Origin: Limnochorda pilosa
Lineage (GTDB): Bacteria; Bacillota; Limnochordia; Limnochordales; Limnochordaceae
Assembly (NCBI RefSeq): GCF_001544015.1
Contig: NZ_AP014924.1
Coordinates: 1,488,001 to 1,552,000 of the forward strand
Direction of reading: 5' to 3'
Length of the DNA stretch: 64,000 bases
A program made the position numbers and the translations under genes. Positions within the stretch are counted from its first letter, which is position 1. Each line of letters opens with the position of its first letter. Under the pieces are notes generated by a model. It had not been told where the DNA came from and did not search any database. It saw nothing but the letters and a program-made list of their open reading frames with translations. This document shows positions 1 through 64,000 of the stretch, in pieces.

Positions 1-2752
1 CCAGGTAGCGGGCGCCGTTCACCATCTCCACGTTGACGCCGAAGCGCCCCGAGGCCAGCTGGATGCCCCGGTTCTCGGGGTAGCGGCCGATCAGGTCCGG
101 AATCTCGCCGCCCTCGCCGTTGAAGGCCAGGATGTTGAGCCGGTAGGCGGCTTCGGCGTACGCCCGGTAGGCCACCTCGTTCTGGGAGCCGAAGGACATG
201 GAGCTGATGACGAAGGGGAGCGCGTGCCGTCCCACGGCCAGAACCGCCGGATGGGGCAGGCCCTCAGGTGTGGGCTCCGGGGTGCGCACGTCCAGCAGGT
301 GGCGGAGGCTCACGGGCTGCTCGAGCTCCAGCTCCCGCACCCGCGCCTCGTAGGCCTGGTAGGGCTCGGCGCCCGCGGCCGCCTGGGCGGCCAGCTTCCA
401 CAGCTTGGGGTAGATGTGGTAGGTGCGGCCGGGGCGGGTCTTCTGCGAAGCCCGGTACTCCTCCCAGCGAGCCAAGGCGTCACGGGCCACGCCCTCGAGA
501 CCGCGGCCCGAAGCCTCGCCGCCCGCGAAGGCCGGCACGTCGAAGATCCCGGCCAGCTCCCGGTCCAACCCGATGGCCGACACCAGCCGGTGGTACCCCC
601 GCAGCTCGTGGATGCCGATGGTGGAGATGACCTTCTCCATGCCCTTCTGCAGCGCGCCCAGCAGGTTCGCCGGGCCCTCGGGCGCGGTCGCCGCCGCGGC
701 CCAGAGGAGATAGGGCACCACCGCGTCGGCCCCCAGGGTGAGGGCGAGCATCACGTCGTGCAGGTTGCGCAGCGCCCCCGAGGCGAGCACCAGGCCCACT
801 TGCCGGCGGAGGCTCGCCTCGCCCCGGCGGGCCTGGCGGAGGGCCCGGTCCACCCAGGCCAGTACCAGGTGGGGGTCCAGCGGCGCGGCCTCGCCGGGGA
901 CCCGGGTCCGGTCGTCCAGGATCAGGAGGGCGGCGCCGCCCCGCGCCTCCCGCACGGCCTGCCGGGCCAGGGCGTCCAGGCAGCGGCGCACCCCCTGGCC
1001 GGGCCCCAGGCCGAAGGGGAGCCGCACCGTGCGGCCGCCTGCGGAGCGGACGGCCCGCTCGAGCCCGGCCTCGGTCAGGGTCCCCCACTGGACGGCCGCC
1101 CGGTGCCAGCGGTCCGGGTCGGGGCCGGCGCCTTCGGGGAGGACGAGGGGGATCCGCAGCTCCACCAGCGGCCCACGGCCGCGCCCGTCGGGGAGGGGCC
1201 GGGCGCCCAGGAGGGTGCGGGTGGAGAAGTGCTCGATCTCGCGCTCCCGGTCGATGGCGGGGTTGGTCACCACCGCGACGCTCTCCTTGAAGAAGTCCGC
1301 CAGGTTGACGGGTTCCCGGGAGAGCGCGGCCAGCGGCCCGTCGTACCCCAGGGAGCCGATGGGCTCGTTCCCCGTCTGAACCATGGCCTCCAGCACGTCC
1401 AGGTCGTCGTCGCTGAAGCCGAAGAGGGCCTGCAGGCGTTCCAGCTCCCCTGGCGGCGGAAGCGGGGGCATCGCGTGGGCCGCGGGTGAGCCGGCCCCGA
1501 CCGCTTCGGCACCCGGTGGCGGAAAGGCGGCCCGCAGGTAGCGGCGTCCGCCCTCCAGGGGCAGGCCCCGTTCCCGCGCCCGGGCGAGGCAGTGCTGCTC
1601 CACGGCCGGCTGGTCCAGGAGGCAGACCTCCCCGCCATCCAGGCGGATCACCAGCTTCTCGCCGGGAGCCAGGGGCCGCGGCTCGACCGTCAGCTCCCGG
1701 GTGGGGACCACACCCTGCTCGGAGCTGAGGAGGATGCGACCCGGCGTCTCCAGGAGCCAGAGCGGCCGGAGCCCTAGGGCGTCCACGGAGGCTCCCAGCC
1801 AGGCGCCCTCCCGGGCCAGGATGGCCGCGGGGCCCTGCGCCAGGGGGCCGAAGGCGTGGCGGTAGAAGACGAAGAGGTCCTGCAGCTCGCCGGGCATCCG
1901 GTGCATCTCGTTGAGGATGGGCGGGAAGAGCATCTCGAGCGCCTCGGCCAGATCGAGGTCGAACCGGTGCAGGAGCGCGCCCAGGACCCGGTTCAGGTCC
2001 TGGCTGTCGCTCGCACCCTCCACCAGGGGCACGCCCAGCAGCCGGGCTTCCTCCTGGAGCCGGTGCACGGTGTTGATCTCGCCGTTGTGGGCCACCCGCG
2101 AGAAGGGCTGAACCCGGTGGAAGTTGGCCGCCGTGTTGGTCGAGTACCGGTTGTGCCCGATGGCGGTCCGGGTGCGGAAGAGGGGGTCCTGCAGGTCCCC
2201 GAAGTAGCTGCCGAGGCTGCTCGCGCTCCCCATCACCTTGTAGACGGCGGTGTGCCGGCTGAGGGAGAGGAGGTGGATGGGGAGCTGCCCCTCCAGCTCC
2301 ACGCCCAGCTCGAAGAGGCGGCGGTCCGGCTCCCGGCCCGGCAGGCGGCCTGCGATCTGCCAGAAGAGCGGCTCGTCGCGACGGGCGCGGGGGCCGAGGG
2401 CGCCGGAGTCGGTGAGGCCCGCCTCGGACCACAGGATCTGCGCCCCGGCGGCCGCGAGCACCTCCGTGACCCGGCGGGACCAATCCTGACCCGCTTGGGG
2501 TAAAAAGAAGTGGCCAACGAAGAAGCCGGTCCCTCGCAGGGTGGTCGGGGCGACCCCGAGCCGCTGGGCCCAGAGCTCCACCGGCAGGTCGGTGAGCACG
2601 CCGCTCCCGTCCCCTTCGCCGTCGATGGACCCGGCCCGGTGGGAGAGGTGGACCAGGATGCGCAGGGTCTCCTGCAGGTTCTCGTGGGTGGGCGTGCCCC
2701 GCTCCACCAGGGCGACCAGCCCACAGGCGTCGTACTCGTCGGGAAGCCTCAC
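1..2752 (-). CDS. gltB: Glutamate synthase, large subunit (N-terminal part; runs off left edge)
   Basis: About 917 codons are visible. Glutamate synthase makes glutamate from glutamine and 2-oxoglutarate. The GTG start at 2752 has a GGGAAGGGGG ribosome site and gives MRLPDEYDACGLVALVE; Cys10 fits the N-terminal nucleophile of class II glutamine amidotransferases, exposed after removal of a short propeptide. GHNRYSTNTAANFHRVQPF and AHNGEINT are the amidotransferase core. The central domain (IGSLGYDGPLAALS, TNPAIDREREIEHFS) and the start of the FMN-binding synthase domain (SSMSFGS, AFNGEGGEIPD) follow in order. The C-terminal part lies outside the window. The frame is uninterrupted to base 1. 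Family assignment is firm; cofactor type (ferredoxin or NADPH) cannot be read here. Confidence 0.93.
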   Translation of the reverse strand, partial: MRLPDEYDACGLVALVERGTPTHENLQETLRILVHLSHRAGSIDGEGDGSGVLTDLPVELWAQRLGVAPTTLRGTGFFVGHFFLPQAGQDWSRRVTEVLAAAGAQILWSEAGLTDSGALGPRARRDEPLFWQIAGRLPGREPDRRLFELGVELEGQLPIHLLSLSRHTAVYKVMGSASSLGSYFGDLQDPLFRTRTAIGHNRYSTNTAANFHRVQPFSRVAHNGEINTVHRLQEEARLLGVPLVEGASDSQDLNRVLGALLHRFDLDLAEALEMLFPPILNEMHRMPGELQDLFVFYRHAFGPLAQGPAAILAREGAWLGASVDALGLRPLWLLETPGRILLSSEQGVVPTRELTVEPRPLAPGEKLVIRLDGGEVCLLDQPAVEQHCLARARERGLPLEGGRRYLRAAFPPPGAEAVGAGSPAAHAMPPLPPPGELERLQALFGFSDDDLDVLEAMVQTGNEPIGSLGYDGPLAALSREPVNLADFFKESVAVVTNPAIDREREIEHFSTRTLLGARPLPDGRGRGPLVELRIPLVLPEGAGPDPDRWHRAAVQWGTLTEAGLERAVRSAGGRTVRLPFGLGPGQGVRRCLDALARQAVREARGGAALLILDDRTRVPGEAAPLDPHLVLAWVDRALRQARRGEASLRRQVGLVLASGALRNLHDVMLALTLGADAVVPYLLWAAAATAPEGPANLLGALQKGMEKVISTIGIHELRGYHRLVSAIGLDRELAGIFDVPAFAGGEASGRGLEGVARDALARWEEYRASQKTRPGRTYHIYPKLWKLAAQAAAGAEPYQAYEARVRELELEQPVSLRHLLDVRTPEPTPEGLPHPAVLAVGRHALPFVISSMSFGSQNEVAYRAYAEAAYRLNILAFNGEGGEIPDLIGRYPENRGIQLASGRFGVNVEMVNGARYL

Positions 2753-2935
2753 CGCGCCGGCCCCCTTCCCTGGTGCATAAAGATTCGTGCCGCGAGGTGT
2801 GATGTTGGATTGGCGGTTATTCTACCACAGGAGGACCGGTAGCGGAAGGTGTTGGGGAACGGGTTTCATGAGTATACAATTGCGATCTCCGCACGACGCC
2901 GGGGCGGCGGGGCGGGCCGGGGGTCGGACCTGCCC

Positions 2936-2963
2936 TTGACACCGCGCCCGCCGGTGCTATACT
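2936..2963 (+). promoter_or_regulatory. Sigma-A promoter of suf operon
   Basis: TTGACA at 2936-2941 and TATACT at 2958-2963 are separated by 16 bp. This near-consensus promoter lies 88 bp before sufC and points into it. The 299-bp gap between gltB and sufC contains no gene; on the minus strand TAGAAT at 2819-2824 could be a weak -10 for gltB. Confidence 0.82.
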
Positions 2964-3051
2964 GGGTCGGGAAAGAAAGTCAACTATTTCAGTCGGGATT
3001 GCCGCGCCGCCACCCAGGAGCGGCCGGGGCGGACGGAAAGGTGGACGGGAC

Positions 3052-3807
3052 TTGGCTGTCACACTCCAGGTGGAGGACCTGCACGTAGCAGTCGAAGGCA
3101 CCGAGATCCTGAAGGGGGTCTCCCTCGAGGTGCGGGGCGGCGAGCTGCATGCTCTCATGGGGCCCAACGGCTCGGGGAAGACCACGCTGGCCTTCGCCCT
3201 CATGGGCCACCCGCACTACGAGGTCACCGGGGGACGTGTCCTCTTCAACGGTGAGGACGTGCTTGCCATGAGCCCGGACGAGCGGGCCCGGGCGGGCCTC
3301 TTCCTGTCGTTCCAGTATCCCAGCGAGGTCTCCGGCGTCACCGTGGCCAACTTCATCAAGACTGCCATGAACGCCGTACGCGGGCCCGGCCGCGAGATCT
3401 CCCTCCTGGACTTCCAGAAGAAGATGCTCTCCAAGCTGGAGCTTCTGGAGATGGACGAGAGCTACGCCGGCCGCTACCTGAACGAGGGGTTCTCCGGCGG
3501 CGAGAAGAAGCGGAACGAGATCCTGCAGCTCGCCATGCTGGAGCCCAAGCTGGCCATCCTGGACGAGACCGACTCAGGGCTCGATATCGACGCGCTGCAG
3601 GTCGTCGCCCGGGGTGTCAACTCCCTCAAGGGGCCCGAGTTCGGTGCCCTGGTGATCACCCACTACCAGCGCATCCTCCGCTACCTGAAGCCCGACCGGG
3701 TGCACGTGATGATGAGCGGCCGCATCGTCCGTTCCGGTGGGGCCGAGCTCGCCGACGAGCTCGAGGCGAAGGGCTACGACTGGCTGCGGCAGGAGGTCGG
3801 GGCGTAG
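3052..3807 (+). CDS. sufC: Fe-S cluster assembly ATPase SufC
   Basis: The 251-residue protein is an ABC-type ATPase of the SUF iron-sulfur assembly machinery; it works in the cytoplasm bound to SufB/SufD. Walker A is GPNGSGKTT near residue 36, the ABC signature is FSGGEKKRNEILQ, Walker B is LAILDETDSGLDID, and the H-loop is ALVITHYQRIL, all typical of SufC. The start is TTG at 3052 behind a GGAAAGGTGG site. It is first in a suf run with the next start two bases after its stop, indicating one transcript from the promoter at 2936. Confidence 0.95.
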   Translation: MAVTLQVEDLHVAVEGTEILKGVSLEVRGGELHALMGPNGSGKTTLAFALMGHPHYEVTGGRVLFNGEDVLAMSPDERARAGLFLSFQYPSEVSGVTVANFIKTAMNAVRGPGREISLLDFQKKMLSKLELLEMDESYAGRYLNEGFSGGEKKRNEILQLAMLEPKLAILDETDSGLDIDALQVVARGVNSLKGPEFGALVITHYQRILRYLKPDRVHVMMSGRIVRSGGAELADELEAKGYDWLRQEVGA

Positions 3808-3809
3808 CC

Positions 3810-5147
3810 ATGGCCGAGGTCAGCACCCATCCGCCCGTCACCCGCGAGCAGGTGGCCGCCCTCTCCGAGATGAGGGGCGAGCCGGCATGGATGCGCGATC
3901 GGCGCCTGAAGGCCCTGGACGCCTTCTCGGGCCGCGGCTGGCCCAGGGGCCGCTGGACCCACCTGAAGGAGCTGCCGCTGGAGGGCTTTCACGTCAACGG
4001 CAGGGCCCAGGGCGACGGGGCGGTGGCTCCTGGTGGCGAACGGGAGTCCCTGGAGGCGTCCCAGCTGGAGGCGGTGGCGCCCTTCCTGGGGGCGGACGCA
4101 GAGCTCTCGGGCCTCTTGGTGCACCTGGGCGGCAAGATCGCCCGGCGCCGCCTGAAGGATGAGCTGGCCCGCCAGGGGGTGCTCCTCCTGGAGATGGACC
4201 AGGCGCTGCGCGAGGCGGAGGAGCTGGTGCGGGACCACTTCATGACCCGGGCGGTCACGCCCCAGCAGGGCAAGTTCGAGGCCCTGCACGGCGCGCTCTG
4301 GGCCGGCGGCCGCTTCATCTACGTCCCCGCCGGCGTGGAGGTGGCGCTGCCCATCCAGGTCTTCCAGCACGCCATCGACGGCGAGGCGTACCTCTTCCCG
4401 CACACCCTGGTGGTGGCGGCCCCCAACAGCCGGGTGCTGGTGGTGGAGGGCAGCGCCTCGTCCGACGCCGCGGAGCGGCTCCACCTGGGCGCGGTGGAGC
4501 TCATCGCGCAGGAAGGCGCCGGCATCACCTTCGCCACCTTCCAGGACTGGGGACGGCGCACGACGAACATCACCCTGAGGCGTGCCTGGCTGGAACGGGA
4601 CGCCCAGGTCCACTGGACGGTGGGGGAGTTCGGGGGCCGCACCACCCTCTCCCGGTTCGAGACCCGGCTTGAGGGCGACGGCAGCCAGGCCCGGCACGTG
4701 CTGGTCTTCTTCGGCGGCGGGGACCAGTACATGGACGTCTATACCTTCGTGGACCACTGGGGGCGCCAGACCGACGCCGACATGCAGGGCCGGGGCGTCC
4801 TCACCGATCGCGCCCGGAGCATCTACCAGGGGAAGAGCTACATCCACCGGGGCGCGAAAGGGAGCAACTCGCAGCAGCACGAAGACAACCTCCTGCTGAG
4901 CCCCCAGGCCCGGGCCGACGCGGAGCCCAGCGTGGAGGTGGACGAGGACGACGTGCGGGCCGGGCACGGCGCCACGTCGGGACAGGTGGACCCCGAGCAG
5001 GTCTTCTACCTGCGAAGCCGAGGGCTCACCGAGAAGCAGGCCCTGGCGCTGATCGTGAGCGGGTTCTTCGAGACGTTGCTGCGGGAGATCCCGGTGGAGG
5101 CGGCACGGGCGAGCCTCAGCCGGCTGATCGCGCAGAAGTTGCAGTAA
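3810..5147 (+). CDS. sufD: Fe-S cluster assembly protein SufD
   Basis: 445 residues of the SufB/SufD scaffold family. The N-terminal part (EPAWMRDRRLKALDAF, WTHLKELPL) and the C-terminal signature VRAGHGATSGQVDPEQVFYL RSRGL are closer to SufD than SufB. The beta-helix core shows the usual YQGKSYIHRGA and NSQQHEDNLLLS segments. SufD partners with SufB and SufC. It lies between sufC and sufS, the common Firmicute order C-D-S-U-B; no sufB follows here, so the partner must be encoded elsewhere. If no sufB exists, this single protein would have to fill both roles. Confidence 0.88.
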   Translation: MAEVSTHPPVTREQVAALSEMRGEPAWMRDRRLKALDAFSGRGWPRGRWTHLKELPLEGFHVNGRAQGDGAVAPGGERESLEASQLEAVAPFLGADAELSGLLVHLGGKIARRRLKDELARQGVLLLEMDQALREAEELVRDHFMTRAVTPQQGKFEALHGALWAGGRFIYVPAGVEVALPIQVFQHAIDGEAYLFPHTLVVAAPNSRVLVVEGSASSDAAERLHLGAVELIAQEGAGITFATFQDWGRRTTNITLRRAWLERDAQVHWTVGEFGGRTTLSRFETRLEGDGSQARHVLVFFGGGDQYMDVYTFVDHWGRQTDADMQGRGVLTDRARSIYQGKSYIHRGAKGSNSQQHEDNLLLSPQARADAEPSVEVDEDDVRAGHGATSGQVDPEQVFYLRSRGLTEKQALALIVSGFFETLLREIPVEAARASLSRLIAQKLQ

Positions 5148-5283
5148 GAGCGGTCGGGTGCCGCGCCCGGAGGGCCCGGCACGGGGCGCGCCCGCCGGGT
5201 GCGTCCTGGGGGCGCGTCCGGCGGTCGCGGCGGTTACCGGGTACGGCGGGGGTACTTCCATGGCGCGAAGAGGGCGGTGGCCT

Positions 5284-6510
5284 ATGGACGTGGAGGCAGT
5301 TCGGCGACAGTTTCCCATCCTGAGCCAGGAGGTGAACGGCCACCCCCTGGTCTACCTGGACTCGGCGGCCACCTCCCAGAAACCGCTGGCCGTGATCGAG
5401 GCCGTCGATCGCTACTACCGGGAGTACAACGCCAACGTCCACCGGGGTATCCACACCCTCTCGGAGCGGGCCACCGAGGCCATGGAGGAGGCCCGGGCGA
5501 AGGTGGCCCGGTTCATCCACGCGCCGGCCCCGGAGCAGTTGGTCTTCGTCAACAACGCCACCGAGGCCATCAACCTGGTGGCGTACAGCTACGGCTCCCG
5601 CCTGGCCGAGGGCGACGAGATCCTCCTCACCCCCATGGAGCACCACAGCAACCTGGTGCCCTGGCAGCTCGCGGCCCGCCGCACCGGAGCCCGGCTGCGC
5701 TTCATCCCGCTCCTGCCGGACGGGACCCTGGACCTCTCCCAGATGGACCGCCTCCTGGGTCCCCGCACCCGTCTGGTGGCCGTCACCCACGTCTCCAACG
5801 TGCTCGGCACCATCAACCCCGTGGGCGACATCGCGGCCGCAGCCCACCGGCAGGGTGTTCCCGTGCTGGTGGACGGGGCCCAGAGCGTGCCCCACATGCC
5901 CGTGGACGTGCAGGCCCTGGACTGTGACTTCCTGGCCTTTTCGGGGCACAAGATGCTGGGACCCATGGGCATCGGCGTCCTCTACGGCAAGCGGGAGCTC
6001 CTGGAGCGGATGGATCCCTTCCTGGCCGGAGGCGAGATGATCTCCGAGGCGGAGCTGGAGTGCTCCACCTGGCAGGAGCTGCCCTACAAGTTCGAGGGCG
6101 GCACGCCCCACGTGGTGGGTGCGATCGGGCTGGGGGCGGCTGTGGACTTCCTGGAGGGCCTGGGCATGGACGAGGTCTTCCGGCACGAGCAGGATCTGGT
6201 GCGCCATGCCCTGAAGGTCCTCAGAGAGGTGGATGGGGTGCAGATCTACGGCCCAGAGCCCCCCAGGGGCGGCGTGATCGCCTTCAATCTGGGCGAGCTG
6301 CATCCCCACGACCTCTCCACCGTGTTGGACCAGGAGGGGATCGCCATTCGGGTGGGCCACCACTGTGCCCAGCCCCTCACCCGGTGGCTGGACGTACCCG
6401 CCACCGCGCGGGCGAGCTTCTACGTGTACACCACCCGGGACGAGATCGACGTCCTCGCCCGGGCGCTGGAGCACGCAAAGGAGTTCTTCGGCCATGTCGT
6501 CGAACGGTAA
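5284..6510 (+). CDS. sufS: Cysteine desulfurase SufS (group II)
   Basis: PLP-dependent enzyme that removes sulfur from cysteine to form a persulfide for Fe-S assembly. The PLP lysine is in FSGHKMLGPMGIG and the catalytic cysteine in RVGHHCAQPL. THVSNVLGTINPV and VDGAQSVPHMPVD are family hallmarks. The chosen ATG at 5284 gives MDVEAVRRQFPIL and 408 residues, the usual length; an ATG eight codons upstream (5260) and a longer open frame to 5158 are less likely. The 3' end overlaps sufU by 17 bases, implying translational coupling with its sulfur acceptor. Confidence 0.95.
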   Translation: MDVEAVRRQFPILSQEVNGHPLVYLDSAATSQKPLAVIEAVDRYYREYNANVHRGIHTLSERATEAMEEARAKVARFIHAPAPEQLVFVNNATEAINLVAYSYGSRLAEGDEILLTPMEHHSNLVPWQLAARRTGARLRFIPLLPDGTLDLSQMDRLLGPRTRLVAVTHVSNVLGTINPVGDIAAAAHRQGVPVLVDGAQSVPHMPVDVQALDCDFLAFSGHKMLGPMGIGVLYGKRELLERMDPFLAGGEMISEAELECSTWQELPYKFEGGTPHVVGAIGLGAAVDFLEGLGMDEVFRHEQDLVRHALKVLREVDGVQIYGPEPPRGGVIAFNLGELHPHDLSTVLDQEGIAIRVGHHCAQPLTRWLDVPATARASFYVYTTRDEIDVLARALEHAKEFFGHVVER

Positions 6511-6958
6511 CCCGCTGGAGGCCCTCTACCGGGAGGTCATCCTGCAGCACTCCCAGCATCCCCGCAACAGGGGGATGCTCGCGGACGCCGGCGCCGCCGT
6601 CCGCCTGAACAACCCCTCGTGCGGCGACCGGATCGAGCTCTTCCTCAAGGTGAGCCCGGACCAGCGGGTGGAAGAGGTCCGCTTCGAGGGGCGGGGGTGT
6701 TCCATCAGCCAGGCGTCGGCCTCGATGATGACCGAGCGGGTGCGGGGGCTCTCCTTGGACGAGGCGCTCGGGCTGGCCGAGCGCTTCCGCCAGATGGTCC
6801 GGGGGGACGCCGAGGCCGCGCAGGACGAGCGGCTGGGCGACTTGGTGGCGCTCCAGGGCGTGAGCCGGTTCCCGGTCCGGGTGAAGTGTGCCGTGCTGGC
6901 CTGGGAGGCCCTGGAGCGGAGCATCGACCAGGTCCGGCACGGAGGCGACCCGAGCTGA
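6494..6958 (+). CDS. sufU: Sulfur-transfer protein SufU
   Basis: 154 residues, IscU-like fold, zinc-dependent sulfur acceptor from SufS in Firmicutes. Conserved cysteines occur in NPSCGDRIEL, GRGCSISQASASMM and VKCAVLAWEAL, with Asp beside the first Cys as in the SufU zinc site. The SufU-specific insertion between the second and third Cys is present, separating it from IscU. The ATG at 6494 lies inside the sufS tail. It is the last suf gene here; 69 bases without an obvious terminator precede the next gene. Confidence 0.94.
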   Translation: MSSNGNPLEALYREVILQHSQHPRNRGMLADAGAAVRLNNPSCGDRIELFLKVSPDQRVEEVRFEGRGCSISQASASMMTERVRGLSLDEALGLAERFRQMVRGDAEAAQDERLGDLVALQGVSRFPVRVKCAVLAWEALERSIDQVRHGGDPS

Positions 6959-7027
6959 TCGGCGCGCGGCCCCGAGCCGGCGGTGCCCCCAGGGCGGCCC
7001 GCCGGGACGCGAAGGGACGGTGACCGG

Positions 7028-7717
7028 ATGGAGCAGGCGATCCGAATCTTCCTGGTGGACGACCACACCCTGGTTCGGGAGGGTCTCACCTCGCTCCTCC
7101 GCACCCAGCCGGACTTCGACGTGGTGGGCGAGGCGGCCGACGGGGCCGAGGCGCTGGAGCGCCTGGAGGAGGCCCGGCCCGACCTGGTGCTCATGGACAT
7201 CCGCATGCCCGCCATGGACGGCATCGAGGCCACCCGGCGCATCAAGGCCCGCTGGCCGACCGTGCGGGTGGTGATGCTCACCTACTCCGAGGAGGAGGAG
7301 AACCTCTTCGAGGCGGTGAAGGCCGGCGCCGAAGGCTACCTCCTCAAGGACCTGGAGACCGCCACCTTCTTCAGCTTCTTGCGCCGGGTCTTCCGCGGCG
7401 AGGTGCCCATCTCGGGGGTCATGGCCGCCAAGATCCTGCACGAGCTGGCGGGTCGCCGCGCGGGGCGTCCCGCGCACGGGGCTTTGCCCCCGGCTCCCGC
7501 CGAGACGCTGACGGCCCGCGAGCGGGAGGTGCTGGAGCTGGTGAGCCAGGGCGCCACCAACCAGCAGATCGCCGATGAGCTCCACATCTCCGAGAACACC
7601 GTCCGGAATCACCTGCGCAACGTGTTGAGCAAGCTCCACATGAACAACCGTACCCAGGCGGCCGCCTACGCCCTCCGCCAGGGCTGGATCGGGCCAGGCG
7701 CCGGCGAGCGCCGGTGA
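7028..7717 (+). CDS. LuxR/NarL-family response regulator
   Basis: 229 residues: a receiver domain (FLVDDHTLVREG, phospho-acceptor Asp in LVLMDIRMP, lysine in YLLKDLE) followed by a C-terminal LuxR-type helix-turn-helix (LTAREREVLELVSQGATNQQIADELHISENTVRNHLRNVLSKL spans the motif). The ATG at 7028 follows GAAGGGA. No kinase gene is adjacent, so the partner is unknown. A close relative follows directly and then ccmAB, making cytochrome maturation or respiration a possible target; that is inference from position only. Confidence 0.88.
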   Translation: MEQAIRIFLVDDHTLVREGLTSLLRTQPDFDVVGEAADGAEALERLEEARPDLVLMDIRMPAMDGIEATRRIKARWPTVRVVMLTYSEEEENLFEAVKAGAEGYLLKDLETATFFSFLRRVFRGEVPISGVMAAKILHELAGRRAGRPAHGALPPAPAETLTAREREVLELVSQGATNQQIADELHISENTVRNHLRNVLSKLHMNNRTQAAAYALRQGWIGPGAGERR

Positions 7718-7808
7718 GCGGCTCTGGGACGTTTGTCCCCCTTCGGTAGGAGGATCCACCCTCGCGGCGCACCAACCCGGTCTGCGATAATGGGGTAGGA
7801 GAGGGTAG

Positions 7809-8519
7809 GTGGCGCACATGGAGCATACGATCCGGTTGTGTCTGGTCGACGATCACGAGCTCGTCCGCAGGGGGATCGCCAGCTTGGTCTCCACCCAGGC
7901 CGACATGGAGGTGGTGGGGGAGGCCGCCTCGGGCGAAGAAGCGCTGCGGGTATGCGCCGAGTGCCACCCCGACGTGGTGCTCATGGACCTGCAGATGCCA
8001 GGCATCGGGGGCATCGAGGCCACCCGGCGCCTCAGGGCGCAGATGCCCGACGCACGGGTGCTGATGCTGACCTACTCGGAGAAGGAGTCGGACCTCCTGG
8101 CCGCCCTGGAGGCCGGCGCCCAGGGGTACCTGCTGAAGGACCTGAACGCGGAGCTGTTCTTCAGCTTCATCCGCAGGGCCTTCAAGGGGGAGATCCCCAT
8201 CTCGGGCAGCCTCACCGCCCAGCTCATGCGGGGCTTCCGCCCCGGCTCGGGCTCGTCGGCCCCCGCGGCAGCCCCTTCCGCCTCGTCCGGCGGGCACCGC
8301 AGGCTCACGGACCGGGAGCTGGAGGTGGTCCGGCTGGTGAGCCGCGGCGCCACCAACGAGGACATCGGCCTCGAGCTGCACATCTCCTCCAACACGGTGA
8401 AGAACCACCTGCGCAACATCCTGGCCAAGCTGGGGCTCAGGAACCGGGCGCAGGCGGTGACCTACGCCATTCAGCACGGCCTGCTCCCCGACGAGGACGA
8501 GGTGCACCTCCGCCGGTGA
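7809..8519 (+). CDS. LuxR/NarL-family response regulator (paralogue of preceding gene)
   Basis: 236 residues with receiver (CLVDDHELVRRG, Asp in VVLMDLQMPG, Lys in YLLKDLN) and LuxR helix-turn-helix (NEDIGLELHISSNTVKNHL). Strong similarity to the gene at 7028 in both domains, including the unusual phrase (V/L)MLTYSE(E/K)E and FFSF(L/I)RR(V/A)F(R/K)GE(V/I)PISG, indicates tandem duplication. GTG at 7809 has an AGGAG seven bases upstream; ATG at 7818 is an alternative. The 91-bp gap contains GATAAT at 7786, a possible -10 without a clear -35. No cognate kinase is adjacent. Confidence 0.87.
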   Translation: MAHMEHTIRLCLVDDHELVRRGIASLVSTQADMEVVGEAASGEEALRVCAECHPDVVLMDLQMPGIGGIEATRRLRAQMPDARVLMLTYSEKESDLLAALEAGAQGYLLKDLNAELFFSFIRRAFKGEIPISGSLTAQLMRGFRPGSGSSAPAAAPSASSGGHRRLTDRELEVVRLVSRGATNEDIGLELHISSNTVKNHLRNILAKLGLRNRAQAVTYAIQHGLLPDEDEVHLRR

Positions 8520-8580
8520 GCACAGGCGGGCCGCAGCTTCGGGGACGGCCCCGGAGCGAGAGGCAGGCGACCATCCACTC

Positions 8581-9315
8581 GTGAGCGAGGAGACCCTCCG
8601 GGCGGACCGGGTGAGCAAGCAGATCGGCCACCGCCGGATCCTGCACGAGGTGAACCTGGTCGTGGGCCGGGGCGAGCGCGTGGCGCTCCTGGGCCCGAAC
8701 GGGGCGGGCAAGTCCACCCTGCTGCGGATCTGCGCGACGCTCCTGAAGCCCACCTCGGGCCAGGTGTTCATCGGCGGGGAGCCGGCGGCCGAGAAGCCCG
8801 CCCTGCGGGCCCGCCTGGGGGTGCTGGTGGAGCACACCCTCTTCTACATGAGCCTCTCGGGCCGCGAGAACCTCCTGCTCTACGCGCGGCTCTACGGCGT
8901 GCCGGATGCCCGCCGGTGGGTGGACGGGCTCCTGGATCGCATGGGGCTCGCCCTTTTCGCCGGCGAGCCGGTGCGCACCTACTCCCGCGGCATGCGCCAG
9001 CGGCTGGCCATCGCCCGCACCCTGGTCCACTCGCCCGACCTGCTCCTGCTGGACGAGCCGTACACGGCCCTGGACCAGGAGGGGAGCGCCCGGCTGAACG
9101 AGGTGCTCACGGGGTTGGGGCCCGAAGGACGCTCGCTCCTCCTGGTCACCCACGAGCTGGAGCCCGGGGGGGCGCCCCTGCCGGTGGACCGGGCGGTGCT
9201 GCTGGAGGGCGGCCGCCTGGTGGACGAGGTGACCGCAGGGAGTCTGGACGGCGATCCGGCCCAGGTGGGGCGATGGTACCGGGAGCGGGTCCGCCCCGGC
9301 CTCGGGCGGGGGTGA
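8581..9315 (+). CDS. ccmA: Heme exporter ATP-binding protein CcmA
   Basis: 244-residue ABC ATPase: Walker A GPNGAGKSTLL, signature YSRGMRQRLAIART, Walker B LLLLDEPYTALD, then LLVTHELE. The ATPase alone is generic, but the next gene is a clear CcmB and other ccm genes lie within 8 kb, so CcmA of the CcmABCD complex is the best call. In that complex ATP hydrolysis releases holo-CcmE from CcmC. GTG start at 8581. The gap to ccmB is 64 bp. Confidence 0.82.
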   Translation: MSEETLRADRVSKQIGHRRILHEVNLVVGRGERVALLGPNGAGKSTLLRICATLLKPTSGQVFIGGEPAAEKPALRARLGVLVEHTLFYMSLSGRENLLLYARLYGVPDARRWVDGLLDRMGLALFAGEPVRTYSRGMRQRLAIARTLVHSPDLLLLDEPYTALDQEGSARLNEVLTGLGPEGRSLLLVTHELEPGGAPLPVDRAVLLEGGRLVDEVTAGSLDGDPAQVGRWYRERVRPGLGRG

Positions 9316-9379
9316 GCGCCGGGCTGGGAGAGGTCGGTGGGATCTCCTACGATCTGGCCACGGACCGGGCATTCCGGAA

Positions 9380-10075
9380 GTGGAGGTGGAGCACGCGGTG
9401 GACGCCCTCCGGCGGGTGGGGCTGCTGGCGTGGAAGGACGTGGTGGTGGAGGCCCGGAGCAAGGAGCTCCTGGGCGCCATGTTCGTCTTCTCCCTGCTGG
9501 TGGTGGTGATCTTCAGCTTCGCCCTCGACCCCTCCCGGAGCGAGGTGCGACCGTTCTTCCCGGGCATCCTGTGGGTGGCCGTCTTCTTCGCCGGCGTGCT
9601 GGGGCTCAACCGGAGCTTCTCCAAGGAGATGGAGGACCGGGCCCTCTGGGGCATGATGCTGATCCCCATGGACCGCAGCACCGTCTACTACGCCAAGGCC
9701 CTCTCCACCCTACTGCTCATGCTCTTCACGGAAGCGGTGGTGCTGCCGCTCTTCTTCGTGCTCCTGGGCCAGACCCTCACCGGCGACGTGGCCCTCTTCG
9801 CCCTGGCGATCCTCCTGGGGAGCATCGGCTTCACCCTCAGCGGCACCCTCCTTTCGGCCCTGGCGGCCAGCACTCGCTCGGGCGAGATCCTGCTCCCCAT
9901 CCTCCTCTTCCCGCTCCTGGTGCCGGTGGTGCTGGGCGTGGTGGAGATCACCCAGGGAATCCTCCTGGGCTTGGACCCCGCCGGCTGGCTCAAGTGGTTC
10001 CAACTCCTGGGCGCCTACGACCTCCTCTTCCTGGTGGTGCCGCTCATCCTCTTCGAGCAGGTGATCGAGCTGTGA
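9380..10075 (+). CDS. ccmB: Heme exporter permease CcmB
   Basis: 231 residues with about six hydrophobic segments after a short cytoplasmic N-terminus. The motif LGLNRSFSKEMEDRALWGMML around residues 75-95 is the conserved CcmB region (RxFxxExEDGtLeqLL in the family), and SGTLLSALAASTRSGEILLPILLFPL is the second hallmark. It is the membrane partner of CcmA in system I cytochrome c maturation. Its last 32 bases overlap the convergent lgt gene. Confidence 0.9.
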   Translation: MEVEHAVDALRRVGLLAWKDVVVEARSKELLGAMFVFSLLVVVIFSFALDPSRSEVRPFFPGILWVAVFFAGVLGLNRSFSKEMEDRALWGMMLIPMDRSTVYYAKALSTLLLMLFTEAVVLPLFFVLLGQTLTGDVALFALAILLGSIGFTLSGTLLSALAASTRSGEILLPILLFPLLVPVVLGVVEITQGILLGLDPAGWLKWFQLLGAYDLLFLVVPLILFEQVIEL

Positions 10076-10880
10076 CTCGCCACGCGGCCAGCCCAGCCAG
10101 CAGCCCCCCGCTGACCCACTGGGCCAGGGTGAGCCCCAGGAGCACCGGCGTTCCGATACGGACGAACTCCAGGCCGAAGCGGATCACGGCGTAGCCGGCC
10201 AGGTAGAGGGCGGCCTGGGCGCCGGGAGGCGGCGCAAGCAGCGGGGGAGCGGTGCTGCCGGGGCGGGGGGTCCGGTCGGACCGCTCGCCGCTTCCGCTCG
10301 CCCGCCACCAGAGCCAGGCGAAGAGCGCCAGGTCTGCGAGGGACTCGTAGAGGAAGACGGGGTGGAAGGTGGCCGAGGCGCGGAAAGCGGCCGGACGGAA
10401 GGCGGGCTCGACGTAGAGGCCCCAGGGCAGGTGGGTGGGGTAGCCCAGGACCTCCCGGTTGAAGAGGTTGCCCCAGCGGCCGATGGCCTGGCCCAGGGGG
10501 AGCACCGTGAGGAGGAGATCGGCCCTGGCCAGGAAGCCGGTTCGGGAGCGCTCGCGCAGGGCCAGGGCCGCGAGACCCCCGAGCAGCGCCCCGTGGATGG
10601 AGAGCCCGCCCGTCCAGGTGGCGAGGATCTGGGCAGGATAAGACGCAAAGTAGGATAGATTCTGAACGACAAAGCCGAGGCGAGCTCCGAGCAGGCCTGC
10701 GGGGATGAGCCACGCTGCGAGACCGGCCGCCTCGTCCCAGGGGTCTCGGTGGCCCCGATGCCGCAGCAGTTGGGCCAGGGCCGCTGTGGAGGCGTAGATG
10801 GCCGCCGCCAGGATGAGGCCGTACCAGCGAAGCTCGAAGGACCCGAGCCGGAGAAGGACCGGGTCGCTCCACGACCTCAA
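10044..10880 (-). CDS. lgt: Prolipoprotein diacylglyceryl transferase
   Basis: 278 residues with the seven-helix pattern of Lgt, which attaches diacylglycerol to the lipobox cysteine of prolipoproteins at the cytoplasmic membrane. Signatures: FELRWYGL near the N-terminus, LSIHGALLGG (essential His), and GQAIGRWGNLFNREVLG, the Lgt box; FLYESL and IRFGLEFVR follow. The start is TTG at 10880 overlapping the stop of the upstream response regulator as TTGA, so lgt is third in the kinase-regulator-lgt operon. Its end runs 32 bases into ccmB. Confidence 0.94.
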   Translation of the reverse strand: MRSWSDPVLLRLGSFELRWYGLILAAAIYASTAALAQLLRHRGHRDPWDEAAGLAAWLIPAGLLGARLGFVVQNLSYFASYPAQILATWTGGLSIHGALLGGLAALALRERSRTGFLARADLLLTVLPLGQAIGRWGNLFNREVLGYPTHLPWGLYVEPAFRPAAFRASATFHPVFLYESLADLALFAWLWWRASGSGERSDRTPRPGSTAPPLLAPPPGAQAALYLAGYAVIRFGLEFVRIGTPVLLGLTLAQWVSGGLLAGLAAWRVTARSPARRG

Positions 10881-11551
10881 GGCGTCTCGCCCGGCTCCTC
10901 CAGGAGGTGGCGGCGCACGGCGTACGCGGCCGCCTCGGCCCGGTTGGCCAGGTTCAGCTTGGAGAGGATGCTCGAGACGTAGTTACGCACGGTCTTCTCG
11001 CTCAGGTAAAGGGCGTCGGCGATCTCCTTGTTGGTGCGACCGTCGGCGATGAGGCGCAGGATGCGCAGCTCCTGATCGGTGAGCTTCTCGTGCTGGTGCT
11101 GGTCGCGGGTCATGCCGCGCATGCGCTCCAGAACCTTGCCGGTGATGGACGGGTCCAGGAGCGAGCCGCCGGCGGCCACGGTGCGGATTGCCTCCACCAG
11201 TTCCTGGCTGCCGATCTGCTTCAGCACGTAGCCGCTGGCCCCGGCCATCACCGAGGAGAAGATCGCCTCGTCATCGGTGTAGGAGGTGAGCATGATCACC
11301 TTCACGTCCGGGTTCTCCGAGCGGATGGCGCGGCACGCCTCGATGCCCGAGCCGTCGGGCATCCGAATGTCCATGATGACCACGTCGGGCTTGCGCGACC
11401 GCACCAGGTTGATCGCCTCTTGAGCCGAACCGGCTTCGCCCGCTACCTCGAACTGGCCGATGCGCTCCAGGAGCGACCGTAGGCCGATCCGGACCACCTC
11501 GTGGTCATCCACGATCAGGATGCGAATGGCTTCCACCGGCCTGATCACCAC
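10877..11551 (-). CDS. LuxR-family response regulator (DevR/LiaR-like)
   Basis: 224 residues: receiver (LIVDDHEVVRIGL, Asp in VVIMDIRMPDGSG, Lys in YVLKQIG) and LuxR helix-turn-helix (LTDQELRILRLIADGRTNKEIADALYLSEKTVRNYVSSIL spans it). KTVRNYVSSILSKL resembles DevR/DosR and LiaR-type regulators. It overlaps the upstream kinase gene by 47 bases and the downstream lgt by four, so all three are translationally coupled. The adjacent kinase is the obvious phosphodonor. Confidence 0.92.
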   Translation of the reverse strand: MVIRPVEAIRILIVDDHEVVRIGLRSLLERIGQFEVAGEAGSAQEAINLVRSRKPDVVIMDIRMPDGSGIEACRAIRSENPDVKVIMLTSYTDDEAIFSSVMAGASGYVLKQIGSQELVEAIRTVAAGGSLLDPSITGKVLERMRGMTRDQHQHEKLTDQELRILRLIADGRTNKEIADALYLSEKTVRNYVSSILSKLNLANRAEAAAYAVRRHLLEEPGETP

Positions 11552-12968
11552 CCGTTAGTATGAGCGACACACGGGTTCCCTCGCCCGGGCGACTGTGAAT
11601 GTCCAGTCGACCCCCGATCAGCTCGGCCCGCTCCCGCATGTTCTGCAGGCCGTGCCCGGTCTCGCCGTTCCGCCCGGAGACGCTGGCGGGGTCGAAGCCG
11701 GCGCCGTCGTCCTCCACCGCCACCGAGAGCCCGTCGTTGAACCCCTCCACCCGCAGGTGCACCTGGCGCGGGTGGCCGTGCCGTATCGCGTTGGTCATGC
11801 TCTCCCGGACGATTTGGACCACATGCTCCACCGTCTCGGGGGAGAGGGACGTGTGGGTGACCCGCCGCACCTGCACCCGCACCTCGACCGGGTAACTTCG
11901 ACGGAACTCCTCCGCGACCCTGCGCAACCGCGCCGGCAAAGGAGCCGATTCCTCCTCCTGGGGGGTGCGCAGGTTCATGATGTACCGGCGGATGTCCTTG
12001 ACGGCCTGGTTCAGCCGGCCCATGTTCTCCCGGATCTGCCGCCGGGCCTGGCCGGGCTCGCTCTCCAGGAGGAAGAGGGAGCTCTCCAGGTTGAGCCCCA
12101 CCGCGTAAAGCTGCTGGATCACGCCGTCGTGAAGCTCGCGGGCGATCCGGTCGCGCTCGGTGAGCACCGCCAGCATCCGCTGGTGGGTCTCGTTTTGGAG
12201 GGCGGCTTCCACGTCGTAGACCTCCAGCATCCGGATGGTCACGTAGGCGATGGCGAGCCCTGCCAGGGCCCGGAACGCGTGGACGGGAACACCGAGCCAG
12301 GTAAAGAAGGCCACGTCGTTCACCACGTTGGCCGGGAAGAAGCCGGCCCTGGGAACCACGAGCCCTCCCGATGCAGCGTAGACGAGGAAGGCGACAACGC
12401 CCAGGCCCAGGTGGACGTTCAGGTGGCCAAGTCCCATCTCGTCGAACTGGGAGCGCTGCTCGGCCAGCCCCCAGGCGGCCAGGAGCGAACCGGTAAAGCC
12501 CAGGAGGTACCGGGACCAGACGTCGCTCAAGAGGAGCCACGCCCGGATCCCCGTGGCGCCCTCCTTCAGGCCCGACCAGACGAAAGCGGCGAACCAGGCG
12601 GCCAAGACGGCCCCGGCCAGCCACGGCAGGAAGCCCAGGCGCGGCCGGGTCTCGGCCAGGAGGCGCCCGCCGAAGGCGAAGAGGAAGGCGAAGGAGAGCG
12701 CGAGCAAGACCGCATCCAGCCCTTCCAGGCTGGCCACCACCGCTTCGGGCAGGTAGGTGCGCTGGATAGGAATGAAGACGCTCCCCCAGGCGGAAACCCC
12801 GTTGATCATGCCGAACAGGCCCAGGAGGGGCAGATGCCGGGCGAGGCGGAGCTGGCTGGACCGGCGGGACTCCAGATAGGTGGAGAAACCCATAATAAAG
12901 AAAACGAGTCCGTGTCCGAACAAGATGACGATCTCATTGGTGCGAAAGAACTGCTGAAGGAGCTCCAT
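11505..12968 (-). CDS. Membrane sensor histidine kinase (HisKA_3 / NarL type)
   Basis: 487 residues. The first ~240 contain about seven hydrophobic segments and no obvious large extracellular domain, suggesting a membrane-embedded sensor. A HisKA_3 dimerisation domain follows (ERDRIARELHDGVIQQLYAV, phospho-His in ELHDG), then a HATPase_c domain with VRESMTNAIRHGHP (N box), EDDGAGFDP (G1) and GHGLQNMRERAE (G2). It is paired with the overlapping response regulator. The promoter region carries a dyad (13013-13040) that could serve autoregulation. The signal is unknown. Confidence 0.92.
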   Translation of the reverse strand: MELLQQFFRTNEIVILFGHGLVFFIMGFSTYLESRRSSQLRLARHLPLLGLFGMINGVSAWGSVFIPIQRTYLPEAVVASLEGLDAVLLALSFAFLFAFGGRLLAETRPRLGFLPWLAGAVLAAWFAAFVWSGLKEGATGIRAWLLLSDVWSRYLLGFTGSLLAAWGLAEQRSQFDEMGLGHLNVHLGLGVVAFLVYAASGGLVVPRAGFFPANVVNDVAFFTWLGVPVHAFRALAGLAIAYVTIRMLEVYDVEAALQNETHQRMLAVLTERDRIARELHDGVIQQLYAVGLNLESSLFLLESEPGQARRQIRENMGRLNQAVKDIRRYIMNLRTPQEEESAPLPARLRRVAEEFRRSYPVEVRVQVRRVTHTSLSPETVEHVVQIVRESMTNAIRHGHPRQVHLRVEGFNDGLSVAVEDDGAGFDPASVSGRNGETGHGLQNMRERAELIGGRLDIHSRPGEGTRVSLILTGGDQAGGSHSHPDRG

Positions 12969-13012
12969 GCCTCGAGACGGCCCCCATCCGTACTAGCCCT
13001 TCTCCCCGGTCG

Positions 13013-13055
13013 CGACTATACTTTGATTGTACCATAGTCGGGCGACCTGCACCAA
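13013..13055 (-). promoter_or_regulatory. Promoter and dyad upstream of histidine kinase operon
   Basis: On the minus strand TTGGTG (13050-13055) and TACAAT (13026-13031) are 18 bp apart. The -10 is embedded in an inverted repeat CGACTAT (13013-13019) / ATAGTCG (13034-13040) with 14 bases between arms, a layout suited to a dimeric regulator overlapping the promoter. Confidence 0.5.
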
Positions 13056-13114
13056 TCGTACCCCTTGCTCGCCCCTGCCTCTCCGGGGTGCAGGAGACGG
13101 AAGGAGAGGGCCGC

Positions 13115-13342
13115 ATGGGTGGACATCTCCTACCAGCCCTGGCCTGGCTAGGCGTATCGATCTACGGGGCCGGTGTGATCTTCCGGGAGCTCAGGCCCGC
13201 CCTTCGCCGCCTCCGTGTGCGCCAGCAGCTCGGGATCCGGGTGCCCCGCCATCACGTGGCGGGGCTTTGGAGCGCCGGCGTGGGCGGCAGCCTCGCGTGG
13301 ACGGCCCTCCTGGGCGTCACGGCGCTGCACCTTCTTTCCTGA
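13115..13342 (+). CDS. Small two-helix membrane protein, unknown function
   Basis: 75 residues starting [30 protein letters not shown] site sits ideally before the ATG at 13115; an upstream in-frame start at 13088 is less well placed. Two hydrophobic segments (residues ~4-22 and ~54-74) flank a basic arginine-rich loop ([19 protein letters not shown]). No family is recognised. It is isolated between the divergent kinase operon and idh. Confidence 0.6.
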
Positions 13343-13484
13343 GCCGATCCTCCTCATCCTCCCCGCCCTACGCCCCCTCGGCGGGACGGGAGGAGTCCTC
13401 GCGTGCCGGAACGAAACGGTAACTGGTTGGGGGTATACCGTTGCGTCGCCGCGCGCATCGGACTCGGTAGAGAGGAGATCGTTC

Positions 13485-14555
13485 ATGACCCATCGTGTCA
13501 CGCTCATTCCCGGGGACGGCACAGGCCCCGAGCTGGCCGAGGCTGCCCGGCGGGTGGTGGAGGCTTCGGGGGTCTCCATCGAGTGGGACCTCCAGGAGGC
13601 CGGGGCCGACGTGATGGACAAGTATGGCACGCCCTTGCCCGACGGTGTGCTGGATTCCATCCGGCGGAACCGGGTGGCCCTCAAGGGCCCCATCACCACG
13701 CCCATCGGCACCGGTTTCCGGAGCGTCAACGTCGCCCTGCGCCACGAGCTGAACCTCTATGCGTGCGTGCGCCCGTGCAAGTCCTACCCGGGTGTCCGCT
13801 CCCGCTACGAAGACATCGACCTGGTGATCGTCCGGGAGAACACCGAGGACCTCTACGCTGGTGTGGAGTTCGAGGCGGGTACCGAGGAGGCCCGCACCAT
13901 CCGCGCCTGGGCGCCCTCCAAGATCCGGGAGGACGCAGCCATCTCCATCAAGCCCATCTCCCGCTCGGGGAGCGAGCAGATCATCCGCTACGCCTTCGAG
14001 TACGCGCTGGCCAACGGGCGGCACAAGGTGACAGCGGTGGCCAAGGCCAACATCATGAAGTACACCGACGGCCTCTTCTTCGAGGTGGGCCGCGAGGTGG
14101 CCAAGAGGTACGAGGGCCGGGTGGAGTACGAGGAGCGGCTGGTGGACAACATGTGCATGCAGCTCGTCCAGAAGCCCGAGCTGTATGACGTCCTCGTCCT
14201 GCCGAACCTGTACGGCGACATCCTGTCGGACCTGGCCGCGGGTCTCGTGGGGGGGCTGGGGGTCGCCCCGGGGGCCAACATTGGCGACGGCGCAGCGCTC
14301 TTCGAGCCCACCCACGGCTCGGCGCCCAAGTACACCGGGCTCAACAAGGTGAACCCGGTGGCCATCATCCTGTCGGCGGTGCTCATGCTCCGGCACCTGG
14401 GTGAGAAGGAAGCGGCAGACCGGGTCGAGCGGGCTGTGGCTGCGGTCATCGCCGAAGGCAAGAGCGTGACGTACGACATGAAGCCGAACCGCGACGACCC
14501 CACCGCGGTGGGAACCTCCCAGATGGCCGACGCCATCATCGCGGCCATGCGGTGA
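13485..14555 (+). CDS. Isocitrate/isopropylmalate dehydrogenase family protein, probably NAD-dependent isocitrate dehydrogenase
   Basis: 356 residues of the beta-decarboxylating dehydrogenase family. Substrate and metal residues are visible in [45 protein letters not shown], and [20 protein letters not shown]. The Tyr in the ENTEDLYAG motif and the overall length match monomer-type NAD isocitrate dehydrogenases related to mitochondrial IDH; leuB or homoisocitrate dehydrogenase would be alternatives, but no leucine or lysine genes are nearby. ATG at 13485 has AGAGGAGAT upstream. A small dyad, ACGGTA (13416) / TACCGT (13436), lies in the promoter region. An acn gene is present at 54878. Confidence 0.82.
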
Positions 14556-14622
14556 GCGGGACGGACCCGGGCGGGCGGCTGCGCGGTCAGCCGGCACCGA
14601 TCGTGAGAGAGACCGATCGTGA

Positions 14623-14656
14623 GAGAGCCCCGGCGGCCGACCGGGGCTCTCCTTGT
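14623..14656 (+). terminator. Terminator hairpin after idh
   Basis: An 11-bp perfect stem GAGAGCCCCGG (14623-14633) / CCGGGGCTCTC (14641-14651) with a 7-base loop is followed by CTTGTC, a poor U tract. It separates idh from the convergent ccmC. Just before it, ACCGATCGTGAGAGA occurs twice in tandem (about 14598-14627). Confidence 0.65.
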
Positions 14657-15342
14657 CAGCGCAGAGACTCGCGCAGGGCGGCGACGCGGTCCTCGAGGCT
14701 CCGCTGGCGGGCCCGCAGGAGGGTCACGTAAGCGTAGAGTGCGGTGTAGGCCACCACGTTGGCCACCAGGGCCAGCACCATGGGGTCGGCGAACTCGGTC
14801 TCCGCAGGGGATGGGTGGATCCCCCGCCACCAGACGGAGGAAAGGTAGACCACGGGCACGTCCAGGAAGCCCACGATACCGTAGACCGCCGCCAGACGGG
14901 CCTGACGCTCGCCTCCCTCGGAGAACGAGCGCAGGAGAAGGTAGCCCAGATAGATGAACCAAAGGATGAGGGTGGTGGTGAGGCGGGGATCCCAGGTCCA
15001 CCAGGTGTTCCACACCGGGCGCATCCAGAGGGTGCCCCCCATGAGGGTGAGGGTGGTGAAGAGCACGCCCACCTCCGCCGAGGCGTAGGCCAGGTCGTCC
15101 CACCGGGGGCGACGGGTCCGCAGGTAGGCGGCGCTGGCGACCGCCACCACCAGGAACGCAAGGAACGCGTTCCACGCCGACGCCACGTGGAAGTAGAAGA
15201 TCCGCTGGACATCACCCATGGTCCGCTCGGGCGGGGCGTAGACCAGGGCAAGGTAGAGGCCGGCGAACACGAGGACAGCGGTGAGGGCCGCCAGCCAGCG
15301 CGGCGGTGCCCAGGAGCGGGGTGCCGCAGGGGTTCGAGCCAT
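14656..15342 (-). CDS. ccmC: Heme-handling membrane protein CcmC
   Basis: 228 residues, six hydrophobic segments. The tryptophan-rich WWD-type motif VWNTWWTWDPRLTTTLILWF, the periplasmic His in FYFHVASAWNAF, and the second His in SSVWWRGIHPSP are the CcmC/HHSP hallmarks. CcmC loads heme onto CcmE at the outer face of the membrane. ATG at 15342 has AGGAGG ten bases upstream. It is transcribed opposite to ccmE and separated from ccmAB by idh and lgt genes, so the ccm set is split into several units. Confidence 0.92.
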   Translation of the reverse strand: MARTPAAPRSWAPPRWLAALTAVLVFAGLYLALVYAPPERTMGDVQRIFYFHVASAWNAFLAFLVVAVASAAYLRTRRPRWDDLAYASAEVGVLFTTLTLMGGTLWMRPVWNTWWTWDPRLTTTLILWFIYLGYLLLRSFSEGGERQARLAAVYGIVGFLDVPVVYLSSVWWRGIHPSPAETEFADPMVLALVANVVAYTALYAYVTLLRARQRSLEDRVAALRESLR

Positions 15343-15405
15343 GGCGTGGAACGCCTCCTGGAAGCGCCGGCCTTGGGCCGGCAGGCATTGGAGCTGGACG
15401 CGAAC

Positions 15406-15435
15406 AGTATAGCACACGCGTGCCCCCGGGGTCAC
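15406..15435 (-). promoter_or_regulatory. Probable promoter of ccmC
   Basis: On the minus strand TATACT (15406-15411) lies 64 bp before the ccmC ATG. A GTGACC (15430-15435) 18 bp upstream is a weak -35. The -10 is clear; the -35 is not. Confidence 0.5.
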
Positions 15436-15521
15436 CGTTCGCTCGGAACCCCGCGCGGCGCGGGGTGGTCCGGCTGGGCGCCCCCATGGTAAGATGAAGG
15501 GTGCGCGAGGAGGGAGCCGCC

Positions 15522-16250
15522 GTGGCCCTGAGCCAGCCTGTGGAAGATTACCTGGCCGCCATCTACCGTGCGGTGCACAAGGGCGGGCAGGCCACCACCA
15601 GCGAGATCGCCCGGCGTCTGAACGTGTCGGCCGCCTCCACCACGCACATGTTCCAGCGGCTCGCCCAGGAAGGGCTCGTGCGGTACAAGGAGTACAGCGG
15701 CGTCTCCCTCACCGAGGCGGGCGAGGTGGCGGCCCTGGACGTGATCCGCCGCCACCGCCTGGCCGAGCGCTTCCTCACCGACGTGCTCGAGATCCCCTGG
15801 GACCGGGTGGATGCCCTGGCGAACCGCATGGAGCACGCCCTGCCGGCCGAGGTGATCCAAGGGTTCGACCGTATCCTGGACAACCCGCGCACCTGCCCGC
15901 ACGGGTACCCGATCCCTGACGCGCACGGCCAGGTCGCGCTCCTGAGCGATCGGACCCTGGCCGAGGCGGCCGAGGGTGACGAGCTCACCGTGAGCCGCGT
16001 GGACGAAGACGATCCCGCCCTCCTCAGGTATCTGGCCGAGGCGGGTCTCACGCCGGGCCAGCGGGTGCGCGTCATGCGCAAGCCCCCCTTCGAAGAGCCC
16101 CTGGTGCTGGACGTGGGCGGGCAGGAGCGCACGGTGGGGAGTCGCATCGCTCAGTCGGTCTACGTCTGCACCCCGGGGGACGAGGGAGAGGAAGCGGGCC
16201 GTGCGGCAGCCGAAGGGGGCGGGGGCGGAGCGGCGGGCCCGTCCGATTGA
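15522..16250 (+). CDS. DtxR/MntR-family metal-dependent regulator
   Basis: 242 residues: N-terminal winged helix (VEDYLAAIYRAVHKGGQATTSEIARRLNVS), the dimerisation and metal domain (HRLAERFLTDVL, EHALPAEVI), and a C-terminal SH3-like FeoA domain (AEGDELTVSRVDEDDPALLRYLAEAGLTPGQRVRV). The CPHGYPIP segment is typical. Three-domain architecture favours the DtxR/IdeR-like iron regulators over the short MntR. GTG at 15522 is preceded by GAGGAGGGA. It sits between ccmC (divergent) and ccmE, so iron or manganese control of heme protein biogenesis is plausible but unproven. The C-terminal tail is Gly/Ala-rich. Confidence 0.88.
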   Translation: MALSQPVEDYLAAIYRAVHKGGQATTSEIARRLNVSAASTTHMFQRLAQEGLVRYKEYSGVSLTEAGEVAALDVIRRHRLAERFLTDVLEIPWDRVDALANRMEHALPAEVIQGFDRILDNPRTCPHGYPIPDAHGQVALLSDRTLAEAAEGDELTVSRVDEDDPALLRYLAEAGLTPGQRVRVMRKPPFEEPLVLDVGGQERTVGSRIAQSVYVCTPGDEGEEAGRAAAEGGGGGAAGPSD

Positions 16251-16275
16251 CCTCCCCTTGGACCCTACTTATAAT
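16247..16275 (+). promoter_or_regulatory. Strong sigma-A promoter of ccmE-ccmD
   Basis: TTGACC (16247-16252) and TATAAT (16270-16275) with a 17-bp spacer. The -35 overlaps the TGA stop of the DtxR gene, so transcription of ccmE starts independently about 65-70 bp before its GTG. Confidence 0.82.
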
Positions 16276-16349
16276 GGGACCGACATGGGCATGCCAGCCC
16301 GCCGGTCCCCCGGACGGCCGGGGGCGAGGCCGCAGGGAGGAGCGTCGGC

Positions 16350-16748
16350 GTGAGCCGCAAGGTCAAGCTGGGGGTGGCGGGCGTCCTCTTCGGGGGCGTG
16401 CTCGCCTACCTGATCGCCACAGCCGTTGCCAACACCGGCGTCTACTACTACACCGTGGCCGAGGCCGCAGCCCGCAGCTCGGAGCTGAGCGGGCGGTTCC
16501 TGCGCGTCAACGGTGAGGTGGCTCCGGGAAGCATTCAGTGGGACCCCACCGTCATGCGTCTGGCCTTCGAGGTTCAGGAAGGGGCCTCGCGCATCCCCGC
16601 CGTCTATCATGGAGCGAAGCCCGACACCTTCCAGGGCGGTGCCCCGGTGATCGTAGAGGGGCGCTGGGGGCCTGATGGTACCATCACCGCGGACCAGATC
16701 CTGATGCAGTGCCCATCCCGCTATGAGCCTGCCCTGCCCGAGTCCTGA
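16350..16748 (+). CDS. ccmE: Cytochrome c maturation heme chaperone CcmE, Cys-type (CxxxY) variant
   Basis: 132 residues: one N-terminal membrane anchor (residues ~7-27) and a small OB-fold domain (FLRVNGEVAPGSIQWD, LAFEVQEGASRIPAVYHGAKPDTF, VIVEGRW). The usual HxxxY heme-attachment motif is replaced by CPSRY (Cys121, Tyr125), the CxxxY form known from archaea and some sulfate reducers. It accepts heme from CcmC and hands it to apocytochromes outside the membrane. GTG at 16350 follows CAGGGAGGAG. It is followed by the ccmD-like gene on the same strand. Confidence 0.93.
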   Translation: MSRKVKLGVAGVLFGGVLAYLIATAVANTGVYYYTVAEAAARSSELSGRFLRVNGEVAPGSIQWDPTVMRLAFEVQEGASRIPAVYHGAKPDTFQGGAPVIVEGRWGPDGTITADQILMQCPSRYEPALPES

Positions 16749-16805
16749 CAGGGCGGGATCTGGGAGGAGCCGGGCGGCGGGCGTCCTGCCGAGGGGGAAG
16801 AACGG

Positions 16806-16961
16806 TTGTCGTACCTGGTCGTTGCATACATGCTGCTCTGGCTGCTTCTGTTCGGCTACCTGCTGAGGCTGGGCCTCCGCCAGCGGGACCTGGGTCGCCA
16901 GCTGGAAACCCTGGAGAAGGCGCTCGAGCCCGGGCACGCGCGGAACGAAGACCGGGCCTGA
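16806..16961 (+). CDS. Small CcmD-like membrane protein
   Basis: 51 residues, starting from TTG at 16806 with GAGGGGGAAG upstream. One hydrophobic helix (YLVVAYMLLWLLLFGYLLRL, residues 3-22) is followed by a basic, charged tail (RQRDLGRQLETLEKAL). This matches the size and layout of CcmD, which stabilises the CcmABC-CcmE complex; CcmD sequences are too short and divergent for certainty. Position 57 bp after ccmE supports the call. It ends 11 bp from the convergent TlpA gene. Confidence 0.7.
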   Translation: MSYLVVAYMLLWLLLFGYLLRLGLRQRDLGRQLETLEKALEPGHARNEDRA

Positions 16962-16972
16962 GCCGCCGGGGC

Positions 16973-17560
16973 TCACCGCTCGGGCGGCCGGTAGGCCAGG
17001 GCCTCCTCCACGAAGCGACGGGCCGCTTGCAGCGTGAGGATGCCCGTGTGGCGGCGGCTGATGAAACCGTCGGGGGTCACGAAGAAGCTGGTGGGGATGG
17101 CCCGGGTCAGGTAGGCGGCCAGGGCTTCTCCCTTCGGGTCCAAGGCCACGGGGTAGGTGTAGCCCTCGGCCTCGATGAAGCGGCGAACCGTCTCGGGGTC
17201 TTCCATCGCGTCCACCCCCACCACCAGGACCCGGCCGGCCTCTTCCCGATGAAGGCGCTCAAGCTCGGGCATCTCCTCGCGGCACGGCGGGCACCAGGTG
17301 GCCCAGAAGTTGACCAGCACCACCTTCCCCCGGTTCGCTGAAAGTGTGAAGGTCCCGCCATCCAGGAGCTCAAGGGTAAGATCGGGGGCAGGGTACCCCG
17401 CGAAGGGCAGGGCTTCTTGCTGCCCGCGCGCCGTTGTCGCCGCCAGGAGCAGGGTGGACCCTACGACGAACCAGAAGGTCAGCAGGATCGCCGCCGCGCG
17501 GCGGCCAACCACCCTCCCGGATGCACCCCGCGGCATACGCCCGTGCAGAGCCGTCTTCAA
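16973..17560 (-). CDS. Membrane-anchored TlpA/ResA/CcmG-type thiol-disulfide oxidoreductase
   Basis: 195 residues: a signal anchor (AAAILLTFWFVVGSTLLLAATT) then a thioredoxin fold with VLVNFWATWCPPCREEMPEL (active site CPPC) and the cis-Pro in RAIPTSFFVTPDG. This family keeps the CxxCH cysteines of apocytochrome c reduced outside the membrane, matching the neighbouring ccmE and ccmD. The TTG at 17560 has GGAGGAGGGA upstream and is preferred to the longer open frame beginning at 17689. ResA and CcmG cannot be separated by sequence alone here. Confidence 0.9.
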   Translation of the reverse strand: MKTALHGRMPRGASGRVVGRRAAAILLTFWFVVGSTLLLAATTARGQQEALPFAGYPAPDLTLELLDGGTFTLSANRGKVVLVNFWATWCPPCREEMPELERLHREEAGRVLVVGVDAMEDPETVRRFIEAEGYTYPVALDPKGEALAAYLTRAIPTSFFVTPDGFISRRHTGILTLQAARRFVEEALAYRPPER

Positions 17561-17682
17561 TGAGCGTCCCTCCTCCGACACGAACCATTGGGCACCCAGC
17601 GACGGAATCCTTCCCCGGGGCCGGCCCGCGCGTGGCGCGGCGAGACACGCGGCCCCGGCACTTCTCAGCCTGGGTATGTATC

Positions 17683-17740
17683 TTGACATGCCTTCGGTGT
17701 ACGCTTATCATAATAACGATAGGATACCGGTAGACGGTAT
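17683..17740 (+). promoter_or_regulatory. Promoter and operator of csoR-tauE unit
   Basis: TTGACA (17683-17688) and TATCAT (17706-17711), spacer 17. Immediately downstream, ATACCG (17724-17729) and CGGTAT (17735-17740) form an inverted repeat with a 5-base centre, positioned over the likely transcription start. This resembles CsoR-family operators and suggests autoregulation. Confidence 0.75.
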
Positions 17741-17760
17741 AAGGCCGGGGGGCGGAAGAC

Positions 17761-18069
17761 GTGGCAGAGAACCACACGGCGCATCGCACGGTCCACACCG
17801 AGTACCGCGAGCGGGACAAGAAGGCCCTCTCCCAGCGCCTTCGCCGCATCGAGGGGCAGGTACGCGGCATCCAGCGCATGGTGGAGGAAGACGTTTACTG
17901 TGTGGACATCCTCATCCAGGTGGCGGCGGCTCGCGCGGCCCTTGAGAAGGTGGGCCTCATGCTGCTGGAGGACCACACCCGCGGCTGCGTGGCCCGCGCG
18001 GTCCAGGGCGACGGCGGTGGGGAGGCCATCGACGAGCTGATGGACGCCATCTCCCACTTCGTCCGGTGA
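17761..18069 (+). CDS. csoR: CsoR/FrmR-family transcriptional repressor
   Basis: 102 residues, all-helical DUF156 fold. LRRIEGQVRGIQRMVEEDVYC is the family signature. Cys47, His72 and Cys76 reproduce the C-x24-H-x3-C Cu(I) site of CsoR. The related persulfide sensor CstR uses the two Cys with the same spacing but not the His. GTG at 17761. The gene lies behind a strong promoter overlapped by an inverted-repeat operator, and is followed by two TauE/SafE permease genes, an arrangement also known for CstR-controlled sulfur genes. The effector (copper or reactive sulfur) is therefore open. Confidence 0.88.
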   Translation: MAENHTAHRTVHTEYRERDKKALSQRLRRIEGQVRGIQRMVEEDVYCVDILIQVAAARAALEKVGLMLLEDHTRGCVARAVQGDGGGEAIDELMDAISHFVR

Positions 18070-18126
18070 TCGCAGGCGCCTGAACTCCCCCGACCCGTGG
18101 AACGGTAGGAGAGGGAGGGAAGGCGC

Positions 18127-18480
18127 ATGCCGAAGGGCGTGGTCTCCGCTGGGGTCGGGGCGGTGGTGGGGCTTCTGAACGGCTTGCTCGCGGCCGGTTC
18201 CACCCTCCTCGTGCCTGCGTTGGTGGACGTCCTCCGCCTGGACCAGCGGACGGCTCATGGGACCTCGCTCCTGGTGATCCTGGTCACCTCGTCGATCAGC
18301 CTCTTTTTCTACCAGCTCGGCGCTTCGGTGCCTCTGGCGGCCGCGTGGCCTCTGGCGGCGGGGAGCGCGGCGGGGGGAGTGGTGGGCGCCTGGCTCACGC
18401 CACGCATCCCGCCCCGGACCTTGCGCCGGCTCTTCGCGGCCGTGGTCCTGGTGGCCGGCTACCGCATGGTGACCGGCTGA
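18127..18480 (+). CDS. TauE/SafE-family permease, N-terminal half protein
   Basis: 117 residues with about four hydrophobic segments: GAVVGLLNGLLAAGSTLLVP, the TauE/SafE motif with LDQRTAHGTSLLVI, and a C-terminal helix pair ending in RRLFAAVVLVAGYRM. The family (export of sulfite, sulfoacetate or organosulfonates; role of most members unknown) normally has eight helices in two repeated halves of ~125 residues. Here each half is a separate gene. Its TGA overlaps the next ATG (ATGA), so the halves are coupled and probably assemble as a heterodimer. Confidence 0.82.
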   Translation: MPKGVVSAGVGAVVGLLNGLLAAGSTLLVPALVDVLRLDQRTAHGTSLLVILVTSSISLFFYQLGASVPLAAAWPLAAGSAAGGVVGAWLTPRIPPRTLRRLFAAVVLVAGYRMVTG

Positions 18481-18863
18481 TGCAGATCCTCTTCGGCCTG
18501 GGCCTGGGCCTCTTCATGGGTACCCTCAGCGGTTTAGGGGTGGGCGGCGGCAAGCTGGTGGTGCCGGTGCTGGTGCTGCTGCTGGGGTTCTCCCAGCAGC
18601 TGGCCCAGGGCGCGGTCCTGCTGGCCTTCCTTCCCCTGGCGGCCCTCGCGGTGGTCCAGCATTGGCGGCAAGGCACCTTCGACGCCCGAACGGCGTGGCG
18701 GGTGCTGCCCACGGCCGTGGGCGGTGCGGCGCTGGGGGCTTCGCTGGCCCTCATCATCAGCCCGGACGGGTTGCGCCGCGCGTACGGCCTCTTCCTGGTG
18801 GCCGTGGGCCTCTTCGAGTGGTTCACCCGGGGAGGGGAGTCGCCCGCCGCGCCGAAGGGCTAG
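18480..18863 (+). CDS. TauE/SafE-family permease, C-terminal half protein
   Basis: 127 residues from ATG at 18480, overlapping the previous stop by one base. GLGLGLFMGTLSGLGVGGGKLVVPVLVLLLG is the second TauE/SafE repeat, aligned in pattern with the first half (GLxxGxxxxGxxLLVPxLV). Four hydrophobic segments are visible, ending at residue ~118 with a short polar tail. A frameshift of one original gene is possible, but each half starts with its own ATG and both halves are complete repeats. It follows the CsoR gene. Confidence 0.82.
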   Translation: MQILFGLGLGLFMGTLSGLGVGGGKLVVPVLVLLLGFSQQLAQGAVLLAFLPLAALAVVQHWRQGTFDARTAWRVLPTAVGGAALGASLALIISPDGLRRAYGLFLVAVGLFEWFTRGGESPAAPKG

Positions 18864-18945
18864 GAGTGGGCGGCACCCGGCAGGTACCGGGGGCTGGGAG
18901 GCCGCCCGCGGATCGGGGGCGACGCCGACGCGGCAGGTTGGACTG

Positions 18946-19935
18946 GTGGCGGTGCAACAGCGTCTGGAGGCGGCGGACTACGCCGACCTCGCGCGCCTGG
19001 AGCGCCGCCTGGGTGCGCTCCTGGGGTCAGGGTTGCGCCGGCTTCCCGGGGACGTGCCGGTGCTTGCCGCCTTTCCCGAGGACGCCGGCACGCTCCTGGG
19101 GTTCGCGGAGGATCGTGAGCTGCTCGAGGGTCGCGGGCAGCTGGCGAGCGCGGTGAGGGCCCTGGCCCGGCGCCACCTGTGGGGGGTGGCCCGCACCCGC
19201 CTGCTGCGGCGGGTGAGCGTCATCCGGGCGCTCTTCCTGGAGCGGGCCCCGACGGCCCATCGAGCGTACGTGGAGCTCTTCGGCAACCTGGCGCGGCGCT
19301 ACGGCTGCCACCTGGTGGCCGGAAGCGCCGTCTTCCCCGACCACCGGCTCCATGAAGGTGTTCCGGAGCTCCTGCCTGGGCCGGCGGCCTACAACACCAG
19401 CTACCTCTTCGACCCCGGCGGTCGGGTGGTGGCGAGCCAGCGCAAGGTCCACCTGGTGGAGCTCGAGGCCGAGGGCAACCTGGACCTCACCCCGGCGCCC
19501 GCCGAGACGCTCTCGGTGGTGCCCACGCCCGTGGGGCGGGTGGGCATCGCCATCTGCTACGACGCGTTCCACCCTGACGTGCGGGAGCGCCTGAGGGAGC
19601 AGGGCGTGCAGGTTCTGGTCCAGCCTTCCGCCAACCCCAAGGCGTGGGACGACTGGCAGCGGGACGACTGGGCACGCGGCTCGTGGCAGGCGGTTCTGGA
19701 GGGTGGGGGGCGGCCCCTGTACGCCGTGAACCCCATGATGGTGGGTTCCCTCTTCGATCTGGCGTTCGAGGGCCAGTCGGGCATCTTCACCTCCCGCCGG
19801 GATCTGGGCCGGGAGGAAGGCTACGCCGGCCGGCCGGCCCGCCCGGGCGTGGTGGCGCTCGCACGGGGCTGGACGGGGGCCGAGGTGCTGGCCGCGGCGC
19901 TGCCGCACCCCGACGAGCTCGACGCCGCCCGGTGA
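18946..19935 (+). CDS. Carbon-nitrogen hydrolase (nitrilase superfamily)
   Basis: About 329 residues. The Glu-Lys-Cys triad is visible in AAFPEDAG, SQRKVHLVELE, and GIAICYDAFHP. PSANPKAWDDWQRDDW and GQSGIFTSRRDLG complete the fold. The N-terminal ~80 residues carry extra helices relative to plain nitrilases, similar to a clade of uncharacterised amidohydrolases. The GTG at 18946 is chosen because the long upstream extension lies within the TauE frame; the ribosome site is weak, so the exact start is uncertain. Substrate unknown. Confidence 0.83.
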   Translation: MAVQQRLEAADYADLARLERRLGALLGSGLRRLPGDVPVLAAFPEDAGTLLGFAEDRELLEGRGQLASAVRALARRHLWGVARTRLLRRVSVIRALFLERAPTAHRAYVELFGNLARRYGCHLVAGSAVFPDHRLHEGVPELLPGPAAYNTSYLFDPGGRVVASQRKVHLVELEAEGNLDLTPAPAETLSVVPTPVGRVGIAICYDAFHPDVRERLREQGVQVLVQPSANPKAWDDWQRDDWARGSWQAVLEGGGRPLYAVNPMMVGSLFDLAFEGQSGIFTSRRDLGREEGYAGRPARPGVVALARGWTGAEVLAAALPHPDELDAAR

Positions 19936-20077
19936 CGGCCGACCCGCCACGCGGGTCTCACCCTCACGCTGTCTGGTAATCCAGATTGTCCAACAGGAAC
20001 AGGAACTTCTGACCACTTGGGAGAAGAAGACCCGACAGGGACCGGTATTCCCTCGAAGGAACCCACACGAAAGGAGC

Positions 20078-21622
20078 ATGCCCGTGCGACGCTCACTGGC
20101 CGTGGTTTGGCGTTCCCTGGCGCTCGCCTGCGCCCTCGCACTCGCACTTGCGGCCCTCCCGACCGGAGCCGCCTCGCCGCCCGACACCCTCGTGGTGGGC
20201 ATGGACGAGGACGCCGTCACCATGGACCCCATGAACTTCCGCCACCGCCAGACCGAGACCATCCTGCGCAACGTCTACGACGGGCTGGTCACGCGCACGC
20301 CCGACATGCGCGTGGTGCCCGAGCTGGCCGAGTCGTGGGAGCAGCCGGACGACACGACCTGGATCTTTCACCTGCGCCGAGGTGTGACCTTTCACGACGG
20401 GACGCCGTTCACCGCCGAGGACGCGGCCTACAGCATCAACCGCATCGTGAGGGATGGGGCCATGGGAGGCCAGACCTCGCCGCGCAAGGGGCTGCTGGGC
20501 CAGGTAACGGGAGCCGAGGTGGTCGACGAATACACGCTGAAGATCGAGACCGACGGCCCCTGGCCTGCGCTCCTCTCCTTTCTCCCCTTCCACATGATGG
20601 TCCCTTCCGAGACCGGCGACCGGATGATCGAGAAGCCCGTGGGCACAGGCCCCTTCCGCTTCGTGGAGTGGCAGAAGGGCCAGAGGGTGGTGCTCGCGCG
20701 CTACGACGACTACTACGGCGGCTCGCCCGAGCTGCCCCCCGTGGGGCCGGCCCAGGTCAAGCGGGTGATCTTCCAGGCCCTGCCTGAACCCGCAAGCCGG
20801 CTGGCAGCCCTGCGGGCGGGCGAGATCGACATCATGACCGACGTTCCCGTGGACCAGATGGGCGCGGTGGAGGCCGACCCGAACCTGCAGGTCCTGACGG
20901 TCAACGGCACGCGCAGCTTCTTCATGGGGATGAACGTGACCAAACCGCCTTTCGATGATGTGCGGGTTCGCCGGGCGGTGAACCTGGCGGTGGACGTCCA
21001 GGCCATCGTGGACGGAGTGTTGAACGGCCTGGCCACGCGCACCTCGACCCTCCTGTCGCCCCAGGCCTTCGGCTTCGACGAGAGCCTGGAGGCGTACGCC
21101 TACGATCCGGAGGCCGCACGGGAGCTCCTGCAGGAAGCCGGTGTGGGAAGCGGTCTCTCCATCACCGTCGACACCATGCCCGACAACCGCCCCGCCGCCG
21201 AGGTGATCGCCTACTACCTGGAGCAGGTCGGCATCCGGACCCGGATCCAAAGCTGGGGCGACTACGGGGCCATGGTGGACGCCATCAAGCAGGGCAGGCG
21301 GGACGCCTGGGTGGACTCCTGGGGGAACGCCACCCTGGACCCCAGCGACATCGCCGAGCCCAAGCTCCGGACGGGCGGGCGCGGGAACTACAGCGGCTAC
21401 TCGAACCCGCGGGTGGACGAGCTCCTCACCCTGGCCGCCCGGACCACCGATCAAGAGGCCCGGCAGGACGCGTATCGCGAGATGCAGGCCATCGTCCACG
21501 AGGACGCGCCCATGCTCTTCGGCTGGGTGGCCCAGGACCTCTATGCGGTGAACCGGCGCATCGAAAACTGGGAGCCCAGCCCCGACAGCCGCATCAATCT
21601 CCACGACGCGCAGGAGCGGTAG
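20078..21622 (+). CDS. ABC transporter substrate-binding protein, peptide/nickel family 5
   Basis: 514 residues. A signal peptide (LALACALALALAALPTGAAS) is cleaved near residue 32; no lipobox cysteine is present. Family 5 features: VVPELAESWEQPDDTTWIFHLRRGVTFHDGTPFTAEDA, and the C-terminal ANPRVDEL-type segment YSNPRVDELLTLA. It captures oligopeptides or similar solutes outside the cytoplasmic membrane for the following permeases. AGGAG precedes the ATG. Monoderm Firmicutes usually anchor such proteins as lipoproteins; absence of the anchor fits a periplasm. Confidence 0.9.
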   Translation: MPVRRSLAVVWRSLALACALALALAALPTGAASPPDTLVVGMDEDAVTMDPMNFRHRQTETILRNVYDGLVTRTPDMRVVPELAESWEQPDDTTWIFHLRRGVTFHDGTPFTAEDAAYSINRIVRDGAMGGQTSPRKGLLGQVTGAEVVDEYTLKIETDGPWPALLSFLPFHMMVPSETGDRMIEKPVGTGPFRFVEWQKGQRVVLARYDDYYGGSPELPPVGPAQVKRVIFQALPEPASRLAALRAGEIDIMTDVPVDQMGAVEADPNLQVLTVNGTRSFFMGMNVTKPPFDDVRVRRAVNLAVDVQAIVDGVLNGLATRTSTLLSPQAFGFDESLEAYAYDPEAARELLQEAGVGSGLSITVDTMPDNRPAAEVIAYYLEQVGIRTRIQSWGDYGAMVDAIKQGRRDAWVDSWGNATLDPSDIAEPKLRTGGRGNYSGYSNPRVDELLTLAARTTDQEARQDAYREMQAIVHEDAPMLFGWVAQDLYAVNRRIENWEPSPDSRINLHDAQER

Positions 21623-21742
21623 GCTCGCGGGCAGAACCGAGACGAACAGGAGAGGGAAGGGCGGGCCCGGCCCTGGCGCCGGGCCCGCGGTCGCACCGAG
21701 GCCGGGCCCCCGCGAGCCGGGCTCCTCTCGAGTCGGGCCCCC

Positions 21743-22789
21743 GTGTCGCCGGCCTCACGGCGGAGGTGTCGGACGCTGAGCGGATCCTACCTGGCACGAC
21801 GCCTGCTCCAGACGATCCCCGTGGTCATCGGGGTGACCCTGATCGTCTTCACCCTCATCCACCTCACCCCGGGCGACCCGGTCGAGGTGATGATGGCCGG
21901 GCAGGGAACCGTCACCCAGCAGCAGATCGACCAGCTCCGCGCCGAGATGGGCCTGGACGAGCCCCTGTGGCGCCAGTACCTGCTCTTCCTGGGGGGGCTG
22001 GCGCGGGGCGACATAGGAATCTCCTTCTACTACCGGGGAACCTCGGTGGGCTCCCTCATCGCCTCCAGGCTGCCGGCCACCATCGAGCTGACCGTCATGG
22101 CGCTGCTGATCTCGCTGGTGATCGCGCTGCCGGTGGGGGTGCTCTCGGCCGTGCGGCGCTACAGCTGGCCGGACCGGGTGGGGACCGTCGGCGCGCTGCT
22201 GGGGGTCTCCATGCCCGACTTCTGGCTGGGGCTGGTGCTGATGATCGTCTTCGCGGTGACGCTGCAGTGGCTGCCCATCTCGGGCCGGATCACCTACGGC
22301 CTCGAGCCCGCCCACCTCACGGGGCTCTATCTGCTGGACAGCCTGCTCACCCGCAACGGTCCCGCCTTCGGGGACGCGCTGCGGCACCTGCTGCTGCCGG
22401 CGGTGACCCTGGGTGCTGCGATGGCCGCGCTCACCATGCGCATCACCCGCTCCTCCATGCTGGAGGTGATCCGCCAGGAGTACATCACCTACGCCCGCGC
22501 CAAGGGGCTCTCGGGCGCCCGGGTGGTCCTGCGCCACGTGCTGCGCAACGCCCTCATCCCCACGGTCACCGTGGTGACGCTGAACGTGGGCACCCTCCTG
22601 GGCGGCAACATGATCGTGGAGACCATCTTCGGCTGGCCCGGCCTCGGCCGGCTGGTGGTCGACTCGGTCTACGTGCGCGACTACCCGGTGGTGCAGGCGG
22701 CGGTCTTCGTCTACGCGCTCACGTACATCCTGATGAACCTGGCGGCCGACTCGCTCTACACGTACCTGAACCCGCGCGTCACGCTCTAG
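21743..22789 (+). CDS. ABC transporter permease, DppB/OppB type
   Basis: 348 residues from GTG 21743, or 337 from CTG 21776, which alone has a good ribosome site (GGAGGTG at 21762). Features: RRLLQTIPVVIGVTLIVFTLIHLTPGDP at the N-terminus, and the EAA loop EYITYARAKGLSGARVVLRHVLRNALIP. Six membrane segments. It follows the binding protein by 120 bp and precedes the DppC-type partner. The ATPase subunits are not in the window. Confidence 0.92.
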   Translation: MSPASRRRCRTLSGSYLARRLLQTIPVVIGVTLIVFTLIHLTPGDPVEVMMAGQGTVTQQQIDQLRAEMGLDEPLWRQYLLFLGGLARGDIGISFYYRGTSVGSLIASRLPATIELTVMALLISLVIALPVGVLSAVRRYSWPDRVGTVGALLGVSMPDFWLGLVLMIVFAVTLQWLPISGRITYGLEPAHLTGLYLLDSLLTRNGPAFGDALRHLLLPAVTLGAAMAALTMRITRSSMLEVIRQEYITYARAKGLSGARVVLRHVLRNALIPTVTVVTLNVGTLLGGNMIVETIFGWPGLGRLVVDSVYVRDYPVVQAAVFVYALTYILMNLAADSLYTYLNPRVTL

Positions 22790-22817
22790 GGTGCCCGAAA
22801 GGCTGGGAGGTATCCCG

Positions 22818-23756
22818 TTGGAGGAGCTGGAACGGGCCCACGAGCTCACCCGGCGCGAGCTCCTGGAGCAGCTGGAGGGTGAGCACGAGACCACCAACCT
22901 GTCCGCCTGGCAGCTGGTGTGGCGGGAGTTCCGCAAGAACCGGCTGGCCGTGGTGGGGGGCGTCGTCGTGCTCCTCCTGGTGGCGGTGGCCCTGGGTGCG
23001 CCCTGGATCGCTCCCCACGACCCCACCCGCATCGACCCCATCCACAAGCTGCAGCCGCCTGCCTGGATGGAGGGCGGCAGCTGGAGCCACCCCCTGGGGA
23101 CGGACCACCTGGGCCGGGACCTGCTCAGCCGCATGATCTACGGCTCGCGCGTCTCCCTGGCGGTGGGGGCGGTGGTGGTGCTGGTGGCCACTTCGCTGGG
23201 TGTGGTGGCGGGGCTGGTCTCGGGCTTCTTCGGGGGCGTGGCGGACACGGTGATCCAGCGCCTGGTGGAGATCCTCCTGGCCTTCCCGTACCTGGTGCTG
23301 GCCATCGCCCTCATGGCCGTCATGGGCCCCGGGCTCACCAACCTCTTCCTGGCCCTGGTCTACAAGGAGTGGGTGACGCCCGCCCGGGTGGTGCGGGCCG
23401 AGGTGCTCGCGGTGAAGCAGCGGGAGTACGTGGAGGCCGCCCGGGCCCTGGGGGCCGGTCCCTTCCGCATCATGTTCCGCCAGATCCTCCCCAACGTGCT
23501 CGCCTCGGCGGTGGTCATCGCCACCCTGCGGGTCGCCTGGGTGATCCTGATGGAGTCCTCGCTCTCCTTCCTGGGTCTGGGCGTCCAGCCGCCCACGCCC
23601 TCGTGGGGCACCATCATCGCCGACGGGCGGAGCTACGTCTTCCAGCAGTGGTGGATCTCCACCTTTCCAGGCCTCGCCATCCTGCTGACGGTGCTGGCCA
23701 TCAATCTCCTGGGGGAGGGCCTCCGCGACGCGCTGGACCCGAGGTTGCGCGAGTGA
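22818..23756 (+). CDS. ABC transporter permease, DppC/OppC type
   Basis: 312 residues from TTG 22818, which has GGGAGG seven bases upstream; a GTG at 22791 in the same frame lacks a site. Features: WREFRKNRLAVVGGVVVLLLV, HPLGTDHLGRDLLSRMIYGSRVSL (the OppC loop), and the EAA loop REYVEAARALGAGPFRIMFRQILPN. ESSLSFLGLGVQPPTPSWG is the DppC C-terminal signature. Partner of the preceding permease. Next on the strand is an amidotransferase with its own promoter, so the DppD/F ATPases must be encoded elsewhere. Confidence 0.92.
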   Translation: MEELERAHELTRRELLEQLEGEHETTNLSAWQLVWREFRKNRLAVVGGVVVLLLVAVALGAPWIAPHDPTRIDPIHKLQPPAWMEGGSWSHPLGTDHLGRDLLSRMIYGSRVSLAVGAVVVLVATSLGVVAGLVSGFFGGVADTVIQRLVEILLAFPYLVLAIALMAVMGPGLTNLFLALVYKEWVTPARVVRAEVLAVKQREYVEAARALGAGPFRIMFRQILPNVLASAVVIATLRVAWVILMESSLSFLGLGVQPPTPSWGTIIADGRSYVFQQWWISTFPGLAILLTVLAINLLGEGLRDALDPRLRE

Positions 23757-23841
23757 CGGAGGAGCCAGCCGTACGAGAGCCGGCGGGTCCGTCCACCGGT
23801 TCGCCCGGCCCGCGGTTCGCCCCCGTGACGCCGGTTTTGTC

Positions 23842-23870
23842 TTGACGGTTCGGAAGGGCCCGCCTATACT
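23842..23870 (+). promoter_or_regulatory. Strong sigma-A promoter of amidotransferase gene
   Basis: TTGACG (23842-23847) and TATACT (23865-23870), 17-bp spacer, 130 bp before the start codon at 24000. Confidence 0.82.
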
Positions 23871-23999
23871 GCAGACAAAGCCAGGGCGCGAAGGCCGCTG
23901 AATCTCGTCCGGGCCGGCAGGCCGGACGGGAGCGGGGGAACAGGTCTCTCCGGCGGACGGCTCGACCCGCCGGGGCAGGGTGCAACCGGAGGGAGATCG
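23871..23999 (+). promoter_or_regulatory. Structured 5' leader with mutually exclusive hairpins (candidate riboswitch)
   Basis: The leader of about 125 nt contains a 10-bp stem (23903-23912 with 23922-23931), followed by GAGCGGGGGAAC. Next, CCGGCGG (23950-23956) pairs with CCGCCGG (23967-23973). Alternatively TCTCTCCGG (23945-23953) pairs with CCGGAGGGAGA (23986-23996), which contains the ribosome site. The two share 23950-23953, so they exclude each other, as in translational switches. The GCTGAATC...stem...GAGCGGGGGAAC part recalls the first half of ydaO-type c-di-AMP riboswitches, but the second half is not recognisable. Confidence 0.45.
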
Positions 24000-24902
24000 A
24001 TGCCGGACGAGCGGCCGCTCATCGGGATCACGGTGGCCTTCGACGACGGCACGGACCTGGAGTCTCTCAGACCTCACGTGGAGCTCTTCTTCAGCGACGC
24101 ACCCTACGCCCGGGCCATCGAGCGGGCCGGGGGCCTTCCCGTCCTGGTCCCGCTGGTGGGCGAGCAGGCGCTGCCCGGTTTCATCCGGCAGATGGACGGT
24201 CTCCTCTTCTCCGGCGGGGGCGGCTACCTCCGGGCCCGCCACCGCCGCCAGCAGCAGCTTCCGGACCTGGAGGCCCTGGCGCCCCGGCGCTTCCGCTTCG
24301 AGAGCGCCCTGCTACGGGCGGCTCTGGCCGCCGACACGCCGGTCCTGGGCGTTTGCCGGGGCCACCAGATGATCGTGCGCCTCCTGGGCGGGAGGATCCG
24401 CGCCTCGTTGCCCCCCGGCGCCCACGCGCACTACCGCGAGGAGGTGCCCATCGGCCGCCGCCCGGTGCACGGGATCCGGATCGAGCCCGACAGCCTGCTG
24501 GCAGCGATCCTGGGGCGCACCGAGATCGGCGTCAACAGCCTCCACCGGCAGGCCGCCCGGTGGGTGGCACCGCCTCTGCGGGTGTCGGCGCGGGCCGAGG
24601 ACGGGGTGATCGAGGCGGTGGAGAGCCGGGCGCACAGCTTCGTGCTGGGCGTCCAGTTCCACCCGGAGCTGCTCCTCGCCGAGCAGCCCCGCTGGCTCCG
24701 GCTCTTCGACAGCCTCGTCCGGGCCGCCGGGCGGCACCGGCTGGTGCGAGAAGGGCACCCGCCAGCAGGCGGGGCGCTCACAGGCACGGACCGCGCCAGC
24801 ACCGGCACGGATGGGGCGGCAGTCGGAGACGGGGCAACCGCCCCCGCGGCTGGCGTCGCGGTCGGGCACGCAGCCTCAAGCTCCGCCGCACGCCTTGAGT
24901 GA
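24000..24902 (+). CDS. Class I glutamine amidotransferase, peptidase C26 (gamma-glutamyl-GABA hydrolase-like)
   Basis: 300 residues. The N-terminal PLIGITVAFDDG, the nucleophile elbow VLGVCRGHQMI (Cys), and VLGVQFHPELL (His, Glu) match PuuD-type hydrolases that cleave gamma-glutamyl amides. VNSLHRQAARWVAPPLRVSARAEDGVIEAVE is the family's C-terminal core. The last ~50 residues are a Gly/Ala/Thr-rich tail without homology. It is transcribed from its own strong promoter through a structured leader that can hide the ribosome site. No polyamine genes are adjacent; the substrate is not inferable. Confidence 0.86.
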   Translation: MPDERPLIGITVAFDDGTDLESLRPHVELFFSDAPYARAIERAGGLPVLVPLVGEQALPGFIRQMDGLLFSGGGGYLRARHRRQQQLPDLEALAPRRFRFESALLRAALAADTPVLGVCRGHQMIVRLLGGRIRASLPPGAHAHYREEVPIGRRPVHGIRIEPDSLLAAILGRTEIGVNSLHRQAARWVAPPLRVSARAEDGVIEAVESRAHSFVLGVQFHPELLLAEQPRWLRLFDSLVRAAGRHRLVREGHPPAGGALTGTDRASTGTDGAAVGDGATAPAAGVAVGHAASSSAARLE

Positions 24903-24949
24903 GTGCGGTCAGGAGAGGACGATGCAGAACGACCGAGGCTCCAAGAGGC

Positions 24950-24984
24950 AGCAAGCAAACAAGGCCGTACCGAAGTACGGCCTC
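24950..24984 (-). terminator. Terminator of the tRNA transcript
   Basis: On the minus strand AGGCCGTAC-TTCG-GTACGGCCT (9-bp stem, TTCG tetraloop, 24962-24983) is followed by TTGTTTGCTTGC. It lies just past tRNA-Glu and faces the end of the amidotransferase gene. Confidence 0.85.
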
Positions 24985-24986
24985 GT

Positions 24987-25062
24987 TGGTACCCCCACCC
25001 GGATTCGAACCGGGGTCTCATGGCTGAGAACCATGCATCCTGGGCCTCTAGACGATGGGGGC
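24987..25062 (-). tRNA. tRNA-Glu (CTC)
   Basis: 76 nt including an encoded CCA (24987-24989). The acceptor stem GCCCCCA/TGGGGGT has a G:U first pair. The anticodon stem CATGG/CCATG encloses TTCTCAG, anticodon CTC. The T arm is CCCGG-TTCGAAT-CCGGG. It shares a transcript with tRNA-Gln four bases upstream. Confidence 0.96.
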
Positions 25063-25066
25063 ACAT

Positions 25067-25140
25067 TGGCTGGGGAGGAAGGATTTGAACCTTCATTACT
25101 GGATCCAGAGTCCAGCGTGTTCCCGTTACACCACTCCCCA
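25067..25140 (-). tRNA. tRNA-Gln (CTG)
   Basis: 74 nt including encoded CCA (25067-25069). Acceptor stem TGGGGAG/CTCCCCA; the anticodon loop CTCTGGA gives CTG; T arm GAAGG-TTCAAAT-CCTTC. It starts with an unpaired-type T as tRNA-Gln often does. It lies next to tRNA-Glu and gltX, a functional grouping: Glu-tRNA synthetase in many Firmicutes charges both tRNAs before amidation. Confidence 0.96.
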
Positions 25141-25187
25141 GCGGGAACACCGAATGCGCGAACCTCCGCCCGCACCCGACGTCTTCG

Positions 25188-25216
25188 AGGGTACCACGGC
25201 TCCCCACACCTGTCAA
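25188..25216 (-). promoter_or_regulatory. Promoter of tRNA-Gln/tRNA-Glu
   Basis: On the minus strand TTGACA (25211-25216) and TACCCT (25188-25193), 17-bp spacer. The -35 is perfect and overlaps the end of gltX (stop at 25213); the -10 is weak. Confidence 0.65.
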
Positions 25217-26673
25217 GACGAAGACTTCGCCCACCGTCGAAGCCGCCGGCAGGCCGCATCGCGGCCCAGCAGGTGGATCACCTCGTACATCCCCGGCGAG
25301 ACGGTGGTGCCCGTGAGCGCCACCCGGACCGGTTGAAGCACGTCGCCCAACTTCATCCCGCGCCGCTCGCGAAGACCCTCGAACACGGCCTGGATCCCCT
25401 CCACGGTGAAGGATTCCAGCGCCTCCAACCCGTGGACGGCCTCGGCCAGCATGGCAGGCACGTATTCGGGCGTGAGGAAGCGCTCCACCGCCTTCTCATC
25501 GTACTGGACCTCATCGGTGAAGTAGTAGTAGGTCCAGGGCACCAGCTCGCCCAGGTGCTTGATGCGGGCCTGAACCTGCTCCAGGATCGCTTCGAGGCGG
25601 GGGAGGCTGGCTTCTCTCTGGTCGGGGGGCAGGTAGCCGGCCTGCTCCAGGCGCGCCGCGGCCTCCCGGGCCAGCCGCTCCCGGGGCAGGGAGCGCAGGT
25701 AGACGCCGTTCATCCAGTCGATCTTCTTCACGTCGAAGATGGCTGGGTTCTTGGAGATGCGCTCCAGGCTGAAGTGCTCCACAAGCTCCTCCCGGGTGAA
25801 GAGCTCGTGGCGGTCGTCCAGCGACCACCCCAGCAGGGCCAGGTAGTTCACCATCGCCTCGGGCAGGTAGCCCTGTTCCCGGTACTGCTCCACCGAGGTG
25901 GCGCCGTGACGCTTGGAGAGCCGCTGGCGGTCCGGGCCCAGGATCATGGGCACATGGGCGAAGCGGGGGACCGGAAGATCCAGCGCCTGGTAGACCTGGA
26001 TCTGGCGCGGGGTGTTGGAGAGGTGGTCCTCTCCCCGGATCACGTGGGTGATCCGCATGAGCGCGTCGTCCACCACCACGGCGAAGTTGTAGGTGGGGTT
26101 TCCGTCGGACTTGATGATGACGAAGTCGTCGAGCACGTGGTTTTCGAAGCGGACGCTGCCGCGGATCAGGTCTTCCACCACGGTCTCGCCCTGGTCGTCG
26201 GCGAGGAAACGGAGCACCGGCACCCGGCCCTCGGCTTCGTAGCGGTCCCTTTCGGCTTTCGAGAGGTTGAGGCACTTCCGGTCGTACTTGACCGCCTGCC
26301 CGCTCTTCAGCAGAGCCTGCCGGCGCTCGTTGAGCTCCTCGGAGCTGCAGTAGCACCGGTAGGCGCGGCCCGCGTCCGCCAGGCGCCGGGCATACTCCCG
26401 ATAGAGGTCCAGGCGCTCGGTCTGGCGGTACGGCCCGTAGGGGCCGCCCACCGAGGGGCCCTCATCCCAGTCGAGGCCCAGCCAGTGCAGGGCTTCGAGG
26501 ATCACGTTCACCGACGCCTCGGTCGAGCGCAGGGCATCGGTGTCCTCGATGCGGAGCACGAACGTCCCGCCGTGATGGCGTGCAAAGAGCCAGTTGAACA
26601 GCGCGGTGCGAGCCCCGCCGACGTGCAGGTAGCCGGTGGGGCTGGGCGCGAAGCGGGCGCGTACCTCTTCCAA
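25213..26673 (-). CDS. gltX: Glutamyl-tRNA synthetase
   Basis: 486 residues of class I GluRS. RFAPSPTGYLHVGGARTALFNWLFA carries the HIGH-type motif; the KMSKS-type motif is RLSKRHGATS. The insertion YRCYCSSEEL and the C-terminal alpha-helical domain are normal. TTG at 26673 is preceded by AAGGAGAGGA. It charges tRNA-Glu and, in bacteria without GlnRS, tRNA-Gln. It follows the MTA phosphorylase by 73 bp and is followed by the two cognate tRNAs. Confidence 0.96.
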   Translation of the reverse strand: MEEVRARFAPSPTGYLHVGGARTALFNWLFARHHGGTFVLRIEDTDALRSTEASVNVILEALHWLGLDWDEGPSVGGPYGPYRQTERLDLYREYARRLADAGRAYRCYCSSEELNERRQALLKSGQAVKYDRKCLNLSKAERDRYEAEGRVPVLRFLADDQGETVVEDLIRGSVRFENHVLDDFVIIKSDGNPTYNFAVVVDDALMRITHVIRGEDHLSNTPRQIQVYQALDLPVPRFAHVPMILGPDRQRLSKRHGATSVEQYREQGYLPEAMVNYLALLGWSLDDRHELFTREELVEHFSLERISKNPAIFDVKKIDWMNGVYLRSLPRERLAREAAARLEQAGYLPPDQREASLPRLEAILEQVQARIKHLGELVPWTYYYFTDEVQYDEKAVERFLTPEYVPAMLAEAVHGLEALESFTVEGIQAVFEGLRERRGMKLGDVLQPVRVALTGTTVSPGMYEVIHLLGRDAACRRLRRWAKSSS

Positions 26674-26746
26674 GCCCGATCCTCTCCTTGAACGATCTGT
26701 GAGCGACCTGCCGGCAATGGGGTCTGTCTCCGGTCCGGTCCTTCCA

Positions 26747-27619
26747 TCAGCGGCCGGCCCGCTCCACGTCCGGCGGCCACGGTCCCCCGAGCTCGGCGCA
26801 GGCGCACGTTGGGGGTTCCAGCCGGCGCACCGCCTCCTGCAGGAGGGCGCGCAGGCGCTCCGAGGCGCTCTCCATGACCTCGGTGACCTCCTGGTGGGTG
26901 AGCGGCGCGGAAGCAAGTCCGGCCGCCAGGTTGGTGACCACGGCCACGGTGGCGTAGCAGAGGCCCGCCTCCCGGGCGAGCACCACCTCCGGCACGTTGG
27001 TCATCCCCACCAGGTCGCCGCCCAGCTGGCGGAAGGCCCGGATCTCGGCCGCGGTCTCGTAGCGCGGGCCCTCGGCGCAGACGTAGGTAGCCGCAGGGTG
27101 CATCACCGGCCCCGGGTGCTGCCCGGCCTCGTGGGGGTCACGGCCGCCCGCACCGCCTTCGCCACCGTCGCCCTCGCCAGCGGGGAAGATCCTGGCCGCG
27201 GACGCTGCCAGGGTGGCCCGGAGCTCGGGGCAGTAGGGGTCGGTCACGTCCACGTGGAAGACGCCGGAGGCGTCGCCTTGGTAGAAACTGGTCACCCGGC
27301 CGCGGGTGAAGTCGAGGAACTGGTCCACCAGCGCCAGGTCGCCCGGCCGCATCTCGGGACGGAGGGAGCCGACGGCGGAACTGGAGAGGACCCGCTCCAC
27401 CCCCACTTCCTTCAGGGCCCAAACGTTGGCCCGGTAGTTCACCCGGTGGGGCGGGATGTGATGCTGCTCCCCGTGCCGCGCTACGAAGAAGACCTCTCGC
27501 TCGGCCCAGAGGACCCGCCGCAGGACCACGGGACCGAAGGGCGTCGCCACGCGGACCGGTTCCTCCTCCTGGGCCTCCATCCGGTAGAGGCCCGTACCGC
27601 CGATGATGCCCACGCGCAC
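26747..27619 (-). CDS. mtnP: S-methyl-5'-thioadenosine phosphorylase
   Basis: 290 residues of the purine phosphorylase family 2: VRVGIIGGTGLY at the start, FVARHGEQHHIPPHRVNYRANVWAL, SSSAVGSLRPEMRPGDLALVDQFLDFT, YVCAEGPRYETAAEIRAFRQLGGDLVGMTNVPEVVLAREAGLCYATVAVVTN. It releases adenine and methylthioribose-1-phosphate from MTA. Residues ~150-180 hold a Gly/His-rich insertion (FPAGEGDGGEGGAGG) absent from most homologues. GTG at 27619 has GGAGGAGGGG upstream. The MTIP/inosine variant of the family is an alternative. It is in line with gltX. Confidence 0.9.
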   Translation of the reverse strand: MRVGIIGGTGLYRMEAQEEEPVRVATPFGPVVLRRVLWAEREVFFVARHGEQHHIPPHRVNYRANVWALKEVGVERVLSSSAVGSLRPEMRPGDLALVDQFLDFTRGRVTSFYQGDASGVFHVDVTDPYCPELRATLAASAARIFPAGEGDGGEGGAGGRDPHEAGQHPGPVMHPAATYVCAEGPRYETAAEIRAFRQLGGDLVGMTNVPEVVLAREAGLCYATVAVVTNLAAGLASAPLTHQEVTEVMESASERLRALLQEAVRRLEPPTCACAELGGPWPPDVERAGR

Positions 27620-27696
27620 CTTCAGCCCCTCCTCCGCCTGACCTAGCCTTCCTTCGCCAGGGGCGGACGTGCTCCTTCCGGCGGTCGCCGCGGGGA

Positions 27697-27900
27697 TCAC
27701 CCGACGATGTCGAGGTAGGCTTCCACCTCCTCCGTGGGTGCCTGTTCCAGGTGGCCTGCCAGGCGCTTCAGCGTCTCCGGGGTCACCGCGTCGAGCCCCC
27801 GGTCCAGGGCCCGCCGGCAGACGGCCAGGCTCGCGTACGACTCAGGATGGTTCCGCACGAAGTCGAGGATCTGCTCGATGTGGGGCGTTCGTCCGTCCAG
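27697..27900 (-). CDS. Small protein of unknown function, probable CTG start
   Basis: 67 residues: helical, acidic C-terminus (IEQILDFVRNHPESYASLAV, LKRLAGHLEQAPTEEVEAYL). The only well-placed ribosome site, GGAGGG, precedes a CTG at 27900; a GTG at 27915 gives five more residues but has no site. A longer frame continuing to 29094 is antisense to murA and rejected. It lies 77 bp before mtnP on the same strand. No family recognised. Confidence 0.5.
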   Translation of the reverse strand: MDGRTPHIEQILDFVRNHPESYASLAVCRRALDRGLDAVTPETLKRLAGHLEQAPTEEVEAYLDIVG

Positions 27901-27917
27901 GTGCGATCCCTCCACCG

Positions 27918-28043
27918 CTAGTCTGGCACGGCGGCGGTTCCTTATGCCGCCCCAGCCCACCCTGCGCAGCCCGCCGAAGGGAGCCGCACGCGAGGGTCCC
28001 TCCAAGTCCCGGCCATAGGCGGCTCGGGCCGCGCCCAGACTAG
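27918..28043. repeat. Widely spaced 9-bp inverted repeat in divergent intergenic region
   Basis: CTAGTCTGG (27918-27926) and CCAGACTAG (28035-28043) are exact inverse copies flanking most of the gap between the small minus-strand gene and the CBM protein. They could be paired operator sites or chance. Confidence 0.4.
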
Positions 28044-28077
28044 GGGCGAGGCAAGGGGCGAAGGGAGGGAAGCGCGC

Positions 28078-28575
28078 GTGAGCTGGTGGGAGACGCTGAG
28101 AGACATCCTGGGCTGGACCGAGGACGACGAGACGGAGCGCGGGCGCGCGTCGCCGGGAAGCGCCGGCATGGAGGCAGCCGACGAGCTGGCCGGCTTCTAC
28201 AACGGCCGCAGCGTCGCGGGAACGGCCACGGCCGAGCCCGCGGCCGAGGCGTACCAACTGGCACCCAACGACGGCGTGAAGGTGGAGCCGGTGCCCATGA
28301 CCCGACAGGACCAGGTGACGGTGGCGTACGACGGGCTCCTGGCCCGGGCGGGCGCGCAGCAGGTCTTCCTGCACTGCGGCTACGGGCCCGGCCCGTGGCG
28401 AAGGGTGCGGGAGTACGCGATGCAGCGGCGGCCCGAGGGGCACTGGGAGGCCAAGGTCACCCTGGACGACGGCGGCCGCTTCAGCTTCTGCTTCCGCGAC
28501 AACGCCAACAACTGGGACAACAACACCGGCCGCAACTGGAGCTACGAGATCCACGAGGGCACCGTGCCCTGGTAG
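28078..28575 (+). CDS. Carbohydrate-binding module (CBM25/53-like) protein, no signal peptide
   Basis: 165 residues. After a helical N-terminus (MSWWETLRDILGW) and a linker, residues ~75-165 form one starch-binding-type module: VTVAYDGLLARAGAQQVFLHCGYGPG, then FSFCFRDNANNWDNNTGRNWSYEIHEG, the CBM25 signature with its aromatic residues. There is no signal peptide or catalytic domain, so it should act in the cytoplasm, perhaps on glycogen. GTG at 28078 with AGGGAGGGAAG upstream. It precedes murA by 57 bp. Confidence 0.82.
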   Translation: MSWWETLRDILGWTEDDETERGRASPGSAGMEAADELAGFYNGRSVAGTATAEPAAEAYQLAPNDGVKVEPVPMTRQDQVTVAYDGLLARAGAQQVFLHCGYGPGPWRRVREYAMQRRPEGHWEAKVTLDDGGRFSFCFRDNANNWDNNTGRNWSYEIHEGTVPW

Positions 28576-28632
28576 CCCGGGCGCCGGGGCGAAGCATCCC
28601 GGGAGGCCGGTGGGGGGAAGGGGGGAACCGTC

Positions 28633-29937
28633 GTGGCCCGGCTCCTGGTAGAGGGAGGTCGCCGCCTGCAGGGCGAGGTGGAGATCGACGGGGCCAAGAA
28701 CAGCGCACTGCCGATCATGGCGGCCGCGGGGCTGGCCGAGGGGGAGTCGGTGCTGGAACGGATTCCCCCCACCACCGACGTGACCACCATGGCGCAGATC
28801 CTTCGGGAGCTGGGGATGTCGGTCTCCTTCAGCCCAGGCGGGACGTGTGTCATCGACGGCTCCCGCCTGCGGCACCACCGGGCGCCCTACGACCTGGTGC
28901 GGCGCATGCGCGCCTCCTTCTACGTGGCCGGGCTCCTGCTGGCTCGCCTCGGTAGGGCCGAGGTGCCGCTGCCGGGCGGCTGCGCGCTGGGCTCGCGCCC
29001 CGTCGACTTCCACATGCGGGGCTTCGAGCAGCTGGGCGCCCGGATCCGCATCGAGCACGGCTACATGATCGCCGGAGCACCTCGCGGCCTTCACGGCAGG
29101 CCGGTGCTGGTGGAGCGGGCCAGCGTGGGAACCACGGTGAACCTCATGCTCGCCGCGGCCCTCGCAGAGGGAACCACGGTGCTGGAGAACGCGGCCAGGG
29201 AGCCCGAGGTGGCGGACCTGGCCGCGTTCCTGAACCGCATGGGCGCCCGGGTGAACGGAGCCGGCGGACCCACGGTGACCATCGAGGGCGTCCGCACCCT
29301 ACACCCGGCCCGCCACGCCGTCATTGCGGACCGGGTGGAAGCGGGAACCTTCCTGGTGGCTGCGGCCATCACCCGCGGGGAGGTGACGCTGCGGAACGTG
29401 ACGCCCGAGCACCTGCAAGCCGCCCTCCGCAAGCTGGAGGAGGCCGGGGCCAGGGTCGAACCCGCCGGCCCCGACGCCCTTCGCCTGGCCATGGACGACC
29501 GGCCCAGTCCCCTCGAGGTGGAGACGGCTCCGTACCCGGGATTCCCCACGGATCTGCACCAACCCATGGTCGCGCTCCTTTCCCTGGCTCGGGGCATCAG
29601 CACCATCCGAGAGACGATCTTCGACCGCTTCCGCTATGTGGACGAGCTGCGCCGCATGGGCGCCCACATCCGGGTGGACGGCCAGCGGGCGCTGGTGGAA
29701 GGCGTGGAGCGGCTCACGGGTGCACCCGTGGAGGCGCCGGACCTGAGAGGGGGCGCTGCGCTGGTGCTGGCCGGCCTGGCCGCGGAGGGCCGCACTGAGG
29801 TCCAGTCCGTCGAACACGTGGACCGGGGCTACGACCGCTTCGAGGAGAAGCTGAACCAGCTCGGGGCCCGCATCCGCCGGGTGGATCCCGACCGGCCCGC
29901 CCGGGACCACACCCTCATTCCAGCCATGGGCTGCTGA
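28633..29937 (+). CDS. murA: UDP-N-acetylglucosamine 1-carboxyvinyltransferase
   Basis: 434 residues, EPSP-synthase fold. First committed step of peptidoglycan synthesis, transferring enolpyruvate to UDP-GlcNAc. [20 protein letters not shown] holds the catalytic Lys-Asn; [15 protein letters not shown] contains the fosfomycin-target Cys; [15 protein letters not shown] the conserved Asp; and [16 protein letters not shown] the C-terminal hallmark. GTG at 28633 after GGGGGAAGGGGGG. Confidence 0.96.
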
Positions 29938-30001
29938 ACTCCCGGACGCTCTTCGCCAGCTCAGGGTTGTGGCCGTCGCAGAAGGATCAACCGGTCGAGC
30001 C

Positions 30002-30526
30002 TCAGGGCTGCGGCCGATCGGGGAGCGGACCCGGCCGGGTTCGGACCCAGACCACCAGCCGCCCGGCCACGGCCCAGATGAACTCCACCTGCAGGGTGTA
30101 GGCCGTCTCTCCCAGAGTGACCGTGCGGTTGTGGGCCACAGCCCGAAGGATCGACGGGTCGAGCTCTGACAGGTCGCTGCCGATCGCGTGCCGGTAGAGC
30201 CCGTGTACGGCCGCCTCCAGCTCCACCTCCCGGCGGGCATCGGAGAAGTCCAGCACCCGGACCTCCACCTCTCGCACCACCTGGCGCCGGCGGGCCTCGA
30301 GGCTCTCCTCCAGCTTCTCGATCTGGGCCGCCCGGTTGGACAGCTCGAGCTCCAGCCGCCTCCGCTCCAACTCCAGCCGGTCCACCTGGTGCCCCAGGAG
30401 AAGGGTGGCTGCCGCCATCCCCATCACGGTGCCCAGCACCAGCCAGGCCAGGAGCACCCGGAACTGGCGCCGGCTCCACGTCACGAAGAGGGTTCGGCTC
30501 CTCTGGGTCCGAGGGGTCTGGGTCAT
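30002..30526 (-). CDS. ytrI: YtrI-like sporulation membrane protein
   Basis: 174 residues: cytoplasmic basic N-terminus, one membrane helix (FRVLLAWLVLGTVMGMAAATLLL, ~23-45), then a coiled coil (RLELERRRLELELSNRAAQIEKLEESLEARRR) and a small C-terminal domain (VRVLDFSDARREVELEAAVHGLY). Sequence identity to YtrI is not obvious by eye; the call rests on size, topology and the ytrI-ytrH-dnaE neighbourhood known in Bacillus. It starts three bases after the ytrH stop. Confidence 0.72.
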   Translation of the reverse strand: MTQTPRTQRSRTLFVTWSRRQFRVLLAWLVLGTVMGMAAATLLLGHQVDRLELERRRLELELSNRAAQIEKLEESLEARRRQVVREVEVRVLDFSDARREVELEAAVHGLYRHAIGSDLSELDPSILRAVAHNRTVTLGETAYTLQVEFIWAVAGRLVVWVRTRPGPLPDRPQP

Positions 30527-30529
30527 GGC

Positions 30530-30886
30530 CTAGCCTCGCAGATTCACCAGGCTGGCCAGGAGCCAGTAGCCGGCGTGCGCTCCGAACAGCGCGGCCGCCA
30601 CCACAGCCCCCTGCCGCAGCAGCAGGAAGACCTGTCCCCCGAAGAGCCCCGACTCCAGCGCCGTGAGGGTGTCGAAGGTACCGCCGATGGCTACCGCGAT
30701 GGCCCAGAGCCGGATCTTGCCCGAGAGGTCAGCGATGGCCGCTAGGGGCGATCCTCGGGTGAGGACGATGGCGAGCGACCCCAGGAGCGACCCGCCCAGG
30801 ACCACGCCGAAGGCGGTACAGAAGGGAAGGAGAAGCTCCTTGGCCACCCGCAGCAGCACGTTGGCGCCCCCTTCCGCCGGTTCCAC
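30530..30886 (-). CDS. ytrH: Sporulation membrane protein YtrH
   Basis: 118 residues, three hydrophobic segments: LLLPFCTAFGVVLGGSLLGSL, KIRLWAIAVAIGGTFDTLTALESGLFGG, and a C-terminal helix. FGVVLGGSLxGxL and (I)WAIxxAIGGTFD are the YtrH hallmarks. In Bacillus YtrH and YtrI are mother-cell-expressed proteins needed for efficient sporulation. GTG at 30886 follows AAGGAGGAG; the longer frame to 31123 has no ribosome site. It points away from dnaE. Confidence 0.9.
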   Translation of the reverse strand: MEPAEGGANVLLRVAKELLLPFCTAFGVVLGGSLLGSLAIVLTRGSPLAAIADLSGKIRLWAIAVAIGGTFDTLTALESGLFGGQVFLLLRQGAVVAAALFGAHAGYWLLASLVNLRG

Positions 30887-31387
30887 CTGCTCCTCCTTCG
30901 TCCTATGCCGGCGGGGCGCGGGGCAAGACCCGGACCAAGACGCGGCCGAAGAGCCGGACCCGGAGGCGGACTGAACCCGGGCCAGGGCTCCGACCCGGAC
31001 CCAAAGAAGGCCACCGGGGCGCGTGTGGATTTCATCTCCAGACGTTAACGTGCAGAACCCACGCGACGACAGATGCCTGTGACCCGAAAGGCCCGCCGTT
31101 GAGCGTTTTGGGCAAGCGAACACGCGCGCGTCAAATCGCGAAATGGCCGAATAACCGTTAACGTCTGGGGTTTAATTCTACACACGCGCGCCCATGTATC
31201 CGCGCCTCACCCCGTTCCCGGGTACCCGGACCCGCCCGCGGCCCGCCGCGGGCCGGCCAGCCATGGACCCGCCCCCCGGTCCTGTGCTATAATGGCGATA
31301 CGAACGCGGATTCGAAAAGGGCCGCCTGGCGGAGGTTGCACGGCGCATCCAGCGGGCCTGGGAGGACGGCTGACGGGAGCGGGCCGC
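30887..31387. promoter_or_regulatory. ytrH-dnaE divergent region with exact 13-bp inverted repeat
   Basis: About 500 bp without a gene, AT-richer than its surroundings at 31035-31185. CCAGACGTTAACG (31038-31050) and CGTTAACGTCTGG (31156-31168) are exact inverse copies 105 bp apart. Each has a GTTAAC core; the left copy sits in the palindrome ACGTTAACGT. Two regulator sites or a loop-forming element are plausible. On the plus strand TGGACC (31264-31269) and TATAAT (31288-31293), spacer 18, form the dnaE promoter. Confidence 0.6.
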
Positions 31388-34300
31388 ATGGCGTTCGTCC
31401 ACTTGCACGTCCACAGCGTCTACAGCCTCCTCGACGGGGCTGCCTCCGTGGAAGGGCTCTGCCGAAGGGCGGCCGAGCAGGGTTCTCCCGCCCTTGCCCT
31501 CACCGACCACGGCGTCATGTTCGGGGCGGCCGCCTTCTACCGGGCGGCGGTGGCGCATGGAATCAAGCCCATCCTGGGCTGCGAGCTCTACCTGGCGCCC
31601 GGGCGCCGCACCGAGAGGGCGGGTGGCGGCCGCGAACACCGGCATCACTTGCTGGTGCTGGCTCAAACCCCCCGGGGGTACCGGAACCTCACACAGCTCG
31701 TGACCGCGGGCTTCACCGAGGGCTTCTACCAGAAGCCCCGCGTCGATCGGGAGCTCCTCGAGGCCTACGGCGAGGGCCTCATCGTGCTGTCGGGGTGCAT
31801 GTCCAGCGAGGTGCCCGAGCTGCTGCTGGAGGGCCGTGAGGACGAGGCGATCCAGGTGGCCCGGTGGTACCGGGAACGCTTCCCCGGCCGCTATTACGTG
31901 GAGATCCAGGAGAACGGCATGCCCCGCCAGGAGGAGCTGAACCGGAAGCTGGTCGCCCTGGCCCGGGAGCTCGAGCTGCCCCTGGTGGCCACGGGGGACG
32001 TGCACTACGTGGCCCCCGCGGATGCGGAGCTTCAGGATGCCCTCCTGTGCATCCAGACGGGGAAGCGTCTGGCGGACCCCGACCGGCTTCGCTTCCCCAC
32101 CGACCGCTTCTACCTGAAGACGCCCGAGGAGATGGCCGCCGCCTTCGGCGAGATCCCCGAGGCCTTGGCCAATACCCTGCGGATCGCGGAGTCCGTGGAA
32201 CCGGTGCTGGAGCCCGGCCGGCCGGAGTTGCCCGAGCCCCCCCTGCCCCGGCGCGACGGGCGGCCCCTGGAGCCCGACCGCCACCTGCGGGAGGAGGCGG
32301 ACCGGGGCGCCAGGCGCCGCTTCGGACGGGTGGAGGCGCGGGTGCGGGAGCGGCTGGCGCATGAGCTGGACGTGATCACCTCCATGGGGTACGCGTCCTA
32401 CTTCCTGATCGTCGCCGACTTCGTGAACTGGGCCCGGAGCCAGGGAATCGCGGTGGGGCCCGGCCGAGGATCGGCGGCCAGCAGCCTGGTCGCCTACTGC
32501 CTGGGCATCACCGACGTGGACCCGCTCCGGTACGGCCTGGTCTTCGAGCGGTTCCTGAACCCCGCCCGGGTGTCGATGCCCGACATCGACATCGACTTCA
32601 GCGACGCCCGCCGGGGCGAGGTGCTGGAGTACGTGGCCCGCCGGTACGGCGCCGACCGGGTGGGGCAGATCGCCACCTTCTCGCAGCTGGCGGCCCGGGC
32701 GGCGCTGCGGGACGTGGGACGCCTCCTGGACGTGCCCTATGCCGAGGTGGACCGGGTGGCCAAGCTGGTGCCTTCGGGCCCGGGCGTGACCCTGGAGCAG
32801 GCGCTCGAACAGGAGCCGGAACTCCGGGCCATGGCCGGAGGCGGGGACCCCCTGCACCAGCGCTGGATCCGCCTGGCCCGGGCGGTGGAAGGGTCGCCCC
32901 GGCACCTGTCGGTGCACGCCGCAGGGGTGGTCATCACCCGTGAGCCGCTGGTGGAGCGGGTGCCCCTGGCCCGCACCCATGAGGGCGTGGTGGTGACCCA
33001 GTACCCCATGGAGGACCTGGAGTGGCTCGGCCTGCTGAAGATGGACTTCCTGGGCCTCCGTACCCTCACGGTGCTGGAGCGGGCGGTGGAGCTGGCGAGC
33101 GAGGAGAGGGCTGGGGAAGCGGCCGGCGGGTCGATCCGGCTGGAGGCCATCCCCGAGGACGACCCCGAGGTGTACCGGATGCTTTCCGAGGGCCGGGCGG
33201 AGGGGGTCTTCCAGCTCGAGACCTCCATGTTCCGCACCCTCCTGCCCGAGGTGCGGCCGGACCGCTTCGAGGACCTGGTGGCTCTGCTGGCCCTGGGCCG
33301 GCCCGGGCCCATGGTGCGGGTGCAGGACTACATCGAGCGGAAGCACGGCCGCCAGCCTGTGCGCCACGCGCTGCCCGTCCTGGAGCCGGTGCTGGCCGAG
33401 ACCTACGGCGTGATGCTCTACCAGGAGCAGGTGATGCAGGTGGCCATGGCCGTGGCCGGCTACTCGGCCGGCGAGGCGGATCTGCTGCGCCGGGCCATGG
33501 GCAAGAAGAAGCCCGAGGCGATGCAAGCCGAGGAGAGCCGGTTCGTGGAGCGCTCGGTGGAGCGGGGGGTGCCCGAGGAGCAGGCCCGGGCGCTTTTCCG
33601 GGAGATGGCTGAGTTCGCAGGTTACGGCTTCGCCAAGAGCCACTCGGCCGCCTACGCCCGCATCACCTACCAGACCGCCTACATGAAGGCCCACTACCCC
33701 GTGGCCTTCATGGCGGCCCAGATCAGCAGCGTGATGGGACAGGAGGAGCGGGTGGCCGAATACCTTGAAGAGTGCCGGCGCCAGGGCATCCCCGTGCTGC
33801 CGCCCGACGTCAATGCCAGCCGTTGGGAGTTCCGTCCCGAGGGTGGCGGGATCCGTTTCGGGCTGGGGGCGGTGAAGAACGTGGGCTCGGACCTGGTGCG
33901 CGGCCTGGTGGAGGCCCGGGCCGAAGGCCCGTTCCGGAGCCTGCAGGACTTGCTGGACCGGCTGGAGGAGGCCCACCCGAACCGCAAGGCGCTGGAGAGC
34001 CTGGTGAAGGCGGGCGCCTTGGACGGTTTCGGGCACCGCCGCTCGCTCCTGGGGGAGCTGGAGGTGCTGCTGCGCGAGCGGGGGCCCGGTGCCCGGGCCG
34101 CAACGGCCCGCGGGCAGACCCGTCTCTTCCAGGTGGACGAGCCGGGCCCTCCGGTCGGAAGGGAGGCAGGGCGAGGCCCGGCGGTCGGGGGGCACCCCGC
34201 GAGGCAGGAGGCCGTGCTCGCCCCCTTCAGCCCCCAGGAGCAGCTGGCCCTGGAGAAGGAGGCGCTGGGCTTCTACTTCTCGGGAGACCCGCTGGCGGGA

Positions 34301-35035
34301 TGGCGGGAACGCCTGGCCGCCCACGGGGCGCGGCCGCTCGCAGAGGTGGGGGAGCGTGCCGGCCAGGACGTGCTGGTGGCAGGGACGGTGGTGTCGGTGA
34401 AGGAGATCACCACCCGGCGGGGGGAACCGATGGCCTTCGTGACCCTGGACGACGGCAGCGCCCGGGTGGAGGCGGTCTTCTTCCCGCCTGTCTACCAGGC
34501 CCACCGCGACCTGCTGGGTGAAGGCCCGCCCGTGCTGGTGGGTGGGCGCGCCCGAGCCCAGCGGGCACCCGCGGGACGCCAGGCGTCCACGCCGCGCCAG
34601 CCGGCCACGTCACGCCCATCGCCCACGTCAAGCCCGGAGGGGGCCGGGCGCGGGCAGGGCCAAGGGGGCGCCGCGGGGGACGTGCAGCTCGAGGCCCGCT
34701 GGGTGGCGCCCCTGAACCCCCGGGGCCTCTGGGTCCGCCTGGGGTGCGAGGAGGCCGGTGGAGACCGTGGGCTCTCGGATCCCCAGGGCGACGGCGGGCG
34801 GGGAGAGGTGGAGGGGTGGGCCGAGCGGTTGGAAGGGCTCCTGGCGTCGGCGCCCGGGCAGGCGCCCGTCTGGCTGGAGATCGAGGGCGGAAGCGAGCGG
34901 GTGGTGGCCCTCCTCCCGCGCCGGCTCTGGATTGCCGAGGAGGAAAGCGGTAGGATGGTGGAGCGTCTGGAGGGTTCCGAGGAGGTACCCGTGCGGGCGG
35001 CGTGGCTGTGGGGAGAGGGGCGTGTGCGAGGATGA
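31388..35035 (+). CDS. dnaE: DNA polymerase III subunit alpha (DnaE type)
   Basis: 1215 residues. N-terminal PHP domain (FVHLHVHSVYSLLDGAAS, ALTDHGVMFG); C-family polymerase palm with GPGRGSAASSLVAY and the catalytic PDIDIDFSDARRGEVL; finger region with YQEQVMQVAMAVAGYS and the GYGFAKSHSAAYA motif; then helix-hairpin-helix and an OB domain (VLVAGTVVSVKEITTRRGEPMAFVTLDD). It lacks the exonuclease of PolC. The ATG at 31388 is chosen; the 5' extension to 31292 overlaps the -10. Residues ~1058-1085 are a Pro/Ser/Gly-rich linker in the OB domain. Its stop overlaps pgpA by four bases. Confidence 0.96.
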   Translation: MAFVHLHVHSVYSLLDGAASVEGLCRRAAEQGSPALALTDHGVMFGAAAFYRAAVAHGIKPILGCELYLAPGRRTERAGGGREHRHHLLVLAQTPRGYRNLTQLVTAGFTEGFYQKPRVDRELLEAYGEGLIVLSGCMSSEVPELLLEGREDEAIQVARWYRERFPGRYYVEIQENGMPRQEELNRKLVALARELELPLVATGDVHYVAPADAELQDALLCIQTGKRLADPDRLRFPTDRFYLKTPEEMAAAFGEIPEALANTLRIAESVEPVLEPGRPELPEPPLPRRDGRPLEPDRHLREEADRGARRRFGRVEARVRERLAHELDVITSMGYASYFLIVADFVNWARSQGIAVGPGRGSAASSLVAYCLGITDVDPLRYGLVFERFLNPARVSMPDIDIDFSDARRGEVLEYVARRYGADRVGQIATFSQLAARAALRDVGRLLDVPYAEVDRVAKLVPSGPGVTLEQALEQEPELRAMAGGGDPLHQRWIRLARAVEGSPRHLSVHAAGVVITREPLVERVPLARTHEGVVVTQYPMEDLEWLGLLKMDFLGLRTLTVLERAVELASEERAGEAAGGSIRLEAIPEDDPEVYRMLSEGRAEGVFQLETSMFRTLLPEVRPDRFEDLVALLALGRPGPMVRVQDYIERKHGRQPVRHALPVLEPVLAETYGVMLYQEQVMQVAMAVAGYSAGEADLLRRAMGKKKPEAMQAEESRFVERSVERGVPEEQARALFREMAEFAGYGFAKSHSAAYARITYQTAYMKAHYPVAFMAAQISSVMGQEERVAEYLEECRRQGIPVLPPDVNASRWEFRPEGGGIRFGLGAVKNVGSDLVRGLVEARAEGPFRSLQDLLDRLEEAHPNRKALESLVKAGALDGFGHRRSLLGELEVLLRERGPGARAATARGQTRLFQVDEPGPPVGREAGRGPAVGGHPARQEAVLAPFSPQEQLALEKEALGFYFSGDPLAGWRERLAAHGARPLAEVGERAGQDVLVAGTVVSVKEITTRRGEPMAFVTLDDGSARVEAVFFPPVYQAHRDLLGEGPPVLVGGRARAQRAPAGRQASTPRQPATSRPSPTSSPEGAGRGQGQGGAAGDVQLEARWVAPLNPRGLWVRLGCEEAGGDRGLSDPQGDGGRGEVEGWAERLEGLLASAPGQAPVWLEIEGGSERVVALLPRRLWIAEEESGRMVERLEGSEEVPVRAAWLWGEGRVRG

Positions 35036-35583
35036 GGAACGGGTTGCACGAGGCGGCGGGCGAGGCGCTGCGGCGCCGGGGCGTGCGGGTGGAGGACGTG
35101 GTGCGGGTGGCCTGCGACATCGCCCGTGAGCGAAGGCCGCAGGTGACCTTCGCCGAGTGCCGCACCCACCTGGAGAAGGTGCTGGAGAAGCGGGAGGTCC
35201 TCTACGCCATCCTGACCGGCGTGGTCCTGGACGAGCTGGCCGAGGCGGGCACGCTGCCTGAGCCGCTGCAGGAGGCCATCGCGTCGGACCTGCCGCTCTA
35301 CGGCATCGACGAGATCCTGGCCACCTCCATCACCAACATCTACGGGGCCGTTTCCCTCACCCGCTTCGGATACCTGGACAAGAAGAAGCCGGGCGTGGTG
35401 GGCGACCTGAACCGCCACCGGAACGGGCGGGTCCACACCTTCATGGACGATCTGGTGGCCGCGCTGGTGGCGGCCACCCTGGCCCGGATGGAGCACTCGG
35501 CCCAGAAGGGCGCCGGGCGGCTCACGAAGCCCGAGGTGACAGCCGATGCCCAGGAGGGCCTGCCCCCGGCGGCGTCGGGGTGA
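35032..35583 (+). CDS. pgpA: Phosphatidylglycerophosphatase A (YutG-like)
   Basis: 183 residues. Hallmarks of the PgpA/YutG family: KREVLYAILTGVVLDELAEAG, LYGIDEILATSITNIYGAVSLTRFGYLDKKKPGVV, and VHTFMDDLVAALVAATLARM. Like Firmicute YutG it lacks the multiple membrane helices of proteobacterial PgpA, so true phosphatase activity is inferred from family only. The ATG overlaps the dnaE stop (ATGA), a translationally coupled pair. Confidence 0.85.
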   Translation: MRNGLHEAAGEALRRRGVRVEDVVRVACDIARERRPQVTFAECRTHLEKVLEKREVLYAILTGVVLDELAEAGTLPEPLQEAIASDLPLYGIDEILATSITNIYGAVSLTRFGYLDKKKPGVVGDLNRHRNGRVHTFMDDLVAALVAATLARMEHSAQKGAGRLTKPEVTADAQEGLPPAASG

Positions 35584-35621
35584 GGCTGGCGGGGCGGACC
35601 CGCCTGGGGCAGGTCCGGCGG

Positions 35622-35651
35622 TTGACACCCTTTTTCGCCTGAGACTATAAT
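35622..35651 (+). promoter_or_regulatory. Strong sigma-A promoter of mtrB
   Basis: TTGACA (35622-35627) and TATAAT (35646-35651), 18-bp spacer. The -10 overlaps the ATG at 35650, ruling out that codon as the start and supporting GTG 35695. Confidence 0.88.
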
Positions 35652-35694
35652 GGGGGCGATTTCCGGGCTGCCCAGGGGAGAGGGGGCCGGCGGC

Positions 35695-35952
35695 GTGGAG
35701 CAAGAGGACTGGGAAGAGCCGGTCGCTGGGGACTTCGTGGTCATCGAGGCCCTGGAGGACGGGGTCACCATCTTCGGGCTCACCCGGGGGAAAGAGACCC
35801 GGTTTCACCACAGTGAGAAGCTCGACACCGGCGAGGTCATGATCGCCCAGTTCACGCGCCACACGTCGGCCATGAAGATTCGAGGCAGGGCCCGCATCCT
35901 CACCGCCCACGGCACGGTGGAATCGGGTCCTCACCGGGAGACCAGGCGGTAG
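35695..35952 (+). CDS. mtrB: Trp RNA-binding attenuation protein (TRAP)
   Basis: 85 residues from GTG 35695. [40 protein letters not shown] and [18 protein letters not shown] align throughout with Bacillus TRAP, an 11-mer ring that binds tryptophan and then (G/U)AG repeats in trp mRNA. Key residues are kept: the Thr/His-rich Trp pocket (FTRHTSA) and the KxxxR RNA-binding surface (KIRGR). It stands alone between its own promoter and a terminator hairpin; no folE (mtrA) or trp genes are adjacent. The C-terminus is longer and more basic than in Bacillus. Confidence 0.95.
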
Positions 35953-35967
35953 CCTGGCTCTTTTGTT
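35938..35967 (+). terminator. Terminator overlapping the mtrB stop
   Basis: CCAGGC (35942-35947), loop GGTA, GCCTGG (35952-35957), then CTCTTTTGTT. The TAG stop lies in the loop, so the hairpin forms right at the end of the coding region. Confidence 0.82.
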
Positions 35968-36041
35968 GGCGCCCCGGCGGGGCGCGCCTGCAGGGCCGGT
36001 CCCGGTGGATACCGAAGAGCCCAGGTTGGGGGGCGTCCCAG

Positions 36042-36245
36042 ATGTGGACCGTGGTCTACATCGCTCCGAACCGCCCGCTGGCGGAGATGATCAAGGAACT
36101 CCTCGAGAACGAGGGGGTCCTCACCATGCTGCGGCCCCTCGGCGTGCCACATATGGGCGACTCGGCCAACGTAGAGATTCTGGTGCCGGAGGCGGAAGTG
36201 GAGGAGGCCCAGGAGATCCTGAACCAGGTGATCGGACGCTCCTGA
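36042..36245 (+). CDS. DUF2007-type small protein
   Basis: 67 residues: MWTVVYIAPNRPLAEMIKELLENEGVLTMLRP with a C-terminal VEILVPEAEVEEAQEIL. This fits the DUF2007 (putative signal-transducing) ferredoxin-like fold, thought to bind proteins or ligands; function unknown. It lies directly before accD, as in several Firmicutes, and may share its transcript. Confidence 0.8.
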   Translation: MWTVVYIAPNRPLAEMIKELLENEGVLTMLRPLGVPHMGDSANVEILVPEAEVEEAQEILNQVIGRS

Positions 36246-36333
36246 GGCGTGGCAAGGCACTGGCCGGCGCGGCACGGGCGTCCCTTTGGCGCGCCGGCGT
36301 GGACGAGCATCCCGCAGCGAGGAGTCGGTGCCC

Positions 36334-37209
36334 GTGTTGAAGGACCTCTTCCGGGGAAGGCCCCGGTACGCCACCGTCAGCCCCACGCCCACCGAAACCC
36401 GGGAGGCGCCGCCCCAGCCGGCTCCCCGGGAGGCCCCCGACGGCCTCTGGCTCAAGTGTGCCGGCTGCGAGACGATCCTTTACAGGAAAGAACTTCAACA
36501 GCACGGCCAGATCTGCCCGCGCTGCGGGTACCACTTCCGCATCGGCGGGTGGGAGCGGCTGGAGCAGCTGGCCGACGCAGGCAGCTTCACGGCGTGGGAG
36601 GACCACCTGGCCTCCGTGGACGCCATCGGCTTCCCCGAGTACCGGGAGAAGCTGGCCAGGGCCCAGGCCCGGACGGGCCTGTCGGAGGCGGTGCTGGTGG
36701 GCCGGGCGGCCATCGAGGAGCTCCCGGTGGCGTTGGGCGTCTTCGACTTCAACTTCGTGGGCGGGAGCATGGGTAGCGTGGTGGGCGAGCGGCTCACCCG
36801 GCTTTTCGAGCGGGCCGAGCGGGACCGGTTGCCGGTGGTGGTCGTTTCGGCCGGTGGCGGCGGGGCCCGCATGCAGGAGGGGATCCTCTCCCTCATGCAG
36901 ATGGCCAAGACGAGCCAGGCGGTGGCGCGCTACCGCCGGTGCGGGATGCCCTACCTCTCGGTGCTGACCGACCCCACCATGGGCGGCGTCTACGCGAGCT
37001 TCGCCTCCCTGGGCGACGTGATCATCGCCGAGCCGGGGGCGCGCATCGGCTTCGCGGGCCCCCGCATCGTGGAGGAGACCACCCGCCAGAAGCTGCCCGC
37101 GGGCTTCCAGACGGCCGAGTACGCGCTCCAGAACGGCATGGTGGACCTGGTGGTCCCGCGGCCCAAGCTGCGGGAGCAGCTGGCGCAGCTCATCCGACTG
37201 CACCTGTAG
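36334..37209 (+). CDS. accD: Acetyl-CoA carboxylase carboxyltransferase subunit beta
   Basis: About 291 residues. The zinc ribbon CAGC...CPRC near the N-terminus and the crotonase core with SAGGGGARMQEGILSLMQMAKTS and TDPTMGGVYASFASLGDVIIAEPGA identify AccD. With AccA it forms the carboxyltransferase producing malonyl-CoA. GTG at 36334 is preferred because GAGGAG lies nine bases upstream; GTG 36328 and TTG 36286 are in frame. Confidence 0.95.
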   Translation: MLKDLFRGRPRYATVSPTPTETREAPPQPAPREAPDGLWLKCAGCETILYRKELQQHGQICPRCGYHFRIGGWERLEQLADAGSFTAWEDHLASVDAIGFPEYREKLARAQARTGLSEAVLVGRAAIEELPVALGVFDFNFVGGSMGSVVGERLTRLFERAERDRLPVVVVSAGGGGARMQEGILSLMQMAKTSQAVARYRRCGMPYLSVLTDPTMGGVYASFASLGDVIIAEPGARIGFAGPRIVEETTRQKLPAGFQTAEYALQNGMVDLVVPRPKLREQLAQLIRLHL

Positions 37210-37308
37210 GGTCCCGCAGGTCCGGCCGCGCTGGCAAGCCGCGTCGCAGCGGGGAGGCGCCGGGGCCGGGGTCCCACCCCGTGGTGCGACGGACGAGGAG
37301 GAGACAGG

Positions 37309-38403
37309 GTGGCGGCGAGCGACTTCGAGTGGGAACGGCCTCTGATCGAGCTGGAAGAGCGGATCCGTGAGCTGCAGAACTTCACGGACCAGCAGGGCAT
37401 CGACCTGAGCGACGAGATCACCAGCCTGAAACGCCGGGCCGACCAACTCCGGCACGAGATCTTCGCCAACCTCACCCCCTGGCAGCGGGTCCTCCTGGTC
37501 CGGCACCCCCGCCGCCCCACCACCCTCGACTTCATCGAGTGGATCTTCGACGAGTTCGTGGAGCTCCACGGCGATCGCACCCACCGCGACGACGCCGCCA
37601 TGGTGGGCGGCATCGCGCGGCTGAACGGGCGGCCGGTGACGGTGATCGGGCCCCAGAAAGGCCGCGACACCAAGGAGAACATCCGCCGGAATTTCGGGCT
37701 GCCCCATCCCGAGGGGTACCGCAAGGCCATGCGGCTCATGAAGCAGGCCGAGCGCTTCGGGCGCCCGATCATCACCCTGATCGACGTGGTGGGGGCCTAC
37801 CCCGGCATCGAGGCTGAGCAGCGAGGGCAGGGCCTGGTGATCGCGGAGGCGATCCTGGCCATGTCGGAGCTGCGGGTGCCCATCGTGAGCGTGATCACGG
37901 GCGAGGGCGGCAGCGGCGGTGCGCTGGCCATCGGGGTGGGCGATCGCGTCTGGATGCTGGAGAACGCCTGGTACTCGGTGATTTCCCCGGAAATGTGCGC
38001 GCAGATCCTGTGGAAGGACACCAAGCGGGCCGCGGAGGCGGCCGAGGTGCTGCGCCTGACGGCCCGGGACCTTCTGGAGCTGGGCGTGGTGGAGGGGATC
38101 GTGCCGGAGCCCATGGGCGGGGCGCACCGTGATCCGGAGGCGACCGCCCGCAACCTGAAGGAGGTCCTGGTGCGGGAGCTGGCCGCCCTGGAGGGTTCGG
38201 ACCCCGACGGGCTGGTGGAGGCCCGCCACCAGCGGTACCGGCGCCTGGGGCGGCTGTCTGAGGGGCACCCCGGGATCCTTCCGGGAGCACCGGCCGAAGG
38301 CGAGGGGGAAACCCCCGGCGGCGACGACGAGGAGGAGGACGAACCCTCAGGGCAGGCCGCCTGGACGGGTGGGCTCCCGGCGGACGTCCCGTCCAGGGAG
38401 TAG
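37309..38403 (+). CDS. accA: Acetyl-CoA carboxylase carboxyltransferase subunit alpha
   Basis: 364 residues. FEWERPLIELEERIRELQ, the N-terminal AccA helix; then LHGDRTHRDDAAMVGGIARLNGRPV, GLPHPEGYRKAMRLMKQAERFGRPIITLIDVVGAYPG, and GEGGSGGALAIGVGDRVWMLENAWYSVISPE. Partner of accD 99 bp upstream. The last ~60 residues are an acidic, low-complexity extension (DDEEEDE) beyond the usual ~320. GTG at 37309 has GAGGAGGAG upstream. pyk follows after 27 bp. Confidence 0.96.
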   Translation: MAASDFEWERPLIELEERIRELQNFTDQQGIDLSDEITSLKRRADQLRHEIFANLTPWQRVLLVRHPRRPTTLDFIEWIFDEFVELHGDRTHRDDAAMVGGIARLNGRPVTVIGPQKGRDTKENIRRNFGLPHPEGYRKAMRLMKQAERFGRPIITLIDVVGAYPGIEAEQRGQGLVIAEAILAMSELRVPIVSVITGEGGSGGALAIGVGDRVWMLENAWYSVISPEMCAQILWKDTKRAAEAAEVLRLTARDLLELGVVEGIVPEPMGGAHRDPEATARNLKEVLVRELAALEGSDPDGLVEARHQRYRRLGRLSEGHPGILPGAPAEGEGETPGGDDEEEDEPSGQAAWTGGLPADVPSRE

Positions 38404-38430
38404 CGGGCCCGCGGCCCGGAGGGGGCAGGC

Positions 38431-39897
38431 ATGGACCAACCGCACGGGGCGCCCGTTCAGGCGCTGAAACGGACCAAGATCATTTGCACCATCGGGCCGG
38501 CCACCGAGTCCGTCGACACCTTGAGGGCCATGGTGGCGGCCGGCATGGACCTGGTGCGGCTAAACTTCTCCCACGGCACCCTCGACGAGCACCGCCGCCG
38601 GATCGAGGCGGTGCGCCGCCTGCAGGCCGAGGGGGCTGGGCTTGCCATTCTGCAGGATATCCAGGGTCCCAAGATCCGGCTGGGGGAGGTTCCCGGCGGC
38701 CGGGTGACCCTCGAGCGCGGCCAGGAGGTAGAGGTCTCCGCGACCCTGCCCCCCCGGGCGGCGCCCCTGCGCCTTTCCATCCCCTACCCGCCGCTGGCCG
38801 AGCAGCTGGGCCCGGGCTCCACCCTCTTCCTGGACGACGGCGAGGTGGAGCTGCGGGTGGAGGCGGTGGAGGGCGAGGCGCTCCGCTGCCGGGTGCAGGT
38901 GGGCGGCGACCTCTCCTCCCACAAGGGCGTCACCCTTCCGGGCGTGAGGGTGGGCTTACCGCCCATCACCCCGCAGGACGAGGCGCACATCCGCTTCGGC
39001 GTGGAGATGGGCGTGGATTGGGTGGCCGCCTCCTTCGTACGGGCGGCCGAGCACGTGGAGGCGGTGCGCGACGCGATCCGGCGGGCCGGGGGCGACCAGC
39101 CCGTGGTGGCCAAGGTGGAGAACCGCCAGGGGCTGGAGGCCATCGACGAGATCATCGAGGCGGCGGACGCGGTGATGGTGGCCCGGGGCGACCTGGGGGT
39201 GGAGATTCCCCCTGAAGAGGTGCCCATGGCCCAGAAGATGATCATCCAGAAGTGCAACGCGGCCGGCAAGCCCGTGATCACCGCCACCCAGATGCTCGAC
39301 TCCATGGCCCGGAACCCCAGGCCCACCCGGGCCGAGGTGACCGACGTGGCCAACGCCATCCTGGACGGCTCCGACGCGGTGATGCTCTCGGGTGAGACGG
39401 CCGTTGGGCGCTACCCCGTGGAGAGCGTGCGGATGATGGCCGCCATCTGCCGCCGCACCGAGGCGTCGATCAACTACGCGGCCTTGCTACGCGAGCGCCG
39501 CCCCCGGGACGGGACGTCGGTGGCCGAGGCCATCGCGCATGCCACCTGCCAGACCGCCCAGACCCTGGGCGCCCGGGCCATCGTCACCTCCACCCAGTCC
39601 GGGGCGACGGCCCGCATGGTCTCCCGTTTCCGCCCTGAAAGCCCGATTGTGGCCATCACACCCAGTTCCGGCGTGCGCCGCCGCCTCAACCTGGTGTGGG
39701 GGGTGGTGCCGCTGCTGGTGCCCCGAGCCGAGAGCATCGATCAGATGATCGACCTGGGGGTGGCCGCTGCCCGGCACCAGGGCCTGGTGTCCCAAGGGGA
39801 CGTGCTGGTCATCGCCGCCGGGGTGAAGACGGGCACGCCGGGCTCCACCAACCTGCTGCAGGTGCACATGGTGGGGGAGGCATCCCGGAAGGGCTGA
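38431..39897 (+). CDS. pyk: Pyruvate kinase
   Basis: 488 residues. KRTKIICTIGPAT and RLNFSHGT at the N-terminus; active-site segment VMVARGDLGVEIPPEEVPMAQKMIIQKCN; and MLDSMARNPRPTRAEVTDVANAILDGSDAVMLSGETA. The C-terminal regulatory domain is present without the extra phosphohistidine domain found in Bacillus Pyk. Its place behind accA links glycolytic end product to fatty-acid precursor supply. Confidence 0.96.
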   Translation: MDQPHGAPVQALKRTKIICTIGPATESVDTLRAMVAAGMDLVRLNFSHGTLDEHRRRIEAVRRLQAEGAGLAILQDIQGPKIRLGEVPGGRVTLERGQEVEVSATLPPRAAPLRLSIPYPPLAEQLGPGSTLFLDDGEVELRVEAVEGEALRCRVQVGGDLSSHKGVTLPGVRVGLPPITPQDEAHIRFGVEMGVDWVAASFVRAAEHVEAVRDAIRRAGGDQPVVAKVENRQGLEAIDEIIEAADAVMVARGDLGVEIPPEEVPMAQKMIIQKCNAAGKPVITATQMLDSMARNPRPTRAEVTDVANAILDGSDAVMLSGETAVGRYPVESVRMMAAICRRTEASINYAALLRERRPRDGTSVAEAIAHATCQTAQTLGARAIVTSTQSGATARMVSRFRPESPIVAITPSSGVRRRLNLVWGVVPLLVPRAESIDQMIDLGVAAARHQGLVSQGDVLVIAAGVKTGTPGSTNLLQVHMVGEASRKG

Positions 39898-40060
39898 TCC
39901 GGCCGCCGCGGTGCCAGCGGCCGCCCTGAGCCGGGGTGAGGCCGGTGCCGTGGGCGGTCCGGTCGCGGGGAGGGCCGCCGCCCCGTCGGGGGAGGATTTC
40001 CGCCCGCGGGTGCCCAAGTCACAGGACGGTTGGGATTCTGGCTGGAGGGCGGGGGAGATC

Positions 40061-41182
40061 GTGGTCGTAGGCGTTCCCAAGGAGATCAAGAAGGACGAGA
40101 ACCGGGTGGCGCTGACGCCCGCGGGGGCTGCGGAGTTGGTGCAGGCGGGCCACCGGGTGGTGGTGGAGCAGGGTGCCGGCGCCGGGAGCGGCATGGCGGA
40201 CGAGGAGTACCGGGCCGCGGGGGCCACCCTGGTCCCCACCCACGCGGACGTCTTCGCCGAAGCGGACCTGATCATCAAGGTCAAGGAGCCTGTCGAGCCC
40301 GAGTTCAACCTCTTCCGGCCCGGCCAGATCCTCTTCACCTACCTGCACCTGGCGGCCACCGAACCGGTCACGCGCGCCCTCCTGCAGCGGCGGGTCACCG
40401 GCGTCGCCTACGAGACCATGCAGGAGCCCAACGGCGCGCTGCCGCTCCTCACCCCCATGAGCGAGGTGGCCGGGCGCATGAGCGTCCAGGTGGGCGCCCA
40501 GTTTCTGGAGGAGATCCACGGCGGCCGTGGGGTGCTGCTGGGAGGCGTCCCGGGTGTTCCCCCGGCTGAGGTGGTGGTGCTGGGCGCGGGCACCGTGGGA
40601 AGCAACGCCGCCCGCATCGCCTTGGGCATGGGAGCCCACGTGACCATCATGGACAAGCGCGTCGACCGCCTGCGCTACCTGGAGGACGTGCTCACCGGCA
40701 ACCGCATCACCGTGGTAGCCAACCAGCAGACGGTGGACCGGGCGGTACGCTATGCGGACCTGGTCATCGGAGCGGTGCTGGTGCCGGGCGCACGGGCACC
40801 CCGTCTGGTGGGTGAGGAGACGGTGAAGGGGATGAAGCCGGGCGCGGTGATCGTGGACGTGGCCGTGGACCAGGGCGGCTGCATCGAGACCGTCGACCAC
40901 CCCACCACCCACAGCGACCCGGTCTACGTGAAGCACGGGGTGGTGCACTACGCCGTGGCGAACATGCCCGGCGCCGTGCCGCGCACCTCCACCCTGGCCC
41001 TCACCAACGCGACGCTCCCCTACGCTGTGGAGCTGGCCCGAAAGGGCGTCCGGCAGGCGGTGGCCGAGGATCCGGTCCTGGCCGGGGGCGTGAACGTGAT
41101 CGACGGCCACGTGACCCATGCCGCGGTAGCCGAGGCGCACGACATGGAGTATGTACCTCTGGAAAGGGTTCTCGCCGGGTAG
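40061..41182 (+). CDS. ald: Alanine dehydrogenase
   Basis: 373 residues from GTG 40061: VGVPKEIKKDENRVALTPAG, KVKEPVEPEFNLFRPGQILFTYLHLAA, the Rossmann stretch VVVLGAGTVGSNAARIALGMGAHVT, and DVAVDQGGCIETVDHPTTHSDP. It interconverts alanine and pyruvate with NAD. The GTG with GGGGGAGA upstream gives the family's usual length; the frame extends to 39911 without homology. It follows pyk, whose product is its keto acid. A long hairpin follows the gene (41191-41228). Confidence 0.95.
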   Translation: MVVGVPKEIKKDENRVALTPAGAAELVQAGHRVVVEQGAGAGSGMADEEYRAAGATLVPTHADVFAEADLIIKVKEPVEPEFNLFRPGQILFTYLHLAATEPVTRALLQRRVTGVAYETMQEPNGALPLLTPMSEVAGRMSVQVGAQFLEEIHGGRGVLLGGVPGVPPAEVVVLGAGTVGSNAARIALGMGAHVTIMDKRVDRLRYLEDVLTGNRITVVANQQTVDRAVRYADLVIGAVLVPGARAPRLVGEETVKGMKPGAVIVDVAVDQGGCIETVDHPTTHSDPVYVKHGVVHYAVANMPGAVPRTSTLALTNATLPYAVELARKGVRQAVAEDPVLAGGVNVIDGHVTHAAVAEAHDMEYVPLERVLAG

Positions 41183-41190
41183 CCGGGGCG

Positions 41191-41228
41191 CCGGCCGGGG
41201 CTGGAGCAAGCCCAAGATCCCCGGCCGG
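41191..41228 (+). promoter_or_regulatory. Large GC hairpin between ald and aminotransferase gene
   Basis: CCGGCCGGGG (41191-41200) and CCCCGGCCGG (41219-41228) form a perfect 10-bp stem with an 18-base loop. No U run follows, so it is not a standard terminator; it may stabilise the ald message end or modulate read-through into the next gene. Confidence 0.45.
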
Positions 41229-41272
41229 CCCGGGACGTTCCGGCGACGCTTCTACCAAAGAGGAGGATCCTT

Positions 41273-42679
41273 CTGAACGCACAGGCCGCACGGGCGCTGA
41301 ACCACGCGTACGCCCGGGCGTTCGCCGCCTCGGGGGCCGTCTTCAAGCAGGCGGCCAACGTCCTGGCGGGTGGACTCACGCACGACTCGCACGCGCTGGA
41401 CCCCTTCCCTCCCTACGTCACCAAGGCCCAGGGCGCGTACAAGTGGGACGCAGACGGTCATCGGCTCCTGGACTACTGGATGGGCCACGGGGCCATGCTG
41501 TTGGGCTTCAACCACCCCAAGGTGGTGGAGGCCGTGGAGCGGCAGCTCGCCCGGGGTCCCTTCTACGGAGCCGAGCATCCCCTGGCGCTGGAGTGGGCCG
41601 AGCGGATCCAGCGGATGGTTCCCTCCGCCGAGAGGGTCCGCTTCACCGTGACGGGCAGCGAAGCCACCGAACTGGCCGTCCGCCTCGCCCGGGCGGCCAC
41701 GGGCAAGCCGTTGGTGGTCAAGTTCAGCGGGCACTTCCACGGCTGGCACGAGCCCCTCAGCCGGGGCATCGCTCCGGGGGAGGCCGCCGAGACCGGCAAC
41801 GGCCGGGCACGGCCAAAGGCGGGAGCCGATGGGGCCGCCCCGGCAGGGCCCGGCGGGGAGGCGCCCGCCACGCGCCTGGTGCCGCCGGACCGGCTGGACC
41901 AGGTCGAGGAGCTCTTGGCCACGGGGCAGGTGGCCGCGGTGATCCTGGAGCCGGGCGGCGGAGCCTGGGGCGCCATCCCCGTGAACGTGGAGTGGCTCCA
42001 AAGCCTCCGGGATCTCACCCGGAAGCACGGAAGCGTGCTCATCTTCGACGAGGTGATGACCGGCTTCCGCCTGGCCCCTGGCGGGGCTCAGGAGCGCTAC
42101 GGCGTGCTGCCGGACCTGACGTGCCTGGCGAAGATCGTCTCCGGGGGCATGCCGGGCGCCGCGGTGGCTGGGCGGGCGGACATCCTGGAACATCTGGCCT
42201 TCGGGGACGAGGCGTGGAACCGCACCCGGAAGGTGCCCCACTTCGGCACCTTCAACGCCACCCCCCTCGCGGCCGCCGCGGGCATCGCCACCCTGGACGA
42301 AATCGCCTCAGGCAGGGTGCTGCCTTACGTGGACCGCCTGGCCGGCAAGCTCCTGCAGGCGCTGAACGAGCGGCTGCGGGCCCGGGGCGTGCGGGGGTAC
42401 GCTTACGGGCAGGCTTCCATCTTCCACGTGGCGCTGGGGGTGGATCCTCCCGAGGGCGACCAGCCCACCGCCCGCCAGTGGCAGGCGTTGCTGGAGGCGG
42501 CCAAGGGCGCGTCCACCCAGTGGCTGCGGAAGGCCATGCTTCTGGAGGGCGTGGACCTCATGCGGACCGGCGGCTTTCTCTCCGCAGCCCACGGCGACGA
42601 CGAGGTGGAGGAGACGGTGCTGGCCTTCGACCGGGCGCTGGAAAGGCTTCGCAAGCTGGAGCCGGCCTGGGTGGGCTGA
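41273..42679 (+). CDS. Glutamate-1-semialdehyde 2,1-aminomutase-like class III aminotransferase
   Basis: 468 residues if translation begins at CTG 41273, which has AGGAGG six bases upstream; the first ATG (41480) would remove the conserved N-terminal region (NVLAGGLTHDS, PPYVTKAQGAYKWDADGHRLLDYW). Core motifs: TVTGSEATELAVRLARAATGKP, FSGHFHGWHE, LIFDEVMTGFRLAPGG, and the PLP lysine in CLAKIVSGGMPGAAVAG. Residues ~163-200 are a Gly/Ala-rich insertion. HemL itself or a related amino-acid mutase are both possible; no other heme-synthesis genes are adjacent. Confidence 0.83.
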   Translation: MNAQAARALNHAYARAFAASGAVFKQAANVLAGGLTHDSHALDPFPPYVTKAQGAYKWDADGHRLLDYWMGHGAMLLGFNHPKVVEAVERQLARGPFYGAEHPLALEWAERIQRMVPSAERVRFTVTGSEATELAVRLARAATGKPLVVKFSGHFHGWHEPLSRGIAPGEAAETGNGRARPKAGADGAAPAGPGGEAPATRLVPPDRLDQVEELLATGQVAAVILEPGGGAWGAIPVNVEWLQSLRDLTRKHGSVLIFDEVMTGFRLAPGGAQERYGVLPDLTCLAKIVSGGMPGAAVAGRADILEHLAFGDEAWNRTRKVPHFGTFNATPLAAAAGIATLDEIASGRVLPYVDRLAGKLLQALNERLRARGVRGYAYGQASIFHVALGVDPPEGDQPTARQWQALLEAAKGASTQWLRKAMLLEGVDLMRTGGFLSAAHGDDEVEETVLAFDRALERLRKLEPAWVG

Positions 42680-42694
42680 CGGGGGGGCGGGTTC

Positions 42695-43702
42695 GTGCAG
42701 GCGGGGAAGCTCTCGACGGCGGAGCTCAGGCGGCGGGTCTTGACCCACCTGGGCCACCGCAGGCCCGAGGTGCGCGTGCGCGCCGGGGTGGGGCTCGACT
42801 CGGCGGTCATCGACCTGGGGGGCGACCTCTGCGTGGTCTCCAGCGATCCCATCACCGGAGCGGGGGAGGGCGCGGGGAGGCTGGCGGTGGTGGTCTCCTG
42901 CAACGACGTGGCCGCCATGGGAGCCGTCCCCGTGGGGGTCCAGGTGACGCTGCTCCTCCCCGAGGGCGCAGGCCCGGAAGACGTGGAGCGGTTCATGGAG
43001 GAGGTGTCCGGCGCCTGCGAAGCGCTGGGCATCGAGGTTCTGGGCGGCCACACCGAGATCACCTCCCGGGTGACCGCCCCCGTGCTGGTCACCACCGCCG
43101 TGGGCCGGGTGCCGCCCGAGCGGCTGGTGCAGGCGTCGGGCGCCCGGGCGGGTGACGGGCTGGTGGTGACCAAGGGCGTGGGCCTGGAGGGAACGGCCAT
43201 CCTCGCCACGGACTTCGCCCAGGATCTGGAGCCCCGGGTGGGTGCTGAGGTCCTGGCCCGCGCCCGACGCTTCACCGAGGAGCTGAGCGTGGTGGCTGAG
43301 GCGCTGGCGGCGGCCCGGTTGGGCGCCACGGCCATGCACGACGTCACCGAGGGCGGCCTCTACGGAGCCTGCCGGGAAATGGCCCTCGCATCGGGGCTGG
43401 GGGTGGAGCTCTGGACCGACCACCTCCCCGTGCGCCCCGAGACCCGCGCCATCTGCGAGGTGCTGGGCATGGACCCCGCCGGGCTCATCTCCTCCGGCAC
43501 CCTCCTCATCGCCGCCCCGGACCCCGAGGCCATGGCCGGCGGACTGAAGGAGGAGGGCTTCCAGGCCTTCCCCGTGGGCCGGCTGGTCCCGAGCGGCTTC
43601 TGGCGCCTGGAGCGCAAGCCGTTCCCAGGCCCCGGCGCCGGCAGGCGCCCCTTCCCCGAAGACGAAGAGGACGAGCTCTGGCGGTTCCTGCGGACCCGGT
43701 AG
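42695..43702 (+). CDS. PurM/HypE-like (AIR synthase-related) protein
   Basis: 335 residues of the AIR-synthase-like fold: VVVSCNDVAAMGAVPVGVQVTLLLPEGA, EVLGGHTEITSRVTAPVLVTTAVGRV, and a C-terminal half with ATAMHDVTEGGLYGACREMALASGLGVEL. Closest in pattern to HypE-like AIR synthase-related proteins; the C-terminal Cys motif of true HypE (PRIC) is absent, so carbamoyl dehydration for hydrogenase is unlikely. GTG at 42695, 15 bp after the aminotransferase, so the two are probably cotranscribed and functionally linked. Confidence 0.78.
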   Translation: MQAGKLSTAELRRRVLTHLGHRRPEVRVRAGVGLDSAVIDLGGDLCVVSSDPITGAGEGAGRLAVVVSCNDVAAMGAVPVGVQVTLLLPEGAGPEDVERFMEEVSGACEALGIEVLGGHTEITSRVTAPVLVTTAVGRVPPERLVQASGARAGDGLVVTKGVGLEGTAILATDFAQDLEPRVGAEVLARARRFTEELSVVAEALAAARLGATAMHDVTEGGLYGACREMALASGLGVELWTDHLPVRPETRAICEVLGMDPAGLISSGTLLIAAPDPEAMAGGLKEEGFQAFPVGRLVPSGFWRLERKPFPGPGAGRRPFPEDEEDELWRFLRTR

Positions 43703-43794
43703 GCCCGGGCGATGGACGGCGGGGCCCACGCGAACAGGAACCAGCGGCGGGCCCGGCCTCCACGGCGCGGCGTAGCATGGGGCGCGGGTCGATC

Positions 43795-43808
43795 GAGCGT
43801 GCACGCTC
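43795..43808. promoter_or_regulatory. 14-bp perfect palindrome upstream of unknown gene
   Basis: GAGCGTGCACGCTC, flanked on each side by GATC-containing sequence (GATC before and CGATCGA after), 44 bp before the start at 43853. A candidate operator. Confidence 0.35.
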
Positions 43809-43852
43809 CGATCGAGAGCCCGCGTCAACCGACGCCTGTGGAGGTGGAACGG

Positions 43853-44374
43853 ATGAACTGGAGCTATCAGGTGATGCCGGGCCGGGAGCCCGTGCAGGTT
43901 CTTCCCCTGCCCGTGGCGCCGCGCCCCAGGCTCCGCCCCAGCCTACGTATCCTTCGCCTGATCGAGCTGATCCTGCGCAACATCCGGCGCAAGGAGCGTC
44001 AACTCGCACGAACCCGGCGGGAGGTGGACCGGCGCCTGCTGCGCCGGAGCATCGCAGCGGAGCGGAGGCAGCTCCGCCTGCTGCTGGGCATGCACGCGCG
44101 CTCGGCCGGGTTCGCGCCCTCGCTCTCGGAGATCCAGCCCATGGAGGAGCCAGCCGCAGCGGGTCCGACCGCGGCCGACGCAGAGGTGGCCGAGCTGATG
44201 GAGGGCGAGATGGAGGTGGCCGAGGAGCTGCGGGAGGCCATGGCCGAGGCCGACGATGAAGAAGCTCGCATGATGCTCATGGAGATGCACATGGAGACCA
44301 TGGAAACGCTGGCCGGGCTTGCGGCCATGGCCGGTATCCAGGGGACGGTCGCGGGGACGAGCCCCGGCGGGTGA
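43853..44374 (+). CDS. Unrecognised protein: basic helical N-half, Met/Glu-rich C-half
   Basis: 173 residues from ATG 43853 behind GGAGGTGG. Residues ~39-87 form an Arg-rich amphipathic segment (NIRRKERQLARTRREVDRRL, SIAAERRQLRLLLG). Residues ~105-160 are acidic and Met-rich (ELMEGEMEVAEELREAMAEA, MMLMEMHMETMETL). No signal peptide, no membrane helix. No family is recognised. The Arg-rich segment recurs at 45854-45997 in a decayed copy on the other side of the pentaheme cytochrome gene. The Met/His clusters might bind metal; this is speculation. Confidence 0.65.
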   Translation: MNWSYQVMPGREPVQVLPLPVAPRPRLRPSLRILRLIELILRNIRRKERQLARTRREVDRRLLRRSIAAERRQLRLLLGMHARSAGFAPSLSEIQPMEEPAAAGPTAADAEVAELMEGEMEVAEELREAMAEADDEEARMMLMEMHMETMETLAGLAAMAGIQGTVAGTSPGG

Positions 44375-44678
44375 GGCACCACCGGGTGCGGACGGGGAAC
44401 GGCGCGCCCGATCGCCCCGCCCGCGGGGAACCAGGCGGGTCCCGCCCTCGGGTGGAGACCCCATTTGGGGCTGGTGGGCAACCCACCCCGGGTGGGGACG
44501 ACTGCCCCTGGCTCCAGTTTCTGCCTGGATGATAGGCTGGAGACAGAAGCGCCGATGGGAACGCCCTCGCCGGGTGAGGCGGCCCTTCCGCCGACCCTGT
44601 ACGGGACGGGCCCATGCCGGCGCCCGGGGCAGCCGTTCGCTCTGAACGGCGGGCCCTACCACGAGCGAGGTGATCCGC
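44375..44678. other. Intergenic region with GC hairpins before cytochrome gene
   Basis: No gene is supported. GGTGGG-CAA-CCCACC (44473-44487) is a perfect short hairpin, followed by further inverted CTCCAG/CTGGAG arms near 44511-44543. No convincing -35/-10 pair is seen. Confidence 0.4.
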
Positions 44679-45692
44679 GTGACGAGCTTGGCACGACGCG
44701 GCCTGCGGCGTGGGGGTCTCCTGGCCGTACTCGTTTTCGTCCTCCTGGTGGTGGCTGCCGTCGCGCAGGCCGGGCCCAAGCAGGAGCTGGCCAACTCAGC
44801 CCACTCCACCCCTGTGGAGAGTGCGGCTACCCGGGCGGCCTGCGCCACCTGCCACGACGGCCCGACCTTTGCCGGTGAGCGGCCCGAGGGCGTGACCATC
44901 ACCGACCCCAAGGGCCTCTCATGCACCGACTGCCACGACTGGAGCGGCTCCCAGGCCCCCGAAGGCCTCAGGGTGTACGGGGAAGCGAAGCTGCCCAACG
45001 GGCTGGTGCTGCAGAACGGCTCCGCCGCCCTGTGCGTCACCTGCCACAACGGGCGGCGCGACACCGGCGACCCGAAGACCGCACAGGGCCTCTCGGCGCC
45101 CCACCGGAGCCCCCAGGGCGAGATGCTGGCGGGCACGGGGGCCTTTGAGTTTCCGGGGTACCGCTACACCAACTCGGTGCACACCACCCTGGAGGAGGGC
45201 TGCGTCGCCTGCCACATGGCACCCGGGCCGGCGGAGGGTGAGGCGCCCTTCGAGCGCATCGGGGGCCATACCTTCACCATGGCCTACGAAGGCACCGAGA
45301 ACCTGAACGCCTGCACCGACTGCCATCCGCTGGCCACGAGCTTCAACCGGCCCGCGACGGCGGACTGGGACGGCGACCGGCGACTGGAGGGCGTGCAGGA
45401 CGAGGTGCACGGGCTGGTCGAGCTCGTCAAGGGGGCCATCGAGGCTGCGCTGGACGGCGGCCGGGGCGGCGTGATCCACGAGTCCCACGGCGCGGTGGAG
45501 TTCCTGAAGAAGGATGGGCAGACCAAGCTCGAGGGCGTGCCCGAGTCCATCTACAAGGCCACCTACAACCTGCTCTTCGTGGAGAACGACGGTAGCCTGG
45601 GCATCCACAACACCGCCTACGCGGTGCAGCTCCTGCAGTCCTCGTATCAGGCGGTGACCGGGCATCCGGTGCCCGACGCGGCCATCCGCTGA
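44679..45692 (+). CDS. Secreted pentaheme c-type cytochrome
   Basis: 337 residues: signal peptide (GGLLAVLVFVLLVVAAVAQAG) then five CxxCH heme sites: CATCH, CTDCH, CVTCH, CVACH, CTDCH. The C-terminal ~80 residues (IYKATYNLLFVENDGSLGIHNTAYAVQLL) resemble the tail of multiheme nitrite/hydroxylamine-type cytochromes, where HN-(T/P)-x-Y helices pack the hemes. It functions outside the cytoplasmic membrane in electron transfer; the acceptor is unknown. GTG at 44679 (or 44670). It needs the CcmABCDE/TlpA machinery encoded in this window. Confidence 0.88.
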   Translation: MTSLARRGLRRGGLLAVLVFVLLVVAAVAQAGPKQELANSAHSTPVESAATRAACATCHDGPTFAGERPEGVTITDPKGLSCTDCHDWSGSQAPEGLRVYGEAKLPNGLVLQNGSAALCVTCHNGRRDTGDPKTAQGLSAPHRSPQGEMLAGTGAFEFPGYRYTNSVHTTLEEGCVACHMAPGPAEGEAPFERIGGHTFTMAYEGTENLNACTDCHPLATSFNRPATADWDGDRRLEGVQDEVHGLVELVKGAIEAALDGGRGGVIHESHGAVEFLKKDGQTKLEGVPESIYKATYNLLFVENDGSLGIHNTAYAVQLLQSSYQAVTGHPVPDAAIR

Positions 45693-45741
45693 CCGGAGAC
45701 CCAGACCAAAACTGGCGCCGGGCGGTGCCCCGGCCGTCGTT

Positions 45742-45776
45742 CGGAGGCCCCGGTCGGGGCCTCCGGCGCTTCTCTG
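45742..45776 (+). terminator. Terminator after cytochrome gene
   Basis: CGGAGGCCCC (45742-45751), loop GGTC, GGGGCCTCCG (45756-45765), then GCGCTTCTCTGTT. Perfect 10-bp stem, modest U tract, 50 bp past the stop. Confidence 0.75.
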
Positions 45777-45835
45777 TTGGGGTGGCTGGCTGCCCGAGGG
45801 TGACCAGGCGGTAACTGTAGGGCGCTGCCTGCCCG

Positions 45836-45997
45836 ATGGGGCTGCTCACATCGCCGCTCCTGGCCAACATCCGGCGGGAGCAGCGGCTGCTCGCCCGTGC
45901 CCGCCGGCCGATAGACCGGCGTCTGCTGCAGCGAAGCATTGCCGCGGAACGCCGGCAGATTCGCCTGCCCCTGGGATTGAACTCGCGTGTTGGTTTC
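45836..45997 (+). pseudogene. Decayed partial copy of the unknown gene at 43853
   Basis: The frame from ATG 45836 gives LLANIRREQRLLARARRPID followed by RRLLQRSIAAERRQIRLPLG, about two-thirds identical over ~48 residues to residues 39-87 of the 43853 protein, then loses similarity. It lacks a ribosome site and both the N-terminal and Met-rich parts. The open frame continues to 46174 into the convergent TetR gene without homology. Codons differ widely from the parent, so the duplication is not recent. Confidence 0.65.
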
Positions 45998-46053
45998 TCG
46001 ACCCCGACTCCAGGCGGCATGGCTCTAGCTGCCTGGGGTCGCGGCTCCTTTCT

Positions 46054-46656
46054 CTACAGTAGCCCCACCACCGCTGCCGGCCCCCTGAAGACGATGCGGC
46101 TGATGAAGAGCGCCAGCTCGCTCGGGGAGTGCGCCATTCCCGTATCGAACCAGTGCTGGATGAGCCCCAGTTGAGCCGAGGTCGCAAAGGCGATCAGGTA
46201 GTCGGGGGGAATGAGCAACTCCGACGGCCTGGCGCGTCCGGAGAAGAGTTTGGGAAAGAGATGTGACGCCATGAGCTCCTTGATCTGCGCGGGAAAGGCC
46301 GGGTCGCCCTTGGGCCCCAGCATCGCCTTGAAGAAGGCCGCGTGCTGGGTCAGGTACTCCAGGATCGCGACGATCTGCGGGTAGGTTTCGTCTTGGGCAG
46401 CATAGGCCAGGAGTTCGAAGGGATCGGCCCGGTCCACCAGCTTGCGCAGCCCCTCCAGGACCTCGACCGTGTTCCGCTCGATGAAATCGTAGATGTCCCG
46501 GTAGTGCAGGTAGAAGGTCCCCCGGTTGATGTCCGCCCGCTCGCAGAGGCTGCTGACAGTGATCCGGTCGAGGCCTTCCTCGTCGATCAACTCCACCAGC
46601 GCCTGACGCAGCAGCCGGCGGGTCCGGCTCTTGCGGCGATCAACCCTGTCGGACAC
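46054..46656 (-). CDS. TetR/AcrR-family transcriptional regulator
   Basis: 200 residues from GTG 46656 (GGAGGG upstream); ATG 46683 is in frame. N-terminal helix-turn-helix: SRTRRLLRQALVELIDEEGLDRITVSSLCERADINRGTFYLHY, with the TetR FYLHYxDI ending. The C-terminal ligand domain (TetR_C-type) is typical. It is divergent from the MMPL exporter operon across 247 bp carrying a dyad, so it probably represses that operon and responds to an exported compound. Confidence 0.9.
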   Translation of the reverse strand: MSDRVDRRKSRTRRLLRQALVELIDEEGLDRITVSSLCERADINRGTFYLHYRDIYDFIERNTVEVLEGLRKLVDRADPFELLAYAAQDETYPQIVAILEYLTQHAAFFKAMLGPKGDPAFPAQIKELMASHLFPKLFSGRARPSELLIPPDYLIAFATSAQLGLIQHWFDTGMAHSPSELALFISRIVFRGPAAVVGLL

Positions 46657-46744
46657 GTTGGCCCGCCCTCCAGCCTCTTCCACGAAAGATAGACGATCGC
46701 CGGGCGCGATGACGACTAGACGGCATCCTGCCCATCATTGGTCA

Positions 46745-46794
46745 TTGCTCCCTCCGACCGCCTCAGTATACTTGATGGTGTAGCCATTAATCAA
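46745..46794 (+). promoter_or_regulatory. Exporter operon promoter with dyad (TetR operator candidate)
   Basis: TTGCTC (46745-46750) and TATACT (46767-46772), 16-bp spacer. Overlapping the start site, TTGAT (46772-46776) and ATCAA (46790-46794) with inner ATGG/CCAT arms (46775-46778, 46784-46787) form an imperfect palindrome. Confidence 0.5.
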
Positions 46795-46903
46795 CGCCAT
46801 GTTCATCTGGTGAGGAGGAATCCGTACACGCGGCGCCCGCACAGGCCGCTGGAGTTCCACGGTCGCGCCCGTGTTCTCGACGGACGGAGGCGGCACTGAT
46901 CCT

Positions 46904-49195
46904 ATGGCACGCTGGATCGAAGGCATGCTGCGTCATCCCAGGGCGGTGATCGCTGGGGCAGTCCTGCTCTCCCTACTGGGGGCGCTCGGCATCACCCGCA
47001 TCGAGATCGACGACCGTCTCGAAGCGCTGCTCCCGCCCGATATGGAGTCGCTGGTCGTCTGGCACGAGATCGAGGAGATCTTTGGCACCACGGAGCCCAT
47101 CGTGGTGGCAGCAGGGCGGGAGGGGGCCTCGATCTGGGACCCAACCACCCTGCGCACCGTGGACCAGCTCCGGGCGAGGCTCGAAGAGCTTCCCGAGGTC
47201 GACTCGGTGACCGGCATCACCAACGCGAACCACCTGATCGCCTCCGACTTCGGCTTCGAGGTCGGGCCCCTGCTGGAGATGGAGCGGCTTGAGGAGCCGG
47301 GCTACCTGCAGGCGGCACGCGGTGCGCTCGGCGGCAACGAGATGCTCCAGGCGCTGGTCTCCGAGGACGAGGCATACACCCTCCTCCTGGTCACCCTGCG
47401 GGTGGATGCCGACGAGGTGGCAGCAGGGCCCGCCATCCAGCGGGTCATCGATACTCTGGAGCCAGAGCTCGACGTCCATGTGGCCGGCACGCCCTTCTTC
47501 CTGGGCGTGATCGCGGAGGAGATCCGCGGCGACGTCCTGTCACTGGTCCGCTTCGTCTTCCTCGTGCTCTTCCTGGTGGTCCTCTTGAGCCTGCGTTCCC
47601 TCAAAGGCGCCCTCCTCACCATGGCAGTCATCGCGCTTACGGCCATGACCACCCTGGGGCTGATGGGGTGGACGGGAAACAAGTTCACCGTGGCCAACAC
47701 GTCGATGCCCATCGTGCTCCTGGCCATCGCCAGCGCCGATAGCATCCACATCATCACCCATTTCCTCCGACGGCTGCGCGCCCGCGGCGACGCCAGAGAA
47801 GCTGCGGCGGAGACCGTGCGTCACCTGATGCTGCCGGTCCTCCTCACATCGGTGACCACCGCCCTCGCCTTCCTCTCGCTCATCGGCTCGCCGATCACCG
47901 TCCTGGGCCCCTACGGCTACCTCACCGCCATCGGCGTCGGGTGGGCGTGGGTCCTGTCGGCCACCTTCCTTCCGTGCCTCCTTTCGATCTCCAGGTGGCC
48001 CGCCCATGGAGCCGTCCGGGGCGGGCAGGCCGCCCTGCGTACCTTCTGGTCGCGGCTGGCCGGCGTGGTGATCCGGCGCAGGGTTGCTATCACCGGGATT
48101 GCCACTCTTCTGGTGGTAGCGTCCGCCCTGGGAGTACCGCGCGTCCTGGTCGAGGTGAGCATGACCAGCATGCTCTCCCCCGAGAGCACCCTGCGGCAGG
48201 CGTCCAGCTTCCTCGACGAGCGGTTCAGCGCCGGCAGCAACCTGAGCCTGCTGGTGACGGGCGACCTCTATGATCCTGCGCTTCTCGAGGACATGCTGGA
48301 CGTAGAGGCGTTCATCGAGGGCGAAGAGGGCGTGGGGCACGCCCGCTCGATCGCGGATCTGGTTGCCAGCATGAACAAGGCGTTCAACGGCGAGGATCCG
48401 GCCTTCGAGCGGATCCCGGAGACACGGGAGGCGGTCGCCCAGTTGCTCCTGCTCTACTCCTTCTCTGGCGACCCGGCGGACCTGGAGCGGTTCGTCACCA
48501 CCGGCTACGACCGGGCCCAAATCTCCGTTCAGATGGAGTCTCTCTCCACCCAGCGGGTGAGCCGGATGGTGGACGATCTCAAGCGCTACCTCGAGGCCGA
48601 GAAGCCCGGCCTGCGCGCCGCCCCCACCGGGTTTGCCGTCTTCTTGCGGGATCTGGTACCGTTGGTGGTCCGCTCGTCGGTGACCAGCGTCATCGTTGCC
48701 CTCATCATCATGGTGCTCGTGGCCGGGATCGCCTTCCGATCGGCCCGCCTGGGGATCCTGACGGTGGTGCCCCTCGGTGCGACGGTGGTCCTCCTCTTCG
48801 GGATCATGGGGTGGACGGGAATCCCATTGAGCCACGTCAACGCGCTCATGGCGGCTATCGCCATCGGCGTGGGCGTCGACTACGCGATCCATTTCGTGGC
48901 GGCCTACCAGCGCCAGGGGAATGCCGGCCGTCGTCGGGAGGAGCGGGTGACCGGAGCCCTCATGGAGGTGGGGCCTCCAGTCGCCTTCAACGCCCTCTCG
49001 GTGGGCGGCGGCTTTGCGGTGCTGCTCGCCTCGCGCTTCGTCCCCATCTCGTTCCTGGGCGGGCTGGTCACCTTCGCGATGATCGTCTCCGCCCTGGGCG
49101 CCCTGATTCTGATCCCGTCCCTGCTCCTGATGGGCCGGGAGAAGGCGGCGACCAGGCCCGTCCCGAGCGATGCCGAAAGACCCGTTTCGGAGTGA
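46904..49195 (+). CDS. MMPL/RND superfamily exporter
   Basis: 763 residues with the duplicated RND layout: helix 1 (AVIAGAVLLSLLGALG), a large external domain, five helices with the SSD-like region (NTSMPIVLLAIASADSIHIITHFLRRL), then a repeat (VAITGIATLLVVASALG, second external domain, MAAIAIGVGVDYAIHFVAAYQRQ). The Asp in ASADS and GVGVDYAIH are the proton-relay positions of this class. It exports lipids or hydrophobic compounds. It belongs to the COG1033-like proteins usually found with LolA-like and barrel genes, as here. ATG 46904; GTG 46871 is an alternative. Confidence 0.9.
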   Translation: MARWIEGMLRHPRAVIAGAVLLSLLGALGITRIEIDDRLEALLPPDMESLVVWHEIEEIFGTTEPIVVAAGREGASIWDPTTLRTVDQLRARLEELPEVDSVTGITNANHLIASDFGFEVGPLLEMERLEEPGYLQAARGALGGNEMLQALVSEDEAYTLLLVTLRVDADEVAAGPAIQRVIDTLEPELDVHVAGTPFFLGVIAEEIRGDVLSLVRFVFLVLFLVVLLSLRSLKGALLTMAVIALTAMTTLGLMGWTGNKFTVANTSMPIVLLAIASADSIHIITHFLRRLRARGDAREAAAETVRHLMLPVLLTSVTTALAFLSLIGSPITVLGPYGYLTAIGVGWAWVLSATFLPCLLSISRWPAHGAVRGGQAALRTFWSRLAGVVIRRRVAITGIATLLVVASALGVPRVLVEVSMTSMLSPESTLRQASSFLDERFSAGSNLSLLVTGDLYDPALLEDMLDVEAFIEGEEGVGHARSIADLVASMNKAFNGEDPAFERIPETREAVAQLLLLYSFSGDPADLERFVTTGYDRAQISVQMESLSTQRVSRMVDDLKRYLEAEKPGLRAAPTGFAVFLRDLVPLVVRSSVTSVIVALIIMVLVAGIAFRSARLGILTVVPLGATVVLLFGIMGWTGIPLSHVNALMAAIAIGVGVDYAIHFVAAYQRQGNAGRRREERVTGALMEVGPPVAFNALSVGGGFAVLLASRFVPISFLGGLVTFAMIVSALGALILIPSLLLMGREKAATRPVPSDAERPVSE

Positions 49196-49254
49196 GGCGT
49201 TCAGGCGCCCGCAGCGGCGCCCGCAGAGCAAGCACGATGGAAGGAGCGAGCAGC

Positions 49255-50049
49255 GTGCGGAGAGGTTGGAGCGGGCTGGCAGCCCTGGCAGTATTCCTGG
49301 TCCTGGCAATGGCAACGGCGGCGGCCCTTCTACCCACCGAAGGGCTCGCTCAGACCATGAGCGCCCGGGAGATCGTCGAGCGGTCCGAGAACCGGCCGGA
49401 ACCCAGAGACCTGGCAGCAACCCAGACGATTCGGCTCATCTCCCAGGCGGGGGGCGAGCGATCGATGCAGATGCAGACCTTCCGCCGAGGCGACGAGCGG
49501 ATGATCCTCTGGTTCGTCGCTCCCGGCGAGGTTCGAGGGACGTCGCTCCTGCGGGTGGAGCGTGAAGACGGTGAAGCCGACATCTGGCTCTACCTGCCGG
49601 CGATGAGGCGGACGCGGCGGGTGAGCGGGTCGGCCCAGTCGGGCAGCTTCATGGGGACCGACTTCTCCTACAACGACATGGGGCGCCGCCGCCTGGACGA
49701 CTACGAGTACACCCTGGTGGACGAGGCGGAACTGGACGGCGAGGCGGTCTGGGTGATCGAGATGGTCCCCCGTGCCGGGGTGGAGAGCGACTACAGTCGC
49801 ATCCGGCGGTACATCCGAATGTCAGACTTCGTGACCCTCCAGGAGGACCTCTACGACGGGGCGACCCTGTGGAAGGTGATGACCGTCGGGGACATCCATC
49901 AGATCGGCGGGTACACGCTGCCGGGACGGCTGGAGATGGTCGACGTGGTGAAGAACCACCGCACGGTGATGACCTTCGACGAGATGGCCGTCGACCAGGG
50001 CATCGACGAGAGCTTCTTCTCCCCCCGCAGCCTGGAACGGATCCCGTAG
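49255..50049 (+). CDS. Outer membrane lipoprotein-sorting (LolA-like) periplasmic protein
   Basis: 264 residues: signal peptide (GLAALAVFLVLAMATAAALLP, cleavage near LAQ) and a LolA/LolB-type fold: MQTFRRGDERMILWFVAPGEVRGTSLLRVE, WLYLPAMRRTRRVSGSAQSGSFMGTDFSYNDM, and YTLVDEAELDGEAVWVIEMVP. Such proteins carry lipidic cargo between membranes and pair with MMPL exporters. GTG at 49255 has GGAAGGAG nine bases upstream; ATG 49237 lies in that site. Second gene of the three-gene exporter operon. Confidence 0.88.
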   Translation: MRRGWSGLAALAVFLVLAMATAAALLPTEGLAQTMSAREIVERSENRPEPRDLAATQTIRLISQAGGERSMQMQTFRRGDERMILWFVAPGEVRGTSLLRVEREDGEADIWLYLPAMRRTRRVSGSAQSGSFMGTDFSYNDMGRRRLDDYEYTLVDEAELDGEAVWVIEMVPRAGVESDYSRIRRYIRMSDFVTLQEDLYDGATLWKVMTVGDIHQIGGYTLPGRLEMVDVVKNHRTVMTFDEMAVDQGIDESFFSPRSLERIP

Positions 50050-50080
50050 ACGTACCCCGGGCCGACTGGAGGTGTCCTTG

Positions 50081-51346
50081 GTGACCCACGGACCAACCGA
50101 TCGCTGGACGATTCTTCGCCCCGTACTCGTCGTGACTCTTGCCGCGGCCCTGGTTTTCGTCGGACCCGAGGCGGTGTGGGCTTCCGGGGTCGGCTACGTG
50201 GGGAGCGTCAGCCCCCGGATCACCCTGGATCCGGAGGATGGCTGGAGGAGCGTGCCCGACGCCTACCGGCTGGCCCAGCTGGCGCTCTTCTCGTCCACCG
50301 ATCGGTTCGGCTGGTACCTCTCGGGATCGGCCGAGAGCCGCGGCGGGAACCAGGAGATCGATCTCGCCCTGGGCGAGGCGTACGTGGACGCCTACCTCCC
50401 CCGGGTGGACCTGCGACTCGGGCGCCAGCTGGTCGCATGGGGAACGGTGGACGGCAACAACCCGGTGGACAACCTGAACCCTGCGGACCTCACCCTCTTC
50501 TCGTCGGCAACGGAGCCGGCCGAGGCCAAGGTTCCCCTCGCCGCGCTGCGGGCCGTCTCCTACTGGGGAACCTACCAGGACCTGCGGGCCGAGCTGGTGC
50601 TGTTGCCCGAGTTTCGCGGGCACGGACTGCCCGAGAGTCCCCCTCTGACGTTCCCGGTGGAGGAGCCCGAGGTGGACCTCCTGGCGCCGGACTGGGGCGT
50701 GCGGGTCCAGCGCAGCTTCGACCGGTTCGACCTCGCGCTCTCGTACTATGACGGCCACGAGCGCATGCCCACGCCGGATCCGACCGTTCCGCCCTCCGCT
50801 GCGCACTACCTGCCCGTGCAGGTTCTGGGCCTGGAAGGGGCCGTCTTCGACCTGGGCGACCTGACGCTTCGGGGGGAGGCCGCCTACTTCCTGACAGCCG
50901 ACGAGGACGCCTTCATGCAGGTGAAGAACCCTTACCTCCAGTACGCGCTCCAGCTCGAGTACCTGTGGGGTATGGAGACCACTCTGATGCTCCAGTACCT
51001 GGGATCCCATGTGACCGGCATCGACAGCCCGGCCGAGGAGGAGTCTCAGGAGGAGATCCCCTTCCGTGCCGGGGCGCCCCTCTTCAACCTGGACAGCCGC
51101 GCCGTCGCCCTTGGCCTCCGCCACGAGACGACGTGGCTCAACGTGAGGCCTCTCGCCCTGATCTGGCAGGGCGTCCTGGGCCTCGACCGGGGAGGCTTCC
51201 TCACCGGCGCCACCCTGGACCTCTCCCTGACCGACAGCCTCTCCCTGGGGCTCGGGGCGAGGATCGCCCGGGGGCTTGAAGGGACCCCTTTGGCTGCCGT
51301 GGGCCAGGCGGGCCGGGTCTGGACCGGGGTGGAGTACAGCTTCTAG
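50081..51346 (+). CDS. DUF1302-like outer-membrane beta-barrel protein
   Basis: 421 residues: signal peptide (VLVVTLAAALVFVGPEAVWA) and alternating-strand sequence throughout, ending in VWTGVEYSF, a C-terminal Phe as in BAM-dependent outer-membrane proteins. RVDLRLGRQLVAWGTVDGNN with PVDNLNPADL is the DUF1302-type motif. GTG 50081 with GGAGG eight bases upstream; the frame opens at 50072. It follows the MMPL and LolA-like genes, completing an inner-membrane, periplasm, outer-membrane route. This is direct evidence that the cell has an outer membrane. Confidence 0.85.
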   Translation: MTHGPTDRWTILRPVLVVTLAAALVFVGPEAVWASGVGYVGSVSPRITLDPEDGWRSVPDAYRLAQLALFSSTDRFGWYLSGSAESRGGNQEIDLALGEAYVDAYLPRVDLRLGRQLVAWGTVDGNNPVDNLNPADLTLFSSATEPAEAKVPLAALRAVSYWGTYQDLRAELVLLPEFRGHGLPESPPLTFPVEEPEVDLLAPDWGVRVQRSFDRFDLALSYYDGHERMPTPDPTVPPSAAHYLPVQVLGLEGAVFDLGDLTLRGEAAYFLTADEDAFMQVKNPYLQYALQLEYLWGMETTLMLQYLGSHVTGIDSPAEEESQEEIPFRAGAPLFNLDSRAVALGLRHETTWLNVRPLALIWQGVLGLDRGGFLTGATLDLSLTDSLSLGLGARIARGLEGTPLAAVGQAGRVWTGVEYSF

Positions 51347-51472
51347 GGTGTGGGGCGGGGGCCCCGCTGTGAGCACCGGCTTCCGCTACTGGCGCTCAAC
51401 CTGACGGCAGCCCCGGACGAAAGGGGGAGTAAGGCGAGGCATCACGTGGTGTGAAGCGAGGCTGACGGGACC

Positions 51473-53167
51473 ATGAAGGGCCGACCGCGCCGGATCCTGC
51501 TCATACTTCCTCTTCTTCTCTGGACATGGTGGGCGGGACCGATCCGGGCCGACGAGGCCGCCCGGATGATCGAAGAACCCGGCTTGCATGGCAGCCATGG
51601 TCTGGTAGGCGACCCAACCAACCCCTTGACGGGTGAGTACCTCTTCAGCCGGACGGACCTTACCGTCCCCGGAGTCGGCATCCCCTTCGAGTTCACCCGG
51701 GCCTATGGATCCAACTCGTCGATCAACGGGCCGCTGGGTCCCAAGTGGACCCACACGTACAACCGGACGCTCACGATGCTTTGGAACTACTCCATGGATG
51801 TCCGGGACGAGCAGGGGCGCAGGTGGCACTACCGCTTCATACCGGATCCCGAGATCCCCGTGGACTCCTTCGACGGGGACCCTTTGATCGAGATAAGCCT
51901 CGATCTGGGGTACTTCGTCTCCAGCGTACTCAACTCCAACACCCTGCACCGCAACCTGGACGGGACGTATGTGGAGCGCACCAAGGAAGGTCTGGAGTAC
52001 CATTACGACGGGTACTGGGCGAAATGGCGGGGCGAGAACCAAAAACCGACGGCGGGCAAGCTCCTGTCCATCACCGATCGCAACGGCAACCGCATCAGCC
52101 TCACCTACGATGAGGAGGGGCGGCTGATCCGGGTTGAAGACACCGTCGGCCGCAGGTACGACCTCTTCTATGAAGGGCATCTCCTGGTGGAGCTCAGGGA
52201 CCCAGAGGATCGCCGGTGGCGCTACGGCTACGACGAGTCGGGGCGCCTGACGCAGGTTGCGAACCCCATCGGGGCCATCTGGCAGTTCGCGTACGACTCC
52301 GAGGGCCGGATGACCCGGCGTACGAGCCCCTTGGGGCCGAGCGTCCGGTATCGGTACGACGAAGAGGGGCGAGTGAGCGAGGTCTTCGGGCTGGACGGGT
52401 CGCTGATCAACCGCTTCCGGTATGAGCGGGGCGATCTCCTGCGCACCGAGTACACGGACATGGCGGGTGGAAAGACGGTCTACGTCTTCGACGCCACGGG
52501 GCACCTCATCGAGGTGCAGCACCCGTCGGGCGGCGTGACCCAGCACGAGTACGATGACGGCTTCAACCGGATACGATCGGCCTACTCTGAGGAGGGAGAG
52601 ACGAGGGCCCGCTACGACGAACGGAAGAACGTGGTCGAGTGGTTCGAGCCGTCGGGGGAGGCCTACCGTTTCACCTACGAGCCGGATTTCAACGGGGTCA
52701 CCCGAATCGTCGACGGGCGCGGGAACGTGACGGAGCTGACGTATGACGACCGAGGCAACCTGATCCGGGTCGTCGACCCGCAGAACGGGACGACACGCTA
52801 TACGTACCACCGCAACGGGCTGCCGGCGACGGTCACCGATCCCGAAGGGCGCGTCACTGCCTTCGTCTATGACGAGCAGGGCAACCTCGTCACCCGCATG
52901 GAGCACGACGGGGCGCTGACCCGCTACACCTACGACGGCCTCGGCAACCTGCTGAGCGAGACCGATCCCGCGGGGCGGACGACCCGGTACCACTACGACG
53001 AGCTCGGACAGGTGGTCCGGGTGGACGAACCGTCGGGCGCACAGCATCGCTACACCTATGACCTGGAGGGGAACCTGGTTGCCTACGAGGATCCCTCCGG
53101 GAGGATTCACCGATGGCCGTACGATCGCCTAGGGCGAACCTGGCCCTCCCTCGGGGAGATAGACTAG
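51473..53167 (+). CDS. Truncated Rhs/YD-repeat protein
   Basis: 564 residues: signal peptide (RRILLILPLLLWTWWAGPIR), a conserved Rhs N-terminal segment (NPLTGEYLFSRTDLTVPGVGIPFEFTRAYGS, GWKW-like GPKWTHTYN), then about 14 YD repeats (YDEEGRLIRVEDTVGRRYDL, YDGLGNLLSETDPAGRTTRY, YDELGQVVRVDEPSGAQHRY). It stops at GRTWPSLGEID with no core terminus and no toxin tip. No repeats continue in other frames after 53167, so the 3' part is missing, not frameshifted. It could be a remnant or a short secreted variant. Confidence 0.82.
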   Translation: MKGRPRRILLILPLLLWTWWAGPIRADEAARMIEEPGLHGSHGLVGDPTNPLTGEYLFSRTDLTVPGVGIPFEFTRAYGSNSSINGPLGPKWTHTYNRTLTMLWNYSMDVRDEQGRRWHYRFIPDPEIPVDSFDGDPLIEISLDLGYFVSSVLNSNTLHRNLDGTYVERTKEGLEYHYDGYWAKWRGENQKPTAGKLLSITDRNGNRISLTYDEEGRLIRVEDTVGRRYDLFYEGHLLVELRDPEDRRWRYGYDESGRLTQVANPIGAIWQFAYDSEGRMTRRTSPLGPSVRYRYDEEGRVSEVFGLDGSLINRFRYERGDLLRTEYTDMAGGKTVYVFDATGHLIEVQHPSGGVTQHEYDDGFNRIRSAYSEEGETRARYDERKNVVEWFEPSGEAYRFTYEPDFNGVTRIVDGRGNVTELTYDDRGNLIRVVDPQNGTTRYTYHRNGLPATVTDPEGRVTAFVYDEQGNLVTRMEHDGALTRYTYDGLGNLLSETDPAGRTTRYHYDELGQVVRVDEPSGAQHRYTYDLEGNLVAYEDPSGRIHRWPYDRLGRTWPSLGEID

Positions 53168-53222
53168 CCGCGCGCGTCCACCGCCGCTCCCCTGCCTCCT
53201 CGGCCGGGAAGGTCCTGAAGAC

Positions 53223-53951
53223 CTATCCCTTGGCCCCAGCGACTCGGGCGGGAAGCTCCCTAAGCCACCGAACGCCCTCGGGCGAGACAGAGCAGGCGGC
53301 GGCCCGCACCTGGACGCCAGCCTCGTGCGCCCGCCGCAGCGTTCGGGCGAAGGCCGGATCGTTGGCGGCGTAGGGCGCGAAGGCGCGGGCGTCGTCTCTC
53401 AGGATAACGAAGAGGACCATGGCCAGGGCGCCGATCCGGCGGGCTTCGATCAGCTCCTCCAGGTGGCGGCGGCCCCGGTCGGTGGGAGCGTCGGGGAAGA
53501 GCGCGACGCCCTCCTGCACCAGGGTGACGGACTTGGCCTCGCCCCAGAAGGGACGGCCCGTTCCCGACTCGGTGCCGGCCAGGTCCAGCCGGCTTTGCCT
53601 GAAGCAGACCTCCTGCCGGAGCTCCGAAAGGCGGGGGGCCCTGGCCAGCAGGCCAAGCTCCAGGATCCGTAGGGCCAGGCGTCCGGGCAGGCGGGCGTCG
53701 ACGCTCACCCAGCCCGTCCTGTCGCGGCCGGCCGCCTGCACCAGCACCAGGTCGCCGCAGGTGCGGCGGGCGGGGTCGGTGGAGGCGCGAAGAAGCCCGG
53801 GGGTGCCCGGGCGGAGCAGTTCGTTGAGGCGACCCGAGTTGGGCAGGTGGGCGAGGGCAGGGGCACCGTGCCTGTCCACGCGAACGGCGAAGCGGTTCAC
53901 CCGCCGCACCACCCGGACCGGCTCCAGCCCCCCGGCGAAGGAGAGCAACAT
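53223..53951 (-). CDS. sfsA: SfsA family protein (DNA/RNA nuclease)
   Basis: 242 residues. RVNRFAVRVDRHGAPALAHLPNSGRLNELLRPG is the SfsA N-terminal OB part; FGEAKSVTLV-type FWGEAKSVTLVQEGVALFPDAPTDRGRRHLEEL is the nuclease core (Glu-x-Lys); IRRxAGVxVRA near the end (AHEAGVQVRAAACSV) completes it. Named for sugar fermentation stimulation, the family is now regarded as nucleases. The ATG at 53951 has a weak site. Convergent with the Rhs gene, 55 bp apart. Confidence 0.9.
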   Translation of the reverse strand: MLLSFAGGLEPVRVVRRVNRFAVRVDRHGAPALAHLPNSGRLNELLRPGTPGLLRASTDPARRTCGDLVLVQAAGRDRTGWVSVDARLPGRLALRILELGLLARAPRLSELRQEVCFRQSRLDLAGTESGTGRPFWGEAKSVTLVQEGVALFPDAPTDRGRRHLEELIEARRIGALAMVLFVILRDDARAFAPYAANDPAFARTLRRAHEAGVQVRAAACSVSPEGVRWLRELPARVAGAKG

Positions 53952-54031
53952 CAAGCCGCCTGCACCCGCCCGGGCCCCGCGGGACCCGGGCGCGTCCGGC
54001 ACGTCTCTCCCCGAACAGGCTTCATGCGGGC

Positions 54032-54442
54032 CTAGCGGCCGTTGCACTCCCGGCACAGGCCATGGAATTCGAGCCGGTGGCTCTCGATCCTGCCGTCGGT
54101 CCACTCGGCGGCCTTGGCCTCGAGACCCTCCACCAGTGGCATCTCCAGGTCCTCGATGCGGCCGCAGTCGTCGCACACGAAGTGGTAGTGAAGCCGGGGA
54201 TCGCCGTCGTAGCGGCTGTAGGAGCTGCCGTACGACATCTCCTGGGCCTCGCCCATCTCCGTGAGGATCTTCAGGTTGCGGTAGACGGTCCCCAGGCTGA
54301 TGTGCGGGATCTCCTTGCGGACCTCCTGGTAGATCCAGTCGGCGGTGGGGTGCTCGTGCGTCATCCGGAGGACCCGCAGGATCGCCTCGCGCTGGCGCGT
54401 GTGCCGGAGGAAGCGGGGACGCTTCTGCTGCTGGATGGACAT
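54032..54442 (-). CDS. perR: Fur-family regulator, PerR-like
   Basis: 136 residues: winged helix (RQREAILRVLRMTHEHPTADWIYQEVRKEIPHISLGTVYRNLKIL), YGSSYSRYDGDPRLHYHFVCDDCG, and the structural zinc cysteines CDDC and CREC. RYDGDPRLHYHF and RLEFHGLC-REC align best with PerR; the regulatory Asp/His set appears present. PerR senses peroxide by metal-catalysed oxidation; Fur or Zur specificity cannot be excluded by eye. ATG at 54442 has GGGAGG upstream; its own promoter region has AT-rich sequence that could be a PerR box. Confidence 0.87.
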   Translation of the reverse strand: MSIQQQKRPRFLRHTRQREAILRVLRMTHEHPTADWIYQEVRKEIPHISLGTVYRNLKILTEMGEAQEMSYGSSYSRYDGDPRLHYHFVCDDCGRIEDLEMPLVEGLEAKAAEWTDGRIESHRLEFHGLCRECNGR

Positions 54443-54877
54443 CGTGCATGCCTCCCTCAGGTCCGGGCCCAAGTCTCCGCTCGGTTCCGCGGAAAAGGGG
54501 AATCATTACCCGACCCCACTTTATTACGGATTTCACAAGCGGTCAATCACGCCTTCTTACTAGTATCGACAGGACATAGCTCTCTTTATCATTAGTACAT
54601 CTGACCCCCACGCGACGGGACATGTCACGTGCCAGTCCCTCATCGACGTGACGGGAACTAGGGTGGCAGTGGTAATGACATCGGGTCGCAACCGGATGCG
54701 CGACCGAACGGCTCGGGCCGTGCAACGCGGCGAAGGGCGCCCGGACGCGCCAGCGGGCGCGAAGACGACCGGGCAGGTACCCGACCGCCTCCCAGTCCGC
54801 ACGCCTCACCGTGTGCCTCGCCAGGGGGCGCGCCTCGCCAGGCGCGGAGGGTGTGCGCCGCGCCCGGCGAGGGCCGT
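54443..54877. other. Intergenic region between perR-like gene and acnA
   Basis: 435 bp without a supported gene. On the minus strand TTGACC (54541-54546) and TAAAGT (54518-54523), 17-bp spacer, form a promoter for the perR-like gene; the AT-rich spacer around 54519-54530 could hold its operator. Near 54814-54845 GCCTCGCCAGG occurs twice as a direct repeat just past the acnA stop. Confidence 0.5.
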
Positions 54878-57604
<2,727 letters not shown>

Positions 57605-57668
57605 GGATGTCCCTCCCACAAAGACCCCTGCAACTGGTATTGGATGCTGTGACAAACGGTACGAGACC

Positions 57669-57697
57669 ATTATACCGGGGCGGGGTGGGGGGAACAA
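57669..57697 (-). promoter_or_regulatory. Promoter of acnA
   Basis: On the minus strand TATAAT (57669-57674) with TTGTTC (57692-57697) 17 bp upstream, 65 bp before the ATG. Confidence 0.65.
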
Positions 57698-58070
57698 GAA
57701 AGGGGTGGCGGCGTCGCGCGGGCACGAACGGCCACAGCTTCGTCGCTGCTGGCTTCGCCGCAGAGGAGATGGGGAGGAGGCGCCGGGCATCTATGACGAA
57801 ATCTAGACTGCACGGTGCCGCCCAGGAGGGCGCCCCCGTACCAATGATCCCAAGCGACTCATGCGCACCTTGACAACTGGTTCACCGTCGTTGATTTGGC
57901 CTGACGAGTTGTTCAGCATGACACGGCATTCGATCCGAGGGGAGTCGATACGAACGCGAGGGAGGACGAGTAGCCGCGACTATAGGCATAAGTGTGGCAA
58001 GTGTGTCGCACCTCAGCACTTCCGGGGGGCTTCGTGAATCGACACGCCACGAAGAGGCCGTTTGCTTAGT
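57698..58070 (+). promoter_or_regulatory. CRISPR leader region
   Basis: Non-coding and AT-richer than its surroundings from about 57840. Orientation of the repeats makes this the leader side. Features: TTGACA at 57870-57875 without a clear -10, a tandem AAGTGTG direct repeat near 57990-58006, and a 7-bp inverted repeat CTTCGTG (58030-58036) / CACGAAG (58048-58054) just before the first repeat. Confidence 0.6.
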
Positions 58071-61000
58071 GTGATCCCCACGCGCGTGGGGGTGAACCGC
58101 CAGAGGCCCAGGGATCGGATCATCCGTTGGCGTGATCCCCACGCGCGTGGGGGTGAACCGCTTATTGCTGCCGTCGCTATTGCCTATGAACGGTGATCCC
58201 CACGCGCGTGGGGGTGAACCGTTCCAGGCCGCGTCTCAGCTCGTCTCGAACGTGTGATCCCCACGCGCGTGGGGGTGAACCGTCGATGCCGTCCTGGAGC
58301 ACCTGGACGCTCATGTGATCCCCACGCGCGTGGGGGTGAACCGTGGAGCCCGGCGCTGTTGATACTGCTGGTCTGGTGATCCCCACGCGCGTGGGGGTGA
58401 ACCGGCTGCCTCTCAGTAGACCGTTCCTCCACCAGCGTGATCCCCACGCGCGTGGGGGTGAACCGGCCCTCAACGGGGACATCCACGAGATCAAGGAGTG
58501 ATCCCCACGCGCGTGGGGGTGAACCGAACCTGCTTGCCATGGCGCATCTGCTTCCAGTGTGATCCCCACGCGCGTGGGGGTGAACCGGCAGAGATACCGG
58601 ATAGCGTTCGCCGTCAGGTGTGATCCCCACGCGCGTGGGGGTGAACCGAACGACTGGTACGGAATGAGCCCGTTGGAAGTGTGATCCCCACGCGCGTGGG
58701 GGTGAACCGCAGGCGACTCGCCTGTCGGAGCCAGAGTTGCAGTGATCCCCACGCGCGTGGGGGTGAACCGTCGAGCGTGTGGCTCTGCCGACCAGCGAGG
58801 AAGTGATCCCCACGCGCGTGGGGGTGAACCACGGCATACTCGACGTAGACGTGGTAATGAGAAGTGATCCCCACGCGCGTGGGGGTGAACCGAGCCGGCC
58901 CCGGACGGGCAGGCGGAGCGCGGGGTGATCCCCACGCGCGTGGGGGTGAACCGCAGGTGGAGCAGCTCACCGCCACGGTGCAGCGGTGATCCCCACGCGC
59001 GTGGGGGTGAACCGGCACAGGAGGCGGAGCAGCAGCAGTGACTCATGTGATCCCCACGCGCGTGGGGGTGAACCGGTCGCCCTCGCCCGCTTCCAGGCCA
59101 TGACTCCGTGATCCCCACGCGCGTGGGGGTGAACCGTAGGTGGCGACAACCTCGCGCAGAGACTGCAGGTGATCCCCACGCGCGTGGGGGTGAACCGACT
59201 CGGGCCGACCGGATCATCGGCGAGGTCAAGTGATCCCCACGCGCGTGGGGGTGAACCGACGCCCGCTCCGCCAATTGCGAGAGCCGCCGCGTGATCCCCA
59301 CGCGCGTGGGGGTGAACCGAGAACAGGAGGGCGGACAATGAGACGCCGTGAGGGATCCCCACGCGCGTGGGGGTGAACCGCTACGCCGGGCACCGCATCC
59401 TGCAAAGCCGCGGTGATCCCCACGCGCGTGGGGGTGAACCGGTGGCAGGAGAATCGGCCGATCAGTAGAATAGGTGATCCCCACGCGCGTGGGGGTGAAC
59501 CGCTGCGCCTGGAGGAGGGCCGGGACAGGGCGGTGTGATCCCCACGCGCGTGGGGGTGAACCGGTCGTTCCGTCGCCCACTGGCACTGGCATCACGTGAT
59601 CCCCACGCGCGTGGGGGTGAACCGGGCGCGCTGGCGGTCCGGGCGGATCGAAAGCCGTGATCCCCACGCGCGTGGGGGTGAACCGGTGCGCCGCAAGAAT
59701 ATCCGGCCCCAGCACTGGTGATCCCCAGGCGCGTGGGGGTGAACCGACGACGGGCGGGGACTACGGGGGCGGGACGGTGTGATCCCCACGCGCGTGGGGG
59801 TGAACCCTCTGACCGGAACTCCCACCGCGTCGGGTGTGCGTGATCCCCACGCGCGTGGGGGTGAACCGACAAGCGCCTGCAGTACGAGGAACGGAAGTAC
59901 GTGATCCCCACGCGCGTGGGGGTGAACCGGCAAGTCCAGCAACGCAGGCGCGGAGCTCACCGTGATCCCCACGCGCGTGGGGGTGAACCGGACCTCGGAC
60001 TCATCATCCTCCATCACTGGGAGTGATCCCCACGCGCGTGGGGGTGAACCGGTTCCGACGGCAAGCCCTACGCGTGGGAGCTCGTGATCCCCACGCGCGT
60101 GGGGGTGAACCGAGGGGCTGGTCCGGCCGGCGGGCCTCCAGGACGTGATCCCCACGCGCGTGGGGGTGAACCCCCGCGGCCATCGGGGCGAACGTGGATG
60201 CCTTCGTGATCCCCACGCGCGTGGGGGTGAACCGAAGGCGTCGGCGTCGGTTCTGGAGATGTACGAGTGATCCCCACGCGCGTGGGGGTGAACCAACACG
60301 GCCGGATGGGCCGCAATCGCACGGGCCGTGATCCCCACGCGCGTGGGGGTGAACCGGTGCTCCATGTCGCGCACAATGCCGGGGATAAGTGATCCCCACG
60401 CGCGTGGGGGTGAACCGGCGTACAGGCCGAGTGCTCTGGGGCCGCCCCAGTGATCCCCACGCGCGTGGGGGTGAACCGACGTGACGTACATCCTCACCAA
60501 CTGGCACGTGGTGATCCCCACGCGCGTGGGGGTGAACCGTTTACAGGACGCCAGTGTCTCATGGCCTCCACGTGATCCCCACGCGCGTGGGGGTGAACCG
60601 GTACCACCTCCTGTCGAGTCTCAGCGGTTGCCGTGATCCCCACGCGCGTGGGGGTGAACCGACCACGGGCATCGCGATCAAGGCTGTGCGGGCGTGATCC
60701 CCACGCGCGTGGGGGTGAACCGCCGGCGTCCTCCACCGCGCACGCCATGCGGTGGTGATCCCCACGCGCGTGGGGGTGAACCGATGGCCCCGACGAGGTA
60801 CCCGAGACCGTCCCGGTGATCCCCACGCGCGTGGGGGTGAACCGGGCGGCGGCGAGGCGGGGGAGGTGGCAAGGACGTGATCCCCACGCGCGTGGGGGTG
60901 AACCGGTAGGTGAGATACTCCGTCCGAAGCTCATGGAGTGATCCCCACGCGCGTGGGGGTGAACCGGCGACCGGCTTCAACGCCAACGGCCAGCTTGGGT

Positions 61001-62552
61001 GATCCCCACGCGCGTGGGGGTGAACCGCGAGGGCGCCGCCCAGGTTGGTCGCGAGGTAGGTGATCCCCACGCGCGTGGGGGTGAACCGTCGGAGGTGCAG
61101 CCATGAAACTCCGCTGGCGTGTGATCCCCACGCGCGTGGGGGTGAACCGATAGCATGGCTGCGGCAGTAACGGCTGCCGCAGTGATCCCCACGCGCGTGG
61201 GGGTGAACCGACGCCAACGGCCAGTACATCTGGCAGCCCGGCGTGATCCCCACGCGCGTGGGGGTGAACCGAGGGGCAATCGGAACCTCGCTGCCCTTGA
61301 GATGTGATCCCCACGCGCGTGGGGGTGAACCGGAGCAGGCGGAAGTCGAAGAGGTTTACAACGAGTGATCCCCACGCGCGTGGGGGTGAACCGCCACGGC
61401 CATAGCCAGGGCCTGCGGCATGATCGTGATCCCCACGCGCGTGGGGGTGAACCGCGGGATGTCAGCGTCCGGCATCTCCGACCGGTGTGATCCCCACGCG
61501 CGTGGGGGTGAACCGAGCCGCACGGTGGCCTGCGCGACGGGTGAGTCGTGATCCCCACGCGCGTGGGGGTGAACCGCGCCAGTGACTCCAGAGCTTGATG
61601 TCACCCTGGTGATCCCCACGCGCGTGGGGGTGAACCGCAGACCGGGCAGTGGAGGAGCCGCGCCCGCTCGTGATCCCCACGCGCGTGGGGGTGAACCGTG
61701 GGCGATGATCCAGGGAGCCAGGCGCCACTTGTGATCCCCACGCGCGTGGGGGTGAACCGCTGGCCGAAATTGCCTGGTGGCGCAACAGAGTGTGATCCCC
61801 ACGCGCGTGGGGGTGAACCGAACCGAAAAAGAGGAAAGAAGAATCGGCGAAAGTGATCCCCACGCGCGTGGGGGTGAACCGACACCGAAGGCGAGCCGTT
61901 GGAGCCGTCGACGGTGATCCCCACGCGCGTGGGGGTGAACCGGTGGGGGCGCGAGAAAAAGTGGGGGCGGGGGCGTGATCCCCACGCGCGTGGGGGTGAA
62001 CCGTAGAGAATGATGATCCCGGCCCACTTGATCACGTGATCCCCACGCGCGTGGGGGTGAACCGCGAACTCGGGACCCGCCACCATGCCCAACGGTGTGA
62101 TCCCCACGCGCGTGGGGGTGAACCGAAGGCAGCGAGAACTTCTCATCGGCCTTTGTGGTGATCCCCACGCGCGTGGGGGTGAACCGATGCTCGCGAAGCC
62201 CGCCTTGATGAAGTCGATGTGATCCCCACGCGCGTGGGGGTGAACCGACCGCGCATAGAGGTTCCATCCGACTCGCTGCGTGATCCCCACGCGCGTGGGG
62301 GTGAACCGGTGAGGCCCCGGATGAGGCCACAGGCGATGAAGTGATCCCCACGCGCGTGGGGGTGAACCGGTCAGCAGGCAGCAGGCGCTAGGAATGTTGG
62401 TGTGATCCCCACGCGCGTGGGGGTGAACCGGCGTTGCGAGCTGGAGGGCCGTTGCGTTTCCAGTGATCCCCACGCGCGTGGGGGTGAACCGCCGGGGGAT
62501 CCGTGCCATCCGCTGGCGGCAGGGTGATCCCCACGCGCGTGGGGGTGAATGG
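58071..62552 (+). CRISPR. Type I-E CRISPR array, 74 repeats / 73 spacers
   Basis: Counted by hand: repeats of 29 nt begin every 61 bp without exception from 58071 to 62524, so every spacer is 32 nt. The repeat begins GTGAT, has the palindrome CCCCACGCGCGTGGGG and ends GGTGAACCG, the I-E layout. The last base is G in 69 of the first 73 repeats; A at 58831 and 60295, C at 59807 and 60173. Internal variants: position 2 G for T at 59353 and one C-to-G in the palindrome of the repeat at 59718. The last repeat (62524) ends AATGG, marking the trailer end. cas3 follows 384 bp downstream on the same strand. Confidence 0.98.
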
Positions 62553-62936
62553 GAGAACCCGAGCTGCCCGTGGCGGATCGGCTGTTAGCAAGCTGCACCA
62601 GGCGCGACCCAAGTCATTCCCACGCGGCCTGGGGGCGGAATCTCGTGTACTACTCCGTACGTTCCCACGCGCTCGCAGGTGAGCCATACGCCTACCGGTG
62701 GCGGGACATGGCCCAGCCATCTAGGCATACGTAGCCGGGTGCACTAAGAGGAAACGTACCTTGGCGGGCGAATGCATGTACGGGAGGTGTGAGGGAGTCG
62801 TCGGATCACTCGACGGGTGGACCCGCGAATTCGCATGGTCTGTCTCGTTTCGGTTCTTGGAGAGCCTTGAGCGACGGTGCCTCATGGGACCGCTGAGGTG
62901 GGTGGATTCACGACTGACTGGAGGCCTGGACACTCC
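62553..62936 (+). repeat. Trailer region with decayed CRISPR repeats
   Basis: No gene is supported. Two degenerate repeats are visible: 62613-62640 (keeps CCCACGCG and TGGGGG) and about 62659-62685 (CCCACGCGC then GGTGAGCC, five mismatches over 22). Their spacing (89 and 45 bp) is off the 61-bp register, so indels have occurred. Beyond 62690 nothing recognisable is seen up to the cas3 start. Confidence 0.6.
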
Positions 62937-64000
62937 ATGGATCCGCTCTTTCTGTTGTGGGGGAAGACCACTCGAGGACAGCGGGAGACAGCCTACCAGC
63001 CGCAGCAGGAACTCGTCTTTCATCCCCTCCTTCTTCACATGATTGATACCGCAGAGGTTGCTCGAGCGATATGGCGTCGTGCGTTGGGGGCCTCCCTTCG
63101 TGGTCGCTGGGCTCGAGCGTGGGGGGTCGACGTGGACAGCGCCGAAGCCGCAGTGGCCTGTCTGGCAGGCAGTCACGACCTGGGCAAGGCCTCCCCACCG
63201 TTCCAGGTGAAGTGGGCGTCTGGGGCGACGGCGCTCCAAAACGCTGGTTTGCGGTTCCCGCGACCCATCGGGACGGCCCCGCACGGGATTGTCACTGCGA
63301 GCGAGTTGCCCCAGATTCTGAGCGCGATGGGGATCTCTCGTAACGTGGCGGATCACCTCTCTCGGGCCGTGGGTGGTCATCATGGCGCGTTGCCAGCCTA
63401 TCACGACACGGAACTCGTGTCGGAAGTGGTGAGCGAGGTCGGGGACGATGACTGGAAGAGCATGCGGAAGGAGTTGTTCGGGAGACTGGCCATCGTAGAG
63501 GATGCCGATCCGGTCCTCGCGACGCTCGCAACGCTGGGCGATGTTCCGGCATGGACGCTTATGTGTTTGGCTGGGTTGGCCAGCGTTGCCGACTGGATCG
63601 CGTCCGACCTCGATTCGTTCCCAACCGAAGGGCGGCTGGACGGCGCTCTCCAGGGAACTCTTCCGTCCTACCGACTGCACGCGGAGCAGCGGGCGCAGGC
63701 TGCCATGGATCGGCTCCTGTGGACGTCTCCACCCGCCAGGAATGGTCGACCGGCTTTCCAGCAGTTGTTCGCATTCAGCCCCAACAGCTTGCAGCAACAG
63801 ATCGGTGAGCTCGCCGTGGACCTCGGCACGCCTTCGCTCGTCATCATTGAGGCCCCCACGGGACAGGGAAAGAGCGAAGCCGCGCTTTACGCGGCACACC
63901 TGCTCACTAAACAGCAGGGGCGGCACGGGCTCTATTTCGCCTTGCCCACAGAGGCTACCAGTAACCAAATGTTCCGGCGGGTTGTGAGGTACCTCAGTAA
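62937..64000 (+). CDS. cas3: CRISPR-associated nuclease/helicase Cas3 (type I-E; 5' part, runs off right edge)
   Basis: 354 codons visible, open to the edge. HD-nuclease motifs: FHPLLLHMID (His29, His34), GSHDLGKASPPFQ (His80, Asp81, Lys84), APHG (His116), and VGGHHGALP (His148, His149). The helicase begins with Walker A APTGQGKSEAAL (Lys312), after a linker with LACLAGLASVADWI-type CLAGLASVADWIAS. Cas3 degrades DNA marked by Cascade. ATG at 62937 has GGAGG about a dozen bases upstream. GC is lower than in housekeeping genes nearby, consistent with acquisition by transfer. The remaining cas genes presumably follow to the right. Confidence 0.95.
   Translation, partial: MDPLFLLWGKTTRGQRETAYQPQQELVFHPLLLHMIDTAEVARAIWRRALGASLRGRWARAWGVDVDSAEAAVACLAGSHDLGKASPPFQVKWASGATALQNAGLRFPRPIGTAPHGIVTASELPQILSAMGISRNVADHLSRAVGGHHGALPAYHDTELVSEVVSEVGDDDWKSMRKELFGRLAIVEDADPVLATLATLGDVPAWTLMCLAGLASVADWIASDLDSFPTEGRLDGALQGTLPSYRLHAEQRAQAAMDRLLWTSPPARNGRPAFQQLFAFSPNSLQQQIGELAVDLGTPSLVIIEAPTGQGKSEAALYAAHLLTKQQGRHGLYFALPTEATSNQMFRRVVRYLS

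Follow-up and report, generated by a model that had tools for sequence, protein, structure and literature searches.

A LolA-fold carrier and a beta-barrel in a predicted inner-to-outer-membrane export route of the diderm Limnochorda pilosa

Three adjacent genes of Limnochorda pilosa, encoding an inner-membrane exporter, a periplasmic carrier and an outer-membrane barrel, on balance probably form an export route that takes a lipid or a small, hydrophobic or amphiphilic compound from the inner to the outer membrane, judging by protein families, folds and genomic context. The genes lie at positions 46904–51346 of the window, the whole 64,000-nucleotide stretch analysed here, which belongs to a complete contig of 3,817,036 bases. 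They are consecutive and co-directional on the plus strand, and Pfam profiles confirmed all three as originally predicted: an exporter, a LolA-like protein and a DUF1302-like barrel with a terminal Phe. The new element is the comparative picture, in which one carrier–barrel pair is combined with two types of motor. The module and its surroundings comprise the following features:

46054–46683, minus strand: TetR-family regulator, divergent from the module (PF00440, E = 9e-7; PF14278, E = 2.9e-16)
46684–46903: divergent intergenic region, in which promoters and a TetR operator would be expected from its position
46904–49195, plus strand: HAE3/MMPL-type RND inner-membrane exporter, 763 amino acids (PF03176 MMPL, E = 1e-42)
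49237–50049, plus strand: LolA-fold periplasmic carrier (PF17131, E = 1.1e-55; DUF1329 weaker, E = 4.8e-11)
50081–51346, plus strand: DUF1302-family outer-membrane beta-barrel (PF06980, 33.2 bits against a cut-off of 23.2)

The best NCBIfam model for the exporter, TIGR00921 (HAE3), scored 238 bits, below its cut-off of 351.9, which is a point against the export route; the RND paralogue at locus L013 exceeded the cut-off with 370.1 bits. A hydropathy scan of the window exporter found ten hydrophobic segments against the 12 expected of an RND protein; both of the segments in which the relay normally lies contain an Asp. The carrier begins at 49237, or alternatively at a GTG at 49255, and its N-terminus is a hydrophobic helix. 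The barrel begins at 50081, although an in-frame GTG at 50072 is another conceivable start; the protein contains the motif GRQLVAWG and ends in Y-S-F. The intergenic gaps measure 41 bp (exporter to carrier) and 22–31 bp (carrier to barrel). For the TetR operator, a repeat scan of 46684–46903 gave no inverted repeat. Directly downstream of the barrel, positions 51473–53167 encode a 564-amino-acid RHS/YD-repeat protein with DUF6531, repeats and no other clear domain. Upstream of the module, a 135-nt direct repeat with 74% identity (43966–44100 and 45853–45987) flanks a multihaem cytochrome-like gene at 44670–45692.

The predicted structures agree with these assignments. The protein at 50081, proposed earlier as a beta-barrel, was modelled as an all-beta, barrel-like fold of about 16–18 long strands (pTM 0.81). 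Its best Foldseek matches were outer-membrane porins and the alginate exporter AlgE (TM about 0.5), and searches of its sequence against PDB sequences were uninformative. The carrier model (pLDDT 90, pTM 0.79) is closest to LolA3 of Porphyromonas gingivalis (9tp6, PMC13103446), the nearest solved structure, with a TM score of 0.84 on the target; this LolA3 binds P. gingivalis LolB very weakly.

In the proposed route, for which we infer direction, energy source, order of hand-over and TetR control, the proton gradient would power the RND protein as it extracts its substrate from the inner membrane on the periplasmic side. The LolA-fold protein would then take the substrate into its cavity and ferry it across the periplasm, and the barrel would accept it and either insert it into the outer membrane or let it through. 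The divergent TetR protein would govern expression of the module. The route is proposed on what was observed directly (gene identities, gene order, predicted folds, recurrence and outer-membrane co-occurrence), namely the gene families and their adjacency, three further copies in the genome and co-occurrence with Omp85 across the phylum. To these we add the adjacency of RND and carrier genes elsewhere, homologous barrels, motor-faithful carriers, the LolA3-like and porin-like folds, and hydrophobe export by the related AmeABCD system.

The genome carries four PF17131 genes (in the window and at loci L013, L014 and L015), all in the same arrangement: an inner-membrane transporter gene precedes, and the gene that follows encodes a predicted barrel whose last residue is Phe. 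Chance adjacency of the three genes is ruled out, because the carrier–barrel order recurs three more times in the genome and at about 100 loci elsewhere. The transporter is an RND pump in the window, L013 and L015; of the genome's seven MMPL matches, six fall in these three RND genes. In L014, an ABC ATPase and two FtsX-type permeases take its place. Only the window barrel passed the DUF1302 cut-off; that of L015 fell slightly below, and those of L013 and L014 had no match to the profile. All four barrels can nevertheless be aligned, and three keep a GRQ-x-x-x-WG motif.

To place the module within the phylum, we surveyed 398 genomes, counting PF17131 matches with E < 1e-20 as strong. Such matches occurred in 73 genomes, 72 of which also encode Omp85; the exception, G366, has LpxC. 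A further 30 genomes have Omp85 and no strong PF17131 match. The co-occurrence gave a Fisher value of 1.5e-53, which overstates independence as the genomes are mutually related. LpxC was undetected in 13 of the 73 genomes; we therefore reject a module tied to LPS, and the pairing of a LolA-fold carrier with a barrel is not bound to it.

Gene neighbourhoods were compared at 124 Bacillota loci (120 from other genomes and the four of L. pilosa). The gene upstream of the carrier encodes an RND protein at 64 loci and an ABC–FtsX transporter at 49; nine loci have neither in this position and two lie at contig ends. Where the downstream gene was complete (108 loci), it matched a barrel profile in 96 cases and ended in Phe, Trp or Tyr in 93. 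A hidden Markov model of the RND-module barrels matched 33 of 36 ABC-module barrels and none of the reversed or shuffled controls; judged by sequence, the barrels of the two module kinds are homologous. In a carrier tree of 178 rows, the RND/ABC label switches once (support 89); on this tree, carriers are faithful to their motor type. Since they fall into separate groups, RND and ABC modules may serve different cargo. The two kinds occur together in 30 of 68 genomes. A TetR-like gene is found no more than 5.5 kb from 29 of the 64 RND modules and from nine of the 49 ABC modules. TetR is the sole neighbour that recurs across many families, so no biosynthetic enzyme hints at the cargo, which is a further point against the export route. 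At two loci, L161 (genome G321) and L159 (genome G117), the PF17131 carrier is followed by an Omp85-family protein of 464–482 amino acids that replaces the DUF1302-type barrel.

Chiefly beyond the phylum, 80 named loci came mostly from Bacteroidota, and also from Deinococcota, Spirochaetota, Calditrichota, Cloacimonadota and others, with one named locus from Halanaerobiales. An RND gene lies directly upstream of the carrier in 66 of the 80, usually with the barrel after it, while several loci are ordered carrier–barrel–RND. With RND beside the carrier at so many loci, the RND module is widespread and not special to the L. pilosa genome.

The window copy is sister to modules of Electryoneota and Calditrichota, with support of 93 in the RND tree and 96–97 in two concatenated trees, one of them under a mixture model. 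L013 and L015 cluster with Bacillota in the RND and concatenated trees. AU tests rejected trees that hold the window copy in the core Bacillota clade (p = 0.0006), and likewise trees that join it to two further copies, of which one is from the same order (p = 0.006). For the window copy, simple vertical descent is thus rejected, subject to its long branch, to outgroup loci picked for their resemblance to its carrier and to groups named after the trees were built. By this grouping, the window module may well have been imported.

The closest characterised system is AmeABCD of Castellaniella defragrans, a hydrophobe exporter composed of an HAE3 pump, a LolA-superfamily protein, a DUF1302 protein and AmeC, whose deletion lowers monoterpene tolerance (PMC6394551). 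Both systems encode an RND pump, of putative HAE3 type in the window copy, together with a LolA-superfamily periplasmic protein and a DUF1302 barrel. The window module differs in its PF17131 carrier (with DUF1329 the weaker match), its gene order and its adjacent TetR gene, and no monoterpene island was seen; AmeC (COG4447/YCF48-like) has no counterpart gene from 46054 to 53167. In Pseudomonas putida, DUF1302 and DUF1329 proteins have been proposed as a transport system, in which PP_0765, PP_0766, PP_2018 and PP_2019 (a DUF1302 barrel, a DUF1329 carrier and an efflux transporter) are tied by phenotype and co-folding, although they occupy two separate loci and include an additional periplasmic protein (PMC10866462). 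The P. gingivalis operon PG1175–81 and similar Prevotella operons likewise combine genes for TetR, for an MMPL exporter and for what annotation calls an outer membrane lipoprotein-sorting protein, but carry extra ABC ATP-binding proteins, and their remaining genes are listed as hypothetical (PMC10434189). The HpnN hopanoid and BstA sterol exporters share the MMPL/HAE3-type RND architecture of a lipid-exporting branch; the window exporter matched them weakly, far below the cut-off for HpnN. Hopanoids are an unlikely cargo, as no squalene–hopene cyclase (PF13243) was found anywhere in the genome.

The L014 copy raises the question of a relationship to the LolCDE–LolA–LolB system, with which the modules share a LolA-fold carrier. 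We consider it unlikely that they traffic a lipoprotein or membrane lipid in a Lol-like manner, with the barrel replacing LolB as acceptor and the RND and ABC proteins acting as two motors for one job. In favour of this, the ABC transporter that L014 has where the other copies have RND pumps is LolCDE/MacB-like. Its permeases and ATPase, however, lie far under the Lol cut-offs (LolCE, 91.5 and 133.9 against 362.45; LolD, 217.8 against 307.75), and RND and ABC carriers form separate tree groups. Canonical LolA (PF03548) had no match across the whole genome, an absence that favours Lol-like trafficking and also sets the window module apart from LolCDE–LolA–LolB, as do its RND motor and the barrel in the place of LolB. 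To our knowledge, no RND protein powers lipoprotein transport, which counts against this alternative. In its favour, the ABC version resembles the LolA–LolC/E–LolD cluster lacking LolB that Antunes 2016 proposed for Halanaerobiales (PMC5007114). Deletion of lolA3 in Flavobacterium johnsoniae, by contrast, left gliding and secretion unaffected (PMC11885536).

A lower probability still attaches to a continuous efflux pump against toxic hydrophobic compounds, in which the LolA-fold protein would be a fixed adaptor between pump and barrel and not a shuttle. The authors of the AmeABCD study suggest such a role for AmeB and AmeC (PMC6394551), PP_0766 is predicted to contact a pump and its barrel (PMC10866462), and a TetR gene adjoins the pump gene here. 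The carrier, however, folds like a LolA-type cavity protein and not like the barrel-sandwich adaptors of known tripartite pumps, and the window module lacks AmeC. An inward route, in which lipids such as fatty acids would enter through the barrel while carrier and pump serve in uptake or redistribution, is improbable. In its favour, growth on Tween 20 requires PP_0765/PP_0766, of the same two superfamilies, which uptake would fit too and which thus counts against export (PMC10866462), and the barrel model resembles the substrate-specific porins OpdK and OccK, but RND pumps characterised so far export, dye accumulation rose on Ame deletion (PMC6394551) and the ABC version falls in the LolCDE/MacB export class.

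These findings make it testable how such cells bring lipids and lipophiles to their outer membrane, and offer the barrel as a definite candidate for the acceptor. More tentatively, diderm Bacillota, including Limnochordia, could have kept old Lol-like routes whose LolA-fold carrier passes lipidic cargo on to a dedicated beta-barrel and whose power comes from two long-separated types of motor, a proton-driven RND pump and an ATP-driven LolCDE-like transporter; we hold this possible but doubtful. If true, it would contradict the published view, given in a review, that among diderm Terrabacteria a Lol-like cluster or pathway occurs in Halanaerobiales/Halanaerobia only.

The module had originally been taken, together with Firmicute genes in the window, to indicate a diderm of a sporulating lineage. 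The genome, surveyed by protein-family searches, supports this. It encodes a BamA-type Omp85 (E = 4.6e-51) and, close by, LpxC (E = 1.2e-67) and LpxD (above its cut-off), as well as FlgI, two TolC/OEP genes, Spo0A and a YtrH above the Pfam cut-off. Among the outer-membrane genes proposed as a check, bamA and tolC homologues were thus present, so that the diderm reading withstood its first refuting condition, a genome lacking BamA/Omp85, while a PF04453 search of the genome for LptD gave no match, with a model that also misses Bacteroides and cyanobacterial controls. The expected ytrH/ytrI pair held for YtrH, the supposed YtrI gene having no Pfam or NCBIfam match; of PerR and CsoR, the PerR-like gene encodes a FUR-family protein, and the CsoR-type gene resembles RicR, below the RicR cut-off. 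The diderm inference is right yet not new, since L. pilosa is already a known diderm and Limnochordia have been published as such (PMC11456536, PMC11448272). Because the flagged module groups with Calditrichota and Electryoneota copies, it argues only weakly for an inherited outer membrane, to which the paralogous modules bear better witness; the lineage placement rests on same-order and same-class kin, Spo0A and YtrH.

Three further observations concern the same genome. A 1361-amino-acid frame on the minus strand (L018:9491–13576; G000:C1 about 2,826,500–2,830,600) joins a C45/AAT-type hydrolase domain, TPR repeats and an Omp85 barrel domain. Genes for TolC, an HlyD-type adaptor, an ABC ATPase and a MacB-like permease lie at L016:6938–15715 and seem to form two sets, one after the other. 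An open frame of 628 amino acids encodes a further Spo0A C-terminal domain, at G000:C1:1696241–1696549.
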